Shown here in pieces: positions 1 to 51,060 of a stretch of 51,060 nucleotides of DNA (within the stretch, counting starts at the first letter, position 1; every line of letters begins with the position of its first letter). Where the stretch lies: contig CALVAW010000010.1 in the NCBI GenBank assembly GCA_944325655.1, forward strand, positions 1 to 51,060, written 5' to 3'. Below the pieces are notes generated by a model, which was not told the origin of the DNA, made no database searches, and worked only from the letters and a program-made list of their open reading frames with translations. The DNA is from Candidatus Gastranaerophilales bacterium (GTDB lineage Bacteria > Cyanobacteriota > Vampirovibrionia > Gastranaerophilales > Gastranaerophilaceae). The position numbers were made by a program, and so were the translations under genes.

Positions 1-231
1 TGTAATCATGGTTTGGATTCTTTAATTAATAATAGTGTCACAGCTTGTAACGCATCTGCTTTATGCTTAGGCTCTTATGCAAATTATTGTCATGCTTTTG
101 CTACTTGGTTTGGCGGCTCTACAAGTTCACTATATGCTTATATTGTAAGAATGGATACAGGTAATTTTACTTTAAGCAGTCAAACTGTTTTATACGGTTC
201 ATCTGTTCGCTGTGTTACTGAAATGGAATAA
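1..231 (+). CDS. C-terminal fragment of a secreted, probably prepilin- or FISUMP-like protein (5' end outside window)
   Basis: The reading frame is open from the first base and stops at 229-231, so this is the last 76 codons of a longer gene. The fragment contains four cysteines and many Ser, Thr, Gly and Asn residues, and ends in a 'GSSVRCVTEME' tail. A C-terminal 'SVRCV' ending is common in bacterial surface proteins of the FISUMP type and in prepilin-like cell-surface proteins; that comparison is from memory, not a search. Composition suggests an extracytoplasmic, disulfide-containing domain. It is followed 26 bases later by a hairpin terminator. The N-terminus, and so any signal or prepilin sequence, cannot be seen. 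Confidence 0.6.
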   Translation, partial: CNHGLDSLINNSVTACNASALCLGSYANYCHAFATWFGGSTSSLYAYIVRMDTGNFTLSSQTVLYGSSVRCVTEME

Positions 232-257
232 GTTTCATATTATTTTGTGTTTTAGTT

Positions 258-285
258 CGGGGTGTTAGGTACATCCCGTTTTTTT
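258..285 (+). terminator. Rho-independent terminator of the upstream secreted-protein gene
   Basis: An 8-bp stem CGGGGTGT (258-265) pairs with ACATCCCG (271-278), with one G-T wobble and a 5-nt loop, followed by seven T's (279-285). The in-frame GTG at 262 of the following ORF lies inside this stem, so it is unlikely to be the start of comF. Confidence 0.85.
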
Positions 286-300
286 GATATACTTATTTTA

Positions 301-966
301 ATGTTTTTGGGATTAAAAAATTATATTTTGTATATTTTTCAAACATTTTTAAATTTAATTTATAATCAAAAATGTTTAATTTGTTCTTGTTCAAAAACTG
401 ATAGTTTATTGTGTAAAAACTGTGCAAAAGATATACATTACTTATCAAGTTTTCCACATAAAATTTTTAATAATATACCTTTTTATTCGGCAACTTTATA
501 TGAAGGAATTATTAAAAAATTAATTCATAAATTAAAATTTAACCATAGAAAAAAAGCTTCAATTCCTTTAGCACAAATACTTTATAAATATTTTAATAAT
601 ATAAAAGAAGAAAAAGAATATATTATTACTTATCCTCCCAGTTTTTTCTTAAAATCCGCTCAAAGAGGATATAATCATATGTTTTTAATAGCAAAAGAAT
701 TTTCTAAATTAACCGGTATAGAAATAAATAAAAATTTAATTAAAAAAATAAAATATACAAAACCCCAGTATAAAGTTAAAAACAGACATAAAAATATTAA
801 AGGAAGTTTTAAAATAAATAAAAAAGAAATAAAAAAATTAAAAAATAAAACTATTCTTGTAATTGATGATATAACAACGTCGGGTGCTACTTTAGAAGAA
901 ATTATAAACTGTTTTATAATAAATAATATAGGTAATATTATATGTTTAACAATTTCAAAAACTTAA
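301..966 (+). CDS. comF: ComF family phosphoribosyltransferase-like protein
   Basis: A 221-aa ComF/ComFC-type protein, a family required for DNA uptake in transformable bacteria and broadly linked to handling of incoming ssDNA. An N-terminal zinc finger is seen as CLIC (about 25-28) and CKNC (about 38-41), and the PRPP-binding loop of type I phosphoribosyltransferases as VIDDITTSGAT (about 187-197). The frame is open back to 262, but that GTG is buried in the preceding terminator hairpin, so ATG 301 is chosen; no strong Shine-Dalgarno precedes it. An exact TTTTCCACA, the cyanobacterial-type DnaA box, lies inside the gene at 450-458. The family call is solid, but a role in competence here is inferred. 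Confidence 0.85.
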   Translation: MFLGLKNYILYIFQTFLNLIYNQKCLICSCSKTDSLLCKNCAKDIHYLSSFPHKIFNNIPFYSATLYEGIIKKLIHKLKFNHRKKASIPLAQILYKYFNNIKEEKEYIITYPPSFFLKSAQRGYNHMFLIAKEFSKLTGIEINKNLIKKIKYTKPQYKVKNRHKNIKGSFKINKKEIKKLKNKTILVIDDITTSGATLEEIINCFIINNIGNIICLTISKT

Positions 967-1142
967 TTTTTTATCTGTGTATAATTTGTGTATAAAATAA
1001 ACAGTTTTTACACATGATAAAATCTTTATAAAACAAGGTTTTTAACCAATTTTGCACATTTTTTTTGTAATTATTATAAATTATTAATTTTATAATATAA
1101 ATATTATTATTTTAATTAATATATTTTTTAAAAACAGTTAGA
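967..1142. other. oriC: Candidate chromosomal replication origin (oriC): DnaA-box cluster and AT-rich region upstream of dnaN
   Basis: Two exact copies of TGTGTATAA (976-984 and 987-995) are reverse-orientation matches to the DnaA box TTATNCACA. Two near matches in the opposite orientation follow: TTTTACACA (1006-1014) and TTTTGCACA (1050-1058), each one base from the cyanobacterial consensus TTTTCCACA. About 1059-1135 is almost entirely A and T, suitable for a DNA-unwinding element. Cyanobacterial origins have been mapped beside dnaN. Alternatively the boxes could serve DnaA-dependent regulation of dnaN. GC-skew across the genome would decide. Confidence 0.6.
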
Positions 1143-1170
1143 TTGTAAGTTGATTTTTTTGTAATATAAT
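1143..1170 (+). promoter_or_regulatory. dnaN promoter
   Basis: TTGTAA (1143-1148), a 16-bp spacer, then a perfect TATAAT (1165-1170). This predicts a transcript start near 1177, just upstream of the AGGAGG ribosome-binding site at 1187-1192. Confidence 0.55.
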
Positions 1171-1200
1171 TTAAACAGAAATAAATAGGAGGCTAAATAA

Positions 1201-2325
1201 GTGGAAATAACTTTAAATCGAGAAGATTTTTCAAACGCTATAAAAATCGTTGAAAAAATTACTTCACAAAAAGCACTTCAGCCAATTTTATCAAATATTT
1301 TAATTGAAACAGTATCATCAGACAGAGTTAAATTTTGTGCTACGGATTTAAACTTAGCAATTAATTTTAAAACATCTGCATTAGTGTCTTCGCAAGGTTC
1401 TGTTACATTAAGCGCTAAAAAATTATCAGAACTTGTTGCAAAGTTATCATCGACAGAAATTAACTTAGCAACAGTTGAAGATAGTGATAATGTTAAAATA
1501 AAGAGCGGTAAAACAGAATTTGTTTTAATAGGATTGCCTTCCGTTGAATTTCCTAAGGTCTTGGAAAATGTATCCGAAGAAGAATTTAAAACAGTTGTAT
1601 TGAATAAAAATGAATTTTCAAAAGCAATTAAACAGGTTATTTTTGCAGTTTCTCAACAAGAAACTCAAGGTGTTTTAACAGGTGTGTGTTTTAATATAGA
1701 AAATAATATCATTGAACTTGCTACGACTGACGGAAATCGTTTGACAAGAGTTCAAAAAGAAATTTTAAGTAAAGTTGATGAATTGATTAATTTTATTGTT
1801 CCGGCAAAAACTTTACAAGAAGTTCAAAGAATTTCAGCTTTAGTTGAAGATGAAAACATTGTTCTTAAAATACAAAAAAATAAAATTTTATTTGAATTTG
1901 AAAACTTATCATTCCAATCAAGATTAATTGAAGGATCTTATCCTAAATATCAACAATTAATACCTGTAAATAATGATAAAAAAATATCAATAGACAGATG
2001 TGAATTGATTAATTCTATTGAAAGAGTTTCTGTTATGGTAAATGATAGGACGAACGTTGTAAGGTTTAATTTTAAACAAGGTCAACTTGAAATCATGGCA
2101 GACACTCCGGAAGCAGGTCGTTCAAAAGATTATATTGATATAGAATATGATTTTGATGAAATACTGACTGCTTTTAATTATAAATATGTGCTAGACGGTT
2201 TAAAAAATATGGAATCTAAAAATGTTGAAATAGAAATTTCAGATACTTTAGCTGCTGCTATTTTTAAACCGCAAGATGAAAAAGATAATTATATTTGTTT
2301 AATTATGCCCTTTAAAGTTCAATAG
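1201..2325 (+). CDS. dnaN: DNA polymerase III beta sliding clamp
   Basis: A 374-aa protein of standard clamp length. The ring-shaped dimer tethers DNA polymerase III to DNA and recruits repair and regulatory partners. The sequence follows the family through the three repeated clamp domains (about 1-120, 125-245, 250-374), including the early 'QPILSNILIE' stretch, the 'ATDGNRLTR' region and the C-terminal 'LIMPFKVQ' that ends beta clamps. It starts with GTG behind a strong AGGAGG (1187-1192), 8 nt away. dnaA is not next to it in this window. thrB follows after 7 nt, suggesting co-transcription with thrB and mnmG. Confidence 0.97.
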   Translation: MEITLNREDFSNAIKIVEKITSQKALQPILSNILIETVSSDRVKFCATDLNLAINFKTSALVSSQGSVTLSAKKLSELVAKLSSTEINLATVEDSDNVKIKSGKTEFVLIGLPSVEFPKVLENVSEEEFKTVVLNKNEFSKAIKQVIFAVSQQETQGVLTGVCFNIENNIIELATTDGNRLTRVQKEILSKVDELINFIVPAKTLQEVQRISALVEDENIVLKIQKNKILFEFENLSFQSRLIEGSYPKYQQLIPVNNDKKISIDRCELINSIERVSVMVNDRTNVVRFNFKQGQLEIMADTPEAGRSKDYIDIEYDFDEILTAFNYKYVLDGLKNMESKNVEIEISDTLAAAIFKPQDEKDNYICLIMPFKVQ

Positions 2326-2332
2326 GAAAAAT

Positions 2333-3265
2333 ATGAAAGTAAGTGTTAAAACTCCAGCTACAATAGCAAATATAGGACCGGGATTTGATTCTTTCGGTTT
2401 AGCATTGCCTTTATATAATATTGTTTCTGTTGAAGAAACAGTACTTCCGGGTACAGGGATTGAAATTAATATTATTAATGAAAAAAATAACGAAAATAAT
2501 TTAATAGATATTCCGACAGATAAAAACAATATTGTATATAAAGCGATAGAGCTTTTATATAATTTTATAGGGCAAAATCCAAATGAATTAAAAATAACCA
2601 TAAAAACCCAAATCCCGATTTCAAGAGGATTAGGTTCTTCTGCTTCTGTTATAGTCGGCGGTTTAATTGCTGCTAATGAACTTTTAGGGCGTCCGGCGGA
2701 CGAAAAAGTATTGTTATCTATAGCAACTGAAATAGAAGGACATCCTGATAATATAACTCCCGCTTTTGTTGGCGGCATGACTATGGCATCTTGGGAAGAG
2801 GATGGTTCTGTTGTGTATAGAAAACTTCCTTGGAATGATGAATGGAAATTGATGGTATGTATTCCTGACTATGAATTAAATACTGAAATATCTCGTTCGG
2901 TTTTACCTAAAGATATACCGTTAACTGACGCGGTATTTAATTTAAAAAGAAGTGCTATGTTTGTTGAAGCTCTTTATACAAAAGATGAAGAACTTTTAAA
3001 ATTATCTTTAAAAGATAAAATTCATCAACCGTATAGACAAAAATTAGTCCCCGGAATGACCGAAATAATGAATAATTTAAAACATACAAATGGTGTGATA
3101 GGAACTGTGCTTTGCGGAGCCGGACCTTCGGTATTAATAATTTATAACGGAATTGGTGTTAGTGAAATTAAAGAAATAGTCTCAAACAGCTGGAATTATT
3201 TTAATGTAAAAACTAATTTTCTTAATTTACCGATAGAAAAAGAGGGTGCTGTAAAAATTTTGTAA
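2333..3265 (+). CDS. thrB: Homoserine kinase
   Basis: A 310-aa GHMP-superfamily kinase that phosphorylates L-homoserine for threonine synthesis. The N-terminal 'ANIGPGFDSFGLAL' is characteristic of ThrB, and the glycine/serine-rich ATP loop 'PISRGLGSSASVIVGG' lies at about 95-110. A late 'GAGPSVLI' motif matches the family's C-terminal motif. The gene begins 7 nt after dnaN and mnmG begins 10 nt after its end, so the three look like one transcript although their functions are unrelated. No other threonine-pathway gene is in the window. Confidence 0.95.
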   Translation: MKVSVKTPATIANIGPGFDSFGLALPLYNIVSVEETVLPGTGIEINIINEKNNENNLIDIPTDKNNIVYKAIELLYNFIGQNPNELKITIKTQIPISRGLGSSASVIVGGLIAANELLGRPADEKVLLSIATEIEGHPDNITPAFVGGMTMASWEEDGSVVYRKLPWNDEWKLMVCIPDYELNTEISRSVLPKDIPLTDAVFNLKRSAMFVEALYTKDEELLKLSLKDKIHQPYRQKLVPGMTEIMNNLKHTNGVIGTVLCGAGPSVLIIYNGIGVSEIKEIVSNSWNYFNVKTNFLNLPIEKEGAVKIL

Positions 3266-3275
3266 GGTAATTAAA

Positions 3276-5189
3276 ATGTTGCATTCTCAGTTTAATTTTG
3301 ATTGTATTGTTGTAGGCGCAGGGCACGCCGGAATTGAAGCATCTGTTGCTTGTTCTCGCTTAGGGTTAAAAACTTTATTGGCTACTTTAAATATTGAAAA
3401 TATAGGTTTAATGCCTTGTAATCCTGCTATCGGCGGACCTGCAAAATCTAATTTAGTCAGAGAAATTGATGCGCTTGGCGGCGTTATGGGTGAGCTTGCA
3501 GATTCTACTTATTTACAATTAAAAATGTTGAATTCTTCTAAAGGACCTGCTGTAAGAGCTTTAAGAGCTCAGTCAGATAAAAAAGAATATAAAATATTAG
3601 CAAGAAAATATATAGAAAATGAAGAAAATTTAACATTAAAACAAATACAAATAGTTGAATTACTCACAAAAGACGGAAGAATACAGGGGGTTGTCGATGA
3701 ATTAGGAATTGAATATTATGCTCCTTGTGTAATATTAACAACCGGAACAAGTTTAGAAGGCAGAATATATATTGGTTTAAAATCATTTTTAGCAGGAAGA
3801 CTCGGAGAAAGAAGTGCTTTCGGTTTATCTGACTCATTAAGAAAATTGGGTTTTGAAACAAGAAAATTAAAAACCGGAACTCCTGCAAGAATTGACGGAA
3901 GAACAATTGATTATTCAAAACTTGAACTTCATCCGGGTGATGAAGTAATTGATAATATGCCCAGATTTTTTAGTTTTAAACCAAATCGCCCAATCAGAAA
4001 ACAATATCCTTGTTATTTAACTAAAACAAATGCTAAAACCCATGAAATAATAAAAGCTAATTTATGCAACTCTCCTTTGTATCAAGGATTAATAAAAGGA
4101 GTAGGACCAAGATATTGTCCAAGTATTGAAGACAAAGTTGTAAGATTTAGTCATAATCCTTCACACCATATATTTATAGAGCCTGAAGGAAAAGACACCT
4201 ATGAAGTATATATTCAAGGATTTTCAACAAGTTTACCCATTGAAGCGCAGTTTGAAATGATACATTCACTTCCGGGATTAGAAAACGCATCTGTAATTAA
4301 ACCTGCTTATGCTGTTGAATATGACAGTGTTTGCGCTCTTGAATTAGATTACGGATTAATGACTAAAAAAATTAAAGGTTTATTTTTAGCAGGTCAGATA
4401 AACGGGACATCAGGATATGAAGAAGCAGCTGCTCAAGGGCTTGTGGCAGGAATAAATGCTTCAAATTATTTGCAAAATAAAGATTATATTAATTTAATAC
4501 GTTCTAATTCTTATATAGGTACTTTAATTGATGATTTAATTACAAAAGACATAGATGAACCCTATAGAATGCTTACATCAAGGAGTGAATACAGACTTAT
4601 TTTAAGACAGGATAATGCGGATTTAAGACTTGCTGAAATAGGATATTCTAACGGTCTTGTTAAAGAATCGGATATAAACAGAAAAAGATTTAAAGAAGAG
4701 GAGATAGAAAAGCAAATAAAAAAATTAAAAGATTTTAAAATAAAAGCAAATTCAAAAAACAAAGAGATTTTATCAAAATATAATGAATCATTAGAACTTG
4801 GAATAAATGGCTTTGATATTATAAAAAGACCTAATGTTAATTTTAAAATTTTAAAAGAGTTAGGATATAAATCAAATATTGAAACTAATGATAATTATTT
4901 AATAAGAGATATAGAAGAACAATCTGAAATTTTAATTAAATATGATGGATATATTAAAAGACAGACTGCAGAAATTATTAATCATAAAAAAACAGAAGAT
5001 ATTAAAATTCCTGATGATATAGACTATAGTTTGATTAAACAAATTTCAACAGAATCAAAAGAAAAACTTATTAAAATTAAACCAAAAACAATAGGACAAG
5101 CATTAAGAATAGGTGGCGTAAAACCTGCCGATATATCTGTTTTAATGGTTTTAATTGAGCAGCATAAAGTTGTTAAATTGAGCTCTTAA
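3276..5189 (+). CDS. mnmG: tRNA uridine-5-carboxymethylaminomethyl modification enzyme MnmG (GidA)
   Basis: A 637-aa FAD-dependent protein that with MnmE installs carboxymethylaminomethyl groups at U34 of tRNAs. The Rossmann FAD motif GAGHAG is at about 14-19, followed by family signatures 'CNPAIGGPAKSNLVREIDALGG', 'KTGTPARIDGRTIDYS' (both shown in part) and 'GQINGTSGYEEAAAQG'. The C-terminal helical domain is complete, as expected for full length. It lies 10 nt after thrB and is convergent with kdsA. A 14-bp palindrome (TAACTTTAAAGTTA, 5195-5208) sits between the convergent stops but lacks a T-run. Confidence 0.97.
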   Translation: MLHSQFNFDCIVVGAGHAGIEASVACSRLGLKTLLATLNIENIGLMPCNPAIGGPAKSNLVREIDALGGVMGELADSTYLQLKMLNSSKGPAVRALRAQSDKKEYKILARKYIENEENLTLKQIQIVELLTKDGRIQGVVDELGIEYYAPCVILTTGTSLEGRIYIGLKSFLAGRLGERSAFGLSDSLRKLGFETRKLKTGTPARIDGRTIDYSKLELHPGDEVIDNMPRFFSFKPNRPIRKQYPCYLTKTNAKTHEIIKANLCNSPLYQGLIKGVGPRYCPSIEDKVVRFSHNPSHHIFIEPEGKDTYEVYIQGFSTSLPIEAQFEMIHSLPGLENASVIKPAYAVEYDSVCALELDYGLMTKKIKGLFLAGQINGTSGYEEAAAQGLVAGINASNYLQNKDYINLIRSNSYIGTLIDDLITKDIDEPYRMLTSRSEYRLILRQDNADLRLAEIGYSNGLVKESDINRKRFKEEEIEKQIKKLKDFKIKANSKNKEILSKYNESLELGINGFDIIKRPNVNFKILKELGYKSNIETNDNYLIRDIEEQSEILIKYDGYIKRQTAEIINHKKTEDIKIPDDIDYSLIKQISTESKEKLIKIKPKTIGQALRIGGVKPADISVLMVLIEQHKVVKLSS

Positions 5190-5216
5190 TTCAATAACTT
5201 TAAAGTTAAATACAAA

Positions 5217-6032
5217 TTAATTAACTAATTTAAAAATTTGATTACATATATAAAATGTTTCTTCACATTCATCCAAAGGAAGCATATTATCACCGTCACA
5301 TAGTGCACAATCCGGATTTGGATGTATTTCAAAAAATAAACCTTTAGCACCTGCTGCAACAGCTGCTTTTGCAAGCAAAGGAACAAATTTTCTTTCTCCG
5401 GAAGAGCTTCCGCCATGACCTCCCGGAATTTGAACGCTGTGAGTTGCATCAAATACCATAGGATAGCCTAATTCATCTTGTATAATTTGAACTCCTCTCA
5501 TATCAACAACAAGATTGTTATATCCGAAAGAAGTTCCTCTGTCCGTAATTAAAATTTTATCATTTCCACTTTCAATTACTTTGTTTGCAATTGATTTCAT
5601 TTGATATGGTGATAAAAATTGACCTTTTTTAATATTAACAATTTTATTTGTTTTAGCTGCCGCAACAAGTAAATCTGTTTGACGACATAAAAAAGCAGGA
5701 ATTTGTATAATATCTGCAACCTTAGCTGTAGGTTCCGCTTGAGAAGGTTCATGGATATCTGTTACAATCGGAACATTTAATTCTTTTTTGATATTTGATA
5801 AAATTTTTAATCCTTCATCCATGCCTAAGCCTCTATAAGAAGATAAAGATGAACGATTTGCTTTATCAAAAGATGTTTTAAAGACAAAATTTATATCTAA
5901 GCGGGCGCATATCTCTTTTAATTTTTTTGCTGTTTTATAAGATATTTCAGCACTCTCCATTGCACAAGGACCGGCCAGAATGGTTAATTTATTTTTACCT
6001 ATTTCAAAATTATTAAGAGTTAGAGTTTTCAT
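5217..6032 (-). CDS. kdsA: 3-deoxy-8-phosphooctulonate (KDO-8-P) synthase, metal-dependent type
   Basis: A 271-aa DAHP-synthase-superfamily enzyme condensing arabinose-5-phosphate with PEP to give KDO-8-P for the LPS inner core. 'ILAGPCAMES' (about 18-27) carries the Cys (residue 23) that marks the metal-dependent class, as in Aquifex, where the metal-independent E. coli type has Asn. 'FKTSFDKANRSS', 'FDATHSVQ' and 'FFEIHPNPD' complete the active site. Its presence implies a Gram-negative-type outer membrane with LPS. No Shine-Dalgarno precedes the ATG; a TATAAT (minus strand, 6045-6040) ends 7 nt before it, so the mRNA may be leaderless. The gene is divergent from recA. Confidence 0.96.
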   Translation of the reverse strand: MKTLTLNNFEIGKNKLTILAGPCAMESAEISYKTAKKLKEICARLDINFVFKTSFDKANRSSLSSYRGLGMDEGLKILSNIKKELNVPIVTDIHEPSQAEPTAKVADIIQIPAFLCRQTDLLVAAAKTNKIVNIKKGQFLSPYQMKSIANKVIESGNDKILITDRGTSFGYNNLVVDMRGVQIIQDELGYPMVFDATHSVQIPGGHGGSSSGERKFVPLLAKAAVAAGAKGLFFEIHPNPDCALCDGDNMLPLDECEETFYICNQIFKLVN

Positions 6033-6039
6033 AAATTTT

Positions 6040-6049
6040 ATTATATAAT
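6040..6049. promoter_or_regulatory. Overlapping divergent -10 elements for kdsA and recA
   Basis: A TATAAT on the minus strand (6045-6040) faces kdsA and another on the plus strand (6044-6049) faces recA. They overlap by two bases in a 49-nt intergenic gap, so the two polymerases would compete. The -35 regions are weak, and I see no recognisable LexA box. Confidence 0.45.
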
Positions 6050-6081
6050 AATAATTAACATTAGGGAAGTGAGGAAAATTT

Positions 6082-7155
6082 ATGTGCGCAGTTGCTAAAA
6101 CAATTGATGAAAAAGAAAAAGACGCAATTCAAGAAGGAAAAAATAAAGCATTAAAATTAGCTTTAGATAAGATTGAAAAAGATTTTGGAAAAGGCTCTAT
6201 TATGCGTCTTGGAGATAAAACTTCAGTAAACTGCGAATGTATACCTACAGGTTCTCTTGCGCTTGATATAGCATTAGGTATAGGGGGAGTTCCAAGAGGA
6301 AGAATAATTGAAATATATGGTCCCGAATCTTCCGGTAAGACAACTTTAGCTCAACATATAGTTGCAAATTGTCAAAAAAAAGGTGGTATAGCAGCTTTTA
6401 TTGATGCAGAGCATGCGCTTGATCCTGAATATGCTAAAAATTTAGGTGTTGATATTGATCAACTTTTAATTTCTCAACCTGATACAGGAGAACAAGCATT
6501 GGAAATAGCAGAGGAATTAGTTCGCTCCGGAGCTATTGATGTAATAGTTATAGATTCAGTTGCTGCTCTTGTTCCGAAAGCAGAAATAGAACATGCTATG
6601 GATGAACAGCAGATGGGTCTGCAGGCACGTTTAATGTCGAAAGCTTTAAGAAAGTTAACCGGTATAGTTGGCAAAACAAATACAACTGTTATTTTTATTA
6701 ACCAATTAAGACAAAAAATAGGTATAATGTTTGGTAATCCCGAAACAACAACAGGAGGTAATGCTCTTAAATATTATGCATCCGTAAGATTGGATATAAG
6801 AAGATGTGATAGTGTTAAAAATAAAGACAATGAAGATATTGGAAACAGAGTTAGAGTAAAAGTTGCAAAAAATAAAGTAGCACCTCCTTTTAAAGTGGCT
6901 GAATTTGATATTATATACGGAAAAGGTATTTGTGCTTTAGGTAATATAATTGATGTTGCAGTTAATTTTGATATTATTAAAAAAGCAGGTGCTTGGTTTA
7001 GTTATAATGATGAAAAATTAGGTCAAGGCAGGGAAAAAGCAAAAGAATTTTTGGAAGAAAATCCTAAAATTTTAGAAGAAATAGAATTAAAAGTAAGAGA
7101 AAAAATAGCTGCTAAAAATAAACCTGAAGAAAAAATCGAAGAAAAAAATAGCTAA
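6082..7155 (+). CDS. recA: Recombinase RecA
   Basis: A 357-aa protein of usual RecA length that forms ATP-dependent filaments on ssDNA, drives strand exchange and activates the SOS response where present. The Walker A motif GPESSGKTT is at about 80-88. '[17 protein letters not shown]', '[16 protein letters not shown]' and the loop-2 region '[17 protein letters not shown]' are intact. The C-terminus is a Lys/Glu-rich tail. The ATG is preceded by a GTGAGG-type ribosome-binding site about 7 nt away. It is transcribed divergently from kdsA. Expression control is unclear because no LexA operator is evident. Confidence 0.98.
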
Positions 7156-7212
7156 GCAATTTTTAAATAAATTACTTTTTATACTGAGAATATATTATAA
7201 AAGGAATTGTTC

Positions 7213-8079
7213 ATGAAAGGTATTATTCTTGCTGCGGGTGCAGGTTCCAGATTATATCCTGCAAGTTTACCGATTTCAAAAATATTACTTCCGGTTTACG
7301 ATAAACCGATGATTTATTATCCTATTACAACATTACTTTTAGCCGGAATTAAAGATATTTTAATTATAACAAGTCCTTCCGATTTAGATAATTTTAAAAA
7401 AGTATTAGGAGACGGCAGTCAAATAGGTGTTAAATTTTCTTATGCAACTCAAACAATCCCCAGAGGAATAGCGGAAAGTTTTTTAATAGGTGAAGAATTT
7501 ATTAATAATTCTCCCGTTGCCTTAATATTAGGGGATAATATTTTTCATGGGTTTGGTTTTTCTTCAATGTTAAAAGAAGTCGGGAAAAGAGATTTCGGAG
7601 CAACTGTATTTGGTTATCAAGTACAAGATCCTGAAAGATTTGGAGTTGTGGAATTTGATAAAAATAATAAAGCGATATCACTTGAAGAAAAACCAAAAAT
7701 ACCAAAATCTAATTATGCCGTAACAGGGTTATATTTTTATGATAATAAAGTGGTTGAATATGCAAAGACATTAAAACCATCTCAAAGAGGCGAACTTGAA
7801 ATTACAGATTTAAACAAAATCTATCTTGAAAATAATCAATTAAAAGTTGAAATTTTAGGCAGAGGTTTTGCTTGGCTTGATACGGGAACTTTTGAGAGTT
7901 TATTGCAAGCAGCTAATTTTGTGCAATCCATGGAAATTAATACAGGCATGAAAGTAGCTTCTATTGAAGAAGTAGCTTATCGCATGGGTTATATTTCAAA
8001 AGAAGAGTTGTTAAAAATTGCAAAAAAATATAAACAAAACGGATATGGAAAATATTTAGAAAAGATATTAAATCTTTAA
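7213..8079 (+). CDS. rfbA: Glucose-1-phosphate thymidylyltransferase-like nucleotidyltransferase
   Basis: A 288-aa RmlA/RfbA-type enzyme making dTDP-glucose from glucose-1-phosphate and dTTP, the entry to dTDP-rhamnose and related surface sugars. The nucleotide-binding signature '[15 protein letters not shown]' and '[14 protein letters not shown]' near the N-terminus are nearly canonical, followed by '[10 protein letters not shown]', '[16 protein letters not shown]' and '[12 protein letters not shown]'. An upstream in-frame TTG (7207) exists, but the AAAAGG at 7199-7204 suits ATG 7213 better. No rfbB, rfbC or rfbD is nearby, so the final sugar is unknown. The nucleotide specificity is assigned from the family. 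Confidence 0.9.
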
Positions 8080-8178
8080 TTTAAACTGTGTAACAAAAAC
8101 TTAATAATTACTACACTTGTAAAAATTAAGAAATAACAGCAATTTACTAATCTTAATGGGCTATTTTTTTAAAAAATA

Positions 8179-8207
8179 CTTACATTAAAACTTTTTTATG
8201 CTATAAT
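8179..8207 (+). promoter_or_regulatory. Strong extended -10 promoter of the 53-aa gene
   Basis: CTTACA (8179-8184), a 17-bp spacer, and a perfect TATAAT (8202-8207) preceded by TG at 8199-8200, giving an extended -10. The predicted start near 8214 leaves a leader of about 45 nt. Confidence 0.7.
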
Positions 8208-8258
8208 ATATGACAAAAGTTCGGTTGTTAGTTGTAATAATTCTTTAAGGAGGTTCTT

Positions 8259-8420
8259 ATGGCAATTTCTACTCAAAAGGAAAAGTCTCAGACTTCAATC
8301 AAGTCAAAATTCAATGATGAATTTCAACATTATCTTAAAAAACAATGCTTGAAAACAACATTTAACGGATTAGAGTTAGAAACATTCAGTTGGTACAAAA
8401 AAGTTTTGGGGTTGGCTTAA
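8259..8420 (+). CDS. Small 53-aa protein, function unknown
   Basis: ATG 8259 follows a perfect AAGGAGG (8247-8253) with 5-nt spacing; the stop is 8418-8420. The product begins MAISTQKEKS, is polar and basic in its first half and has a 'LKTTFNGLELETFSWYKK' stretch near the C-terminus. No membrane segment, signal peptide or Cys pair is present. I recognise no family. It stands alone between rfbA and clpB with its own extended -10 promoter and a strong terminator, an arrangement typical of small abundant proteins, so I believe it is real despite its length. Confidence 0.75.
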   Translation: MAISTQKEKSQTSIKSKFNDEFQHYLKKQCLKTTFNGLELETFSWYKKVLGLA

Positions 8421-8430
8421 AAAAGATTTA

Positions 8431-8468
8431 AAAAGCGGGTTTATTTTGTGTGACACACCCGCTTTTTT
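8431..8468. terminator. Strong, probably bidirectional terminator
   Basis: AAAAGCGGGT (8431-8440) pairs with ACCCGCTTTT (8457-8466); on the plus strand the stem runs into a six-T tract. On the minus strand the same hairpin ends in five T's, so it can also stop clpB transcription arriving from the right. Confidence 0.88.
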
Positions 8469-8489
8469 AAATTACAAAATTAATTGGTA

Positions 8490-8517
8490 GTCGATTTTTT
8501 AACATCGACGCTTTTTT
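8490..8517 (+). terminator. Second hairpin with T-run (backup terminator)
   Basis: GTCGAT (8490-8495) pairs with ATCGAC (8504-8509) around an 8-nt loop, followed by GC and six T's. It reads as a plus-strand terminator just behind the stronger one. Confidence 0.55.
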
Positions 8518-8525
8518 GTGTTTAA

Positions 8526-11108
8526 TTATTTTTTGTTTATTTTTTTAAATTCGATTTTATCATCTTTAAAATCTATTTCAATTTTATCACCATCTTTAAA
8601 TACACCTTTTAAAAGTTCTTTTGATAAAGGATTTTCAATTAATTGTCTTATCGTTCTTTTTAAAGGTCTTGCACCATACATCGGATTATAACCTTGAATA
8701 GCAAGATGTTCTTTTGCTTCTTGTGTTATTGTAAGTTCTATTTTTCTTTCTTTTAAAAGATTTTTTAAATATTCTATCTGAATATCGACAATTTTTGAAA
8801 GATTTTCAAGAGTTAATGCTTCAAAGAATATTGTTTCATCAATTCTGTTTAAAAACTCGGGTTTAAAATATTCTCTTAATTTTTGCATTATTTCTTCTTT
8901 GATTTGTTCTTTATTGCCGGTATTTCCTTTAAGAACATTATCAAGAATTATGTTCGAGCCTATATTTGACGTTAAAATAATAATTGTATTTTTAAAATCA
9001 ACAGTTCTTCCTTTTGAATCCGTTAATCTTCCGTCATCAAATATTTGTAACATAATATTAAATACGTCAGGGTGCGCTTTTTCTATTTCATCAAACAAAA
9101 TAACCGAATATGGTTTTTTTCTGACGGCTGAAGTGAGTTGTCCGCCTTCATCATAACCTATATAACCCGGAGGAGCACCTATTAATCTTGCTATTGAATG
9201 TTTTTCCATATATTCTGACATATCTATTCTTATAAGACTGTCTTCATTTAAAAACATAAATTTAGCAAGAGCTTTAGCAAGTTCTGTTTTTCCTACGCCC
9301 GTAGGTCCCAAGAATAAAAATGTTCCGATTGGACGTTTTGGATCCGCTAAACCGCTTCTTGCACGTCTTATACTATCTGAAATGGTTTCTACTGCTTCAT
9401 CTTGACCTATTACTTGTTTGTGTAAAGCATCTTCCATTTTTATTAGTTTTTGACTTTCTTCTTCAACTAATTTTGAAACAGGAACACCTGTCCATTTTGA
9501 TATAATTTCAGCTATATCTTCTTCATCTATTTCTTCTTTTAAAAGAGAATTTTTGTGTTCTGTAATTTTACAATTTTTTAATTCTTCTTCAAGTTCAGGA
9601 AGTTTTCCGTATTGTAATTTTGCAGCAAGTTCAAGATTATATTCCCTTTGCGCACGTTCAATTTCGTGTTTTACTTTTTCAATTTCAGCTTTTATTTGTA
9701 CTTCACCTTTAATTGTCGATTTTTCTTTTTCCCATTGCTCTTTTAAAACGCTTGCTTTTTTTTCTATGTCATTTAAGGTTTTTTGAACATTTTCAATTTT
9801 TTCTTTATCATTATCATCTTTTAAAGATTGAAGTTCAATTTGTAATTGAAGTTTTTGACGTTCTAATTTATCAAGTTCTTCAGGCATAGAGTCAATTTCA
9901 ATTCTTATAGCACTTGAAGCTTCATCAACAAGATCTATTGCTTTATCAGGCAAAAATCTGTCTGTTATATATCTTGCAGATAATTTTGCCGCTGCAACGA
10001 GGGCTGAATCTTTAATTCTTATTCCATGATGTACTTCATATTTATCTTTTAAGCCTCTTAAAATTGATATTGTATCTTCAACAGAAGGTTCATCTACCAA
10101 AATTGGCTGAAAACGACGCTCTAGAGCAGGATCTTTTTCTATATATTTACGATATTCATTTACTGTTGTGGCTCCGACTGTTCTTATAGCACCACGAGCA
10201 AGCATTGGTTTTAAAAGGTTTCCGGCATCTGCTGTTCCTTCTTGTCCTCCTGCCCCTACTACAGTATGAAGTTCATCTATAAATAAAATTATTTGTCCGT
10301 CAGATTTTTCAACTTCTTTTAAGACTTTTTTAAGTCTTTCTTCAAATTCGCCTCTGAATTTTGCTCCTGCTATTAATGCACCCATATCAAGCGATATTAA
10401 AGTTGTATTTTTTAAACTTTCAGGAACATCACCTCTTATAATACGCTGTGCTAAACCTTCAACAATTGCAGTTTTACCTACGCCGGCTTCACCTATTAAA
10501 CAAGGATTATTTTTTGTTCTTCTGTTTAAAACTTGAATAATTCTTCGTATTTCTTCATCCCTTCCGATAACAGGATCAAGCTTGCCCATGGAGGCTAATT
10601 TTGTTAAATCGGTAGAGAATTTTTCAAGAATTTTAAAATCTTCATCTGCGTTTTTTGAATCCACTTTTTTATCACCTCTTATATTTTTCATTGCCAAAAG
10701 AATTTTTTCTTTGGTCAGAGAATATTTTCTAAAAATTCTTTCGATATCTATATCTTTTATTTTTGTCATGGCAAGCAAAAGATGTTCAGCTGTGATATAT
10801 TTATCTTTTAGTTCCTGAGCTTCATTTTTTGCTTCTTCAAACATTGTTAAACAACTTTTACTAAAATAAATTTTGTCATTTATTTCTTCTGTTTTAGGTA
10901 GATTATTTATAATATTTAAAATATCTGTTGAAAAAAGATTGTTATTAAGTTTTAATTCATCAAATAACATATTTACGGAATCTATTGAGGAATTGTTCAT
11001 TACATATAAAATATGTGCAGGCTCAATTAATGTGTTATGTTTTTCAATAGCTGTATTTTGAGCATTATAGATTAATTCTTTAGTTGAATCGCAAAAATTA
11101 TCAAACAT
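8526..11108 (-). CDS. clpB: ATP-dependent disaggregase ClpB
   Basis: An 860-aa Hsp100 chaperone, full length for ClpB, which threads aggregated proteins through its hexamer with DnaK help. It has an N-terminal Clp domain (about 1-145), first AAA+ with GEAGVGKTA and '[13 protein letters not shown]', a long coiled-coil middle domain that distinguishes ClpB from ClpA and ClpC, and second AAA+ with GPTGVGKTE and '[14 protein letters not shown]'. The C-terminal domain '[12 protein letters not shown]' is intact. The ATG follows AGAAAGGA on the minus strand. I see no CIRCE operator upstream, so heat-shock control is not obvious. It is monocistronic and probably ends at the bidirectional hairpin at 8431-8468. 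Confidence 0.97.
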
Positions 11109-11198
11109 AAATTTAATCCTTTCTTATATTTATATTTTATAAGGTTTTTTAAAAAATTTTCTAAAATTAATGTTATTTTAATTGTTTAAAAATTATTT

Positions 11199-11204
11199 TA
11201 TAAT
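11199..11204 (+). promoter_or_regulatory. -10 element of the amidase gene, leaderless arrangement
   Basis: A perfect TATAAT ends 6 nt before the ATG at 11211 and there is no Shine-Dalgarno sequence. The expected transcription start coincides with the start codon. The -35 region is weak. Confidence 0.45.
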
Positions 11205-11210
11205 ATTGTT

Positions 11211-12386
11211 ATGAAAAAGATTATTTTTTTATTGACTATAATGTTATTTCAAAATGTTTTAGCCGTTGATGAATTAAAAGATGTCGGTATAGCTAAATAT
11301 GCGGTATTAGAAGTTGTAGCAGATAATATTCCGATTAGGGAAAAACCGGATGAAAATGCAAAAAGAATAACCCATCTTTTTAGAGATACTGTTTTATTTG
11401 CTGATAAAGAAAATAAAAATTATTATAGAGTTGAACTGGATGAGAATAAATATTTTTGGGTGAATAAAAAACATGTTGAAGTACAGGCAATTATCCCTGA
11501 AAAAAGAATTGATAATGTAAAAAAAATAAGTTTTAAAGAAGAAAAGAATAAATATAAAATTAATTTAGAAACAGATTTTAAAACCTCATATATTTTTAAA
11601 GAAGATAATACTAACCTTGATTTTACGCTATATGATAATTATTTTGATAATATAGAAACCAAGGTTGTAAATAAAAAAGATGTTTTTAAAATTCCTGAAA
11701 AGTTTGTTCGTGATTTATCTTTGAAATATACAAGCAATAAGCCGCTTTTCGGATATGATATAGAAAGTTATGAAGAAGGGTATATTATAACCGTTAAAAA
11801 AGCACCAAAGGTTAATAGAAAAAGACCTTTAAAAAATATAAAAATAACTCTTGATGCAGGACATGGCGGTGTTGAAAAAGGCGCTTGTGCTTTTGGTTTA
11901 GAGGAAAAAACTATTAATTTACAAATAGTTAAAAAATTAAAAAAAGAATTTAAAAAACAAGGTGCTAAAGTCTATTTAACAAGAAAAAAAGATAAAAAAA
12001 CAGATTTATATTATAGAATTGCTTATGCTAAAGAAAAAGACAGTGATATTTTACTTTCAATTCATCAAAATTCTCTGCCGAATATTAAAGATATTGATAA
12101 AAAATATGGGGTCGGGACATATTATTACCACCCTCAGGCAAAATCGTTAGCAGAAAATATTCAAAACAGTTTATTAAAAGCCACTAAGTTTAGAGATGAT
12201 AAGGTTAATTATGCTTCTTTTGCAATAACAAGAGCAAGTTTGCCTGTTAGTGTTCTTATTGAATGCGGATATATTATAAGAAAAGAAGAAGCAGATAAAA
12301 TTTCAAATAAAAAATTTCAAAAGATAATAGCTAAAGCTATAGTTGAAGGATCAGAAAAATATTTAAAAGATAATTTTATGCAGTAG
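11211..12386 (+). CDS. Secreted N-acetylmuramoyl-L-alanine amidase (SH3b + Amidase_3)
   Basis: A 391-aa AmiC-like peptidoglycan amidase that cleaves the bond between MurNAc and the stem peptide. It has a Sec signal (about 1-19, hydrophobic core, 'VLA' near the end), an SH3b-like domain (about 28-85), a beta-rich middle that could be an AMIN-type targeting domain, and a zinc amidase domain from about 208. Zinc and catalytic motifs are seen: 'LDAGHGG' (about 214-220), 'LSIHQNS' (about 281-287) and 'LIECGY' (about 350-355). It probably acts in daughter-cell separation or wall remodelling in the periplasm. Its last 11 bases overlap the convergent gene. Confidence 0.9.
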   Translation: MKKIIFLLTIMLFQNVLAVDELKDVGIAKYAVLEVVADNIPIREKPDENAKRITHLFRDTVLFADKENKNYYRVELDENKYFWVNKKHVEVQAIIPEKRIDNVKKISFKEEKNKYKINLETDFKTSYIFKEDNTNLDFTLYDNYFDNIETKVVNKKDVFKIPEKFVRDLSLKYTSNKPLFGYDIESYEEGYIITVKKAPKVNRKRPLKNIKITLDAGHGGVEKGACAFGLEEKTINLQIVKKLKKEFKKQGAKVYLTRKKDKKTDLYYRIAYAKEKDSDILLSIHQNSLPNIKDIDKKYGVGTYYYHPQAKSLAENIQNSLLKATKFRDDKVNYASFAITRASLPVSVLIECGYIIRKEEADKISNKKFQKIIAKAIVEGSEKYLKDNFMQ

Positions 12387-13269
12387 TCGGGTCATTAAAT
12401 ATTATTTTAGCATTTTTCAATATATTATCTTGTTTAATTTCTCTGTAATAATCTTTTGCTAAAATTTGACTTTTTGATATAAATTCCATATTGTTTTCAT
12501 TTAAAATTGCCAACAATTCTTTGGAATTCATGAAATAATCTTTAATCTTTATATAAAGATTAAAGTTTTTTGTTTTTTGAGACAGTTTTGAATAGATAAA
12601 TTTAATTACATCAATTAAATATATATTGTAAGCAAAGTCAATTGTGAAATTAATGTAAAAATCCTGATTGTTTTTTGTCGCAACTTCAAAATATCCTAAA
12701 ATTTTACTTTCATCATTATAAAACACATATTTAAAACATTTATTTCTAAATTGGTAATTTTGTCTTGCAAATAAAAATCTGTTAAAAGAATTTATTCCTT
12801 CATTATAGAATTTACAAACTTCTTGAGTCATTTCCTTTTTAAAGGGTTTTAAAAAAAGAGAATAGCTTGTATTGATGGGATTTATTTTATATAAATATTC
12901 AAAGCCGCAATTTCTGAAGTTTAAGTCATTTCTAAAAATATTTAATAAATCTGCTTGTTTTTCATCTACTACAACATAAAAAGAATTGGCTCCCATCGCT
13001 CTGTATCTTGATATTACATAGTTAACAAGTTGATGAGCAATATCTGCGGAATTTTCTTCCAGTATGAGTTTTGTAATTTTAAAACGGGTATAACTTTTTG
13101 AATCTTTATCAAGAGTTATTAAGCCTTGATTTTTTTTATTTAATAAAGCAACAAAACTTTCATTTGCAAATTTTAACCTTAACGGTAAAAGGTGGTTTAT
13201 GAAGCACAAAAACTCCCTTATAGGGTTCATTTTACAATTGGCAAAAACTATATTTTTAATTTCAATCAT
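12376..13269 (-). CDS. Uncharacterised GNAT-like acyltransferase
   Basis: A 297-aa protein without signal or membrane segments. Residues about 70-150 ('DIAHQLVNYVISRYRAMGAN', then a beta-alpha-beta pattern ending 'NCGFEYLYKI') resemble the C-terminal half of a GNAT acetyltransferase, and residues 170-270 may hold a second degenerate copy. No clear acetyl-CoA Q/RxxGxG/A loop is visible, so activity is uncertain. A TATAAT (minus, 13280-13275) ends 5 nt before the ATG and no Shine-Dalgarno is present: another leaderless candidate. Its 3' end overlaps the amidase by 11 nt, and folE2 lies 13 nt upstream in the same direction. Confidence 0.5.
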   Translation of the reverse strand: MIEIKNIVFANCKMNPIREFLCFINHLLPLRLKFANESFVALLNKKNQGLITLDKDSKSYTRFKITKLILEENSADIAHQLVNYVISRYRAMGANSFYVVVDEKQADLLNIFRNDLNFRNCGFEYLYKINPINTSYSLFLKPFKKEMTQEVCKFYNEGINSFNRFLFARQNYQFRNKCFKYVFYNDESKILGYFEVATKNNQDFYINFTIDFAYNIYLIDVIKFIYSKLSQKTKNFNLYIKIKDYFMNSKELLAILNENNMEFISKSQILAKDYYREIKQDNILKNAKIIFNDPTTA

Positions 13270-13282
13270 ACTTTATTATAAC

Positions 13283-14083
13283 TTATTTATAACATTTTTG
13301 ATAAGCCCAAGCATTATGGTTGTGTATCGATTCAAACGCCTCAGTTTCTACTTCGTAAAAAATAATTTTTTTGTTTTCATTTAGCTTTATTACTATATCT
13401 CGAATAACATCTTCTACAAATTTTGGATTTTTGTAAGCTGTTTCTGTTACAAATTTTTCATCTTCACGTTTTAAAAGCGGATAAATTTCACTTGAAGCAC
13501 AGCTTTCTGCGGTTTGTATTAAATCTTCAAGCCAAATTTGCTCATTTTCACCGTAACTAATTTTAATTTTTAAGATTGCTCTTTGATTGTGTGCGCCAAA
13601 TTCTGATATTTCTTTTGAACAAGGACAAAGAGTAGTAATCGGAACATGAACTATAAGATAAAATTTATAATTACAATTTTCATCCAATTCGCCTTCAAAA
13701 GCACAATCATAGCACATTAAAGATTCGAGTTTGCTTATCGGGGCCCTTTTTTTTATAAAATATTTGAAACTGAATTTTAAATATGAACATGTAGCATCCA
13801 GTCTTTGTTTCATATCGAACAAAATAGGTTCGATATCATTTGCAAAAAGCCCTTCCTTTTTGTAATGATTTAAAATTTCTATAAAACGGGACATATGCGT
13901 GCCTTTATAGTGCGAGGGCAAGCTGACAGACATTTTTGCTTTTGCATATACCGTTTCAAATTCGGGTTTTTCGCTATTTGTTTTCCTTTCGATTTTTAAA
14001 GGAATTTCAACATCTTTAACTCCGACTTTTTGGATAGGAATATTTCTTAAATCTTTTTGATTTTGTACGTCTTTAATCATCAA
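13283..14083 (-). CDS. folE2: GTP cyclohydrolase FolE2 (type IB)
   Basis: A 266-aa enzyme converting GTP to 7,8-dihydroneopterin triphosphate, the entry step for folate and, in many bacteria, queuosine. The metal-flexible IB class is recognised by 'GTHMSRFIE' (about 60-68), the Cys-containing 'TTLCPCSKEISEFGAHNQRA', and the late 'ETEAFESIHNHNAWA' segment. It starts with a double ATG (14083/14080) inside the last codons of the upstream gene, an 11-nt overlap that suggests translational coupling. Bacteria often use FolE2 where zinc is limiting or folE is absent; folE is not in this window. Confidence 0.93.
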   Translation of the reverse strand: MMIKDVQNQKDLRNIPIQKVGVKDVEIPLKIERKTNSEKPEFETVYAKAKMSVSLPSHYKGTHMSRFIEILNHYKKEGLFANDIEPILFDMKQRLDATCSYLKFSFKYFIKKRAPISKLESLMCYDCAFEGELDENCNYKFYLIVHVPITTLCPCSKEISEFGAHNQRAILKIKISYGENEQIWLEDLIQTAESCASSEIYPLLKREDEKFVTETAYKNPKFVEDVIRDIVIKLNENKKIIFYEVETEAFESIHNHNAWAYQKCYK

Positions 14084-14402
14084 AGCTGTTTTTTTCTAAT
14101 GCTAAAAGTAATTTTAAAGCGGCAACTCTTTGAGTTTTGGGGTCTGCTTGTCTCAGCATTTCAACGGCTTTTATCATTACAGGGTCGTTATCATACCAAC
14201 GATTACCTTTACCTTGATATTGAGTAACAATTTGGTATATTCTTTCTATGACGTCTTGAGCAACGTCTTCCTGCAATTTTAACATGAAGTCTTTTGCTTG
14301 CTCTTTTTGTTCATCAGTAGATAATTTTAAAAGTTCGAGAGCCTCTTTTAAAATCGGGTCCTTATCATACCAGCGTTTGCCGTAGTTTTCTTTTTCACTC
14401 AT
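14073..14402 (-). CDS. Two-repeat 'RWYDxDP' protein, function unknown
   Basis: A 109-aa soluble protein built from two copies of the same helical unit: RWYDKDP at 10-16 and RWYDNDP at 68-74, 58 residues apart, each followed by an amphipathic helix with an 'A/VxELL/MLR' pattern and a second Leu/Ala-rich helix. I do not recognise a characterised family. The ATG follows AGAAAGG on the minus strand with good spacing. It overlaps folE2 by 11 nt and is certainly co-transcribed with it, so a link to pterin synthesis is possible but unproven. Confidence 0.75.
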   Translation of the reverse strand: MSEKENYGKRWYDKDPILKEALELLKLSTDEQKEQAKDFMLKLQEDVAQDVIERIYQIVTQYQGKGNRWYDNDPVMIKAVEMLRQADPKTQRVAALKLLLALEKNSFDD

Positions 14403-14560
14403 AAGTATGCCTTTCTCTTGATAAAGTATAGCAAATATTTTAAAAATTTAAAAGTTAAAACCATATTTTTAATTCCACGATAATTTTAAATATACCCAGA
14501 TGTCTAATTTTAATTTACATTTTTAATTCATAAAATATTTCTTAATTAAGGAGAAAAAAG

Positions 14561-15427
14561 ATGCAAAACCAAAAACTTATTTTTATGACCCCGCCAAAAG
14601 TGGAATTAGAGGAATTAAAGAATTTATTTTTTCAACTTTGTACAAAAACTTGTAATTTAAAATGTAAATATTGCTATATAGAAAGAAATTTTTATAAAAA
14701 TAATGATGATTTTATTGCGCTTGATAAAGTAAAACAAGCTTTAATGTCTGTTAGAGGCAAAAAATTAAATTCCATATATTTAACAGGCGGAGAACCTTTG
14801 ATGCATCCTGATTTTAATCAAATTTTGAGAATGTGTCTTAAAATTTCAAATACTACTGTTATGTCTAACGGAGTTATGATTAATGATAAAAAAGCAAGAT
14901 TTTTAAGAAAAATTGATGATGAAAGCCAATTTGAAACAATATATAGAATAAGTCTTGATTCAATTGATGAAATTGAAAATGATGAACTTAGAGGCAGAGG
15001 AAGTTTCAGAAAGGCTTTGTGCGCAATTATGAGTCTTTTAAAATATGAATTTAATCCGATAATTAGTGTCGTAAATTATAAAAATCGTCCAAAAGAAGAA
15101 ATATTTCTTGAATTTAAAGAATATTTTTCAAAGAAAGGTTTTGAATTAGAAGATATTAATTTAAAGATTATTCCTTTCTTTTCAAAAACTGATGAAACAA
15201 AGCAAGTTGAAATGATTGAGAATATTCAAATTAAGAAACTTGATTGCTATAATTCAAGAGTTGTTTCTCAAAACGGCGTGTATTCCTGCCCGATGCTTGT
15301 TGATGATTATAGAGCAAGATTAGGTTCTTCGTTGACAAATTGTTCCAAGATTAATTATTTAGATTGTGAAAAATGTACTATTTGTACAAAAACTAATCAA
15401 AAGGTTCAAGTTAACGACTGGATGTAG
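14561..15427 (+). CDS. Radical SAM protein with C-terminal Cys-rich (SPASM-like) extension
   Basis: A 288-aa radical SAM enzyme. The cluster motif CxxxCxxC is C31, C35 and C38 ('TCNLKCKYCYIE'), followed by the SAM-binding 'YLTGGEPLMHP' segment. The C-terminus carries six more cysteines (C229, C243, C261, C269, C272, C275) including a CxxCxxC at 269-275, suggesting an auxiliary Fe-S cluster like SPASM or twitch domains. That pattern suits peptide-modifying or anaerobic cofactor-maturing enzymes, but no precursor peptide is visible nearby. A strong AAGGAG precedes the ATG. mtaB follows on the same strand. The substrate is unknown. Confidence 0.85.
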   Translation: MQNQKLIFMTPPKVELEELKNLFFQLCTKTCNLKCKYCYIERNFYKNNDDFIALDKVKQALMSVRGKKLNSIYLTGGEPLMHPDFNQILRMCLKISNTTVMSNGVMINDKKARFLRKIDDESQFETIYRISLDSIDEIENDELRGRGSFRKALCAIMSLLKYEFNPIISVVNYKNRPKEEIFLEFKEYFSKKGFELEDINLKIIPFFSKTDETKQVEMIENIQIKKLDCYNSRVVSQNGVYSCPMLVDDYRARLGSSLTNCSKINYLDCEKCTICTKTNQKVQVNDWM

Positions 15428-15439
15428 AAATTTTAAGCG

Positions 15440-15468
15440 TTGAGCTTGAAAATTCAGTATGTTAAAAT
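15440..15468 (+). promoter_or_regulatory. mtaB promoter, leaderless arrangement
   Basis: TTGAGC (15440-15445), a 17-bp spacer, and TAAAAT (15463-15468) preceded by TG at 15460-15461 (extended -10). The -10 ends 7 nt before GTG 15476 and no Shine-Dalgarno is present, so transcription and translation should start at nearly the same base. Confidence 0.6.
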
Positions 15469-15475
15469 ATTTTTC

Positions 15476-16744
15476 GTGAAAACTTTTTGTATAAAATCTT
15501 TAGGTTGCAAGCAAAATCAGCTTGAAGGGCAAATTATTCAAGATGAATTGGAAAGATTAGGATATATTCAAGTTTCTCTTGCGAAAGCGGATTTGTATAT
15601 CTTAAATTCCTGTACTGTAACCTCTCACAGTGATTCACAGGTCAATTATTTAATTAATTATGCAAAAAGAAAAAATCCTAAAATAAAAATAATTTTAACC
15701 GGATGTGTAGCGCAAACCCATAAATTGCATAAAAATTTTAAATATTCAGGCGCTGACCTTGTTTTAGGTAATTCAGAAAAAATAAATATAGAAAAATATA
15801 TTCAAAAACTTTTTGAGGAAAAAAACAAATTTTTTGTAGAAGATATATTTAAACAAAAAAATTTTGAAAATAAATTTTTAATTAATCCAAAGTCAACTCG
15901 AGTTAGCATTAAAATTCAGGATGGCTGCAATAATCGTTGTTCTTATTGTATTATTCCTTATGCCAGAGGCAATTCACGTTCTAATTCCATTGAAAATATT
16001 ATTTCGCAAATTAATTTAGTGGCAAATAAAGGAATAAAAGAAATTGTTTTAACGGGTATTCATATTGGTCAGTGGGGTTTAGAATTAAATAAGACTCTTT
16101 TGGATTTATTAAAGAAAATTGAAAAAACAGACATACATCGTTACCGTTTAGGTTCACTGTATGTTGATGAGATAGATGATGAAATGATTGAATTTTTAAA
16201 AAATTCAAAAAAGTTTTGTCCGCATTTTCATCTTTCTTTACAATCTTTGTGTACTTCGGTTTTAAAACGTATGAATAGGCGCTACACAGCAGATGAAGCG
16301 ATGCGGCTTATAGATAAATTGCACAATAATTTTGATTTACCGTATTTGGGTTGCGATATTATTGTCGGTTTTCCGGAAGAAACAGATGAAGAATTTGAAA
16401 TTACATATAAAAATTTAAAAGAAGCTAAGCTTTCTTCTATTCATTGTTTTCCTTATTCAAAAAGAGAAAATACGCCTGCTTTTTATATGAAAAATCAAAT
16501 TCAAAATAATGTTAAAACCAGACGTGCAGAGATGGTATTTCAATTATCAAATGAATTAAATAAAAATTTTTTAATGCAAAATAAAGGTAAAAAAGCAGAA
16601 ATCTTAATAGAAAAAAAATCACCAAAAACAGGCTTATATACAGCAATTACAAGAAATTATATTAAAATACATATTAAAGACGCTGCGAATAATTTGCAGC
16701 ACAGCTTGAGGACTGTGGATTTGGGCGAATTTGATTTATTGTAA
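15476..16744 (+). CDS. mtaB: tRNA (N6-threonylcarbamoyladenosine-C2)-methylthiotransferase MtaB
   Basis: A 422-aa radical SAM methylthiotransferase that converts t6A37 to ms2t6A37 in ANN-decoding tRNAs. The N-terminal UPF0004 domain carries the auxiliary-cluster cysteines ('FCIKSLGCKQNQ', 'LNSCTVT', 'TGCVAQ'). The radical SAM motif is 'DGCNNRCSYCIIPYARG', followed by 'EIVLTGIHIGQWG' and 'CDIIVGFPEETDEEF', both MtaB-like. The TRAM-type C-terminus is rather short and divergent. The frame is open from TTG 15440, but that lies in the -35 element; GTG 15476 gives the family's usual N-terminus (MKTFCIKSLGCK). Confidence 0.9.
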   Translation: MKTFCIKSLGCKQNQLEGQIIQDELERLGYIQVSLAKADLYILNSCTVTSHSDSQVNYLINYAKRKNPKIKIILTGCVAQTHKLHKNFKYSGADLVLGNSEKINIEKYIQKLFEEKNKFFVEDIFKQKNFENKFLINPKSTRVSIKIQDGCNNRCSYCIIPYARGNSRSNSIENIISQINLVANKGIKEIVLTGIHIGQWGLELNKTLLDLLKKIEKTDIHRYRLGSLYVDEIDDEMIEFLKNSKKFCPHFHLSLQSLCTSVLKRMNRRYTADEAMRLIDKLHNNFDLPYLGCDIIVGFPEETDEEFEITYKNLKEAKLSSIHCFPYSKRENTPAFYMKNQIQNNVKTRRAEMVFQLSNELNKNFLMQNKGKKAEILIEKKSPKTGLYTAITRNYIKIHIKDAANNLQHSLRTVDLGEFDLL

Positions 16745-16826
16745 ACAAATGTAACAAAATTATATACTTTTGATATATTGCATATCTTTTTGTTTTTATT
16801 TATATATAGGCAAAAAGGTAAAAATC

Positions 16827-17033
16827 ATGGACAGTCGTACAAGTTCAATTTTAATTAATTTAGATTTGAATATAAATTCGGGTTTGGTTGCAAATCAATA
16901 TTATTCATCCAAAGCTGAAATTGAAGAAGCCGCAAAAGGTGATAAACAAAAAGTATATAAAAATTTGCGTCAAACATTAAGAGAATGTTATTTAACGGGT
17001 TCTTTAAAGTACGGCAATAATTTTATTACGTAA
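16827..17033 (+). CDS. Small 68-aa protein, function unknown
   Basis: A short polar protein beginning MDSRTSSILINLDLNINSG, with a central Lys/Glu-rich helix ('AEIEEAAKGDKQKVYKNLRQ') and no membrane segment or cysteine pair. The frame is open from 16770, but ATG 16827 is preceded by AAAAAGG (16812-16818), so it is preferred. I recognise no family. The stop is one base from the stop of the convergent zinc-ribbon gene. It may be expressed from the AT-rich region just after mtaB. Confidence 0.6.
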   Translation: MDSRTSSILINLDLNINSGLVANQYYSSKAEIEEAAKGDKQKVYKNLRQTLRECYLTGSLKYGNNFIT

Positions 17034-17034
17034 A

Positions 17035-17517
17035 TTATAAATCATAATTTTGTATAAAACCGTATCTAGTGTCATTATCGGCTGTATTCATGCCGCCTCT
17101 CAGGCGTCTGTTAATTTTGCGGGCTTCTTCTTCGTATTTTCTTATATTAATACCTTTTTTTTCAAGTTCATTTACTTTTGGAGAAAAACGCATCAGACAT
17201 TTTTTACACGTAAAACCTGTTTTTTCATCGTCCTCAAGCTCAACTCCGCAAAATCTGCATTTTATTAATAATTTTGGTAAAACTGTAAATAATCTGCCTC
17301 GTGATATTAAATCTTCAAGGTCGTTTTTTGTAACGTTGCAAGCTTGTACGATATCTTCGAGGGGAACTTTATCTTTTCCTGTTGAAATTACAAAATTTCT
17401 TATAGAATCAATTAATTCAAGCTCTTTTTTGAAACATTCTTCACAAACTTCTCTTCCGGAGTTTTTAAAAAAGAGTGTTCCGCATTTTTTACAATTTATT
17501 AATCCATCTCTTGCCAT
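17035..17517 (-). CDS. Double zinc-ribbon, helix-turn-helix protein resembling the flagellar operon protein YvyF
   Basis: A 160-aa protein with two Cys4 zinc ribbons, C9/C12/C25/C28 and C87/C90/C104/C107, flanking a short helical module ('VPLEDIVQACNVTKNDLEDL', about 51-70) that looks like a MerR/HTH-type fold and a basic C-terminal tail. The layout of N-terminal ribbon then HTH resembles the Firmicutes 'flagellar operon protein' YvyF (TIGR03826), encoded beside flgM in Bacillus; this is a remembered resemblance. The frame is open to 17544, but ATG 17517 is favoured because a promoter ends 7 nt before it. A role in flagellar regulation is plausible. Confidence 0.65.
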   Translation of the reverse strand: MARDGLINCKKCGTLFFKNSGREVCEECFKKELELIDSIRNFVISTGKDKVPLEDIVQACNVTKNDLEDLISRGRLFTVLPKLLIKCRFCGVELEDDEKTGFTCKKCLMRFSPKVNELEKKGINIRKYEEEARKINRRLRGGMNTADNDTRYGFIQNYDL

Positions 17518-17524
17518 ATAATTA

Positions 17525-17552
17525 ATTTTAGCAATTTTTAGCAAAAAATCAA
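17525..17552 (-). promoter_or_regulatory. Promoter of the double zinc-ribbon gene, leaderless arrangement
   Basis: On the minus strand TTGATT (17552-17547), a 16-bp spacer, and TAAAAT (17530-17525) preceded by TG (extended -10). Seven bases separate it from the ATG and there is no Shine-Dalgarno sequence. Confidence 0.6.
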
Positions 17553-17714
17553 ATAAAAATACTGTTTTAAATAAAAAAGCTTGTATTAATAAAAATTTTT
17601 ATATAAAATAAAATTATTAAAATTTTGATAGTGAGAGTGTATTTAGAAAATATTGCCTGTTAAGTTAATTTCATTAAGTGATGGGAATAATAAAATAGTA
17701 GAAAGATTATTTTA

Positions 17715-18464
17715 ATGTATACGAACAAGTGTATTAAATGTGGTAAAGAATTCGAAACCAAGAATCCGAAAAGAGTAATTTGTCCTGATTGTTTATATCC
17801 CGAAAGAATAACAGAATCTACTGTTCCTACTGATGAAAATGGTGTTGCACAAGATTTTTCCAGAGGATACAGTGCCGGTTCCGGTAATCCGGAAGGTTAT
17901 TCAAGAAGATATAATAATCGTCCCCAAAATAATCAAAATAATCACAGGCAAAAAAATAATTCTTTTCAGAAACGTGACGGTAATTTTAAGCGTCCTCAAA
18001 AACCCAATCAAAAAGGTAATTTTAAACGTCCTCAAAAACAAAATAAACCAAGACCTTTGTTAATTAATAAGGAACAATTGGCGCAGATTGAAGAGATGTA
18101 TAAAAAAATGCTGCCTTTGCCAAATCCGGATGCGCATGAAGTTATTGCTCAAGCTGTCGGGTTGGAGCCTAAGAAGGTATTTTTCGGAATAAATTTAGTG
18201 AGACAAAAAATGATGCTCCCTAAAGTTCAATTCCCAAAGAGAAAGCTTGCTATTACACCTGATCAGATGATGGCTATTAAAAATCTTTATGAGCCTTTGT
18301 TGCCACTTCCTCCAATCGGTTGTCATAAAATTCTCGCAGCTCAGTTAAAAATGGATGAGTGGAGAGTGCATGTCGGAATTGGTTTGGTAAGAAAACAAAT
18401 GGGACTTGATAGATGGAATCAAGACAGAGAAGATTGCCCCGAAGAATTTAAGAAAAAAGCTTAA
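17715..18464 (+). CDS. Zinc-ribbon protein with basic disordered linker and two 'LPLP' repeats, unknown function
   Basis: A 249-aa protein in three parts. Residues 1-28 form a Cys4 ribbon (C6, C9, C23, C26). Residues 35-115 are low-complexity, rich in Asn, Gln, Arg, Lys and Gly, with a doubled 'NFKRPQK' unit, typical of nucleic-acid-binding tails. Residues 119-169 and 182-231 are a tandem duplication sharing 'LLPLP', a His a few residues later, 'V..GI.LVR..M'. The repeats may be small HTH-like helical domains. I recognise no named family. ATG 17715 has only a weak AGAAAGA upstream. An RNA- or DNA-binding role is my inference. Confidence 0.75.
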   Translation: MYTNKCIKCGKEFETKNPKRVICPDCLYPERITESTVPTDENGVAQDFSRGYSAGSGNPEGYSRRYNNRPQNNQNNHRQKNNSFQKRDGNFKRPQKPNQKGNFKRPQKQNKPRPLLINKEQLAQIEEMYKKMLPLPNPDAHEVIAQAVGLEPKKVFFGINLVRQKMMLPKVQFPKRKLAITPDQMMAIKNLYEPLLPLPPIGCHKILAAQLKMDEWRVHVGIGLVRKQMGLDRWNQDREDCPEEFKKKA

Positions 18465-18498
18465 ATATTAAAAAATGTAACAATGTTTTTAATTTTTC

Positions 18499-18525
18499 TA
18501 ATTTTTTATCAGTAAATGCCGATAA
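18499..18525 (+). promoter_or_regulatory. Sigma-28 (FliA/SigD)-type promoter candidate
   Basis: TAATTTTT (18499-18506), an 11-bp spacer, then GCCGATAA (18518-18525). The enterobacterial sigma-28 consensus is TAAAGTTT-N11-GCCGATAA, so the -10 matches 8 of 8, the -35 6 of 8, and the spacing is exact. The predicted start near 18532 leaves a short leader with GAAAGG before ATG 18555. Confidence 0.6.
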
Positions 18526-18554
18526 GTTAATTAGGCAGAAAGGTTTGGGCACTG

Positions 18555-18863
18555 ATGAAAGATGAGAAAATGACAATAGAGGAAAGCAAATTAGCAGGAA
18601 TTTTAAGAGATGAAATTCTTAAAAGTTCTGAAAGTTTTGTAAAAACTCCTGAAAAAAAATCGGATTTATCGAAGTTTGAATTAATTTCGGAAAATAAAAA
18701 ACCTTATATTTCTCCTATTTTTTCTATGAGTGAAGATGAAATTCTTGCTTTTGTGGAAGAATTTGAAGTATCGGAATTAGCAACACTATCTGTTGCAGAA
18801 TTAAACAGAATTGGTGAAGTTTTAGGTGTGGATCCTAAAATTTTGGTTGAAGGAGAGGATTAA
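18555..18863 (+). CDS. 102-aa protein of unknown function, probable sigma-28 target
   Basis: A small acidic, mostly polar protein. The first half looks disordered, while the C-terminal third ('MSEDEILAFVEEFEVSELAT' then 'LSVAELNRIGEVLGVDPKIL') looks like two or three helices. No signal peptide, membrane segment or cysteine. I recognise no family; FlgM was considered because of size and promoter, but its C-terminal motif is not evident. GAAAGG (18538-18543) serves ATG 18555; ATG 18570 is an alternative start. The sigma-28-like promoter and a YvyF-like gene close by suggest a flagellar or chemotaxis function. Confidence 0.65.
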   Translation: MKDEKMTIEESKLAGILRDEILKSSESFVKTPEKKSDLSKFELISENKKPYISPIFSMSEDEILAFVEEFEVSELATLSVAELNRIGEVLGVDPKILVEGED

Positions 18864-18871
18864 TTGAATTA

Positions 18872-19246
18872 TTAGTTTGATTCAATTAGTTCAATTGAAT
18901 TACCGTCAGGGTCAAGCAAGAAGGCTATTCTTGTCTTGACCTCTTCCATATAAAATGGTTCAATTTTCCATTTATAGTTAAGCATTTTTATTTTTTTATC
19001 TATTTCGTCAAGATTTTCGCACAGAAAAGCAAAATGTCCGAAAGAGTTGCCGTTTTCATATTTCTCAGGTGTATCATCATTGATTGTCAATTCAATTTCA
19101 ACGCCTGTTTTTTCATCGGTTAAATATTGCAAAAAACAATCTTCAAGGCGAATTCTTTTTCCTTTTTTTAATCCTAAAAGTTCGCAATAAAACTTTATAG
19201 CTTCTTGTTCGTTTTTTACTCTTATCATTGAATGTAAAAATTTCAT
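18872..19246 (-). CDS. Glyoxalase I-like VOC family protein
   Basis: A 124-aa vicinal-oxygen-chelate protein resembling lactoylglutathione lyase (GloA), which isomerises the methylglyoxal-thiol hemithioacetal. The four expected metal ligands are visible: H5 ('FLHSMIRV'), E52 ('GVEIELT'), H71 ('GHFAF') and E119 ('DPDGNSIELIE'). AGAGGAG sits upstream of the ATG on the minus strand. It lies 12 nt downstream of gmhA and probably shares its transcript. Without knowing the cell's thiol, the substrate remains open; other VOC enzymes have the same frame. Confidence 0.82.
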   Translation of the reverse strand: MKFLHSMIRVKNEQEAIKFYCELLGLKKGKRIRLEDCFLQYLTDEKTGVEIELTINDDTPEKYENGNSFGHFAFLCENLDEIDKKIKMLNYKWKIEPFYMEEVKTRIAFLLDPDGNSIELIESN

Positions 19247-19258
19247 GTTTTTCTCCTC

Positions 19259-19798
19259 TTAAAATTCATATTCGGTTTTTTCACATATTATATGCCCGAT
19301 TGCTATATGCATTTCTTGTATTTGTTCCGTTTCTTCGCTTGGAGCATTAATTTCGCAATCAATATGTAAATTACTTTCATTTTTTCCCGTTAAAAAAATT
19401 ACTTTCATTTTTTGTTTTTTTGCTTGTTTTATTGCTTCAATAATATTTTTACTTTTTCCGCTTGTACTTATAGCAATAAGGATGTCGTTTTCTTGTCCCA
19501 ATCCTTCAATTTGTCTTTTAAAAATATCCTTGAAATCAAAATCATTTCCTATTGCTGTTATTATTGAATTGTTCGAACAAAGAGAAATTGCAGGTAAGGA
19601 TTTTCTTTCTTTTTTAAATTTTGATATAAATTCGCAAGCTAAATGGTTGCAATCACTTGCTGAGCCGCCGTTACCGCAAAGAAAAATTTTATTATTTTCT
19701 TTTAAAGCTTTTATAATAATTTCTGTAGCTTTGTTTATATTTTTAATTTCATTTTTTAAGAGCTCAAAATTTTTAATTCTTTTTTCAATATTTTTCAT
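19259..19798 (-). CDS. gmhA: Phosphoheptose isomerase (SIS domain)
   Basis: A 179-aa SIS-domain protein of GmhA length, converting sedoheptulose-7-phosphate to D-glycero-D-manno-heptose-7-phosphate for the LPS inner core. The phosphosugar motif 'FLCGNGGSASDCNHLACEF' near residue 40 and 'ILIAISTSGKSKNI' match the family, and the C-terminal 'IQEMHIAIGHIICE' carries the expected Glu and His. It overlaps the methyltransferase gene upstream by 14 nt. With kdsA it supports a heptose-KDO LPS core. No other heptose-pathway gene is in the window. Confidence 0.9.
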   Translation of the reverse strand: MKNIEKRIKNFELLKNEIKNINKATEIIIKALKENNKIFLCGNGGSASDCNHLACEFISKFKKERKSLPAISLCSNNSIITAIGNDFDFKDIFKRQIEGLGQENDILIAISTSGKSKNIIEAIKQAKKQKMKVIFLTGKNESNLHIDCEINAPSEETEQIQEMHIAIGHIICEKTEYEF

Positions 19799-21155
19799 TT
19801 TCTTGCTCCTTTTTAAACAGAATAACGGTTTCTATATGATGAGTATATGGAAAAAGATCAATTCCTTGAATAAATTCCGGTAAAAAATTAAAAGTTTTTA
19901 ATATTTTCATGTCTCTTATTAGAGTAATCGGATTACAGGAGACGTAAATTATATTTTTTGAAATATTTGCAATGTCTTCTAAGCCTTCTTTTTCACATCC
20001 GCTTCTGGGAGGGTCGAGAATAGTATAGTCAAAAATTTTGTTTTGTTCTTTAAAAATTTTAAAACATTTTTTGGCGTCATCACAATATATTTCATAATTT
20101 TTAATTTTATTTAGTTTATAGTTTTCTTTTGCCATTTGAGCTGCATTTTCATTTTCTTCCACATAAATGATTTTTTTAGCATTATTATTTGAAAAAATTC
20201 CTATAGCTCCGACTCCTGCATAAGCATCAAGTATAGTTGAATTTTCTTTTATATTTTCTTTGATTAATTTAAAAAGATTTTCTGTTGCATAGGGATTAAT
20301 TTGAAAAAAACTCACAGCTCCAATTTTAAAGACTTTATCATCCAGTTTTTGTAAAATAAAATCTTCTCCTGTAATTTTTATCGTTTCTTTTCCCAGTATG
20401 GTGTTTGTATTTTTGTCGTTAAAATTAACAAAAATTCCTTTAACTTCTTTAAATTCTTTTATGATTTTGCAGGAAAAATTGTTTATTTCTTTGTGTATGT
20501 TTTTGAATTTTGTTGAATTTGTATTTAAAACCAAAGTTAAAAGAATTGAATTATCAGATGAGCTCACTCTTGCTATTATATTTTTTAACAATCCTTTATT
20601 GGTTTTTTCGTTGTAACAGCCGAGTTTATAATTTTCTCTTATAAATTGTGCTAATTTATTAATTATTTCGGGTTGAATAGGACAAAATTTAATATTTGTA
20701 ATATCATGCGAATTTTGTTTAAAATATCCCAATATTACTCTTTTGGAATTTTTGGTTTCTCTGGCCGGAAATTGTATTTTATGTCTGTATGAAAGAGTTT
20801 TAGGACTTTTTATTAAAGGTTTTATTAAATTTTGTTCGTTTTTGAATATATCATATAAAATTTCTTCTTTTAATTGAATTGAATAATTATAATCACATAT
20901 TTGTAATTGGCAGCTTCCGCAGGCATTATATAACGGACAAAAAGGCTTAATTCTTTTTGAAGAAGGTTCTATAATTTCAATTATTTTTCCTTTTGCAAAA
21001 TGTTTATTAACGGATATTATTTTTGTTTTTATTTTCTCATTAGGAAGAGCGTTTTTGATAAAAATAACAAATTTATCTTCGCCAAAACGTGCTAAACCTT
21101 CCCCTGTAGGAGTAATTTTTTCAATATTGACAATAATTTCATCATTTATTTTCAT
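19785..21155 (-). CDS. 23S rRNA (uracil-C5)-methyltransferase, RlmCD/RlmD family
   Basis: A 456-aa SAM-dependent tRNA/rRNA m5U methyltransferase (RumA/TrmA superfamily). A TRAM domain occupies about 1-60. The [4Fe-4S] ligands are C73, C79 and C82 ('FCPLYNACGSCQLQ') with a fourth near residue 157 ('IKFCPIQPE'). The Rossmann motif is 'ILDAYAGVGAIGIF', and the catalytic region holds 'LDPPRSGCEKE' and 'IIYVSCNPITLIRD' with the nucleophilic Cys. U747/U1939-type specificity cannot be told from sequence. It starts one base inside the stop of the upstream wHTH gene and overlaps gmhA at its end. Confidence 0.9.
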   Translation of the reverse strand: MKINDEIIVNIEKITPTGEGLARFGEDKFVIFIKNALPNEKIKTKIISVNKHFAKGKIIEIIEPSSKRIKPFCPLYNACGSCQLQICDYNYSIQLKEEILYDIFKNEQNLIKPLIKSPKTLSYRHKIQFPARETKNSKRVILGYFKQNSHDITNIKFCPIQPEIINKLAQFIRENYKLGCYNEKTNKGLLKNIIARVSSSDNSILLTLVLNTNSTKFKNIHKEINNFSCKIIKEFKEVKGIFVNFNDKNTNTILGKETIKITGEDFILQKLDDKVFKIGAVSFFQINPYATENLFKLIKENIKENSTILDAYAGVGAIGIFSNNNAKKIIYVEENENAAQMAKENYKLNKIKNYEIYCDDAKKCFKIFKEQNKIFDYTILDPPRSGCEKEGLEDIANISKNIIYVSCNPITLIRDMKILKTFNFLPEFIQGIDLFPYTHHIETVILFKKEQENEKY

Positions 21156-21478
21156 TAATATGTAAAATACCTGTCAAAATCTATATCATCAAAAGAACAT
21201 AAAAGTTGGTATATTTCGTCTTCTTCATCAAGTCTTTGATAGTTGTATTCATCAAAGCGCCAGTATTTTGGATTTAAGCCGGAGCATCTAATGATATTAT
21301 GTTCATATAACAATTTTAATTTCTTTTTAACAATATTCAAATCTATACCCACTCTTTTTGCAAGCTCAACTGCTGTTATGCCTTCAGGGTTTGAATATTT
21401 TTCAGGGGTTAAAAACATAAGTTCTAATCCCACTTGTTTCAAATCTTTATCCTCGTTTTCATAGTCATATTCGAACAT
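21155..21478 (-). CDS. Small winged-helix-like protein, unknown function
   Basis: A 107-aa acidic protein. Residues about 35-75 ('GITAVELAKRVGIDLNIVKK' and the following helix 'LLYEHNIIRC') look like a helix-turn-helix followed by a wing, and the ends are rich in Asp, Glu and Tyr. No ligand domain or membrane segment. Its stop TAA shares a base with the ATG of the methyltransferase gene, indicating translational coupling. A TATTAT (minus, 21490-21485) ends 6 nt before the ATG with no Shine-Dalgarno, so it may be leaderless. I do not recognise a named family. Confidence 0.6.
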   Translation of the reverse strand: MFEYDYENEDKDLKQVGLELMFLTPEKYSNPEGITAVELAKRVGIDLNIVKKKLKLLYEHNIIRCSGLNPKYWRFDEYNYQRLDEEDEIYQLLCSFDDIDFDRYFTY

Positions 21479-21484
21479 ACTTCA

Positions 21485-21509
21485 ATAATACCTTAAATTG
21501 TGTTAATAT
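21485..21509. promoter_or_regulatory. Divergent -10 elements between the wHTH gene and the small secreted protein
   Basis: In a 37-nt gap, TATTAT on the minus strand (21490-21485) lies 6 nt before ATG 21478, and TAATAT on the plus strand (21504-21509, with TG at 21501-21502) lies 6 nt before ATG 21516. Neither gene has a Shine-Dalgarno sequence. The -35 regions are weak. Confidence 0.4.
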
Positions 21510-21515
21510 TTAAGT

Positions 21516-21794
21516 ATGAAAAAGATATTTTTAAGCATACTTTTTTTATTTCTCACCGTAATACCTTCTTTTGCCATTAATTTCGGTTCATACAGAAGTG
21601 AAACCGATTATGGTTTAATAGACGGCTTCAAATGGAATTTCTTTAATCGAGAAAAAGGTCAACCGCTGGTACAGATTAAATCTGAAACCAAAGAAGAGCA
21701 GGACAGGCTTGAAAAAGAGAAAAATAAACCTAAAGAAGTTCAGGATGACGTGCAATTATATCGCTTTATGACTGAAGATATTGTTGTTTACTAG
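21516..21794 (+). CDS. Small secreted protein, function unknown
   Basis: A 92-aa protein with a classic Sec signal peptide (about 1-20, 'MKKIFLSILFLFLTVIPSFA', likely cut after SFA). The mature part begins INFGSYRSETDYG, is charged and has a Lys/Glu-rich helix around 55-72, ending in 'FMTEDIVVY'. No cysteine or lipobox, so it is probably soluble periplasmic or exported. It precedes fliF by 120 nt, but a separate promoter lies between them. I recognise no family. Confidence 0.65.
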   Translation: MKKIFLSILFLFLTVIPSFAINFGSYRSETDYGLIDGFKWNFFNREKGQPLVQIKSETKEEQDRLEKEKNKPKEVQDDVQLYRFMTEDIVVY

Positions 21795-21835
21795 TTTTTA
21801 GCTAGAAAAATATATTTTACAAACTCTTAACATTA

Positions 21836-21863
21836 TTGAAATTACTTTTAAGTAATATATTAT
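21836..21863 (+). promoter_or_regulatory. fliF operon promoter (sigma-70-like)
   Basis: TTGAAA (21836-21841), a 16-bp spacer, TATTAT (21858-21863). The leader then contains GGGGAG and a small hairpin, GAGTA (21873-21877) with TACTC (21881-21885). No sigma-28 or sigma-54 element is seen here. Confidence 0.5.
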
Positions 21864-21914
21864 ATTATTGGGGAGTATTCTACTCGGATATTGAATTAGT
21901 AATGGATAAAATCA

Positions 21915-23684
21915 GTGAATGAACATGTTAAATTGTTAATCGAAGATATAAAAAAACTTTGGTTAAAGCTGGATATAAATCAAAAATTTTCGATTGCCGC
22001 ACTTTTGGTTGCGATGTTTGTTGTCGGGGTATTTTTTATAGTAAAAGCAACCGAACCAAATTGGGCTGTGTTGTATTCTGATTTAAGCAAAAATGATGTT
22101 GCTGCAATAACGGAGAGTTTAAAGAAAAGCGGGCATCCTTATAAATTGTCGGAAGATAAAACGGCGATTCTTGTCAGAAACCAAGATAAAGAGGATTTAA
22201 GACTTTTTGTTGCGGAAAATGATTTAATACAAGATACTTCAGGGGGATTTGAGCTTTTGGATGATTTGCAGCTTGGTTCTACTGATTTTAAAAATAAACT
22301 TACAAAACAAAGAATTTTTCAAGGCGAATTAACTCGTTCTATAGAAAAAATAAACGGTGTTTCTAAAGCAAGAGTTCAATTAGCGGAACCAGAGCGTTCT
22401 ATTTTTTCTGATGATGATGAAGAACCTTCTGCCAGTGTAGTTTTAATACTTGAGCCTAATGTTAAATTAAAACCAAGTCAAATTCTTGCGATTAAAAATC
22501 TTGTAGCTTATTCTGTGCCGAGATTAACTAATGACAGGGTATTTTTAACAGATCAATTCGGAAATGTATTATCGGAAGATGTGTCTAAAAATTCTTCAGA
22601 TATGCAAAGTTATAGAGCTAATTTTGAAAAAGAAGCCGCGAAAAAAATTAAAGATACGCTTGAAACAATAATGGGAAAAGATAATGTTTCCGTTCAAGTT
22701 TCTACTGTTATGGATTTTAATCAAACAAGGTCAACTATAGAAAGTTATACTCCAAATAAAGATTCAGACAGCGGAATAGTTATCTCCAGACAGGGAGAAA
22801 AAGAAGTATATTCAAATCCTAAGGATTTGCCAAGTAATCAAAAGGAAAAAACGGTATTTGATGAGCCCAATCAAACACAGGCGCAAATTAATGCACAAAA
22901 TCAAATGGACAATATTAATGCGGCTCAAAATCAAAATCAGGCATTAAATCAAGCCCAAGGTGCTTCTGCTGCTCAAGATGTTGCTCAATTACCGTTAAAT
23001 CAAACCCCCGCTAAAACTACTAATTATAACGGTGAAGAAAATGCTTCAGCTTCCGAAGATGTGAGAAAATTAAGTTATGAAAAGGAAAAATCAGCAACAA
23101 CTTATGCTGTAACAAAAGAAATTAAACAGGTGGTATATGCCCCCGGTTCTGTGGTTCGCATGAGTGTTGCCGTCGCTGTTAATAAAATATTAACAGATGC
23201 GGAAAAAGAAGAAATAAAAGAATTGGTAGCAGCTGCAGCAGGTATGGATTATTCGAGAGGTGATGTTGTAAGCGTATCCAGTCTTAAATTTACGGGTATA
23301 GATAATACTGAAGAATTGAAACTTGACCAGGAAAAACAAAGAGAATTTGTTATGGAGATTTTAACTTTTATTTTCAAAAATGTTTCTCCTGTCTTTATTA
23401 TACTTATTTTGGGACTTATTGCACTTCATAATTTCGGTAATGTCTTTAAAACCCCTAAACCAAAAGAAGATGAACTTGAGCTTGAGGCCGAAGAAGAGGA
23501 TGTTTTGCCTTCCTTTGATCCGTATCTTGCTTTGCAGCAAAATCAAACAAATCATGAAGATTTTTATCAACAAGATATACAATTTACTTCTGCTGTTGAT
23601 AAGAAGAAAAGTGAAATTATAAATACTGTTCTCGGTAACCCCGAAGAAGCAGCAAGGATTTTAACTTCATACATAAAAGAATAA
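21915..23684 (+). CDS. fliF: Flagellar MS-ring protein FliF
   Basis: A 589-aa protein that builds the MS ring in the inner membrane, the base for rotor and export gate. The first transmembrane segment is about 24-44 ('FSIAALLVAMFVVGVFFIV'), followed by the YscJ-like ring domain ('NWAVLYSDLSKNDVAAI') and a C-terminal transmembrane segment about 480-502. A Gln/Asn/Ala-rich low-complexity stretch (about 315-360) interrupts the periplasmic region. The cytoplasmic tail that binds FliG is present. The frame is closed just upstream, leaving GTG 21915 as the only plausible start, with a weak Shine-Dalgarno. It is first in the fliF-fliG-fliH-fliI operon. Confidence 0.95.
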   Translation: MNEHVKLLIEDIKKLWLKLDINQKFSIAALLVAMFVVGVFFIVKATEPNWAVLYSDLSKNDVAAITESLKKSGHPYKLSEDKTAILVRNQDKEDLRLFVAENDLIQDTSGGFELLDDLQLGSTDFKNKLTKQRIFQGELTRSIEKINGVSKARVQLAEPERSIFSDDDEEPSASVVLILEPNVKLKPSQILAIKNLVAYSVPRLTNDRVFLTDQFGNVLSEDVSKNSSDMQSYRANFEKEAAKKIKDTLETIMGKDNVSVQVSTVMDFNQTRSTIESYTPNKDSDSGIVISRQGEKEVYSNPKDLPSNQKEKTVFDEPNQTQAQINAQNQMDNINAAQNQNQALNQAQGASAAQDVAQLPLNQTPAKTTNYNGEENASASEDVRKLSYEKEKSATTYAVTKEIKQVVYAPGSVVRMSVAVAVNKILTDAEKEEIKELVAAAAGMDYSRGDVVSVSSLKFTGIDNTEELKLDQEKQREFVMEILTFIFKNVSPVFIILILGLIALHNFGNVFKTPKPKEDELELEAEEEDVLPSFDPYLALQQNQTNHEDFYQQDIQFTSAVDKKKSEIINTVLGNPEEAARILTSYIKE

Positions 23685-23696
23685 GAAAGAAATGAT

Positions 23697-24719
23697 ATGC
23701 CTAATATTCGTATAGAAAATATGACACCGACTCAGAAAGTTGCAGCCCTTTTAATTACGCTGGGGCCGTCTGCTGCTTCTGAGATAATGAAGAATATTGA
23801 AGATGATAATGCACTTGAGCAAATAACAATTGAAATAGCCGGAATGTCTAAGTTGCCTCAAGAAGTTATTGAGGCGGTTGTTGATGAATTTCATACGGTT
23901 TTTCAAGCTTCTTCTATGCTTGCTGCGGGTGGTATGAATTATGCACGTGAATTATTGGAAAAAGCTTATGGTGCAACAGAAGCCAATAATATTTTAAACA
24001 GACTTGTAACAATATTAAATTCCAATCCTTTTCAATTTTTTAATGAGGCGGATCCTGTTCAGCTTGCAACTTCATTTCAAAATGAAAACCCGCAATTAAT
24101 TGCGCTTATTTTAGCATATTTAAAACCCGAGCAATCAGCCAAGGTTTTAAATTGTCTTGCTCCTAATATACAACATAAAGTTGCTTTAAAAATTGCTCAA
24201 ATGGAAACAACTAATCCTGAAGTTATATCTGAAGTCGAAAAAATTGTTGAATCCAGATTTTCAAACGTTGTTGCTTCTGATTTTTCAAAAGCAGGCGGTA
24301 CAAAGACTTTAGCAAGTATTTTAAACAGTACGGATAGGGCAACTGAAAAGAATGTAATTGAAATGATGGAAATAGAAACTCCGGAATTAGCCGAAGATGT
24401 CAGAAGTCTTATGTTTGTATTTGAAGATATTATACAACTTGACGATTCTTCAATTCAAAGAGTTTTAAGAGAAGTAGATTCAAGAGATTTAGCTACTTCT
24501 TTGAAGGGCGCTAAAGAAGAAGTTAAGAATAAAATCTTGAAGAATATGTCGGAACGTGCTCAGGGCGTTCTTTTGGAAGATATGGAATATATGGGACCTG
24601 TTAGGACAAAAGAAGTGCAAAAGGCTCAGTCTAAAGTTGTCGGCGTAATAAAAGCACTGGAAGCGGTCGGAGAAGTTACTATATATCGTGGCAGTCAAGA
24701 GGATGAATTAATTGAGTAA
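23697..24719 (+). CDS. fliG: Flagellar motor switch protein FliG
   Basis: A 340-aa rotor protein linking FliF to FliM and taking torque from the stator. N-terminal FliF-binding, middle and C-terminal torque domains are all present. The middle-domain EHPQ motif is ENPQ here (about 129-132). The C-terminal torque helix region is 'SSIQRVLREVDSRDLATSLK' with the alternating charges needed for stator contact. The ATG follows AGAAAGAAA, 12 nt after fliF. fliH starts within its last codons. Confidence 0.96.
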   Translation: MPNIRIENMTPTQKVAALLITLGPSAASEIMKNIEDDNALEQITIEIAGMSKLPQEVIEAVVDEFHTVFQASSMLAAGGMNYARELLEKAYGATEANNILNRLVTILNSNPFQFFNEADPVQLATSFQNENPQLIALILAYLKPEQSAKVLNCLAPNIQHKVALKIAQMETTNPEVISEVEKIVESRFSNVVASDFSKAGGTKTLASILNSTDRATEKNVIEMMEIETPELAEDVRSLMFVFEDIIQLDDSSIQRVLREVDSRDLATSLKGAKEEVKNKILKNMSERAQGVLLEDMEYMGPVRTKEVQKAQSKVVGVIKALEAVGEVTIYRGSQEDELIE

Positions 24720-25680
24720 ACTTAAATCCGACAATATTAATTATAACGATGATTTTATTGTTGTTGAATCTGATGTTATTGAAAAGGAGAAAACATCAGG
24801 TATTTTTAATGAAAAAAAGAATGTGAAAAAGAAAGAAAATCAAGAAAATACTAAAAAAGCAGAAAGTATAGCTAATGATGCTTTACAAAAAGCCGGCGAG
24901 ACGGTTAAGCAAGCTGAAATTGAAGCTAAATCTATATTAGATAATGCAAAGAAATTAACAGAAAAAGATAGAGAAGATATAATTTTAAAAGCTCAAAATG
25001 AGGCAAATAATATTTTAAATTCTGCATCAGAACAAGCAAAAACAATCATCGAAGAAGCTAATAAGCAATCTAAAGAGCTTTTGGATAAATCAAAAGATGA
25101 AATCGAAAAAGCTCGCAGTGATGCTGCTAATGAAGGTTATAAGGACGGCTATCAGGATGCGGGTCAAAAAATTCAAGAGGAGCTTGAAGAAAAGCTTTTA
25201 AGTTTTGAAAATTTTTGCAAAATACAATTTGAAATAAAAGATAAAATTATAAAATCCGCATCAAAAGATATTTTAGATATTATAATAAATATATCCGATA
25301 AGATTTTGCACAAAAAAACAGATGCTGATGCTATAGATAAGATTATCAAAACCACAATTTCACTTTTTGAAAAGAAACAAAATATTAATATTATTTTAAG
25401 TGAAAAATATGCAAGATTATTGTATGAATTGCAAAAAAAATCTTTAAATGAAGAAATACCCTTTAATTTTGAGGATTTTAAACAATATGAGGGTTTTGAA
25501 ATAATATATAATTCTAAATTTGATGACGATACGATAATACTTGAAAATCCTAAAGAGCGCTACGATGCTTCAATTAGTGCTCAAATGGATGTGATAGTAA
25601 GGGATATATTAGAAAATACGAAAAACGGTCATCTGGATTCTTTAAATGAATATATTGAAGAAGAAAAAAATGAAGCTTAA
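24712..25680 (+). CDS. fliH: Flagellar export apparatus regulator FliH
   Basis: A 322-aa FliH/YscL-type protein that dimerises, binds the FliI ATPase and guides it to the export gate. The N-terminal half (about 35-150) is a long Ala/Lys/Glu coiled coil, and the C-terminal half has the globular FliI-binding domain ('DILDIIINISDKILHKK' onward). The TTG start at 24712 overlaps the fliG stop by 8 nt and follows GAGGA; no later start preserves the domain. The assignment relies on the coiled coil plus the position between fliG and fliI, because FliH diverges quickly. Confidence 0.85.
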   Translation: MSKLKSDNINYNDDFIVVESDVIEKEKTSGIFNEKKNVKKKENQENTKKAESIANDALQKAGETVKQAEIEAKSILDNAKKLTEKDREDIILKAQNEANNILNSASEQAKTIIEEANKQSKELLDKSKDEIEKARSDAANEGYKDGYQDAGQKIQEELEEKLLSFENFCKIQFEIKDKIIKSASKDILDIIINISDKILHKKTDADAIDKIIKTTISLFEKKQNINIILSEKYARLLYELQKKSLNEEIPFNFEDFKQYEGFEIIYNSKFDDDTIILENPKERYDASISAQMDVIVRDILENTKNGHLDSLNEYIEEEKNEA

Positions 25681-26977
25681 AGATTTAAATAATGTTATTG
25701 AAAATTCAAAAACTGTTGCAAAAATTGGAAAAATAATTGAAATTATCGGTTTGACAATTGTTGCGGATGGTCCTGTTTCTTCTATAGGAGATTTATGCCA
25801 TATTGTTGAAGATAATTTAACAGATATTATATATGCTGAGGTTGTAGGATTTAAAGAAGATAGAGTTCTTTTAATGCCGCTAGGCTCCATTGAAGGACTT
25901 TGTGCCGGGGCTAAGGTTGTTAATACAGGAACTCAAATGAAGGTTAAAGTTTCGGATACTTTATTAGGCAGAGTTTTGGATGGTTTAGGTAATCCTATTG
26001 ACGGAAAAGGCGAGATAATTGCAGATGAATATTATCCTACAAATGCTAAAATAATTAATCCCATGGAAAGAAAACCTATTGATGAACCGTTGTCTTTGGG
26101 ATTAAGGGCTATTGACGGGCTTAATACTATCGGAAAAGGTCAAAGAGTTGGTATTTTTGCAGGATCCGGAGTTGGAAAATCGACTACTCTTGCTATGATA
26201 GCTAAAAATACTGAAGCCGACATAAATGTTATAGCGCTCATAGGCGAACGCGGCAGAGAAGTGCGGGAATTTATTGAAAATACGATGGGAGAAGCAGGCA
26301 TGAGGCGTTCAATAGTTGTTTGCGCGACATCCGAGCAGCCTGCGCTTGTTAAAATCAAAGCTTCTTTTGTAGCATGTGCAATAGCTGAATATTTTAGAGA
26401 TAAAGGAAAAAATGTGCTTTTTATGCTTGATAGCGTTACAAGAATTGCACTTGCTCAAAGAGAAGTCGGACTTGCCGTCGGAGAACCCCCTGCTACAAGA
26501 GGCTATACTCCTTCTGTTTTTGCTCTTTTACCAAAGTTTTTGGAACGTGCAGGCGCTAATAAAAAAGGCACAATAACCGGTTTATATACGGTTTTGGTTG
26601 AAGGTGATGATATGAATGAACCTATTGCGGATGCTTCAAGAAGTATATTAGATGGTCATATAGTGTTATCAAGGGCTCTTGCCCATAAAAATCATTATCC
26701 TGCAATTGATGTTTTAGCGAGCATTTCTCGTGTTATGAATAATGTAGTGAGTTTAGAGCAAAGGCAAGCAGCAGGTAAAATAAGAAATTTACTTGCAAGT
26801 TATGCAAAAAATGAGGATTTAATTAATATAGGCGCTTACGCTAAAGGTTCTGATGCTTCGGTTGACAAGGCAATATTGATGATTGATAAAATTAATGCAT
26901 ATTTAATGCAGGATATTGATGAAAAAACCGATTTTGAAATTACAAAAAACGAACTTATTAATCTCGCAAAAATGTAA
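25670..26977 (+). CDS. fliI: Flagellum-specific ATPase FliI
   Basis: A 435-aa F1-ATPase-like enzyme that energises flagellar type III export. The Walker A motif is 'IFAGSGVGKSTTL' (about 160), with the acidic catalytic stretch 'ALIGERGREVREFIE' and Walker B 'NVLFMLDSVTRIALAQRE'. 'GEPPATRGYTPSVFALLPK' is characteristic of FliI and type III ATPases. The frame is open to 25646, but ATG 25670 with a purine-rich upstream fits the family length. It overlaps fliH by 11 nt. fliJ and the rest of the export gate are not in the window. Confidence 0.95.
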   Translation: MKLKDLNNVIENSKTVAKIGKIIEIIGLTIVADGPVSSIGDLCHIVEDNLTDIIYAEVVGFKEDRVLLMPLGSIEGLCAGAKVVNTGTQMKVKVSDTLLGRVLDGLGNPIDGKGEIIADEYYPTNAKIINPMERKPIDEPLSLGLRAIDGLNTIGKGQRVGIFAGSGVGKSTTLAMIAKNTEADINVIALIGERGREVREFIENTMGEAGMRRSIVVCATSEQPALVKIKASFVACAIAEYFRDKGKNVLFMLDSVTRIALAQREVGLAVGEPPATRGYTPSVFALLPKFLERAGANKKGTITGLYTVLVEGDDMNEPIADASRSILDGHIVLSRALAHKNHYPAIDVLASISRVMNNVVSLEQRQAAGKIRNLLASYAKNEDLINIGAYAKGSDASVDKAILMIDKINAYLMQDIDEKTDFEITKNELINLAKM

Positions 26978-27028
26978 GTATTTATAAAGAAACAATTTTT
27001 CTATATAATTAAAGCAAGGGGAAGATTG

Positions 27029-27934
27029 ATGCATTTTTCGAGTTCTTATAAGTTTTTATATTTATTGAATTTGCTTTTTGAAAAAGATTGTACAAAAAAA
27101 GAATTTCTTAAAGAATTTGAAAAAATAGGCATAAAAACTTCAAGTTCTGCAATTAATAATTATATTGATAAATTAATAAAAAACGGAATTAAAATTGAAA
27201 TTTTAAAGAATAAAAATAAAAATGTTTATCATATTAATAAACCTTTAATTAAATTAGATTTAACAGAGGATGAATTATCCGCAATTCAAGATGTGAAAAA
27301 ACTTTTATTTGCTCAAAAAAATTATAATAAAATCAGAAAAGTTGTTCGTTTATTTTATAAATTAATTTTTGCGGCAAAGGGAGACGAGCTGAAAAGTCGG
27401 TTATTAGATTTTGGTTATTATTCAAGTTTGAATTGGCATTTGGTTAGAACGCTTGAAAAACATTGTAAAACAAAAGATATTATACAAATCGATTATATGT
27501 TGGCGGACGGTTTAAATAAAAAGCTTATTATCCATGTTGATGATTTAAAAATAGGTGATTGGTCTAATAAGCTTTATTTGTGGGGTGTTTTAGCTAATAC
27601 AAATCATCTTTCATATTTACCTGTAGATAAAATTTATATGATAGAAAAGATTATACGGAAAAATGTACCTATTGAGCCTTCCATCAATACTTTAACATAC
27701 AAAATATCTAAGAAATTATTTGAAGAAATACAATTAAATTCTAAAGAAAAACTTGTTAGTCTTGATGAAAAATATGCGACAATTACAAGACCTCTTGAAG
27801 ATAATTTTTATATTATTCAAAGATTAATGTCTTTTTGTCCGGATTTGTATTATATTTCGGATGAGAAAATAAAAAATATGGTGAAAGAAAAATTAAAAAT
27901 TTTGAAAGCGGCTTATGAAAAAGAATATGAATAG
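27029..27934 (+). CDS. WYL-domain transcriptional regulator (first of tandem pair)
   Basis: A 301-aa protein with an N-terminal winged HTH (about 1-65) and a WYL-type ligand-sensing domain (about 150-225), seen in 'KLYLWGVLANTNHLSYLPVD', followed by a WCX-like C-terminus. WYL proteins often sense nucleic acids or nucleotides; actinobacterial PafB/PafC is a paired example acting in the DNA-damage response. AAGGGGAAG supports ATG 27029 rather than TTG 27026. A TATAAT lies at 27004-27009. The second WYL gene overlaps by 20 nt. The target genes are unknown. Confidence 0.82.
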   Translation: MHFSSSYKFLYLLNLLFEKDCTKKEFLKEFEKIGIKTSSSAINNYIDKLIKNGIKIEILKNKNKNVYHINKPLIKLDLTEDELSAIQDVKKLLFAQKNYNKIRKVVRLFYKLIFAAKGDELKSRLLDFGYYSSLNWHLVRTLEKHCKTKDIIQIDYMLADGLNKKLIIHVDDLKIGDWSNKLYLWGVLANTNHLSYLPVDKIYMIEKIIRKNVPIEPSINTLTYKISKKLFEEIQLNSKEKLVSLDEKYATITRPLEDNFYIIQRLMSFCPDLYYISDEKIKNMVKEKLKILKAAYEKEYE

Positions 27935-28778
27935 TAAAAATAGTGCTATTAAAATGCTTAATCTTTTGCTTAAAAATTCCATGACTAAAAAACAGATTTG
28001 CGAAACATTGAGTATTAAAATGCCGACTTTTTATAAATGTATTAAAAAATTAAAAGATGTTGGTTTTGAAATAGAAAAGAAAGGATTATATTATTCGGCT
28101 TCAAAATTTTCCGCAACTATAGAATACGTACCTCTTGAAGAAAGTATTTTTGCCTATTTACTTGTACTTGCAGATAATATGCTTCCTGAAAAGAAGAATA
28201 AATTAGTTAAAAGTGCTATTTTTAAGATGCTATATATCTCAACAAAAGAAGCTTATGAGAACACTCTTGAAAAATATAAATTATTAAAAAGTTATTGTTA
28301 CAATAATGTTTATAAAGAGAAAATTGAGCTTTTACAAAAATATAAAGATTCTAAATATTCTTTGAAAATCACAGTTCGTTCCGGAAGGGAATATGTATTA
28401 ACTCCTTTGGACTTTTATTGGGAGAATAATAAAGTTTATTTTTATTTTATGGATAATGAAATAAGAAAAAAGAAAATGATACCTGTTGAAAAAATTGTTA
28501 AAATTGTTCCTGAAGCAAGAATTGAAAAATTGCCGGAAGCAAAAGAAACTATTTTTGAATTGTACGGAAGGCTTGCAAAAATTTATGTCCTTAAAGAAAA
28601 TGAACGTATAATTGACAGTTTTTCCGACAGATTAGTAATAGCAAACGGCAGTTGTGATAAAGAAATTCTATTTAGGAGATTATTAAGGTATGATGAATTA
28701 TGTAAAATTCTTTTTTCTTCGGAAGATGTGATAAAATTTAAAAAAATGATTCAAAAATCTCTTGATAATATAAAATAA
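27915..28778 (+). CDS. WYL-domain transcriptional regulator (second of tandem pair)
   Basis: A 287-aa paralogue of the preceding protein: N-terminal HTH (about 8-60, 'MTKKQICETLSIKMPTFYKC'), then a WYL domain ('YVLTPLDFYWENNKVYFYF') at about 155-195 and a C-terminal segment. The ATG overlaps the upstream gene by 20 nt, so the two are translated together and probably form a heterodimer as PafBC does. 'GAAAG' precedes ATG 27915; ATG 27927 is an alternative. The two copies differ widely in sequence, suggesting an old duplication with distinct roles. Confidence 0.82.
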   Translation: MKKNMNSKNSAIKMLNLLLKNSMTKKQICETLSIKMPTFYKCIKKLKDVGFEIEKKGLYYSASKFSATIEYVPLEESIFAYLLVLADNMLPEKKNKLVKSAIFKMLYISTKEAYENTLEKYKLLKSYCYNNVYKEKIELLQKYKDSKYSLKITVRSGREYVLTPLDFYWENNKVYFYFMDNEIRKKKMIPVEKIVKIVPEARIEKLPEAKETIFELYGRLAKIYVLKENERIIDSFSDRLVIANGSCDKEILFRRLLRYDELCKILFSSEDVIKFKKMIQKSLDNIK

Positions 28779-28805
28779 TTAAAAGATAATTTAAAAAAGG
28801 AAAAA

Positions 28806-29081
28806 ATGTTGAAACGTCAAACTAAATATTTTACTATAGGCTTGTTGTGTCTTATTTTGGCAATGTTTTGCATTACATTTCTGCCCGTTATTTTAAAGTT
28901 GTATGTTAAAAATATAATTTTTCAAAATTATATTTATGTGCAAATAGAATTTTTTTTGTTAGCAGTTTGTTCTATATTTTACCTTTTTTCTCCAAAATAT
29001 TATTTTAGCCAAGTTGTAAGTATTATCTTTGGCATATTTTATTATTTAATGTTTGTAAAAGCATATCCTTTTATATTTTAG
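28806..29081 (+). CDS. Small integral membrane protein, three transmembrane segments
   Basis: A 91-aa hydrophobic protein with three predicted membrane helices (about 9-30, 44-61 and 65-83) and short polar connectors. AAAAAGG precedes the ATG, 27 nt after the WYL pair, so it could be co-transcribed. Its last four bases overlap the convergent TolC-like gene. I recognise no family. Confidence 0.6.
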   Translation: MLKRQTKYFTIGLLCLILAMFCITFLPVILKLYVKNIIFQNYIYVQIEFFLLAVCSIFYLFSPKYYFSQVVSIIFGIFYYLMFVKAYPFIF

Positions 29082-30649
29082 AGTTCTTGAGCATTTTCTA
29101 TAAGTTCGGAATTATCAGGTTTTAAAGTTTGTCCTATTGATTTTTCAAGGTTGGCTCTTGCGCTGTTATATTCATATATAGTTTGATAATACGTTAATTT
29201 TGCTTGCGAAAGAGCTACTTGTGCATCTTTTAATTCAATAGCATCTCCATAACCCACTCTATATCTGCCTGAGGTTAAGTCGTAATTTTCTTGAGCTTTA
29301 TCCATAGCCAATTTCGAGACGGGTATTCTGGCTTTAGCGTCTTTTAATCTTGTGTAAACACTTTGGATTTCATAGTATATATCATTAACTTGAGCTTTAG
29401 TATCGTATTGAATTTGTTGATAAGCTGCTTTTGCTTCTTTTATTTGGTTTCTTATTAAAACAGGATTAATTGTCGGAAAAGTTAAAAAACCACCGTAATT
29501 ATACCAGTTTCTATCAGTCCAATTATCTATACCGCCTTTTGAATAGCTTGCTTGGAATTCTAAACTTGGCAAAAAGGTTTTCCAAGCTAATTTTACGCCT
29601 TGTTCTGCGCTGTCTACATTTAACATTGCGCCTTTTAAATCAGGCCTGGATTCGTTTGCAATTTCTATTGCTTCTTTCATAGTTATTGTTACGGGTTCAT
29701 ATCTTAAAGATGTATTTATTGAATAAGGATCTACAAAAGGCAAACCCATTGCATTGTTTAATTGCGAATATGCTATATCCACATTATTTTCAGCGGCAAT
29801 CAATTTTTGTCTTGCATCTTCCATGTTTGTTTGCGCAAAAAGAACGTCAACTTTCGTTTTTGTGCCTACTTCCCAAAAGGCCATTGCTTGATGATATGTT
29901 TGAGTAAAGCTTTCAAGAGTTTCTCTTGCGACTTTTCTTTGGTCGAAAGCATATAGAAGATTATAATATGCATCTTTTACGGAACAAACCACTTCGTTAA
30001 CGGTTTTATCTATATCTGTTTTTGCTTTTTCATAAGTTATTTTATCAATAGTGTATTGATTTTGTGTATAACCAAAGTCCCAAACCAATTGTTTTATACT
30101 TATTGTTCCTAATGTATATTTATTAAATGCGCTTGCTTGTATATTTCTCAACATACTTAAATCAGGCATGTTATGATTGATTGAACTTGACCAATCAAGT
30201 CTTGGTGTATATCCGGAGAGAGTCTCCCATTTTTGGTATTTAGCAATTTCCGTTTTTGCGTATGCTGATTTTATTTTGGGATTGTTTATAAGAGCTAATT
30301 CAAGACAATCAGCCAAATTTAGTTCAATTGATTTTGATATTCCTCCTTCAAGCTTGATTTTTTTATCGCTTGCTTCTCCGACATTCATGTACACATCTGT
30401 CGGAATGGAATATTTTTCTTTAACTTTATCGGTTATTTGGTATTGTTTTTTTTGTTTTTCAGGTTTAACTTTAATTTTTTTAGGTTTTTTATTTCTTTTA
30501 AATATATTTAAACCCTTATCAAGCTCTTGTCTTTGAGCGCTTGTTGTACTTTCTTCGGTTGTGGTATTTGTTGTTGTTTCTTCTGCTAGTGCGTTTAAAG
30601 TGGCAAAAAGACAAAAGACAATAAATAAAGCTTTAATTTTTTTGCTCAT
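29078..30649 (-). CDS. TolC-family outer membrane efflux protein
   Basis: A 523-aa outer-membrane factor that forms the exit channel of the tripartite efflux pump encoded here. A signal peptide ends near residue 23 ('[14 protein letters not shown]'). A Lys-rich linker (about 45-70) precedes two OEP repeats with long coiled-coil helices, including '[20 protein letters not shown]' and '[20 protein letters not shown]'. GAGGGGG on the minus strand supports ATG 30649; an upstream TTG at 30664 is not needed. It overlaps the RND transporter gene by 17 nt, so it is the last gene of the operon. TolC in the outer membrane again implies a diderm envelope. Confidence 0.92.
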
Positions 30650-33600
30650 TATTATCCCCCTCAATTTTATTATGCCATTTTTTCTTCGAGTCTTCTCTTA
30701 ATTTTTGAATTATTACATAAAATGCAGGGACAAGTATTGTTCCTATTATTGCGGCTGCTGTCATACCGCCAAATACAGTTACGCCAAGTGATTTTCTTGA
30801 CATAGAACCGGGACCTACGGCAAAAACCAATGGTAAAATACCGAATATAAATGCAAGTACGGTCATCATTACTGCTCTAAATCTTGTAATTGCGGCTTTT
30901 TCTGCCGCTTCAATTATTGAAAGTCCGTTTTCGTCATGTTCTGTTTTAGCAAATTCTATGATTAATATAGCTTGTTTAGCTGCAAGTCCTATTAACATAA
31001 TAAGACCGATTTGAGCGTATAAATCAAGTGATTGACCCCAAAGATATTGGAATAATACAGCACCCAGCATAGCAATAGGTGCAATTAACATAACCCCTAC
31101 AGGCAGCATCCAACTTTCATACAGTGCAACCAAAAACAGATATACAAATATTAAAGACATTGCAAGAACAGCGGTTGTTTGACCTGCTGACTCTATTTCT
31201 TGGAGCGATGTTCCCGACCAAGCGAAGCCCATGTCATTGGGTAAATTTTCTTGTGAAATTTTTTCCATTTCCTTTATTGCATCGCCTGAAGATTGTCCTT
31301 TTGCCGGATTTCCTTGTATTTGTATAGATTTATACATATCAAATCTTGTTATGTTATAAGGACCTGTTGTAGGTTCAATTCTGACAATTGATGAAAGAGG
31401 CGCCGAAGCTCCTGATGAGGTTTTGACATATACTTTATTGATTGAATCAATTGTTGAACGATATTGTTCCTCAGCTTGCATCATTACCCTGAAAACACGA
31501 CCGTATAAGTTAAAGTCGTTGACATAATATGTTCCGAATTGACTGGATAATGCAGTATAAACATCATTTATGTCAATTCCTTGTGATAGAATTTTTTCAT
31601 AATCAATATTTACTATTAATTGAGGTGTTTGTGAATTATATTGAGTAAAAACACTTGTCAATTTAGGACTTTGGTTTGCTTTTTGAATTATTTTCTTTGC
31701 TTCTTCGTGTAATTCTTGAGGAGTTCTGTTGCCTTTATCCAAAAGTTGATACTCAAAACCGCCGAACATACTCAAACCTGTTATTGGTGGCGGAACAAAC
31801 GAGAATATGCTTACATTCGGATATTTTTTCGCTAATGCATTAGCATTTGATAATATGTCGTCAAGAGTTTTGTGTGATTTTGCTTTTTCTTCTTTTGACA
31901 TAAACAGATATTTTATAAAATTCGGTTTTAATCTTGTATGCCAATCATCTAAGTGTGCAATCATAATAGATGTATTTTGTCCGTTAAATCCGTTCATTGT
32001 AAGCACAGAATGCACACCGGGAGTGTTTAATAAATCTTCCGTAAATTTTGTTGCAATTTCATCTGTTTTAGCTAAAGATGCACCGTCTTTTAATTGGACG
32101 TTCGTAAATATTGCGCCTGAATCTTCTGTGGGCAAAAATCCTGTTGGAATTAATTTGAACATTCCGATTAGAGCAACAACAAGTATTACATAAGTTATAA
32201 GAGTTCTCTTAGGAGCTTCTATAAAGTATTTTGAACCTTCCATGTAACTTGTTTTGGTTCTTTCAAATGCTCTGTCGAATTTTTTTAATGAAACATCCCA
32301 AGCGTACGCAAGAAATTCACCCCACGCTTTGATTTTATTAAAACCTTTTAATTCTTGTTTATCTTTCCAATAGTCTTTGTATAGCTCTCTATATTTTTCA
32401 TAGAAACTTCTTTGAGGCATGTCTTCTTTGCTTCTTAAGAAAATTGCACATAAAGCAGGTGCCAATGTAAGAGCCATAATTGTTGAAATGCCGACGGAAA
32501 CGGCTATAGTAACCGCAAATTGTTGATACATTTTGCCGGTAATTCCGGGTATGAATGCTACCGGTACAAATACTGCCATCAATACCAAGGATGTTGCAAT
32601 GACTGCCCCTGATACTTCTTCCATAGATATTATTGCGGCTTCTTTGGGTTTAAGTCCTTTTTCAATATGTCTTTGAACATTTTCTACAACAACTATAGCG
32701 TCATCAACTACGGTACCTACAGCAAGAACCAATCCGAATAAAGTTAAAGTATTAATTGAAAAACCAAACATTGTAAAAGCTGCAAATGTACCCACCAGAG
32801 ACACAGGTATTGCGCAGAAGGGTACAATACTAGCTCTCCAATCCCCGAGGAATAGGTACACTGTTGCAACAACGATTAAAATTGCAAGTATAATTGCTTC
32901 GGTTACTTCTGCCAGCGAATCTTTTACGGAGTCAGTTGCGTTATAAAATGTGGAATATTTTATTCCGTCAGGAAAATTTTTGGATAATTCTTCCATTTTT
33001 TTATTACATTTTTCTGCTACATCAATAGCGTTTGCATAAGAAAGTTGTGTAACAGACATAACCGCAACAGATTTGTTGTCGACTTTACCGTCAGTGGTAT
33101 AATTTTCACCCGCAAGTTCAACTCTTGCTATATCTGAAAGACGGATTGCCTGACCACCTGTATTTGAACGTATTATTATGTTTTCGAATTCTTCTTTTGT
33201 TTTTAGTCTGCCCGGAGTTTTTAAGGTTATTGCCATATCGGTTTTTTTGACAAGAGGTTCGTTACCCAGTGAACCTGCTGACACTTGAGCATTTTGAGTA
33301 TTTATTGCAGCTGAAACTTCTGCGGGAGAAACATTTAAAGAGGCCATTTTTTCGCTGTCGAGCCAAATTCTCATAGAATAATCTTTTCCGCCAAAAACTT
33401 GTACTTCTGCAACACCATATATACGAGCAAGCTCATCTTTCAGGTAAATTGAAGCATAGTTTGATAATGTTACCAAATCTACAGAATTATCCGGAGAATA
33501 AATGCCGTAATATAACAGCCCGCCGCCACTTGTATTTTGTTTAACGGTTAAACCGTATCTGGATACATCGGATGGGAGCCTTGATGTTACCAGCGAGATT

Positions 33601-33932
33601 TTATTTTGGACGTTAACGACGTTCATATCAGGATCTGAGCCGACTTCAAAATATATTTTTAGTCTGTATTGACCGTCTTTTGAATCAGAGGACATATACA
33701 ACATTCTTTCAACACCGTTAACTGCGGATTCAATAGGTGCCGCAACTGTTGATTCTATAACATCGGAACTGGCTCCCGTATATGTTGCACTTACCATAAC
33801 CTGAGGAGGTGTAATTGTCGGATATTCTTCAAGAGGAAGAGATTTCATTGCAATAAAACCGATTAGCATAATTACAATTGAAATTACAAAAGCAAATCTG
33901 GGTCTGTCTATAAAGAATTTTGATGAAAACAT
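30633..33932 (-). CDS. RND (HAE1/AcrB-type) multidrug efflux transporter
   Basis: A 1099-aa proton-driven inner-membrane pump. Hallmarks include the N-terminal '[20 protein letters not shown]', the TM4 proton-relay '[19 protein letters not shown]' with paired Asp, and TM10 '[18 protein letters not shown]' with the relay Lys. Two large periplasmic loops and 12 membrane segments are present. An extended cytoplasmic linker (about 500-560) between TM6 and TM7 accounts for the length being above the usual 1040. It is translated directly after the adaptor with no gap. Substrates could be drugs, bile-type amphiphiles or own metabolites; sequence does not say. Confidence 0.95.
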
Positions 33933-35102
33933 TTATTCCCCTTTATTATTTGTTGTTTCTCCGGTTGTTTCTTTTTTTTGCTCAATTTTAACTGGCATTT
34001 TTGGTGTAAGTTTTGTTAAGTTTGTTGCAATATACTTATCACCTTTTTTTAATCCATCTTTTATTATCCAATAATTTTCATATTGACCTGCGTCTTTAAA
34101 ATATTTTGTTTGAACATTATTTTTTTCGTCTGCGACATATACATATCGTCCTTTGGAATCTTGCAATACAACTTCTTGCGGTACTACAAGGACATTATTT
34201 TTTTGGTTGGAATATACTTTAACTTTTACAAAATCTCCGGGGATTAGCACATGGTCATTATTTTCAAAAGTTGCTCTAAAATCCATAGTTCCTGTGGAGG
34301 TGGATATTTGGTTATCCCAAAAATCTTGGATACCTTTTATAGGATATACATCTCCATTTGGCAGAATTACATCCACTTTGATTGGTTTTTCACCTTTTTT
34401 CGGAATAAAGTTTAAATCTCTTAATTCGCTGAATTGTTTTGAATCAACACTGTATTTAACATAAATCGGATTAGTTTTTATAACCGTTGCTAAGGTTCCT
34501 GAGGAAATGGTGACATAATTTCCTTCTTGGATTTGAAGAGAACCGATTTTTCCGTCTACGGGGGATTTTATTGTAGTATAACCATAATTTCTTTTAGCTT
34601 CGGCTAATTGTGCGTTCGCAGATTTTACTGCTGCGTTAGCTGCGTCTTTATCAGCTTTTAAACCGTCATAAGTAGATTTTGATATAAAATCTTTTTTAAC
34701 AAGTTCCGCTCCTCTTTCATAGTCTCTTGTTGCTTTGTATAGCGTTGCTTTTGCGTTTTCAAGGTCAGCTTTTGCTTTATTTAAATTGTTTAAATATTGT
34801 GTAGGTTCAATAGTGAATAATAATTGTCCTTTTTTAACAAAATCTCCTTCTTTAAAGTGTTTTTTTTGTAAATATCCGTCGATTCTTGCAACCAAATCTA
34901 CTTTATCCATTGATTGAACTCTGCCGGGTATTTCTATTGATTTATATATTTCTTTTTCTTCAATATCTCCAAGTTCAACTGTTGGAATTGCGCTTAGAGC
35001 AAGTGCTTTAGCTCTTGATATTTCTCCCATTTTTGTTATTGTAAATCGGATACCTATAAGCACCAGAATTATAACTGATGTAACAATTAATATTTTTTTC
35101 AT
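33933..35102 (-). CDS. RND periplasmic adaptor (AcrA/MexA-type membrane fusion protein)
   Basis: A 389-aa adaptor joining the RND pump to the TolC channel. It has an N-terminal anchor (about 3-22, 'ILIVTSVIILVLIGIRF', no lipobox), a biotinyl-lipoyl half ('VDLVARIDGYLQKKHFKEGD'), an alpha-hairpin coiled coil (about 100-165), the second lipoyl half ('IKSPVDGKIGSLQIQEGN') and a beta-barrel. GGGGAG lies upstream on the minus strand at a longish distance. It is the first gene of adaptor-transporter-TolC. The upstream gap holds several TTATCC/GGATAA motifs that may bind a regulator. Confidence 0.93.
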   Translation of the reverse strand: MKKILIVTSVIILVLIGIRFTITKMGEISRAKALALSAIPTVELGDIEEKEIYKSIEIPGRVQSMDKVDLVARIDGYLQKKHFKEGDFVKKGQLLFTIEPTQYLNNLNKAKADLENAKATLYKATRDYERGAELVKKDFISKSTYDGLKADKDAANAAVKSANAQLAEAKRNYGYTTIKSPVDGKIGSLQIQEGNYVTISSGTLATVIKTNPIYVKYSVDSKQFSELRDLNFIPKKGEKPIKVDVILPNGDVYPIKGIQDFWDNQISTSTGTMDFRATFENNDHVLIPGDFVKVKVYSNQKNNVLVVPQEVVLQDSKGRYVYVADEKNNVQTKYFKDAGQYENYWIIKDGLKKGDKYIATNLTKLTPKMPVKIEQKKETTGETTNNKGE

Positions 35103-35220
35103 TTATGGTCTGTCTCCCCTATGCTTCATCATTCTATCATAAATCAAATCCTATAAGAAATAATAATCGTCTATTCAATGTAGATAGAATTACATTTTTA
35201 AGACAATATTTTGTGTTTTT

Positions 35221-35302
35221 TTATCCCCCTCGACAGGATAAATACGAAATTATACTATTATCCAATTTAAAAAAAAGAAAAATTGAGATAATGGAATTAT
35301 CC
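35221..35302. promoter_or_regulatory. Cluster of TTATCC/GGATAA inverted repeats in the gap before the RND operon
   Basis: TTATCC occurs at 35221-35226, 35258-35263 and 35297-35302, and its complement GGATAA at 35236-35241. GATAAT-GGA-ATTATC (35287-35301) is a perfect 6-bp inverted repeat. Five half-sites in about 80 bp between divergent genes suggest an operator region, but no regulator is identified. Confidence 0.4.
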
Positions 35303-35328
35303 TTTTAAATACAGTAAAGGAGAACTAT

Positions 35329-35487
35329 ATGATTAAAAAATATATAAATATTATAATGAGAAAAGTAAAAAAGTATGATAAAAAGGCGACAAATCCTTTT
35401 TTGAGTAATAATTTTTCTTATAATCCTTTTAAGTCAATTTATGAACAAACTTATGTCTGGGTTGAAAAAAAATCTGATGAAGAATGA
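35329..35487 (+). CDS. Small 52-aa basic protein, function unknown
   Basis: ATG 35329 follows a good AAAGGAG (35316-35322) and the stop is 35485-35487. The product begins MIKKYINIIMRKVKK, is strongly basic in its first 20 residues and ends acidic (KKSDEE), with aromatic residues between. There is no clear membrane segment. It is divergent from the RND operon and close to the TTATCC motif cluster. I recognise no family, and without conservation data it could be spurious, though the Shine-Dalgarno sequence argues for translation. Confidence 0.5.
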   Translation: MIKKYINIIMRKVKKYDKKATNPFLSNNFSYNPFKSIYEQTYVWVEKKSDEE

Positions 35488-35502
35488 TTTTTATTGTTTT
35501 TA

Positions 35503-35811
35503 TTATTTGTATTTTCTTTTTTTATAATTTGAGCTTCCTACATTTTCGATTGTTTGTTTTTCTAATTCCTGTCCGAAATTATTTATGTCAATATTTTCAA
35601 TTTCGGGCAGATTTTCTTTGTTTGCATAAATTTCAATTAATTTTCTTTTAGTTTCTTCAAAAACATATTGTTCTTGGCTTTTATCTATATTAAATTTCTT
35701 TATTGTTGCCCATATTTCTTCATCTGTAGGTATATTAATTTCTTGACTGAAGGCTTTATGTGCAAAAGGTATAAAAAAGAATATTGCGGCTGTTAATAAT
35801 ATTTTTTTCAT
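35503..35811 (-). CDS. Small secreted protein, function unknown
   Basis: A 102-aa protein with a Sec signal peptide (about 1-22, hydrophobic core followed by 'HKAFSQ', likely cut after AFS). The mature part is charged and helical, with a basic Lys/Arg C-terminus ('SSNYKKRKYK'). No cysteines or lipobox. AAAGGA precedes the ATG on the minus strand. It is divergent from the glcD-like gene by 40 nt and convergent with the 52-aa ORF. I recognise no family. Confidence 0.6.
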   Translation of the reverse strand: MKKILLTAAIFFFIPFAHKAFSQEINIPTDEEIWATIKKFNIDKSQEQYVFEETKRKLIEIYANKENLPEIENIDINNFGQELEKQTIENVGSSNYKKRKYK

Positions 35812-35851
35812 TTTTAGTCCTTTGATTTCTTTTTTATAATAGAATAATTTT

Positions 35852-37222
35852 ATGGATTTTGTAAATGAATTAAAAAAAATATGCGGTTCTAATCTTCTTT
35901 TAAAAAAAGAAGATTTATATGTCTATGCCCATGATACTTCGCAAAATCCTGATAATATTATTTTGCCTCTTGCTGTGGTTTTTCCCAGAAATACTAAAGA
36001 AGTAAGCGATATTATTAAAGTTTTAAATAAGTATAATGTTCCTTGTGTTCCAAGAGCTCAGGGGACAAATCATTGCGGGGGAACCCGTTTAACAAAAAAA
36101 TCTGTTGTAATTCATTTTTCTAAAATGGATAAGATTATTGAAATCGATAAAAATAATTTAATTGCAAAAGTCCAACCAAATGTTGTAATAGGAGATTTAA
36201 ATAAAGAACTTGATAAGTTAAATCTTTTTTTTCCTCCGGATCCTTCAAATTTAGCAGTTTCAACAATAGGAGGTGCGATTGCACTTTGTGCCGGAGGTCC
36301 AAGAACGTTTAAATACGGCAATACCAAAGATTATATAATAAATCTCGAAGTTGTATTGGCAGACGGTACTATTATTGAAACTTCCAAAGATTTAGCAAAA
36401 AACGTTACCGGATATAACATTACGAGCTTATTTGTGGGAAGTGAAGGTACTTTGGGTATAGTTACTCAAGCGACATTGAAATTAATTCCGAAACCCGAAG
36501 AAAGGCTTTTAACTCTTTCATATTTTGATAGTTTGGAAAATGCTGCAAAATGTGTAAACAATATTATTAATTCTGGTTTTATTCCTTCTACTTTAGATTT
36601 GCTTGATAATAATACGATTAAAACGATTGAAAGATTTAACCCTTGCGGACTTTTAACAGATAAAGAAGCGGTTCTATTGATTGAATTGGATGGTTTTAAA
36701 AGTTGCGTAAAATATGAGCAGGATATTTTAAAAGAAATTTTAATAAAATCAGATGCGGTTAATATTGTTCAGGCAAAAAATCAAGAGGAAAACGAAGAAA
36801 TTTGGCGTGCCAGAAGAAGCGCATATTCTGCAGTTACACAGTTAAAACCGAATGTTGTAACTGAAGATATTGTGGTTCCAAAATCAAAAATTGTTGAGTG
36901 TATAAAAAAAATAAATGAAATATCTTCTAAATACGGAATAATTGTTTGTATTATGGGACATGCGGGAGATGGCAATATACATCCTAATTTTGCTTTAGAT
37001 TTGTCGAATGAAAATGAAAAAATAAATTTTGAAAAATTAAAAGACGAACTTTTTTATTATGCAATTTCAATTGGCGGTACTTTATCCGCAGAACATGGTA
37101 TAGGTATGCATAAGAAAAAATATTTAAAAGATGCTCTTAATTATGGGGCTTTTGATTTAATGCTAAAAATAAAGAAATTGTTGGATGTAAAAAATTTAAT
37201 AAATCCTGATAAAATGTTTTAA
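35852..37222 (+). CDS. FAD-linked oxidase, GlcD-like (glycolate/D-lactate dehydrogenase family)
   Basis: A 456-aa flavoprotein of the VAO/PCMH family oxidising a 2-hydroxy acid such as glycolate or D-lactate. The FAD-binding PCMH region includes 'PRAQGTNHCGGTRL' and 'PPDPSNLAVSTIGGAIA', and the C-terminal cap has 'GHAGDGNIHPNF' and 'LSAEHGIGMHKKKYL'. The substrate cannot be fixed by sequence. There is no GlcE, GlcF or Fe-S partner next door, so electron acceptance is unclear. TATAAT at 35835-35840 is 11 nt before the ATG, leaving a leader of only a few bases and no Shine-Dalgarno. The MATE gene follows after 2 nt. Confidence 0.9.
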   Translation: MDFVNELKKICGSNLLLKKEDLYVYAHDTSQNPDNIILPLAVVFPRNTKEVSDIIKVLNKYNVPCVPRAQGTNHCGGTRLTKKSVVIHFSKMDKIIEIDKNNLIAKVQPNVVIGDLNKELDKLNLFFPPDPSNLAVSTIGGAIALCAGGPRTFKYGNTKDYIINLEVVLADGTIIETSKDLAKNVTGYNITSLFVGSEGTLGIVTQATLKLIPKPEERLLTLSYFDSLENAAKCVNNIINSGFIPSTLDLLDNNTIKTIERFNPCGLLTDKEAVLLIELDGFKSCVKYEQDILKEILIKSDAVNIVQAKNQEENEEIWRARRSAYSAVTQLKPNVVTEDIVVPKSKIVECIKKINEISSKYGIIVCIMGHAGDGNIHPNFALDLSNENEKINFEKLKDELFYYAISIGGTLSAEHGIGMHKKKYLKDALNYGAFDLMLKIKKLLDVKNLINPDKMF

Positions 37223-37224
37223 CT

Positions 37225-38550
37225 ATGACCAGATTTAATGATTATAAAGAAATTATATTAAATTTAATTAAGCTTTCTTTGCCTATTTTAGGCGGGAATA
37301 TTTCTCAAATTTTGGTTAATTTGGCAGATACCATTGTTGCGGGTCGTTATTCAACACTTGCTTTAGGTGCTGTTTCCGTTGCAAGTGCAATAATAATGAC
37401 TGCAATAATAGGCGCGATAGGTTTGATTATGAGTATCAGCCCAGTTATATCAAATTTTAGAGGAGCGAATATAAGAAGTAAGAGATATTTTAAATTAACT
37501 CTTTTATTTTCTATTTTAGTTTCAGTGCCTTTTTTTGTTTTAATAGAATTTTTAATTGCAAAACTTAACTTTATTAGACTTTCTCATGAATTGTATGAGC
37601 CTGTTAAAATCTACCTTGAAATATGCGCATGGACAATTTTTCCAAGTGCAGTTTTTGTTGCTTTAAAAGAATTTTTACAAGCTTATGAAAAAGTTGTGTT
37701 TGCAAATGTTTTGATGCTTTTTATGGTTGTTTTAAATATTATTTTGAATGTTGTATTTGCTTTCGGATTTAATTTGAGTTATATACAAATACCGGAAATG
37801 GGCGTCAAAGGTCTTGCTTTTGCGACATTAATTTCTAAAAGCTTGGTAGCTTTTTTGATGATTTTATATTGTTTACCATTGTTTAAAGTTCCTTTTGAGA
37901 AATCAAAAAAATATGTCAAAGATTTATTAAAAACCGGTTTTCCAATTTCTCTTGCTATGTTTTTTGAATTTTTAGGATTTAATTTAACAGCTGTTCTTAT
38001 AGGAAAATTTTCTGCGCTTTATGCCGGAGTGCATAATATTATTCTTTGTGTTGCAAATTGTACTTTTATGATTGCACTTTCTGTTTCAAGTGCTGCAAGC
38101 ATAAGAGTCGGATACTTTAATGGTAAAAAAGATAAATTCAATATAAAAAGGTATGCTTTTGCAAGCATTTTTCTAATTATCGGGATATGTATTATTGCAT
38201 TTATATTTCTTGAAAAATTTCAAAATCAAATTGTTTTCTTGTTTTCGGATGATCCTTCCGTTTTATTTTGGTGTAAGAAGATTTTTAAAATTGCTTTGTG
38301 CTTTTTATTTTTTGACGGAATACAATGCGCATGTGTCGGCATTTTAAAAGGACTTAAAGATACTAAAATTATTATGTTTACTATGCTTGCGGCGTATATT
38401 TTGATAGCCATTCCTTTTGGATCATATTTTGCTTTTAATAAAGGATATGTATTGGAAGGTTATTGGATAGGGCTTGCTTTGGCATTATTTTTTGCTGCAA
38501 TAGTTACAAGCTCAAGACTAATTTATGATATAAGAAAAATGAAGGCTTGA
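37225..38550 (+). CDS. MATE family efflux transporter
   Basis: A 441-aa multidrug/toxic-compound extrusion protein with about 12 hydrophobic segments in two repeated halves. The N-terminal 'LSLPILGGNISQILVNLADT' and 'GRYSTLALGAVSVA' are typical, and the second half begins near 'LLKTGFPISLAMFFEFLGFN'. Cation-coupled export is expected; the substrate is unknown. The ATG is 2 nt after the GlcD-like stop with no Shine-Dalgarno of its own, so translation is probably coupled to the upstream gene. The following 121 nt hold the promoter of the large pilin-like gene. Confidence 0.9.
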   Translation: MTRFNDYKEIILNLIKLSLPILGGNISQILVNLADTIVAGRYSTLALGAVSVASAIIMTAIIGAIGLIMSISPVISNFRGANIRSKRYFKLTLLFSILVSVPFFVLIEFLIAKLNFIRLSHELYEPVKIYLEICAWTIFPSAVFVALKEFLQAYEKVVFANVLMLFMVVLNIILNVVFAFGFNLSYIQIPEMGVKGLAFATLISKSLVAFLMILYCLPLFKVPFEKSKKYVKDLLKTGFPISLAMFFEFLGFNLTAVLIGKFSALYAGVHNIILCVANCTFMIALSVSSAASIRVGYFNGKKDKFNIKRYAFASIFLIIGICIIAFIFLEKFQNQIVFLFSDDPSVLFWCKKIFKIALCFLFFDGIQCACVGILKGLKDTKIIMFTMLAAYILIAIPFGSYFAFNKGYVLEGYWIGLALALFFAAIVTSSRLIYDIRKMKA

Positions 38551-38595
38551 AAATTTTTAAATTAGTACGCATATTTTTAATTTAAAAATATTACA

Positions 38596-38625
38596 TTGGT
38601 TGTTTTTTAATTCTTTCCATATTAT
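38596..38625 (+). promoter_or_regulatory. Promoter of the glycine-rich prepilin gene
   Basis: TTGGTT (38596-38601), an 18-bp spacer, TATTAT (38620-38625). The predicted leader contains an ATGTGT...ACACAT inverted repeat before the TAGGGAG ribosome-binding site of ATG 38672. Confidence 0.45.
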
Positions 38626-38671
38626 CATGTGTAATTGTTAACCAAAACACATAGAATTTTTTAGGGAGTAT

Positions 38672-40732
38672 ATGAAGAAAAATTTTGCATTTAGTTTAGT
38701 TGAACTTATGATTAGCTTAATTACCATAAGTTGTATTGCTGCAGCATTTGCGCCTACTGTTACAAAAAGATTAACTAAAACAAACGTAACTATATCAAGC
38801 GGTGCTTCAGGCGAGCAGGTTGTTGAATTAATGTGTACTAATATGTTTGGTGATAATTGTATTAATTGTTCAAAAGACGAATGTACTATGTGTAAAATAA
38901 CGCATTTTTTAGCTGCCGATAAAACTTGTTCCGCTTGTCAAGCCGGTTATTTTTGTGATGGATCGTCAAATACGATGCCTTGCCATGATAAATTTGGAGA
39001 AGGTTGCATGACTTGCAATTCGGAAAAATGTATGGTGGCAAATTTAGGGTATTTTATAAACGAATCAGGTTATTCAATAGCATGTTCGACTCAATATGAT
39101 CCAAATTGCGGTTCTTGTAATGCTACACAGTGTAATGCTTGTAAAACAGGTTATAAATTTAACGAAAATAAAGAATGTATTGCAATATGTAATCCCGGAA
39201 GCAAAGAATATACTACTGCAGGAACATATACCTTTGATATTCCGCAAGGCTGCTCTACTTTAACGGCTACTCTTGTTGCAGGCGGCGGCGGAGGCGGCGG
39301 AGGCAGCATTGTTGAAAAAACGCAAACTTTTGTTACTATGGGTAATGGTAATATTACTGCTAATGCAAATAATGTTGTAACGGTTAATTCATCGGGAATT
39401 TTTACTTATGCTGTACCTGCAGAATTAAGAGGTAAATATTTTAAAGCTACAGCTTGCGGAGGCGGCGGCGGAGGCGGACAAAACGTTCCTAATCCAACAC
39501 GAGATCATGATTATGGTACTAAAGGCGGAAATGGTGGGTATTATCAAGATGTGTTAGTCCAAATGCCTAATGTTACAAGTACTCAAATTCAGGTTGGCGG
39601 AGGCGGCGGAACAGGCGGTCAAGCCGGTGGTTGTGCTTATGGCGGAGGCGGCGGAAAAGGCGGAATTTCGTGTGGTTCAGGTGCTAGCTGGGGAAAGGGC
39701 GGCCTATGGTGTAATGGCTCTGCAAGTGGAGGTTATGATCCTATTAGTGGGTTGAATGGTTCCGGAGGAGGCAGAGGCGTAAGTCGAGGAGCTAATGGAA
39801 GTTATTACGGCGGCGGAGGCGGCGGTTCTTATTCCGGGTATTGGCATACATATAATGATGGTGAAAGAGTTCATTTTTGTAGTGATGGAGCAGGCGGCGG
39901 CGGAGGCGGCGGCGGAGCTACATTATTTTATTTATGGCCTACAAATGCTTCACTTGTTGCAGGTGGTGGCGGCGGCGGAAAAGGCGGAGATGTTATAACT
40001 GATATTCCGTACGGCTATGGCGGAGGCGGCGGCGGAGGCGGCGGTGTGACCGCCGGTTCTGCAAATGGTGGTAGCGGTGCTAATGGTAGAATAGGTTCTA
40101 ATACTGTTTTTGGCAGTGCTTATTGTACCGGGGGTGAAATAAGCAGAAACGGTAAACCTGGTGCTATGAGAATTAAATATATAGGAGCTAATATAGGTGG
40201 TTCAGGTGGTGCAGCCGGAGCTATTGTTCCTAAACAAAAAATTAGTGCAACAGGCAGAATAACAATAGTTGTTGGAGCAGGTGGAAGAGGCGGAGCTGCC
40301 GGAAGCGGATATAATTCTGCCGGAGCTTATACTAATTCTACAAATGGCACCAAAGGCGGTCAAAGTATGATTAAAAACAGTTCCGGTGCTATTTTGCTTC
40401 AAACTGCACCCGGTCTTGGGGTTGGAAGTGAAGGAGGAACTACTACAGGAACTGCAACTGCTGCAGGCAGAATAACCAATGGTAAAAGTACCACTGCAAT
40501 ATCAGTAAGTGGATTTGCTTCAACAGGGGGAGCAAGAACTACTTCTAAAACTGGTACAGCGGGCGGAAAAACAACAATAGATGGGGCTAATTATTGTTCT
40601 GCAGGTGCCGGAAGTTCAGGTGCAGGCGGGAATGCTACAAGCTATGGCGGCTGCGGCGGCGGCGGAGGCGGCGGCGGTTATAAAGGAGGAAATGGTGCTC
40701 CTGGTTATGTAAAAATTGAATGGAGTTTGTAA
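38672..40732 (+). CDS. Prepilin fused to Cys-rich repeats and a very long glycine-rich domain (candidate pilin-borne adhesin)
   Basis: A 686-aa protein in three parts. Residues 1-30 form a type IV prepilin N-terminus: basic leader, 'FA' then 'FSLVELMISL', with Glu at +5 and Ala rather than Gly at -1. Residues 55-173 are Cys-rich, with repeated CxxC and 'C.AG.F' units as in furin/EGF-like or VSP-type repeats. From about 180, 'GTYTFDIPQGCSTLTATLVA' leads into poly-Gly blocks, a layout like bacterial Gly-rich domains and phage tail adhesins that form polyglycine-II bundles. 'GKPGAMRIKY' (about 495) and the C-terminal 'GAPGYVKIEW' suggest two Gly-rich modules. Pilus-tip adhesion is inference. It has its own promoter and terminator. 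Confidence 0.85.
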   Translation: MKKNFAFSLVELMISLITISCIAAAFAPTVTKRLTKTNVTISSGASGEQVVELMCTNMFGDNCINCSKDECTMCKITHFLAADKTCSACQAGYFCDGSSNTMPCHDKFGEGCMTCNSEKCMVANLGYFINESGYSIACSTQYDPNCGSCNATQCNACKTGYKFNENKECIAICNPGSKEYTTAGTYTFDIPQGCSTLTATLVAGGGGGGGGSIVEKTQTFVTMGNGNITANANNVVTVNSSGIFTYAVPAELRGKYFKATACGGGGGGGQNVPNPTRDHDYGTKGGNGGYYQDVLVQMPNVTSTQIQVGGGGGTGGQAGGCAYGGGGGKGGISCGSGASWGKGGLWCNGSASGGYDPISGLNGSGGGRGVSRGANGSYYGGGGGGSYSGYWHTYNDGERVHFCSDGAGGGGGGGGATLFYLWPTNASLVAGGGGGGKGGDVITDIPYGYGGGGGGGGGVTAGSANGGSGANGRIGSNTVFGSAYCTGGEISRNGKPGAMRIKYIGANIGGSGGAAGAIVPKQKISATGRITIVVGAGGRGGAAGSGYNSAGAYTNSTNGTKGGQSMIKNSSGAILLQTAPGLGVGSEGGTTTGTATAAGRITNGKSTTAISVSGFASTGGARTTSKTGTAGGKTTIDGANYCSAGAGSSGAGGNATSYGGCGGGGGGGGYKGGNGAPGYVKIEWSL

Positions 40733-40760
40733 GTACAGAAGTTGTAGTATTTTTATTAAA

Positions 40761-40787
40761 AAACCGAGGTTTTATCCTCGGCTTTTT
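40761..40787. terminator. Bidirectional terminator between convergent genes
   Basis: CCGAGG (40764-40769) pairs with CCTCGG (40776-40781) around a 6-nt loop. Six A's precede and five T's follow the stem, so it can end both the glycine-rich prepilin gene (plus) and the ferredoxin oxidoreductase operon (minus). Confidence 0.88.
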
Positions 40788-40804
40788 AATATTTTATGTT
40801 AATT

Positions 40805-41062
40805 TTATTTTCTGACTACCTTGATTGCACTATCAGGGCAAACCATTGCGCAAGTTCCGCATCCTATACATAAAGAAGGATCAGGTTCAACGCAAGGGGT
40901 TTGGTACAAACCTACTTCTTTGGACCATTTTAAACATTGTTTGGGACATTTTACCATGCATAGTCCGCAACCTTTACAAAGTTCTGAAAACATATACCAA
41001 TCAGCTTTTCCGTTAGCTACATTTTCAACTTTAAAACCTTTATATTTTTTTTCTGTTGTCAT
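40805..41062 (-). CDS. 2-oxoacid:ferredoxin oxidoreductase, delta subunit (ferredoxin)
   Basis: An 85-aa protein with two 4Fe-4S motifs, CKGCGLCMVKCP and CIGCGTCAMVCP, each CxxCxxCxxxC. It passes electrons from the catalytic subunits to free ferredoxin. Its ATG overlaps the stop of the gamma gene by one base, so it is the last gene of the four-gene operon. Separate small delta subunits are typical of four-subunit KOR, VOR and POR enzymes. Confidence 0.92.
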   Translation of the reverse strand: MTTEKKYKGFKVENVANGKADWYMFSELCKGCGLCMVKCPKQCLKWSKEVGLYQTPCVEPDPSLCIGCGTCAMVCPDSAIKVVRK

Positions 41063-41622
41063 TAAACACCAACCTTATCTATCATTTTCATACCCATTTC
41101 AAGAGCTTTGTAGTTAAGTTCTCTTAGTTCGGGTTTTGCTGCAAATTTTTTGCCGAGAGCTATCTCCATTGCGTTTTTGATATCATCGAGTTTTAAGACA
41201 TTTGTTGCTTTTAATAAAACACCTAAAATCATGATATTGAAAACACGAGCTGATAATTGTTCATTTGCAATTTTATTTGCTTCTACAGAAATTATTTCTT
41301 TGCACTTTGTTTGAGGTTTTGTTGAACATACCGATGAATCATATACCACAACAGAGTCTTCTGAAGTGTATGTTTCGCACCTTTTGATTGCTCTATCTGA
41401 AAGTGCAATTATAATATCTCCTTTTGCGAAACGAGGTTCACCGATTTTTTCATCAGCTATTTGACAAAAAGCTACAGAAACCCCGCCACGTTGTTCAACA
41501 CCAAAATTTGGTATATAGAGAATTTCTTTTCCTGCTTCATAACCTGCTTCGACAAGGATTTTTGCAATTGATTGAACGCCTTGTCCGCCTTCGCCTGCTA
41601 AAACTATTTTTGTTCTTGCCAT
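41062..41622 (-). CDS. 2-oxoacid:ferredoxin oxidoreductase, gamma subunit
   Basis: A 186-aa gamma-domain protein. The glycine-rich start 'IVLAGEGGQGVQSIAKIL' (about 6-23) and 'YIPNFGVEQRGGVSVAF' are family hallmarks; the domain binds the CoA-side interface in these enzymes. Its stop overlaps the delta ATG by one base, and the beta subunit ends 4 nt upstream. It functions only as part of the alpha-beta-gamma-delta complex. Confidence 0.93.
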   Translation of the reverse strand: MARTKIVLAGEGGQGVQSIAKILVEAGYEAGKEILYIPNFGVEQRGGVSVAFCQIADEKIGEPRFAKGDIIIALSDRAIKRCETYTSEDSVVVYDSSVCSTKPQTKCKEIISVEANKIANEQLSARVFNIMILGVLLKATNVLKLDDIKNAMEIALGKKFAAKPELRELNYKALEMGMKMIDKVGV

Positions 41623-41626
41623 TTTA

Positions 41627-42382
41627 TTACTCCAATCCTTCTCTTACAAGAAATTCTTTTACTTCAAAATATTCTTCCATTGTTTTTAATCTGCCCCAAG
41701 TGTCAACATTGTTTGTTCTCCAATTCAAAGGACAAACAGACAGGACTTCAATAAAAGAATATCCGCCCATAGCAGTATTTTTCAAAGCTTTTTTCATAAC
41801 ACTTGAAAGTTTTCTTAAATTAGAAACGGAAGCTCTTGCTACATAAGATTTTTCAGGATCAGCAATGGCTGCAACGAGTTCAGCTGCTTTTGCAGGGCGT
41901 CCGGTAACCTCGCAATCACGACCATAGGGTGTGGTTTCCGTTTTTTGTCCGGGCATTGTAGTAGGACTCATTTGTCCGCCTGTCATACCATAATTTGTAT
42001 TATTTGCAACAATAACCAAAATATTTTCGCTTCTTGTTGCTGCGTTAACAAGGTGTTGTGCACCTATTGCCAAGCCGCCGCCATCGCCCATATATGCTAT
42101 TCCGACTGTTCCGGGGTTAGCTCTTGTAACTCCGTATATAACGGGTGTTGTTCTTCCATGGTGTGTTTGGACGGAATCAAGGTTCATATAGTTCCAAGAT
42201 AATAAAGAACATCCTATGTCACATCCAAAAACTGTTCTTTCATTTAATTCAAGTTCATCTATTGATTTAGCTAACGTTTTTAAAATCATGCCATGACCGC
42301 ATCCGGGGCAAAATTTGCTTGCACCGGCTTGTGCATTTTGAGCTTTTGCTAAATCAGGTTTTACATCTAAAGTAGTTATCAT
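41627..42382 (-). CDS. 2-oxoacid:ferredoxin oxidoreductase, beta subunit (TPP-binding)
   Basis: A 251-aa subunit holding thiamine pyrophosphate. 'FCPGCGHGMILKTLAKSI' carries the conserved CxxCGH start, 'GIAYMGDGGGLAIGAQHLVN' is the Mg-TPP GDG motif, and 'NTNYGMTGGQMSPTT' follows as in KOR and VOR. It lies between alpha (20 nt upstream) and gamma. 2-Oxoglutarate or branched-chain 2-oxoacids are the likely substrates; pyruvate enzymes usually have a different subunit layout. Confidence 0.93.
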   Translation of the reverse strand: MITTLDVKPDLAKAQNAQAGASKFCPGCGHGMILKTLAKSIDELELNERTVFGCDIGCSLLSWNYMNLDSVQTHHGRTTPVIYGVTRANPGTVGIAYMGDGGGLAIGAQHLVNAATRSENILVIVANNTNYGMTGGQMSPTTMPGQKTETTPYGRDCEVTGRPAKAAELVAAIADPEKSYVARASVSNLRKLSSVMKKALKNTAMGGYSFIEVLSVCPLNWRTNNVDTWGRLKTMEEYFEVKEFLVREGLE

Positions 42383-42402
42383 TTTGTTTCCTCATCAATC
42401 AT

Positions 42403-43506
42403 TTATACGCTTGCCATTTCACGAACCATTGATTCGACTTTAGCAACAATATCGTCACCTGTTACACCTACACCCATTTTGAATAATGTTTGATAAGGTG
42501 TTGTGAGTCCGTATAATTTTTCCAAACACATTTGAGCAAGCTGTCCGTTTGCTGATTCCGTAAAGAGAACTTGTTTTGTTCTTTTAACAGCTTTTCTCAT
42601 TGCTTCAACAGGTAAAGGTCTTATAGTAATTGGTCTGAAAAGACCGGCTTTTATGCCTTTTGCTCTTAATTCATCTACAGCTGTCATAGCAGAACGTGCT
42701 ACTATACCATGAGCAATAACTAAAACTTCAGCATCTTCCGCTTTGTATTCAAGATATTCTTCTACTTCTTTGCTCATTTTATCGTAGTCAATTTGATATT
42801 GATCAAGATGTTCCATTAATTCTTCTTCAAGATTAAATGTATTTCTTAAATGATTTGCTTCTCTGTCAATTCCGATTTTTCCGGGAGCTCTGAGGGCTGC
42901 AGGAGTTGGTTCCATTTTAATGCCTCTTGAAGCAGGGTCATATAATGTAACGGGTTCTCTCATTTTACCTTGATAACCATCTGCCAGCATAAATGTCGGG
43001 AAGCGGTATTTCCAAGCAGTATTAAAGGATTTAATCATATAATCGTATAAATCTTGGTGCCCTGCTGTAGAATAAACAATTCTAAAGCCTTCGCCGTTTC
43101 CGCCAAAACATGTTAAGCGGGTTTCTTGTTGAGCATATATTACCGTAGCGGTTGAAGGACCACCTCTTTGCATAACCGCACAAACAAAAGGAATTCTCAT
43201 CATTTCTGCCATTGATTGAGCATCTTGCATAATAACATTACCGGGGCCTGCAGTTGCTGTGAATGCGCGTTTTCCTGCTAAAATACCTCCGATAGTTGAA
43301 AAGCCCGCAGAAATTTCATCTTCTGTTTGCAAAAAACCTGCTTCGGTTTTCGGTAATAGTTTACACCATGTATGCATTATTTCGTTTTGAGGTGTAATCG
43401 GGTATCCGTACATAAATTCAGCTTCAGCAGCGTTTGCTGCATAGGCTATAACTTCATTACCCGTCAAGAACATTCTGGTGTCTTGAGTGATAAGTTTTTT
43501 AACCAT
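42403..43506 (-). CDS. 2-oxoacid:ferredoxin oxidoreductase, alpha subunit
   Basis: A 367-aa pyrimidine-binding subunit and first gene of the operon. 'TGNEVIAYAANAAEAEFMYG' and 'YPITPQNEIMH' are the family's N-terminal signature, and 'TEDEISAGFSTIGG' and 'FTATAGPGNVIMQDA' line the active site. The complex oxidatively decarboxylates a 2-oxoacid with CoA to an acyl-CoA, reducing ferredoxin; in reverse it fixes CO2. The enzyme class is oxygen-sensitive, supporting an anaerobic lifestyle. AAGGA precedes the ATG on the minus strand. Confidence 0.93.
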   Translation of the reverse strand: MVKKLITQDTRMFLTGNEVIAYAANAAEAEFMYGYPITPQNEIMHTWCKLLPKTEAGFLQTEDEISAGFSTIGGILAGKRAFTATAGPGNVIMQDAQSMAEMMRIPFVCAVMQRGGPSTATVIYAQQETRLTCFGGNGEGFRIVYSTAGHQDLYDYMIKSFNTAWKYRFPTFMLADGYQGKMREPVTLYDPASRGIKMEPTPAALRAPGKIGIDREANHLRNTFNLEEELMEHLDQYQIDYDKMSKEVEEYLEYKAEDAEVLVIAHGIVARSAMTAVDELRAKGIKAGLFRPITIRPLPVEAMRKAVKRTKQVLFTESANGQLAQMCLEKLYGLTTPYQTLFKMGVGVTGDDIVAKVESMVREMASV

Positions 43507-43546
43507 AATTAATCCTTAACCCTTATTTTAAAACTCTGTACAATTT

Positions 43547-43576
43547 AAAAATACTACAAAAGTATGCTTTTATCAA
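43547..43576 (-). promoter_or_regulatory. Promoter candidate of the 2-oxoacid:ferredoxin oxidoreductase operon
   Basis: On the minus strand TTGATA (43576-43571), an 18-bp spacer and TATTTT (43552-43547), about 40 nt upstream of the alpha-subunit ATG. Confidence 0.35.
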
Positions 43577-43606
43577 GAAATTTAATTGTTTTATATATGA
43601 ATTTAA

Positions 43607-44362
43607 TTATTTTTTTACAACAAATCCAAAGGTTGATGAATTATCTTTTTTTGATTCCGCAATAATGTTCCATTTGTGTGCGTTAATTAATTTTTTTGCA
43701 ATATTTAAATTTAAACTCATACCTAATTGGTTAAAATCACATAAGTTCTTTTTGTCTTCAAATAAACTGTTTATTTTTTCTTTTGTCATATATATAGATT
43801 TATTTCTTGTGCAAAATGAAATAGAATTTTTGCTTTCTTTAACCGTAATTTCAATGTTGCTTTTTTCAAAACCGTATGAAATGGAACTTGACAAGATATT
43901 AAAGATTATTTTTTGTATCATCAACCTGTCTGCTTTTAATTTTATTTCATTTTTTTTATTGGTTTTGATAATTATTTTTTGTGATTTTTCTTGAGCAAAA
44001 TTTTTAATCATGTTGCAACAATCTTCAATTTGTTCAAGTATGTCAATGTTTTCTAATTTTAATTTAGGTTGTTCATTTTCGTATTTTGCTAAAAATACAG
44101 CATTTGAGACAATTTCAAATAAAAAATAATTGGAATTTAAAATTTCATTTAAAATATTTTTTTGAGAGTCATTTATTTTTCCGAAACGTTCTTTTAAAAT
44201 TAATTCAAGGCTTTGAATTTGTGCTAAAAGAGGTGTTTTTATATCATGGTTTAAAATGCAGGTAAATTTGTTTCTTTCTTTTTGAAGTTTTTCATTGTAC
44301 CTGCTTTTTATTTGTTTTATTTTATTTTTTATTTTTTTTATGAGTTTTTTTTTAAAAAACAT
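43607..44362 (-). CDS. Soluble histidine-kinase-like protein with degenerate ATP-binding domain
   Basis: A 251-aa protein without membrane segments. A basic coiled N-terminus leads to an intact H-box, 'ILNHDIKTPLLAQ' (H39), followed by the dimerisation helices. The ATPase half is degraded: the N-box reads 'FNILSSSISYG', with Ser where the Mg-binding Asn is expected (about 159); no DxGxG G1 box is found; and the G2 box is 'LGMSLNL' instead of GxGLGL. It may transfer or remove phosphate rather than autophosphorylate. It lies 15 nt after the response regulator gene. HisKA-type H-boxes are unusual partners for NarL-type regulators, which normally pair with HisKA_3 kinases. Confidence 0.8.
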   Translation of the reverse strand: MFFKKKLIKKIKNKIKQIKSRYNEKLQKERNKFTCILNHDIKTPLLAQIQSLELILKERFGKINDSQKNILNEILNSNYFLFEIVSNAVFLAKYENEQPKLKLENIDILEQIEDCCNMIKNFAQEKSQKIIIKTNKKNEIKLKADRLMIQKIIFNILSSSISYGFEKSNIEITVKESKNSISFCTRNKSIYMTKEKINSLFEDKKNLCDFNQLGMSLNLNIAKKLINAHKWNIIAESKKDNSSTFGFVVKK

Positions 44363-44377
44363 TTTTTCCTCGTTTAA

Positions 44378-45040
44378 TTAGAATAAATTTGCCCTCACTG
44401 CTTTTACTGCTGCTTGAACCCTGTCTGTAACCGCGAGTTTATTTAATATATTTCCCACATGGGCTTTTGCGGTGTTTGTTGAAACTATAATTTCTTTTGC
44501 TATTTGAGAATTGGTTTTGCCGTCTATTAAAAGTTTTAATACTTCTAATTCTCTTTCTGTTAAGCTGTTTTTGAGTTTTTTATTTTCGTATAAATTTTCT
44601 AAATCTTTTATATTTGGAATGGGAATGTAGGAAAAAGCCATTTTTGCAATTTCCAGATCCATCCAAAATTCCCCTGCTGCAACCATTTTTATGGCTTTTT
44701 TTAAATCTGTTTCGCTACCGTTTTTCAGTATGTATCCGCAAGCACCGCAAGCGAGTGATGCCAATACCCGTTCTTCATTTTCATAAGAAGTAAACATTAT
44801 AACTTTTGTTTTGGGATATTTTTCTTTTATTATTTTAGTTGCTTCAATACCGTTTATTTTAGGCAATTCTATATCCATAAGTATTATATCGGCTTGTATT
44901 TTTTCCATTTTTTTTAAGCACTCTTCAGCATTTTGAAAATCGCCTATGACTTTAAAATTTTCATCATTAGCAAAATATCTTTTATGAGCAATTCTGGTGA
45001 GTAAATAATCTTCAACTATATATAAGGTGATTGTTTTCAT
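44378..45040 (-). CDS. NarL/LuxR-type response regulator
   Basis: A 220-aa regulator: a receiver domain with phosphoacceptor D56 ('IILMDIELP') and conserved Lys in 'YILKNG', then a LuxR-type HTH (about 153-215, 'LTERELEVLKLLIDGKTNSQ' and 'STNTAKAHVGNILNKL'). An in-frame ATG at 45052 exists, but GAGAG is better placed for ATG 45040. It is directly upstream of the degenerate kinase gene in the same operon. The intergenic region before it has an AAACA-N6-TGTTT inverted repeat (about 45080-45096) that could be an autoregulatory site. Confidence 0.92.
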   Translation of the reverse strand: MKTITLYIVEDYLLTRIAHKRYFANDENFKVIGDFQNAEECLKKMEKIQADIILMDIELPKINGIEATKIIKEKYPKTKVIMFTSYENEERVLASLACGACGYILKNGSETDLKKAIKMVAAGEFWMDLEIAKMAFSYIPIPNIKDLENLYENKKLKNSLTERELEVLKLLIDGKTNSQIAKEIIVSTNTAKAHVGNILNKLAVTDRVQAAVKAVRANLF

Positions 45041-45119
45041 ATCAGCTCTCATTCCTGTTCAGTCTCAAGGCTATGATATTAAACAACTTGCTGTTTGTAT
45101 ATTACCCGAGTCGGCTAAT

Positions 45120-46796
45120 TTAGTTGTATTGTTTTTGAGTTTTTTCAATTGTTTCTTTTAGCTTTTCGGTTTCACCTGCCAGATAATACAGTTTTATTTT
45201 TTGAGAAAATAATTCATAATGATTTGGGAATCTTTTAATAGCATTATTAAGAATTTTTATTGCTGAATTTATATTTTCAGTTTCAAAAATTATTTCGGAC
45301 AAATCAATGTATTCTTCCGGTGTGGCGGGTTTGATTTTTTTTATTTGAGCCAGTTGAGATAATGAATTTTTTTCATCGCCTTGTAATTTGTATAAAATAT
45401 ATAAAATATATTTATATATTATTGGATTTTTGTCAAGCGAAAGTTTTTTATTTGCAAATTCTTGCAGCTGTTTTGTATCATTTAATTTTATATAATTTTT
45501 AATGTAGTATTTTTCTTTTTGTATATCATCTTTTGAAATTTTATTCAGATTCGCTAAAGATTTTTCATAATTTTTCAGATAATATTCAATTTTTGCTTTT
45601 TCAAAATAGTAATTTGGATTTTCACCTTTTTTAAAGGCTTCATTAATGTATTCAAGCGCTTCTTTGAAATTTGCTTCTTTATAACATATTTTTGAAAGAA
45701 GGTATTCGTTATCACTTGATTTTGGGTTTATTGTTGCCGCTTTTCTTGTTAAAGAGATTGCTTTTTGCAGATTTCCGGTTTCAATTAGAGCATAAATATA
45801 TCCAAAATACGCCTCATAATAAGAGTCATTTACATTTATAAGTGTTTCAAAATATTTTTTTGCATTTTCATAATCTTGTTTATCTAAATAAAAATTACCT
45901 AATTCCATAAGTACCGCTAAATTATTTGGATTAATTTTATATGCTTTTAATAAGTTTGCAATTTGTTTTTCTTTATTATTTTCAAGAAAATATATTTTTG
46001 CTTCCAAGAGATTTGTTTTTAAATTATTGTCATCAAATGTTTTTTTGTATTCTTCAAGAATTATTTTTGCGGAATTTATATCATTTTTTTTAATATAACA
46101 ATCTATTAAAAAATTGTATATTTCCGCATTTTTTTCAATTTTTAAATATTCTTTTAAATTTTTTTCAGCCTCATTGATTTGTCCGCTGTAGTATGCTTCA
46201 AGAGCCAGCATATAGTATATTTCTTTTGTCGTTTCGGGTATGGAATTTATTTGCAGGTCTTTTGCAAGGTTTGTTTTTAATAGTTCATTATTGAAAATAA
46301 TTGCTTTAGAAAGGTATTTTTTTGCTTCATCCTTGTTCCCTTCCACAAGAGCTATTTTGGCTTTGATGAAATATGCACTTGGTGATTTTGGGTCAATTTT
46401 AAGCATCATATCCGCATAGAAATTTGCTTCTTTAAGATTTCCCGTTTCATAATACATTGCGGACATATCAAAATAGTCTTCTATGTTAACATTTTCATCT
46501 TCAAAGGTTATTTTTTCCATGCTTTGTTTTGCAGCTTTTATTTCATAAGATTTTTTAAAGTATTTTGTTGAATTTTTTTTGTCTGAAAGTTTTTTATATA
46601 TTGTTCCTAGGTACCAATATCCGTTTTCATCATTGGGGTTGTTTATGGTGTAGTTTATAAAGAAAGTTTTTGCACTATTAAAATTGTTTTTTTGAATTTC
46701 ATTTATTCCGTCTTGAATGTTCCACAATAAGTTTGCATTTGCTTTTGTGCAAAAGATAATAAAAGAAATTAAAAATATTTTAAAAATTTTTATCAT
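45120..46796 (-). CDS. Exported tetratricopeptide-repeat protein
   Basis: A 558-aa protein with a signal peptide (about 1-21, 'FLISFIIFCTKANA') and then a solenoid of about a dozen TPR units, recognised by recurring 'A..Y...G....A' patterns such as 'NGYWYLGTIYKKLSDKKNST' and 'YYEAYFGYIYALIETGNLQK'. Lys and Glu are abundant. TPR proteins of this kind scaffold envelope complexes, for example for lipoprotein or pilus assembly, but no specific partner is visible. Its ATG overlaps the tmk stop by four bases (ATGA). Confidence 0.82.
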   Translation of the reverse strand: MIKIFKIFLISFIIFCTKANANLLWNIQDGINEIQKNNFNSAKTFFINYTINNPNDENGYWYLGTIYKKLSDKKNSTKYFKKSYEIKAAKQSMEKITFEDENVNIEDYFDMSAMYYETGNLKEANFYADMMLKIDPKSPSAYFIKAKIALVEGNKDEAKKYLSKAIIFNNELLKTNLAKDLQINSIPETTKEIYYMLALEAYYSGQINEAEKNLKEYLKIEKNAEIYNFLIDCYIKKNDINSAKIILEEYKKTFDDNNLKTNLLEAKIYFLENNKEKQIANLLKAYKINPNNLAVLMELGNFYLDKQDYENAKKYFETLINVNDSYYEAYFGYIYALIETGNLQKAISLTRKAATINPKSSDNEYLLSKICYKEANFKEALEYINEAFKKGENPNYYFEKAKIEYYLKNYEKSLANLNKISKDDIQKEKYYIKNYIKLNDTKQLQEFANKKLSLDKNPIIYKYILYILYKLQGDEKNSLSQLAQIKKIKPATPEEYIDLSEIIFETENINSAIKILNNAIKRFPNHYELFSQKIKLYYLAGETEKLKETIEKTQKQYN

Positions 46797-47410
46797 AAAA
46801 TTTCATCAATTATTTTTTTTAAATCTTCAAAAACTTTTTCAATGCTTTGATTTGCATTTATAACTTTTATTCTTTCCGGATATTTTTTAGCTAATTGAAG
46901 GTATCCTTCACGTACTTTTCTATGAAATTCACTACCTTCTTTTTCCATTCTGTCTTTGTTTTTGCCGACTCTTAATTGAGCTGTTTCTATATCCGCATCG
47001 AATATAAAAGTTAAATCAGGTTTTTTCCCTTTTGTTGCAATTTCATTTAATAAGTTTATTTGTTCAATGTTTTTTTCTCTTCCGTATCCTTGATAGGCAA
47101 CAGTTGAATCAATACATCTGTCACAAAGAACAATTTTGCCTTCATTGACGTTTTTATTTACGATTTCTTCTATATGTTGTGCTCTGTCTGCAAGATATAA
47201 AAACATTTCTGCAATATCAGAAACAAAACCTTTGTGAAAAAGAAGGATTTGTCTTAAATTTTTTCCGATTTCGCAATCTCCTGGTTCGAAGGTGACAATT
47301 GTTTCGTAGTTTTTTTCTTTTAAATATTTATTTAAAAGTTCTAATTGGGTTGTTTTTCCGCAACCGTCAATTCCTTCAAAACTAATAAATAAGCCTTTTT
47401 TATGCTCCAT
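46793..47410 (-). CDS. tmk: Thymidylate kinase
   Basis: A 205-aa kinase phosphorylating dTMP to dTDP. The P-loop 'FEGIDGCGKTTQ' is at about 11-22, the 'CDRCIDSTVAYQGYGR' motif carries the DR(Y/C/H)-type substrate-binding arginine, and a LID region follows ('RVGKNKDRMEKE'). AAGGAG precedes the ATG on the minus strand, and a TATAAT-like element (minus, 47439-47434) lies upstream. The downstream TPR gene overlaps by 4 nt. Confidence 0.95.
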   Translation of the reverse strand: MEHKKGLFISFEGIDGCGKTTQLELLNKYLKEKNYETIVTFEPGDCEIGKNLRQILLFHKGFVSDIAEMFLYLADRAQHIEEIVNKNVNEGKIVLCDRCIDSTVAYQGYGREKNIEQINLLNEIATKGKKPDLTFIFDADIETAQLRVGKNKDRMEKEGSEFHRKVREGYLQLAKKYPERIKVINANQSIEKVFEDLKKIIDEIL

Positions 47411-47547
47411 TTTATACTCCTTACTAAAATTATATTATACTTAAATTAAATGAAAAGGAGTTTTGGTTATTTAATAATATTCCGTTACAGAAAATCATTT
47501 ATATTTTTTAACATTAAAGAATATATTTTGATAATTTTTTTATTAAA

Positions 47548-48246
47548 TTATTCACCTTTTTGAATTGATTTTTGAAGCCATTCTTCTGCTCTTGCACCGA
47601 GAAGTATTTTTCCGTCAGCTCTAATGCCATATCCGAAGGGGTCTTCGCCTTTATCAATACCGTCTATATCCATGCAAAAAACTTTATAAATTAAATCAAA
47701 AGTAGAATTGGAATCCCAACCGCCAGGGTTTCCAAAAAGCCTTTTGCCGGTATCTTTATACTTACAAGCAAAATGGTGATGCGGGCTTACTTCATAAAAA
47801 ATAATACCATCAGATAATATGATTTCTTGTTTAGAATATTTTTTACAAAAATCATCTGCATCTTTTTTTAAATCTTTTGTATTATCTACACCGTTTACTA
47901 ATGAAATATGCAAATGAGCATTGTCAACCCCTTCGTCTTTATCTGTACAATCAGTTTCTTTTGTGCTTACAACATCCGCAAATGTTTCACAAAAATATGT
48001 TGCAGAACTAACTAAATTGCCATCCGGCATTTTACCTAAGTCACCATCAGCATAGTATTTATCCGAATTAACAAGCTCTCTTATAACAGTACCCAATGTA
48101 TTATTGCCTTTTTTAAATTTCATAACATTTTCATCAGGTGCGCTGTGAAATGCTATAGGAAGTAATATAGCAGTTAAAATTCCGATTATAGTTAAAACAA
48201 TCATAATTTCAGCTAAGGTAAAAGCTTTAAATAGATTTTTTTTCAT
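47548..48246 (-). CDS. Prepilin-type secreted protein (AFTLAE class)
   Basis: A 232-aa type II secretion/type IV pilus-like prepilin. The leader 'MKKNLFKA' is followed by 'FTLAEIMIVLTIIGILTAIL'; Glu lies at +5 and Ala at -1 of the cleavage site. The globular part has several cysteines ('YFCETFADV', 'TDCTDKDEG', 'DDFCKKYS', 'FACKYKDT') likely to form disulfides, and a 'SPHHHFACK' stretch. Ends with 'GADG'-type 'GIRADGKILLGARAEEWLQK'. GGAG precedes the ATG on the minus strand. Many such secreted pilin-like proteins are encoded in Gastranaerophilales genomes (from memory), usually of unknown function. Confidence 0.85.
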   Translation of the reverse strand: MKKNLFKAFTLAEIMIVLTIIGILTAILLPIAFHSAPDENVMKFKKGNNTLGTVIRELVNSDKYYADGDLGKMPDGNLVSSATYFCETFADVVSTKETDCTDKDEGVDNAHLHISLVNGVDNTKDLKKDADDFCKKYSKQEIILSDGIIFYEVSPHHHFACKYKDTGKRLFGNPGGWDSNSTFDLIYKVFCMDIDGIDKGEDPFGYGIRADGKILLGARAEEWLQKSIQKGE

Positions 48247-48391
48247 AAAACAAACTCCGTTATTTATAATAATATTCTTTACATGAAAAATTATTAATTA
48301 CAATTATTTTATATTTTTTTAACAAAATAAATATAAAATATTTTAAATTTTGTTATAAAATATTACATTTTATGAAAAATTTGAAATATAT

Positions 48392-48420
48392 TTTACCTTT
48401 TTAAATTATTATTTTATAAT
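48392..48420 (+). promoter_or_regulatory. Promoter of the MerR-like/histidine kinase operon
   Basis: TTTACC (48392-48397), a 17-bp spacer, and a perfect TATAAT (48415-48420), followed by a leader of about 35 nt with GGGGAG before GTG 48462. Confidence 0.6.
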
Positions 48421-48461
48421 AATTTGTATGAGTAATTGGTTGATATAAAAGGGGAGATTCC

Positions 48462-49103
48462 GTGCAGGATTCGTTGTATAATACAGTTCAAAAACTTGCA
48501 GTTGAGGAAAAAGTTAACGTTGAAGAGTTGGAAATAATTTTAAATAGTAGTATTGAAGAAGTGGTTAAACTATGTAAAAAGGCATGTTTAAAACCAAAAA
48601 CGGATTCTATGGGGAATGCTTATTTCACCAAAAGCGATGTAGATACTTTAAAGAAAATTAAGGAACTTTATTCAAAATCTAAAGAAATTCAAGAAATGAA
48701 TTCTATGTCTGTTGAAAATAAAATTGAGCTTAATGAAGATAAAAAAAGCGAAGAAATAACAAATCCCGATAAAAAAATTAATTTTTTAACAAAAGCAAAA
48801 AACAGAATTAAAAGCGAAACGGTTTTGCCTATGAGTTCTTCTCATCCTCTTTTTAATCTTCAGGCACAAATGGAGAGATTTGAAAATAATTTAGTAGCAA
48901 AAATGAGTGAAATACTCAGTGAAAAAATGGACGGTTTTGATGAGATTATAGTTGAATTAATTCGTGCTAAAACCGAAAATGAAAATTTGCGTCAGCAGGT
49001 AAATACTTTAAATAAGCAAGTTTTTATTTTAAAAGGCGAGCTTGCATCTTTTAATCCGCTTCCTTTCGGACTTTATACAAAAAAAGAAACAGATGAATTA
49101 TAA
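48462..49103 (+). CDS. MerR-like DNA-binding coiled-coil protein, unknown function
   Basis: A 213-aa protein. The N-terminal ~75 residues ('EEKVNVEELEIILNSSIEEV', then 'AYFTKSDVDTLKKIKEL') resemble a MerR/HTH module in which a wing-like turn precedes a helix. The middle is Lys/Glu-rich, and residues about 145-195 form a coiled coil ('ELIRAKTENENLRQQVNTLN'), as in MerR-type or plasmid partition-like dimerisation helices. GGGGAG precedes GTG 48462. The histidine kinase gene follows 12 nt later on the same transcript. A transcription-regulator role is inferred; I recognise no named family. Confidence 0.7.
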   Translation: MQDSLYNTVQKLAVEEKVNVEELEIILNSSIEEVVKLCKKACLKPKTDSMGNAYFTKSDVDTLKKIKELYSKSKEIQEMNSMSVENKIELNEDKKSEEITNPDKKINFLTKAKNRIKSETVLPMSSSHPLFNLQAQMERFENNLVAKMSEILSEKMDGFDEIIVELIRAKTENENLRQQVNTLNKQVFILKGELASFNPLPFGLYTKKETDEL

Positions 49104-49115
49104 TTTAATTAAGCT

Positions 49116-50819
49116 ATGAGTAATGCTTTAATAAATTTTTATCATAATCTTGAAGAGCCTATTATTATTTATGATAAAAAACAAAATATTTTATATCATA
49201 ATTTGTCTTTTAAGAAAATTTTTGGTGATTTTAACAATTCCCAAGGGTATGAATGTTTAACAAAATTAAGCTATAAATTTTCTTATCAGATGTGCTTTTT
49301 AAAGTCTGAAGATTTAAAGACATATTGCCCGCCTATTAGTGCTATAAAAAAAGATGTTAATTTTTCAACATTTGCAACTTATCAAAAAGATGAAGATAAA
49401 TTCTATCATTTTATGATAAAAGCTTTTAGTGTTAAAAGATATAGAATTGTTTATTTTTACGATATAACCGATGAATTAAGAACAGAAAAATTGAAAGAAG
49501 AAAATGAGCGTTTGAGAATTCAAAACGTTGAATTTGCTTCAACAAATTCAAAGGCTCAAAATCAGGCTGTTAAAATGGCTTTATTGAACAGAATTTCAAT
49601 AAGTATTAAAAATGAGCTTGATATAAAAACTCTTATTGAAAAATCTTTAAGAGAATTGAGTATAGTTTTTGGTGCAAGTAAGAGTTATTTTGCTGAGTAT
49701 AATAAAAATGATTTTATAATTAAATATACATATCCTGAAGTTTATGCACCTCAAATTGGTGAAGAGATTGTTTATTCAAAAACTTTAACCGATGAATTAC
49801 ATAATGGAGAAATTTCAATTCAAACATGCATAAAAGAACACGAAGGTGCTTGTATTCCACTATTAAATTCAACAATAAGAATTATTATGCCTATAATTAA
49901 AAATTCACAATTATTTGGAATAGCTGTTGTTTTCACTCCAAAAAAAGAAATAACTGCCCTTGAAAGAGAATTGTTGACGGGTATTTCTATGGTTATTACG
50001 TCATCTTTGGTTCAGGCAAGTTTATTTCATCAAATATCTCAAAAAAAAGAAGAATTAGAATCTGCTATAAAAGAGTTAAAAGAAACTCAACTTCAGTTGA
50101 TAAATTCCGAAAAAATGGCTTCATTAGGACAATTAATTGCTTCGGTTGCACATGAAATTAACACTCCTTTGGGGGCAATAAGCGCCAATAATGAGATGAT
50201 GGAAAAACTTTTTAGCAATTTTAATGAAAATAATCTTGATATCTTAAAGGAAATGAACGGTATAGATAAAGAAGCCATCAGACGTATAACAAATATTGTT
50301 CAATCATTGAAAAGATTTGTTCGTTTGGATGAAACTGTTCAACAAGAGGCAAATATTAATGAGGAATTGGATTTAACTCTTGAATTGATAAGACATAAAA
50401 CTAAAAAAGGTATTGAAATTATTAAAAATTACGGCAATATTCCTTATGTAAATTGTTATCCCAATATGTTAAATCAGGTATTTTTGAATATACTTATGAA
50501 CGCCGTCCATTCAATTGAAGAAAAAAAAGCGAATGATTCTTTATATTGCGGCAAGATTATGCTTAAAACTGAAATTAAAGATGAATTTTTAAGAATAAGT
50601 ATTTTTGATAACGGTACGGGGATTAAAACAGCAGATAAAAAGAAAATTTTTTCTGCAGGTTTTACGACAAAGAAAAAAGGACAAGGTACGGGATTAGGAC
50701 TTGCAATTTGCAGAAAAATTGTTGAAAAACATAAAGGCAGAATTTCTTTTGAAAGTGGTGATATAGAGGGGTATTCCGAATATAAAACAGTTTTTGTTAT
50801 TGATATACCTTTGATTTAG
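49116..50819 (+). CDS. Cytoplasmic PAS-GAF sensor histidine kinase
   Basis: A 567-aa soluble kinase: PAS domain (about 8-120), coiled linker, GAF domain (about 170-310), HisKA with H345 in 'IASVAHEINTPLGAI', and an intact ATPase domain with N-box 'NILMNAVHS' (about 457), G1 'DNGTGI' (about 498) and G2 'GQGTGLGLAI' (about 521). The HEINTPLG H-box is typical of HPK4/NtrB-like kinases. There is no membrane segment, so the signal is intracellular. No response regulator is adjacent; the preceding MerR-like coiled-coil protein, 12 nt upstream, is the only operon partner. Confidence 0.93.
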   Translation: MSNALINFYHNLEEPIIIYDKKQNILYHNLSFKKIFGDFNNSQGYECLTKLSYKFSYQMCFLKSEDLKTYCPPISAIKKDVNFSTFATYQKDEDKFYHFMIKAFSVKRYRIVYFYDITDELRTEKLKEENERLRIQNVEFASTNSKAQNQAVKMALLNRISISIKNELDIKTLIEKSLRELSIVFGASKSYFAEYNKNDFIIKYTYPEVYAPQIGEEIVYSKTLTDELHNGEISIQTCIKEHEGACIPLLNSTIRIIMPIIKNSQLFGIAVVFTPKKEITALERELLTGISMVITSSLVQASLFHQISQKKEELESAIKELKETQLQLINSEKMASLGQLIASVAHEINTPLGAISANNEMMEKLFSNFNENNLDILKEMNGIDKEAIRRITNIVQSLKRFVRLDETVQQEANINEELDLTLELIRHKTKKGIEIIKNYGNIPYVNCYPNMLNQVFLNILMNAVHSIEEKKANDSLYCGKIMLKTEIKDEFLRISIFDNGTGIKTADKKKIFSAGFTTKKKGQGTGLGLAICRKIVEKHKGRISFESGDIEGYSEYKTVFVIDIPLI

Positions 50820-50836
50820 TTTATTGTATTAAAAAC

Positions 50837-50864
50837 TTGCAAGAAATATTTTATTTGATATGAT
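50837..50864 (+). promoter_or_regulatory. tRNA-Arg promoter candidate
   Basis: TTGCAA (50837-50842), a 16-bp spacer, TATGAT (50859-50864). A hairpin TTGGTGG/CCGCCAA (50879-50897) lies in the 5' leader before the tRNA. Confidence 0.45.
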
Positions 50865-50921
50865 GAAATTGTAGTTTATTGGTGGTTTATCCGCCAATGG
50901 TTGAAAGTTTAATAAGTTTTT

Positions 50922-50995
50922 GCCCTGGTAGCTCAGCTGGATAGAGCAACTGCCTTCTAAGCAGTAGGTCATGCGTTCGAATCGCATCCAGGGTA
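50922..50995 (+). tRNA. tRNA-Arg, anticodon UCU
   Basis: A 74-nt cloverleaf. The acceptor stem GCCCTGG (50922-50928) pairs with CCAGGGT (50988-50994), with a G-U closing pair. D arm 'GCTCAGCTGGATAGAGC', anticodon stem ACTGC/GCAGT with loop CTTCTAA giving anticodon TCT (50956-50958), and T arm 'ATGCGTTCGAATCGCAT'. The 3' CCA is not encoded. It reads AGA codons, which are common in this AT-rich genome. Confidence 0.95.
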
Positions 50996-51004
50996 AATAA
51001 ACCA

Positions 51005-51036
51005 AAAAGACCCGCACAAGACGGGTCTTTTGTTTT
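51005..51036 (+). terminator. Terminator after tRNA-Arg
   Basis: AAAAGACCCG (51005-51014) pairs with CGGGTCTTTT (51022-51031) around a 7-nt loop, and a T-rich tail (GTTTT) follows. Confidence 0.85.
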
Positions 51037-51060
51037 ATTATATCAAGATGACTCTTCTCA

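Follow-up and report, generated by a model that had tools for sequence, protein, structure and literature searches.

A prepilin-like protein of a Gastranaerophilales bacterium with one glycine-rich domain apparently nested in another

The window analysed here, a stretch of 51,060 nucleotides from a Candidatus Gastranaerophilales bacterium, contains an intact open reading frame at 38672-40732 (+; ATG start, TAA stop) that encodes a protein of 686 aa. Judged from profile matches, the head of this protein comprises a full-length Gly_rich_2 domain (shell A) that appears to be interrupted at profile position 32/34 by another Gly-rich domain of this type (domain B). We consider the protein probably to be a modular prepilin-like adhesin displayed by a type IV pilus and carrying a nested, plug-in tip. 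The architecture is well supported, while export is suggested by the N-terminus and the machinery encoded in the genome, and adhesion by analogy with known systems. An earlier note on this DNA had interpreted the gene as a prepilin fused to Cys-rich repeats and Gly-rich modules, which holds in part, as it missed the nesting and the large, expanded family with exchangeable inserts. The features are listed in Table 1.

Table 1. Features of the 686-aa prepilin-like protein and its downstream region, with positions in the window
Feature	Residues	Position	Strand	Basis
Class III prepilin signal and hydrophobic alpha1-N (predicted)	1-40	38672..38791	+	PF07963 match
Cys-rich stalk (putative), 19 Cys	41-176	38792..39199	+	Cys count
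Shell A, N-terminal part: first strands and poly-Gly tract (profile 1-32)	177-213	39200..39310	+	PF21722
Inserted domain B (putative), divergent Gly-rich	~222-504	39335..40183	+	Weak PF21722 match and motif scan
Shell A, C-terminal part (profile 34-225), ending GAPGYVKIEWSL	505-686	40184..40729	+	PF21722
Terminator-like hairpin followed by a T run, downstream of the 686-aa ORF		40764-40781	+	

The prepilin cleavage site and transmembrane segment proposed earlier are supported by a PF07963 match and the FSLVE motif, together with a genome that carries a single prepilin peptidase, several T2SSE-type ATPases and a secretin. Cleavage is predicted between MKKNFA and FSLVE, which would leave a mature chain with Glu at position +5. 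The N_methyl profile (PF07963) covers residues 1-25 with 19.2 bits in the full protein and 21.5 bits when residues 1-177 are scanned (cut-off 21.2), and residues 1-40 are 67-85% identical to those of a paralogue and an orthologue. The predicted class III signal peptide with Glu5 and the extra non-pilin module (PF21722, E 8.8e-11) are both features by which modular type IV pilins are recognised. No globular pilin module was recognised after alpha1 by Pfam and NCBIfam profiles in the 686-aa protein, and its incorporation into a filament is therefore uncertain. Altogether the genome has 34 N_methyl matches when E values up to 1 are admitted, of which 29 exceed the cut-off, and one class of its prepilins has the common motif FSLIELMISLITISCIAAAFTPVVTKRL, mostly followed by Cys-rich repeats and then by differing heads (Gly-rich or Lcl_C-like).

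Other prepilins were also seen. For instance, one of a different family is encoded within the window at 47548-48246 (-; FTLAEIMIVLTIIGILTAILLPIA..SAPDENVMKFKKGNN), and several contigs of the genome end inside that family too. Elsewhere in the genome several prepilins are clustered (L059; contig C19, 10000-24000), one of them short, Gly-rich and with GEVIIRW at its end. Similar sets occur in other species (L074-L079), and the cluster is possibly the core minor-pilin set.

The earlier estimate of about 15-20 cysteines in repeats agrees with the 19 found in the putative stalk, for which the only profile match is a sub-threshold one to DUF4215. In three other prepilin loci of the source genome (L051, L052 and L058), the stalks score above the Pfam cut-off for the eukaryote-type Ephrin_rec_like profile and narrowly miss it for TNFR-like Cys repeats.

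The gene is preceded by AGGGAGTATATG, a ribosome-binding-site-like sequence just 5' of the start codon, and hairpins like the one downstream show no excess at that place over shuffled sequences. It stands alone, with no pilus genes beside it: a MATE transporter gene lies on one side and opposite-strand 2-oxoacid:ferredoxin oxidoreductase genes on the other. The source genome (1.69 Mb, 98.8% complete), of which the window is contig 10, possesses a close full-length paralogue (C1:96-1883, 63% identity), and a sister species has an orthologue with 56% identity. Two further copies of the shell C-half are found in the first 400-520 bases of contigs C34 and C36; they have stretches of 101-105 bp identical to the C1 paralogue, and their N-terminal parts were lost in assembly. 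Identical segments among the paralogues measure 44-68 bp in the signal and 65-105 bp in the shell. Contig ends fall inside several genes of this prepilin class, which had hinted at a phase-variable inversion at the prepilin N-terminus. This idea was dropped, since the contig ends tested are repeats common to several paralogues (exactly 55 bp shared by C18 and C47, for example), as short-k assembly would give.

Residues 177-686 (510 residues) contain 31% Gly. PF21722 matches the 686-aa protein in three stretches with 42.7 bits, which is far above the cut-off of 24.3 and hence shows that the Gly-rich region is not chance low complexity. Scored separately, the N piece of the shell (profile 1-32) gives 26.0 bits and the C piece (34-225) 22.9 bits. 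When domain B is cut out and the shell pieces are joined, a single stretch covers positions 1-225 of the 226 in the profile with 49.5 bits, and the same excision in the orthologue gives 52.9 bits. Domain B of the 686-aa protein alone reaches 8.4 bits over positions 2-221, below the cut-off, while that of the orthologue scores 36.1 bits, above it. A motif scan of domain B recovered N240-269, M281-315 and E493-503; these models were trained on family members and are descriptive, the Pfam excisions being the independent test. The two Gly-rich modules described earlier are thus both present, but they are not consecutive, as B sits inside shell A, and the start and end borders once taken for the edges of two modules both belong to the outer one.

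The Pfam excisions by themselves would fit a crossed pairing of the halves as well as a nested one. When non-Gly positions are compared within the trio formed by the 686-aa protein, the paralogue and the orthologue, identity reaches 59-72% in N1 and 52-61% in C2 and drops to 29-31% in N2 and 25-27% in C1. The pattern is clear for this trio and less clear-cut in the other pairs compared. Conservation of N1 and C2 as one unit, and of N2 and C1 as another, indicates that the halves are nested and not crossed. Between the paralogues and the orthologue the shell C-half is 65-71% identical.

The fold of the head was approached with AlphaFold2 models from two-sequence alignments. Predicted disorder had been named earlier as a reason to abandon the Gly-rich-fold reading; the models are not decisive in this respect, with overall pLDDT of only 31 (686-aa protein) and 40 (orthologue), yet ~65-84 for the shell strands, and with poly-Gly stretches below 50 and domain B low. 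Foldseek returned nothing significant for either model, and the fold evidence comes from a second look with VIA-align. For the orthologue model (pLDDT 40), the best match was the cyanophage tail fibre protein Pam3 gp24 (Z 9.9, 3.1 A, 150 residues), followed by the Bxb1 tail tip (Z 9.8), LTK (9.1) and ALK (8.6), and the next row fell to 3.9. These top matches align 137-152 residues over the range 3..416, which takes in the two parts of the shell. Viral jelly rolls matched weakly over about 40..243, corresponding to the insert. The model of the 686-aa protein itself (pLDDT 31) had its best match in the Bxb1 tail tip (9d93_Pa, Z 6.5).

Among solved structures, sequence searches turned up chance matches and no relative, the viral contigs scanned held no confirmed relative, and tblastn against phages found none, although low-complexity filtering possibly masks Gly-rich queries. 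Two minor tail protein families of PHROGs gave weak matches. A TNF-like plus Gly-rich fold is supported for the head by the orthologue model, in line with the earlier suggestion of Gly-rich domains of the phage-tail-fibre and ALK/LTK kind. Polyglycine-II helix bundles, also suggested then, may occur in the head; the poly-Gly stretches that would form them have pLDDT below 50 in both models. Salmonella phage S16 gp38, the phage example offered then, was not among the structural matches of the models, an absence that says little against such a bundle, and Pam3 gp24 and ALK/LTK appear from these models to be the better templates.

The split domain is widespread within the Ca. Gastranaerophilales family. 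PF21722 matches were found in 57 of 239 genomes, and among the 150 matches listed, 57 start at profile positions 30-36 and 18 end at 29-38. Border strands and profile are conserved in 13 of the 41 genera sampled within the family. With the 686-aa protein as query, matches were obtained in 22 out of 23 further genomes belonging to the genus and in none of the 15 genomes from the order's other families; the few PF21722 matches elsewhere in the phylum, outside this family, start at positions 3-18 and run unbroken to 225.

Across the family the slot is occupied by Gly-rich domains, by Lcl_C-like adhesin domains or by both, in up to three levels (L094, L095, L099, L106 and L194 among others). Excision restores an outer shell of 40.2 bits and a middle one of 66.0 bits in L106, 71.0 and 51.5 bits in L094, and an outer shell of 28.2 bits around an Lcl-like insert in L100. 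The innermost domains left after excision in relatives are either Gly-rich, with 14.6 bits and below the cut-off, or Lcl_C-like, with a sub-threshold profile match or none. The Lcl_C profile (PF07603) was absent from the 686-aa protein in the Pfam scan; among relatives it passes the cut-off in L040, and its matches in others stay under that value. Tandem, non-nested Gly-rich arrays also belong to the family (L084 and L098). In genome G018, about four tandem Gly-rich modules follow a Cys-rich prepilin N-terminus (L097:2225-4906 and L098).

Relatives also provide the evidence for exchange of inserts, which comes from their genes and not from the one at 38672-40732 and carries the caveat of short-read assembly of repeats. 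In genome G248, neighbouring nested genes (L192:4009-4760 and 6436-7187) share an identical Lcl_C-like insert of 752 bp, whose ends lie in or adjoin poly-Gly codons (GGN runs), while the flanking shells are ~50-65% identical; another place in this genome is 71% identical to part of the stretch. A trio in G229 has similar shells and unlike Lcl-like inserts, whereas the inserts of a trio in G261 are more alike than the shells. The occurrence of both patterns points to recombination, as differential constraint would hardly yield both. Paralogues in G009 are 80-98% identical in the stalk and 40-53% at the tip. Independent recombination of inserts and shells within the paralogue sets of relatives is well supported by these comparisons: near-identical inserts occur in differing shells and divergent inserts in shells that are almost the same, with joints at the poly-Gly stems.

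In our proposed model, the N-terminus would be cut by the prepilin peptidase and the protein exported through the type IV pilus/secretin machinery, with the Cys-rich segment forming a disulphide-rigid stalk. Shell A would be a TNF-like beta-sandwich whose strand loops extend as poly-Gly stems, and B, which diverges faster than the shell, would be plugged into the tip of the first loop to give a telescoped stack with B outermost. Inserts may move between shells by recombination at poly-Gly-coding joints, as seen in relatives. Most likely the protein would serve to bind a ligand on a surface, be it a host glycan, mucus or another microbe, and its specificity would depend on the insert. More tentatively, and with somewhat less than even confidence, we suggest a recursive adhesin system, in which the TNF-like/Gly-rich loop acts as a socket for its own copy or for an unrelated binding domain, over at least three levels, and the poly-Gly-coding DNA joints serve as recombination sites that let genomes shuffle tips among pilus-type stalks.

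Another explanation is that the protein resides in the envelope outside any filament, where the N-terminus would anchor it in the membrane or in a pseudopilus and the head would be a structural or surface-coat element. The short alpha1, the lack of a recognised globular pilin domain and the isolation of the gene from pilus genes would all suit such a protein, as would 34 N_methyl matches in one small genome, a number that probably exceeds the needs of a single pilus. We regard this as unlikely, given the single prepilin peptidase, the secretin and the several T2SSE ATPases, and the high conservation of the N-terminal motif, Glu5 included.

That the halves are crossed or in tandem, or form merely one enlarged Gly-rich domain, is very improbable: N1/C2 and N2/C1 are conserved as two units, unrelated Lcl-like domains occupy the same slot (L100, L095 and L106) and the mosaics break exactly there, although profile complementarity alone leaves crossing possible and true tandem arrays exist in the family. 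Under neutral low-complexity drift, slippage would lengthen the GGN tracts and most of the Gly-rich sequence would be disordered filler; the low pLDDT of domain B and of the poly-Gly stretches speaks for this, as does the ease with which GGN-rich DNA recombines. We find such drift scarcely credible in view of the border strands and profile conserved across genera, the similarity of the shell C-half between paralogues and orthologue, and the restriction of high-scoring fold matches to the TNF-like/Gly-rich class.

If the nested pilus-displayed adhesin is true, it would give small-genome gut Melainabacteria a way to large, changeable sets of surface binders, and provide a natural design by which domains are stacked at a loop; it would also link bacterial pilins structurally to ALK-type receptors and to the tips by which phages bind their receptors. 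In the literature searched, which included few subscription journals, no description was found of a Gly-rich domain nested in itself or used as an adhesin socket. The parts are known from modular pilins and from the Gly-rich TNF-like domains of phages and animals, and it is their arrangement that appears to be new.

For modular type IV pilins, more than 1,200 proteins with 264 architectures are reported in a paper whose main text does not contain the word 'glycine' (PMC8179133). Among them, PilB and PilC of Streptococcus sanguinis (PMC8179133) also combine a class III prepilin N-terminus with a large additional module that the pilus is believed to display; the 686-aa protein differs from them in having no recognisable globular pilin module and in carrying nested Gly-rich domains behind a Cys-rich stalk. 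Pam3 gp24 (PDB 7YPX) likewise has a TNF-like sandwich, Gly-rich loops and GGGGxGG motifs. Its poly-Gly loops extend from the TNF-like domain, and the tip at the far end is reported to be hypervariable and suggested to bind the receptor (PMC9608196). The socket would correspond, by analogy, to the first of these loops. However, gp24 is a chaperone-assembled phage fibre with one TNF-like plus Gly-rich unit and no inserted domain described. The extracellular TG/GRD domains of LTK and ALK (7NX1 and 7LIR) share the fold class with the orthologue model by structural alignment; they belong to animal receptor tyrosine kinases, and the likeness seen is a structural one. Lcl_C-like domains take the same slot or tip in relatives, and they resemble the C-terminal domain of Legionella Lcl (PF07603; PMC11162425); the glycosaminoglycan recognition is reported for Lcl itself and not for these relatives. 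Compared with Gly_rich_2 as defined in Pfam (PF21722), the domain in this bacterial family is recurrently interrupted at position 32/34.
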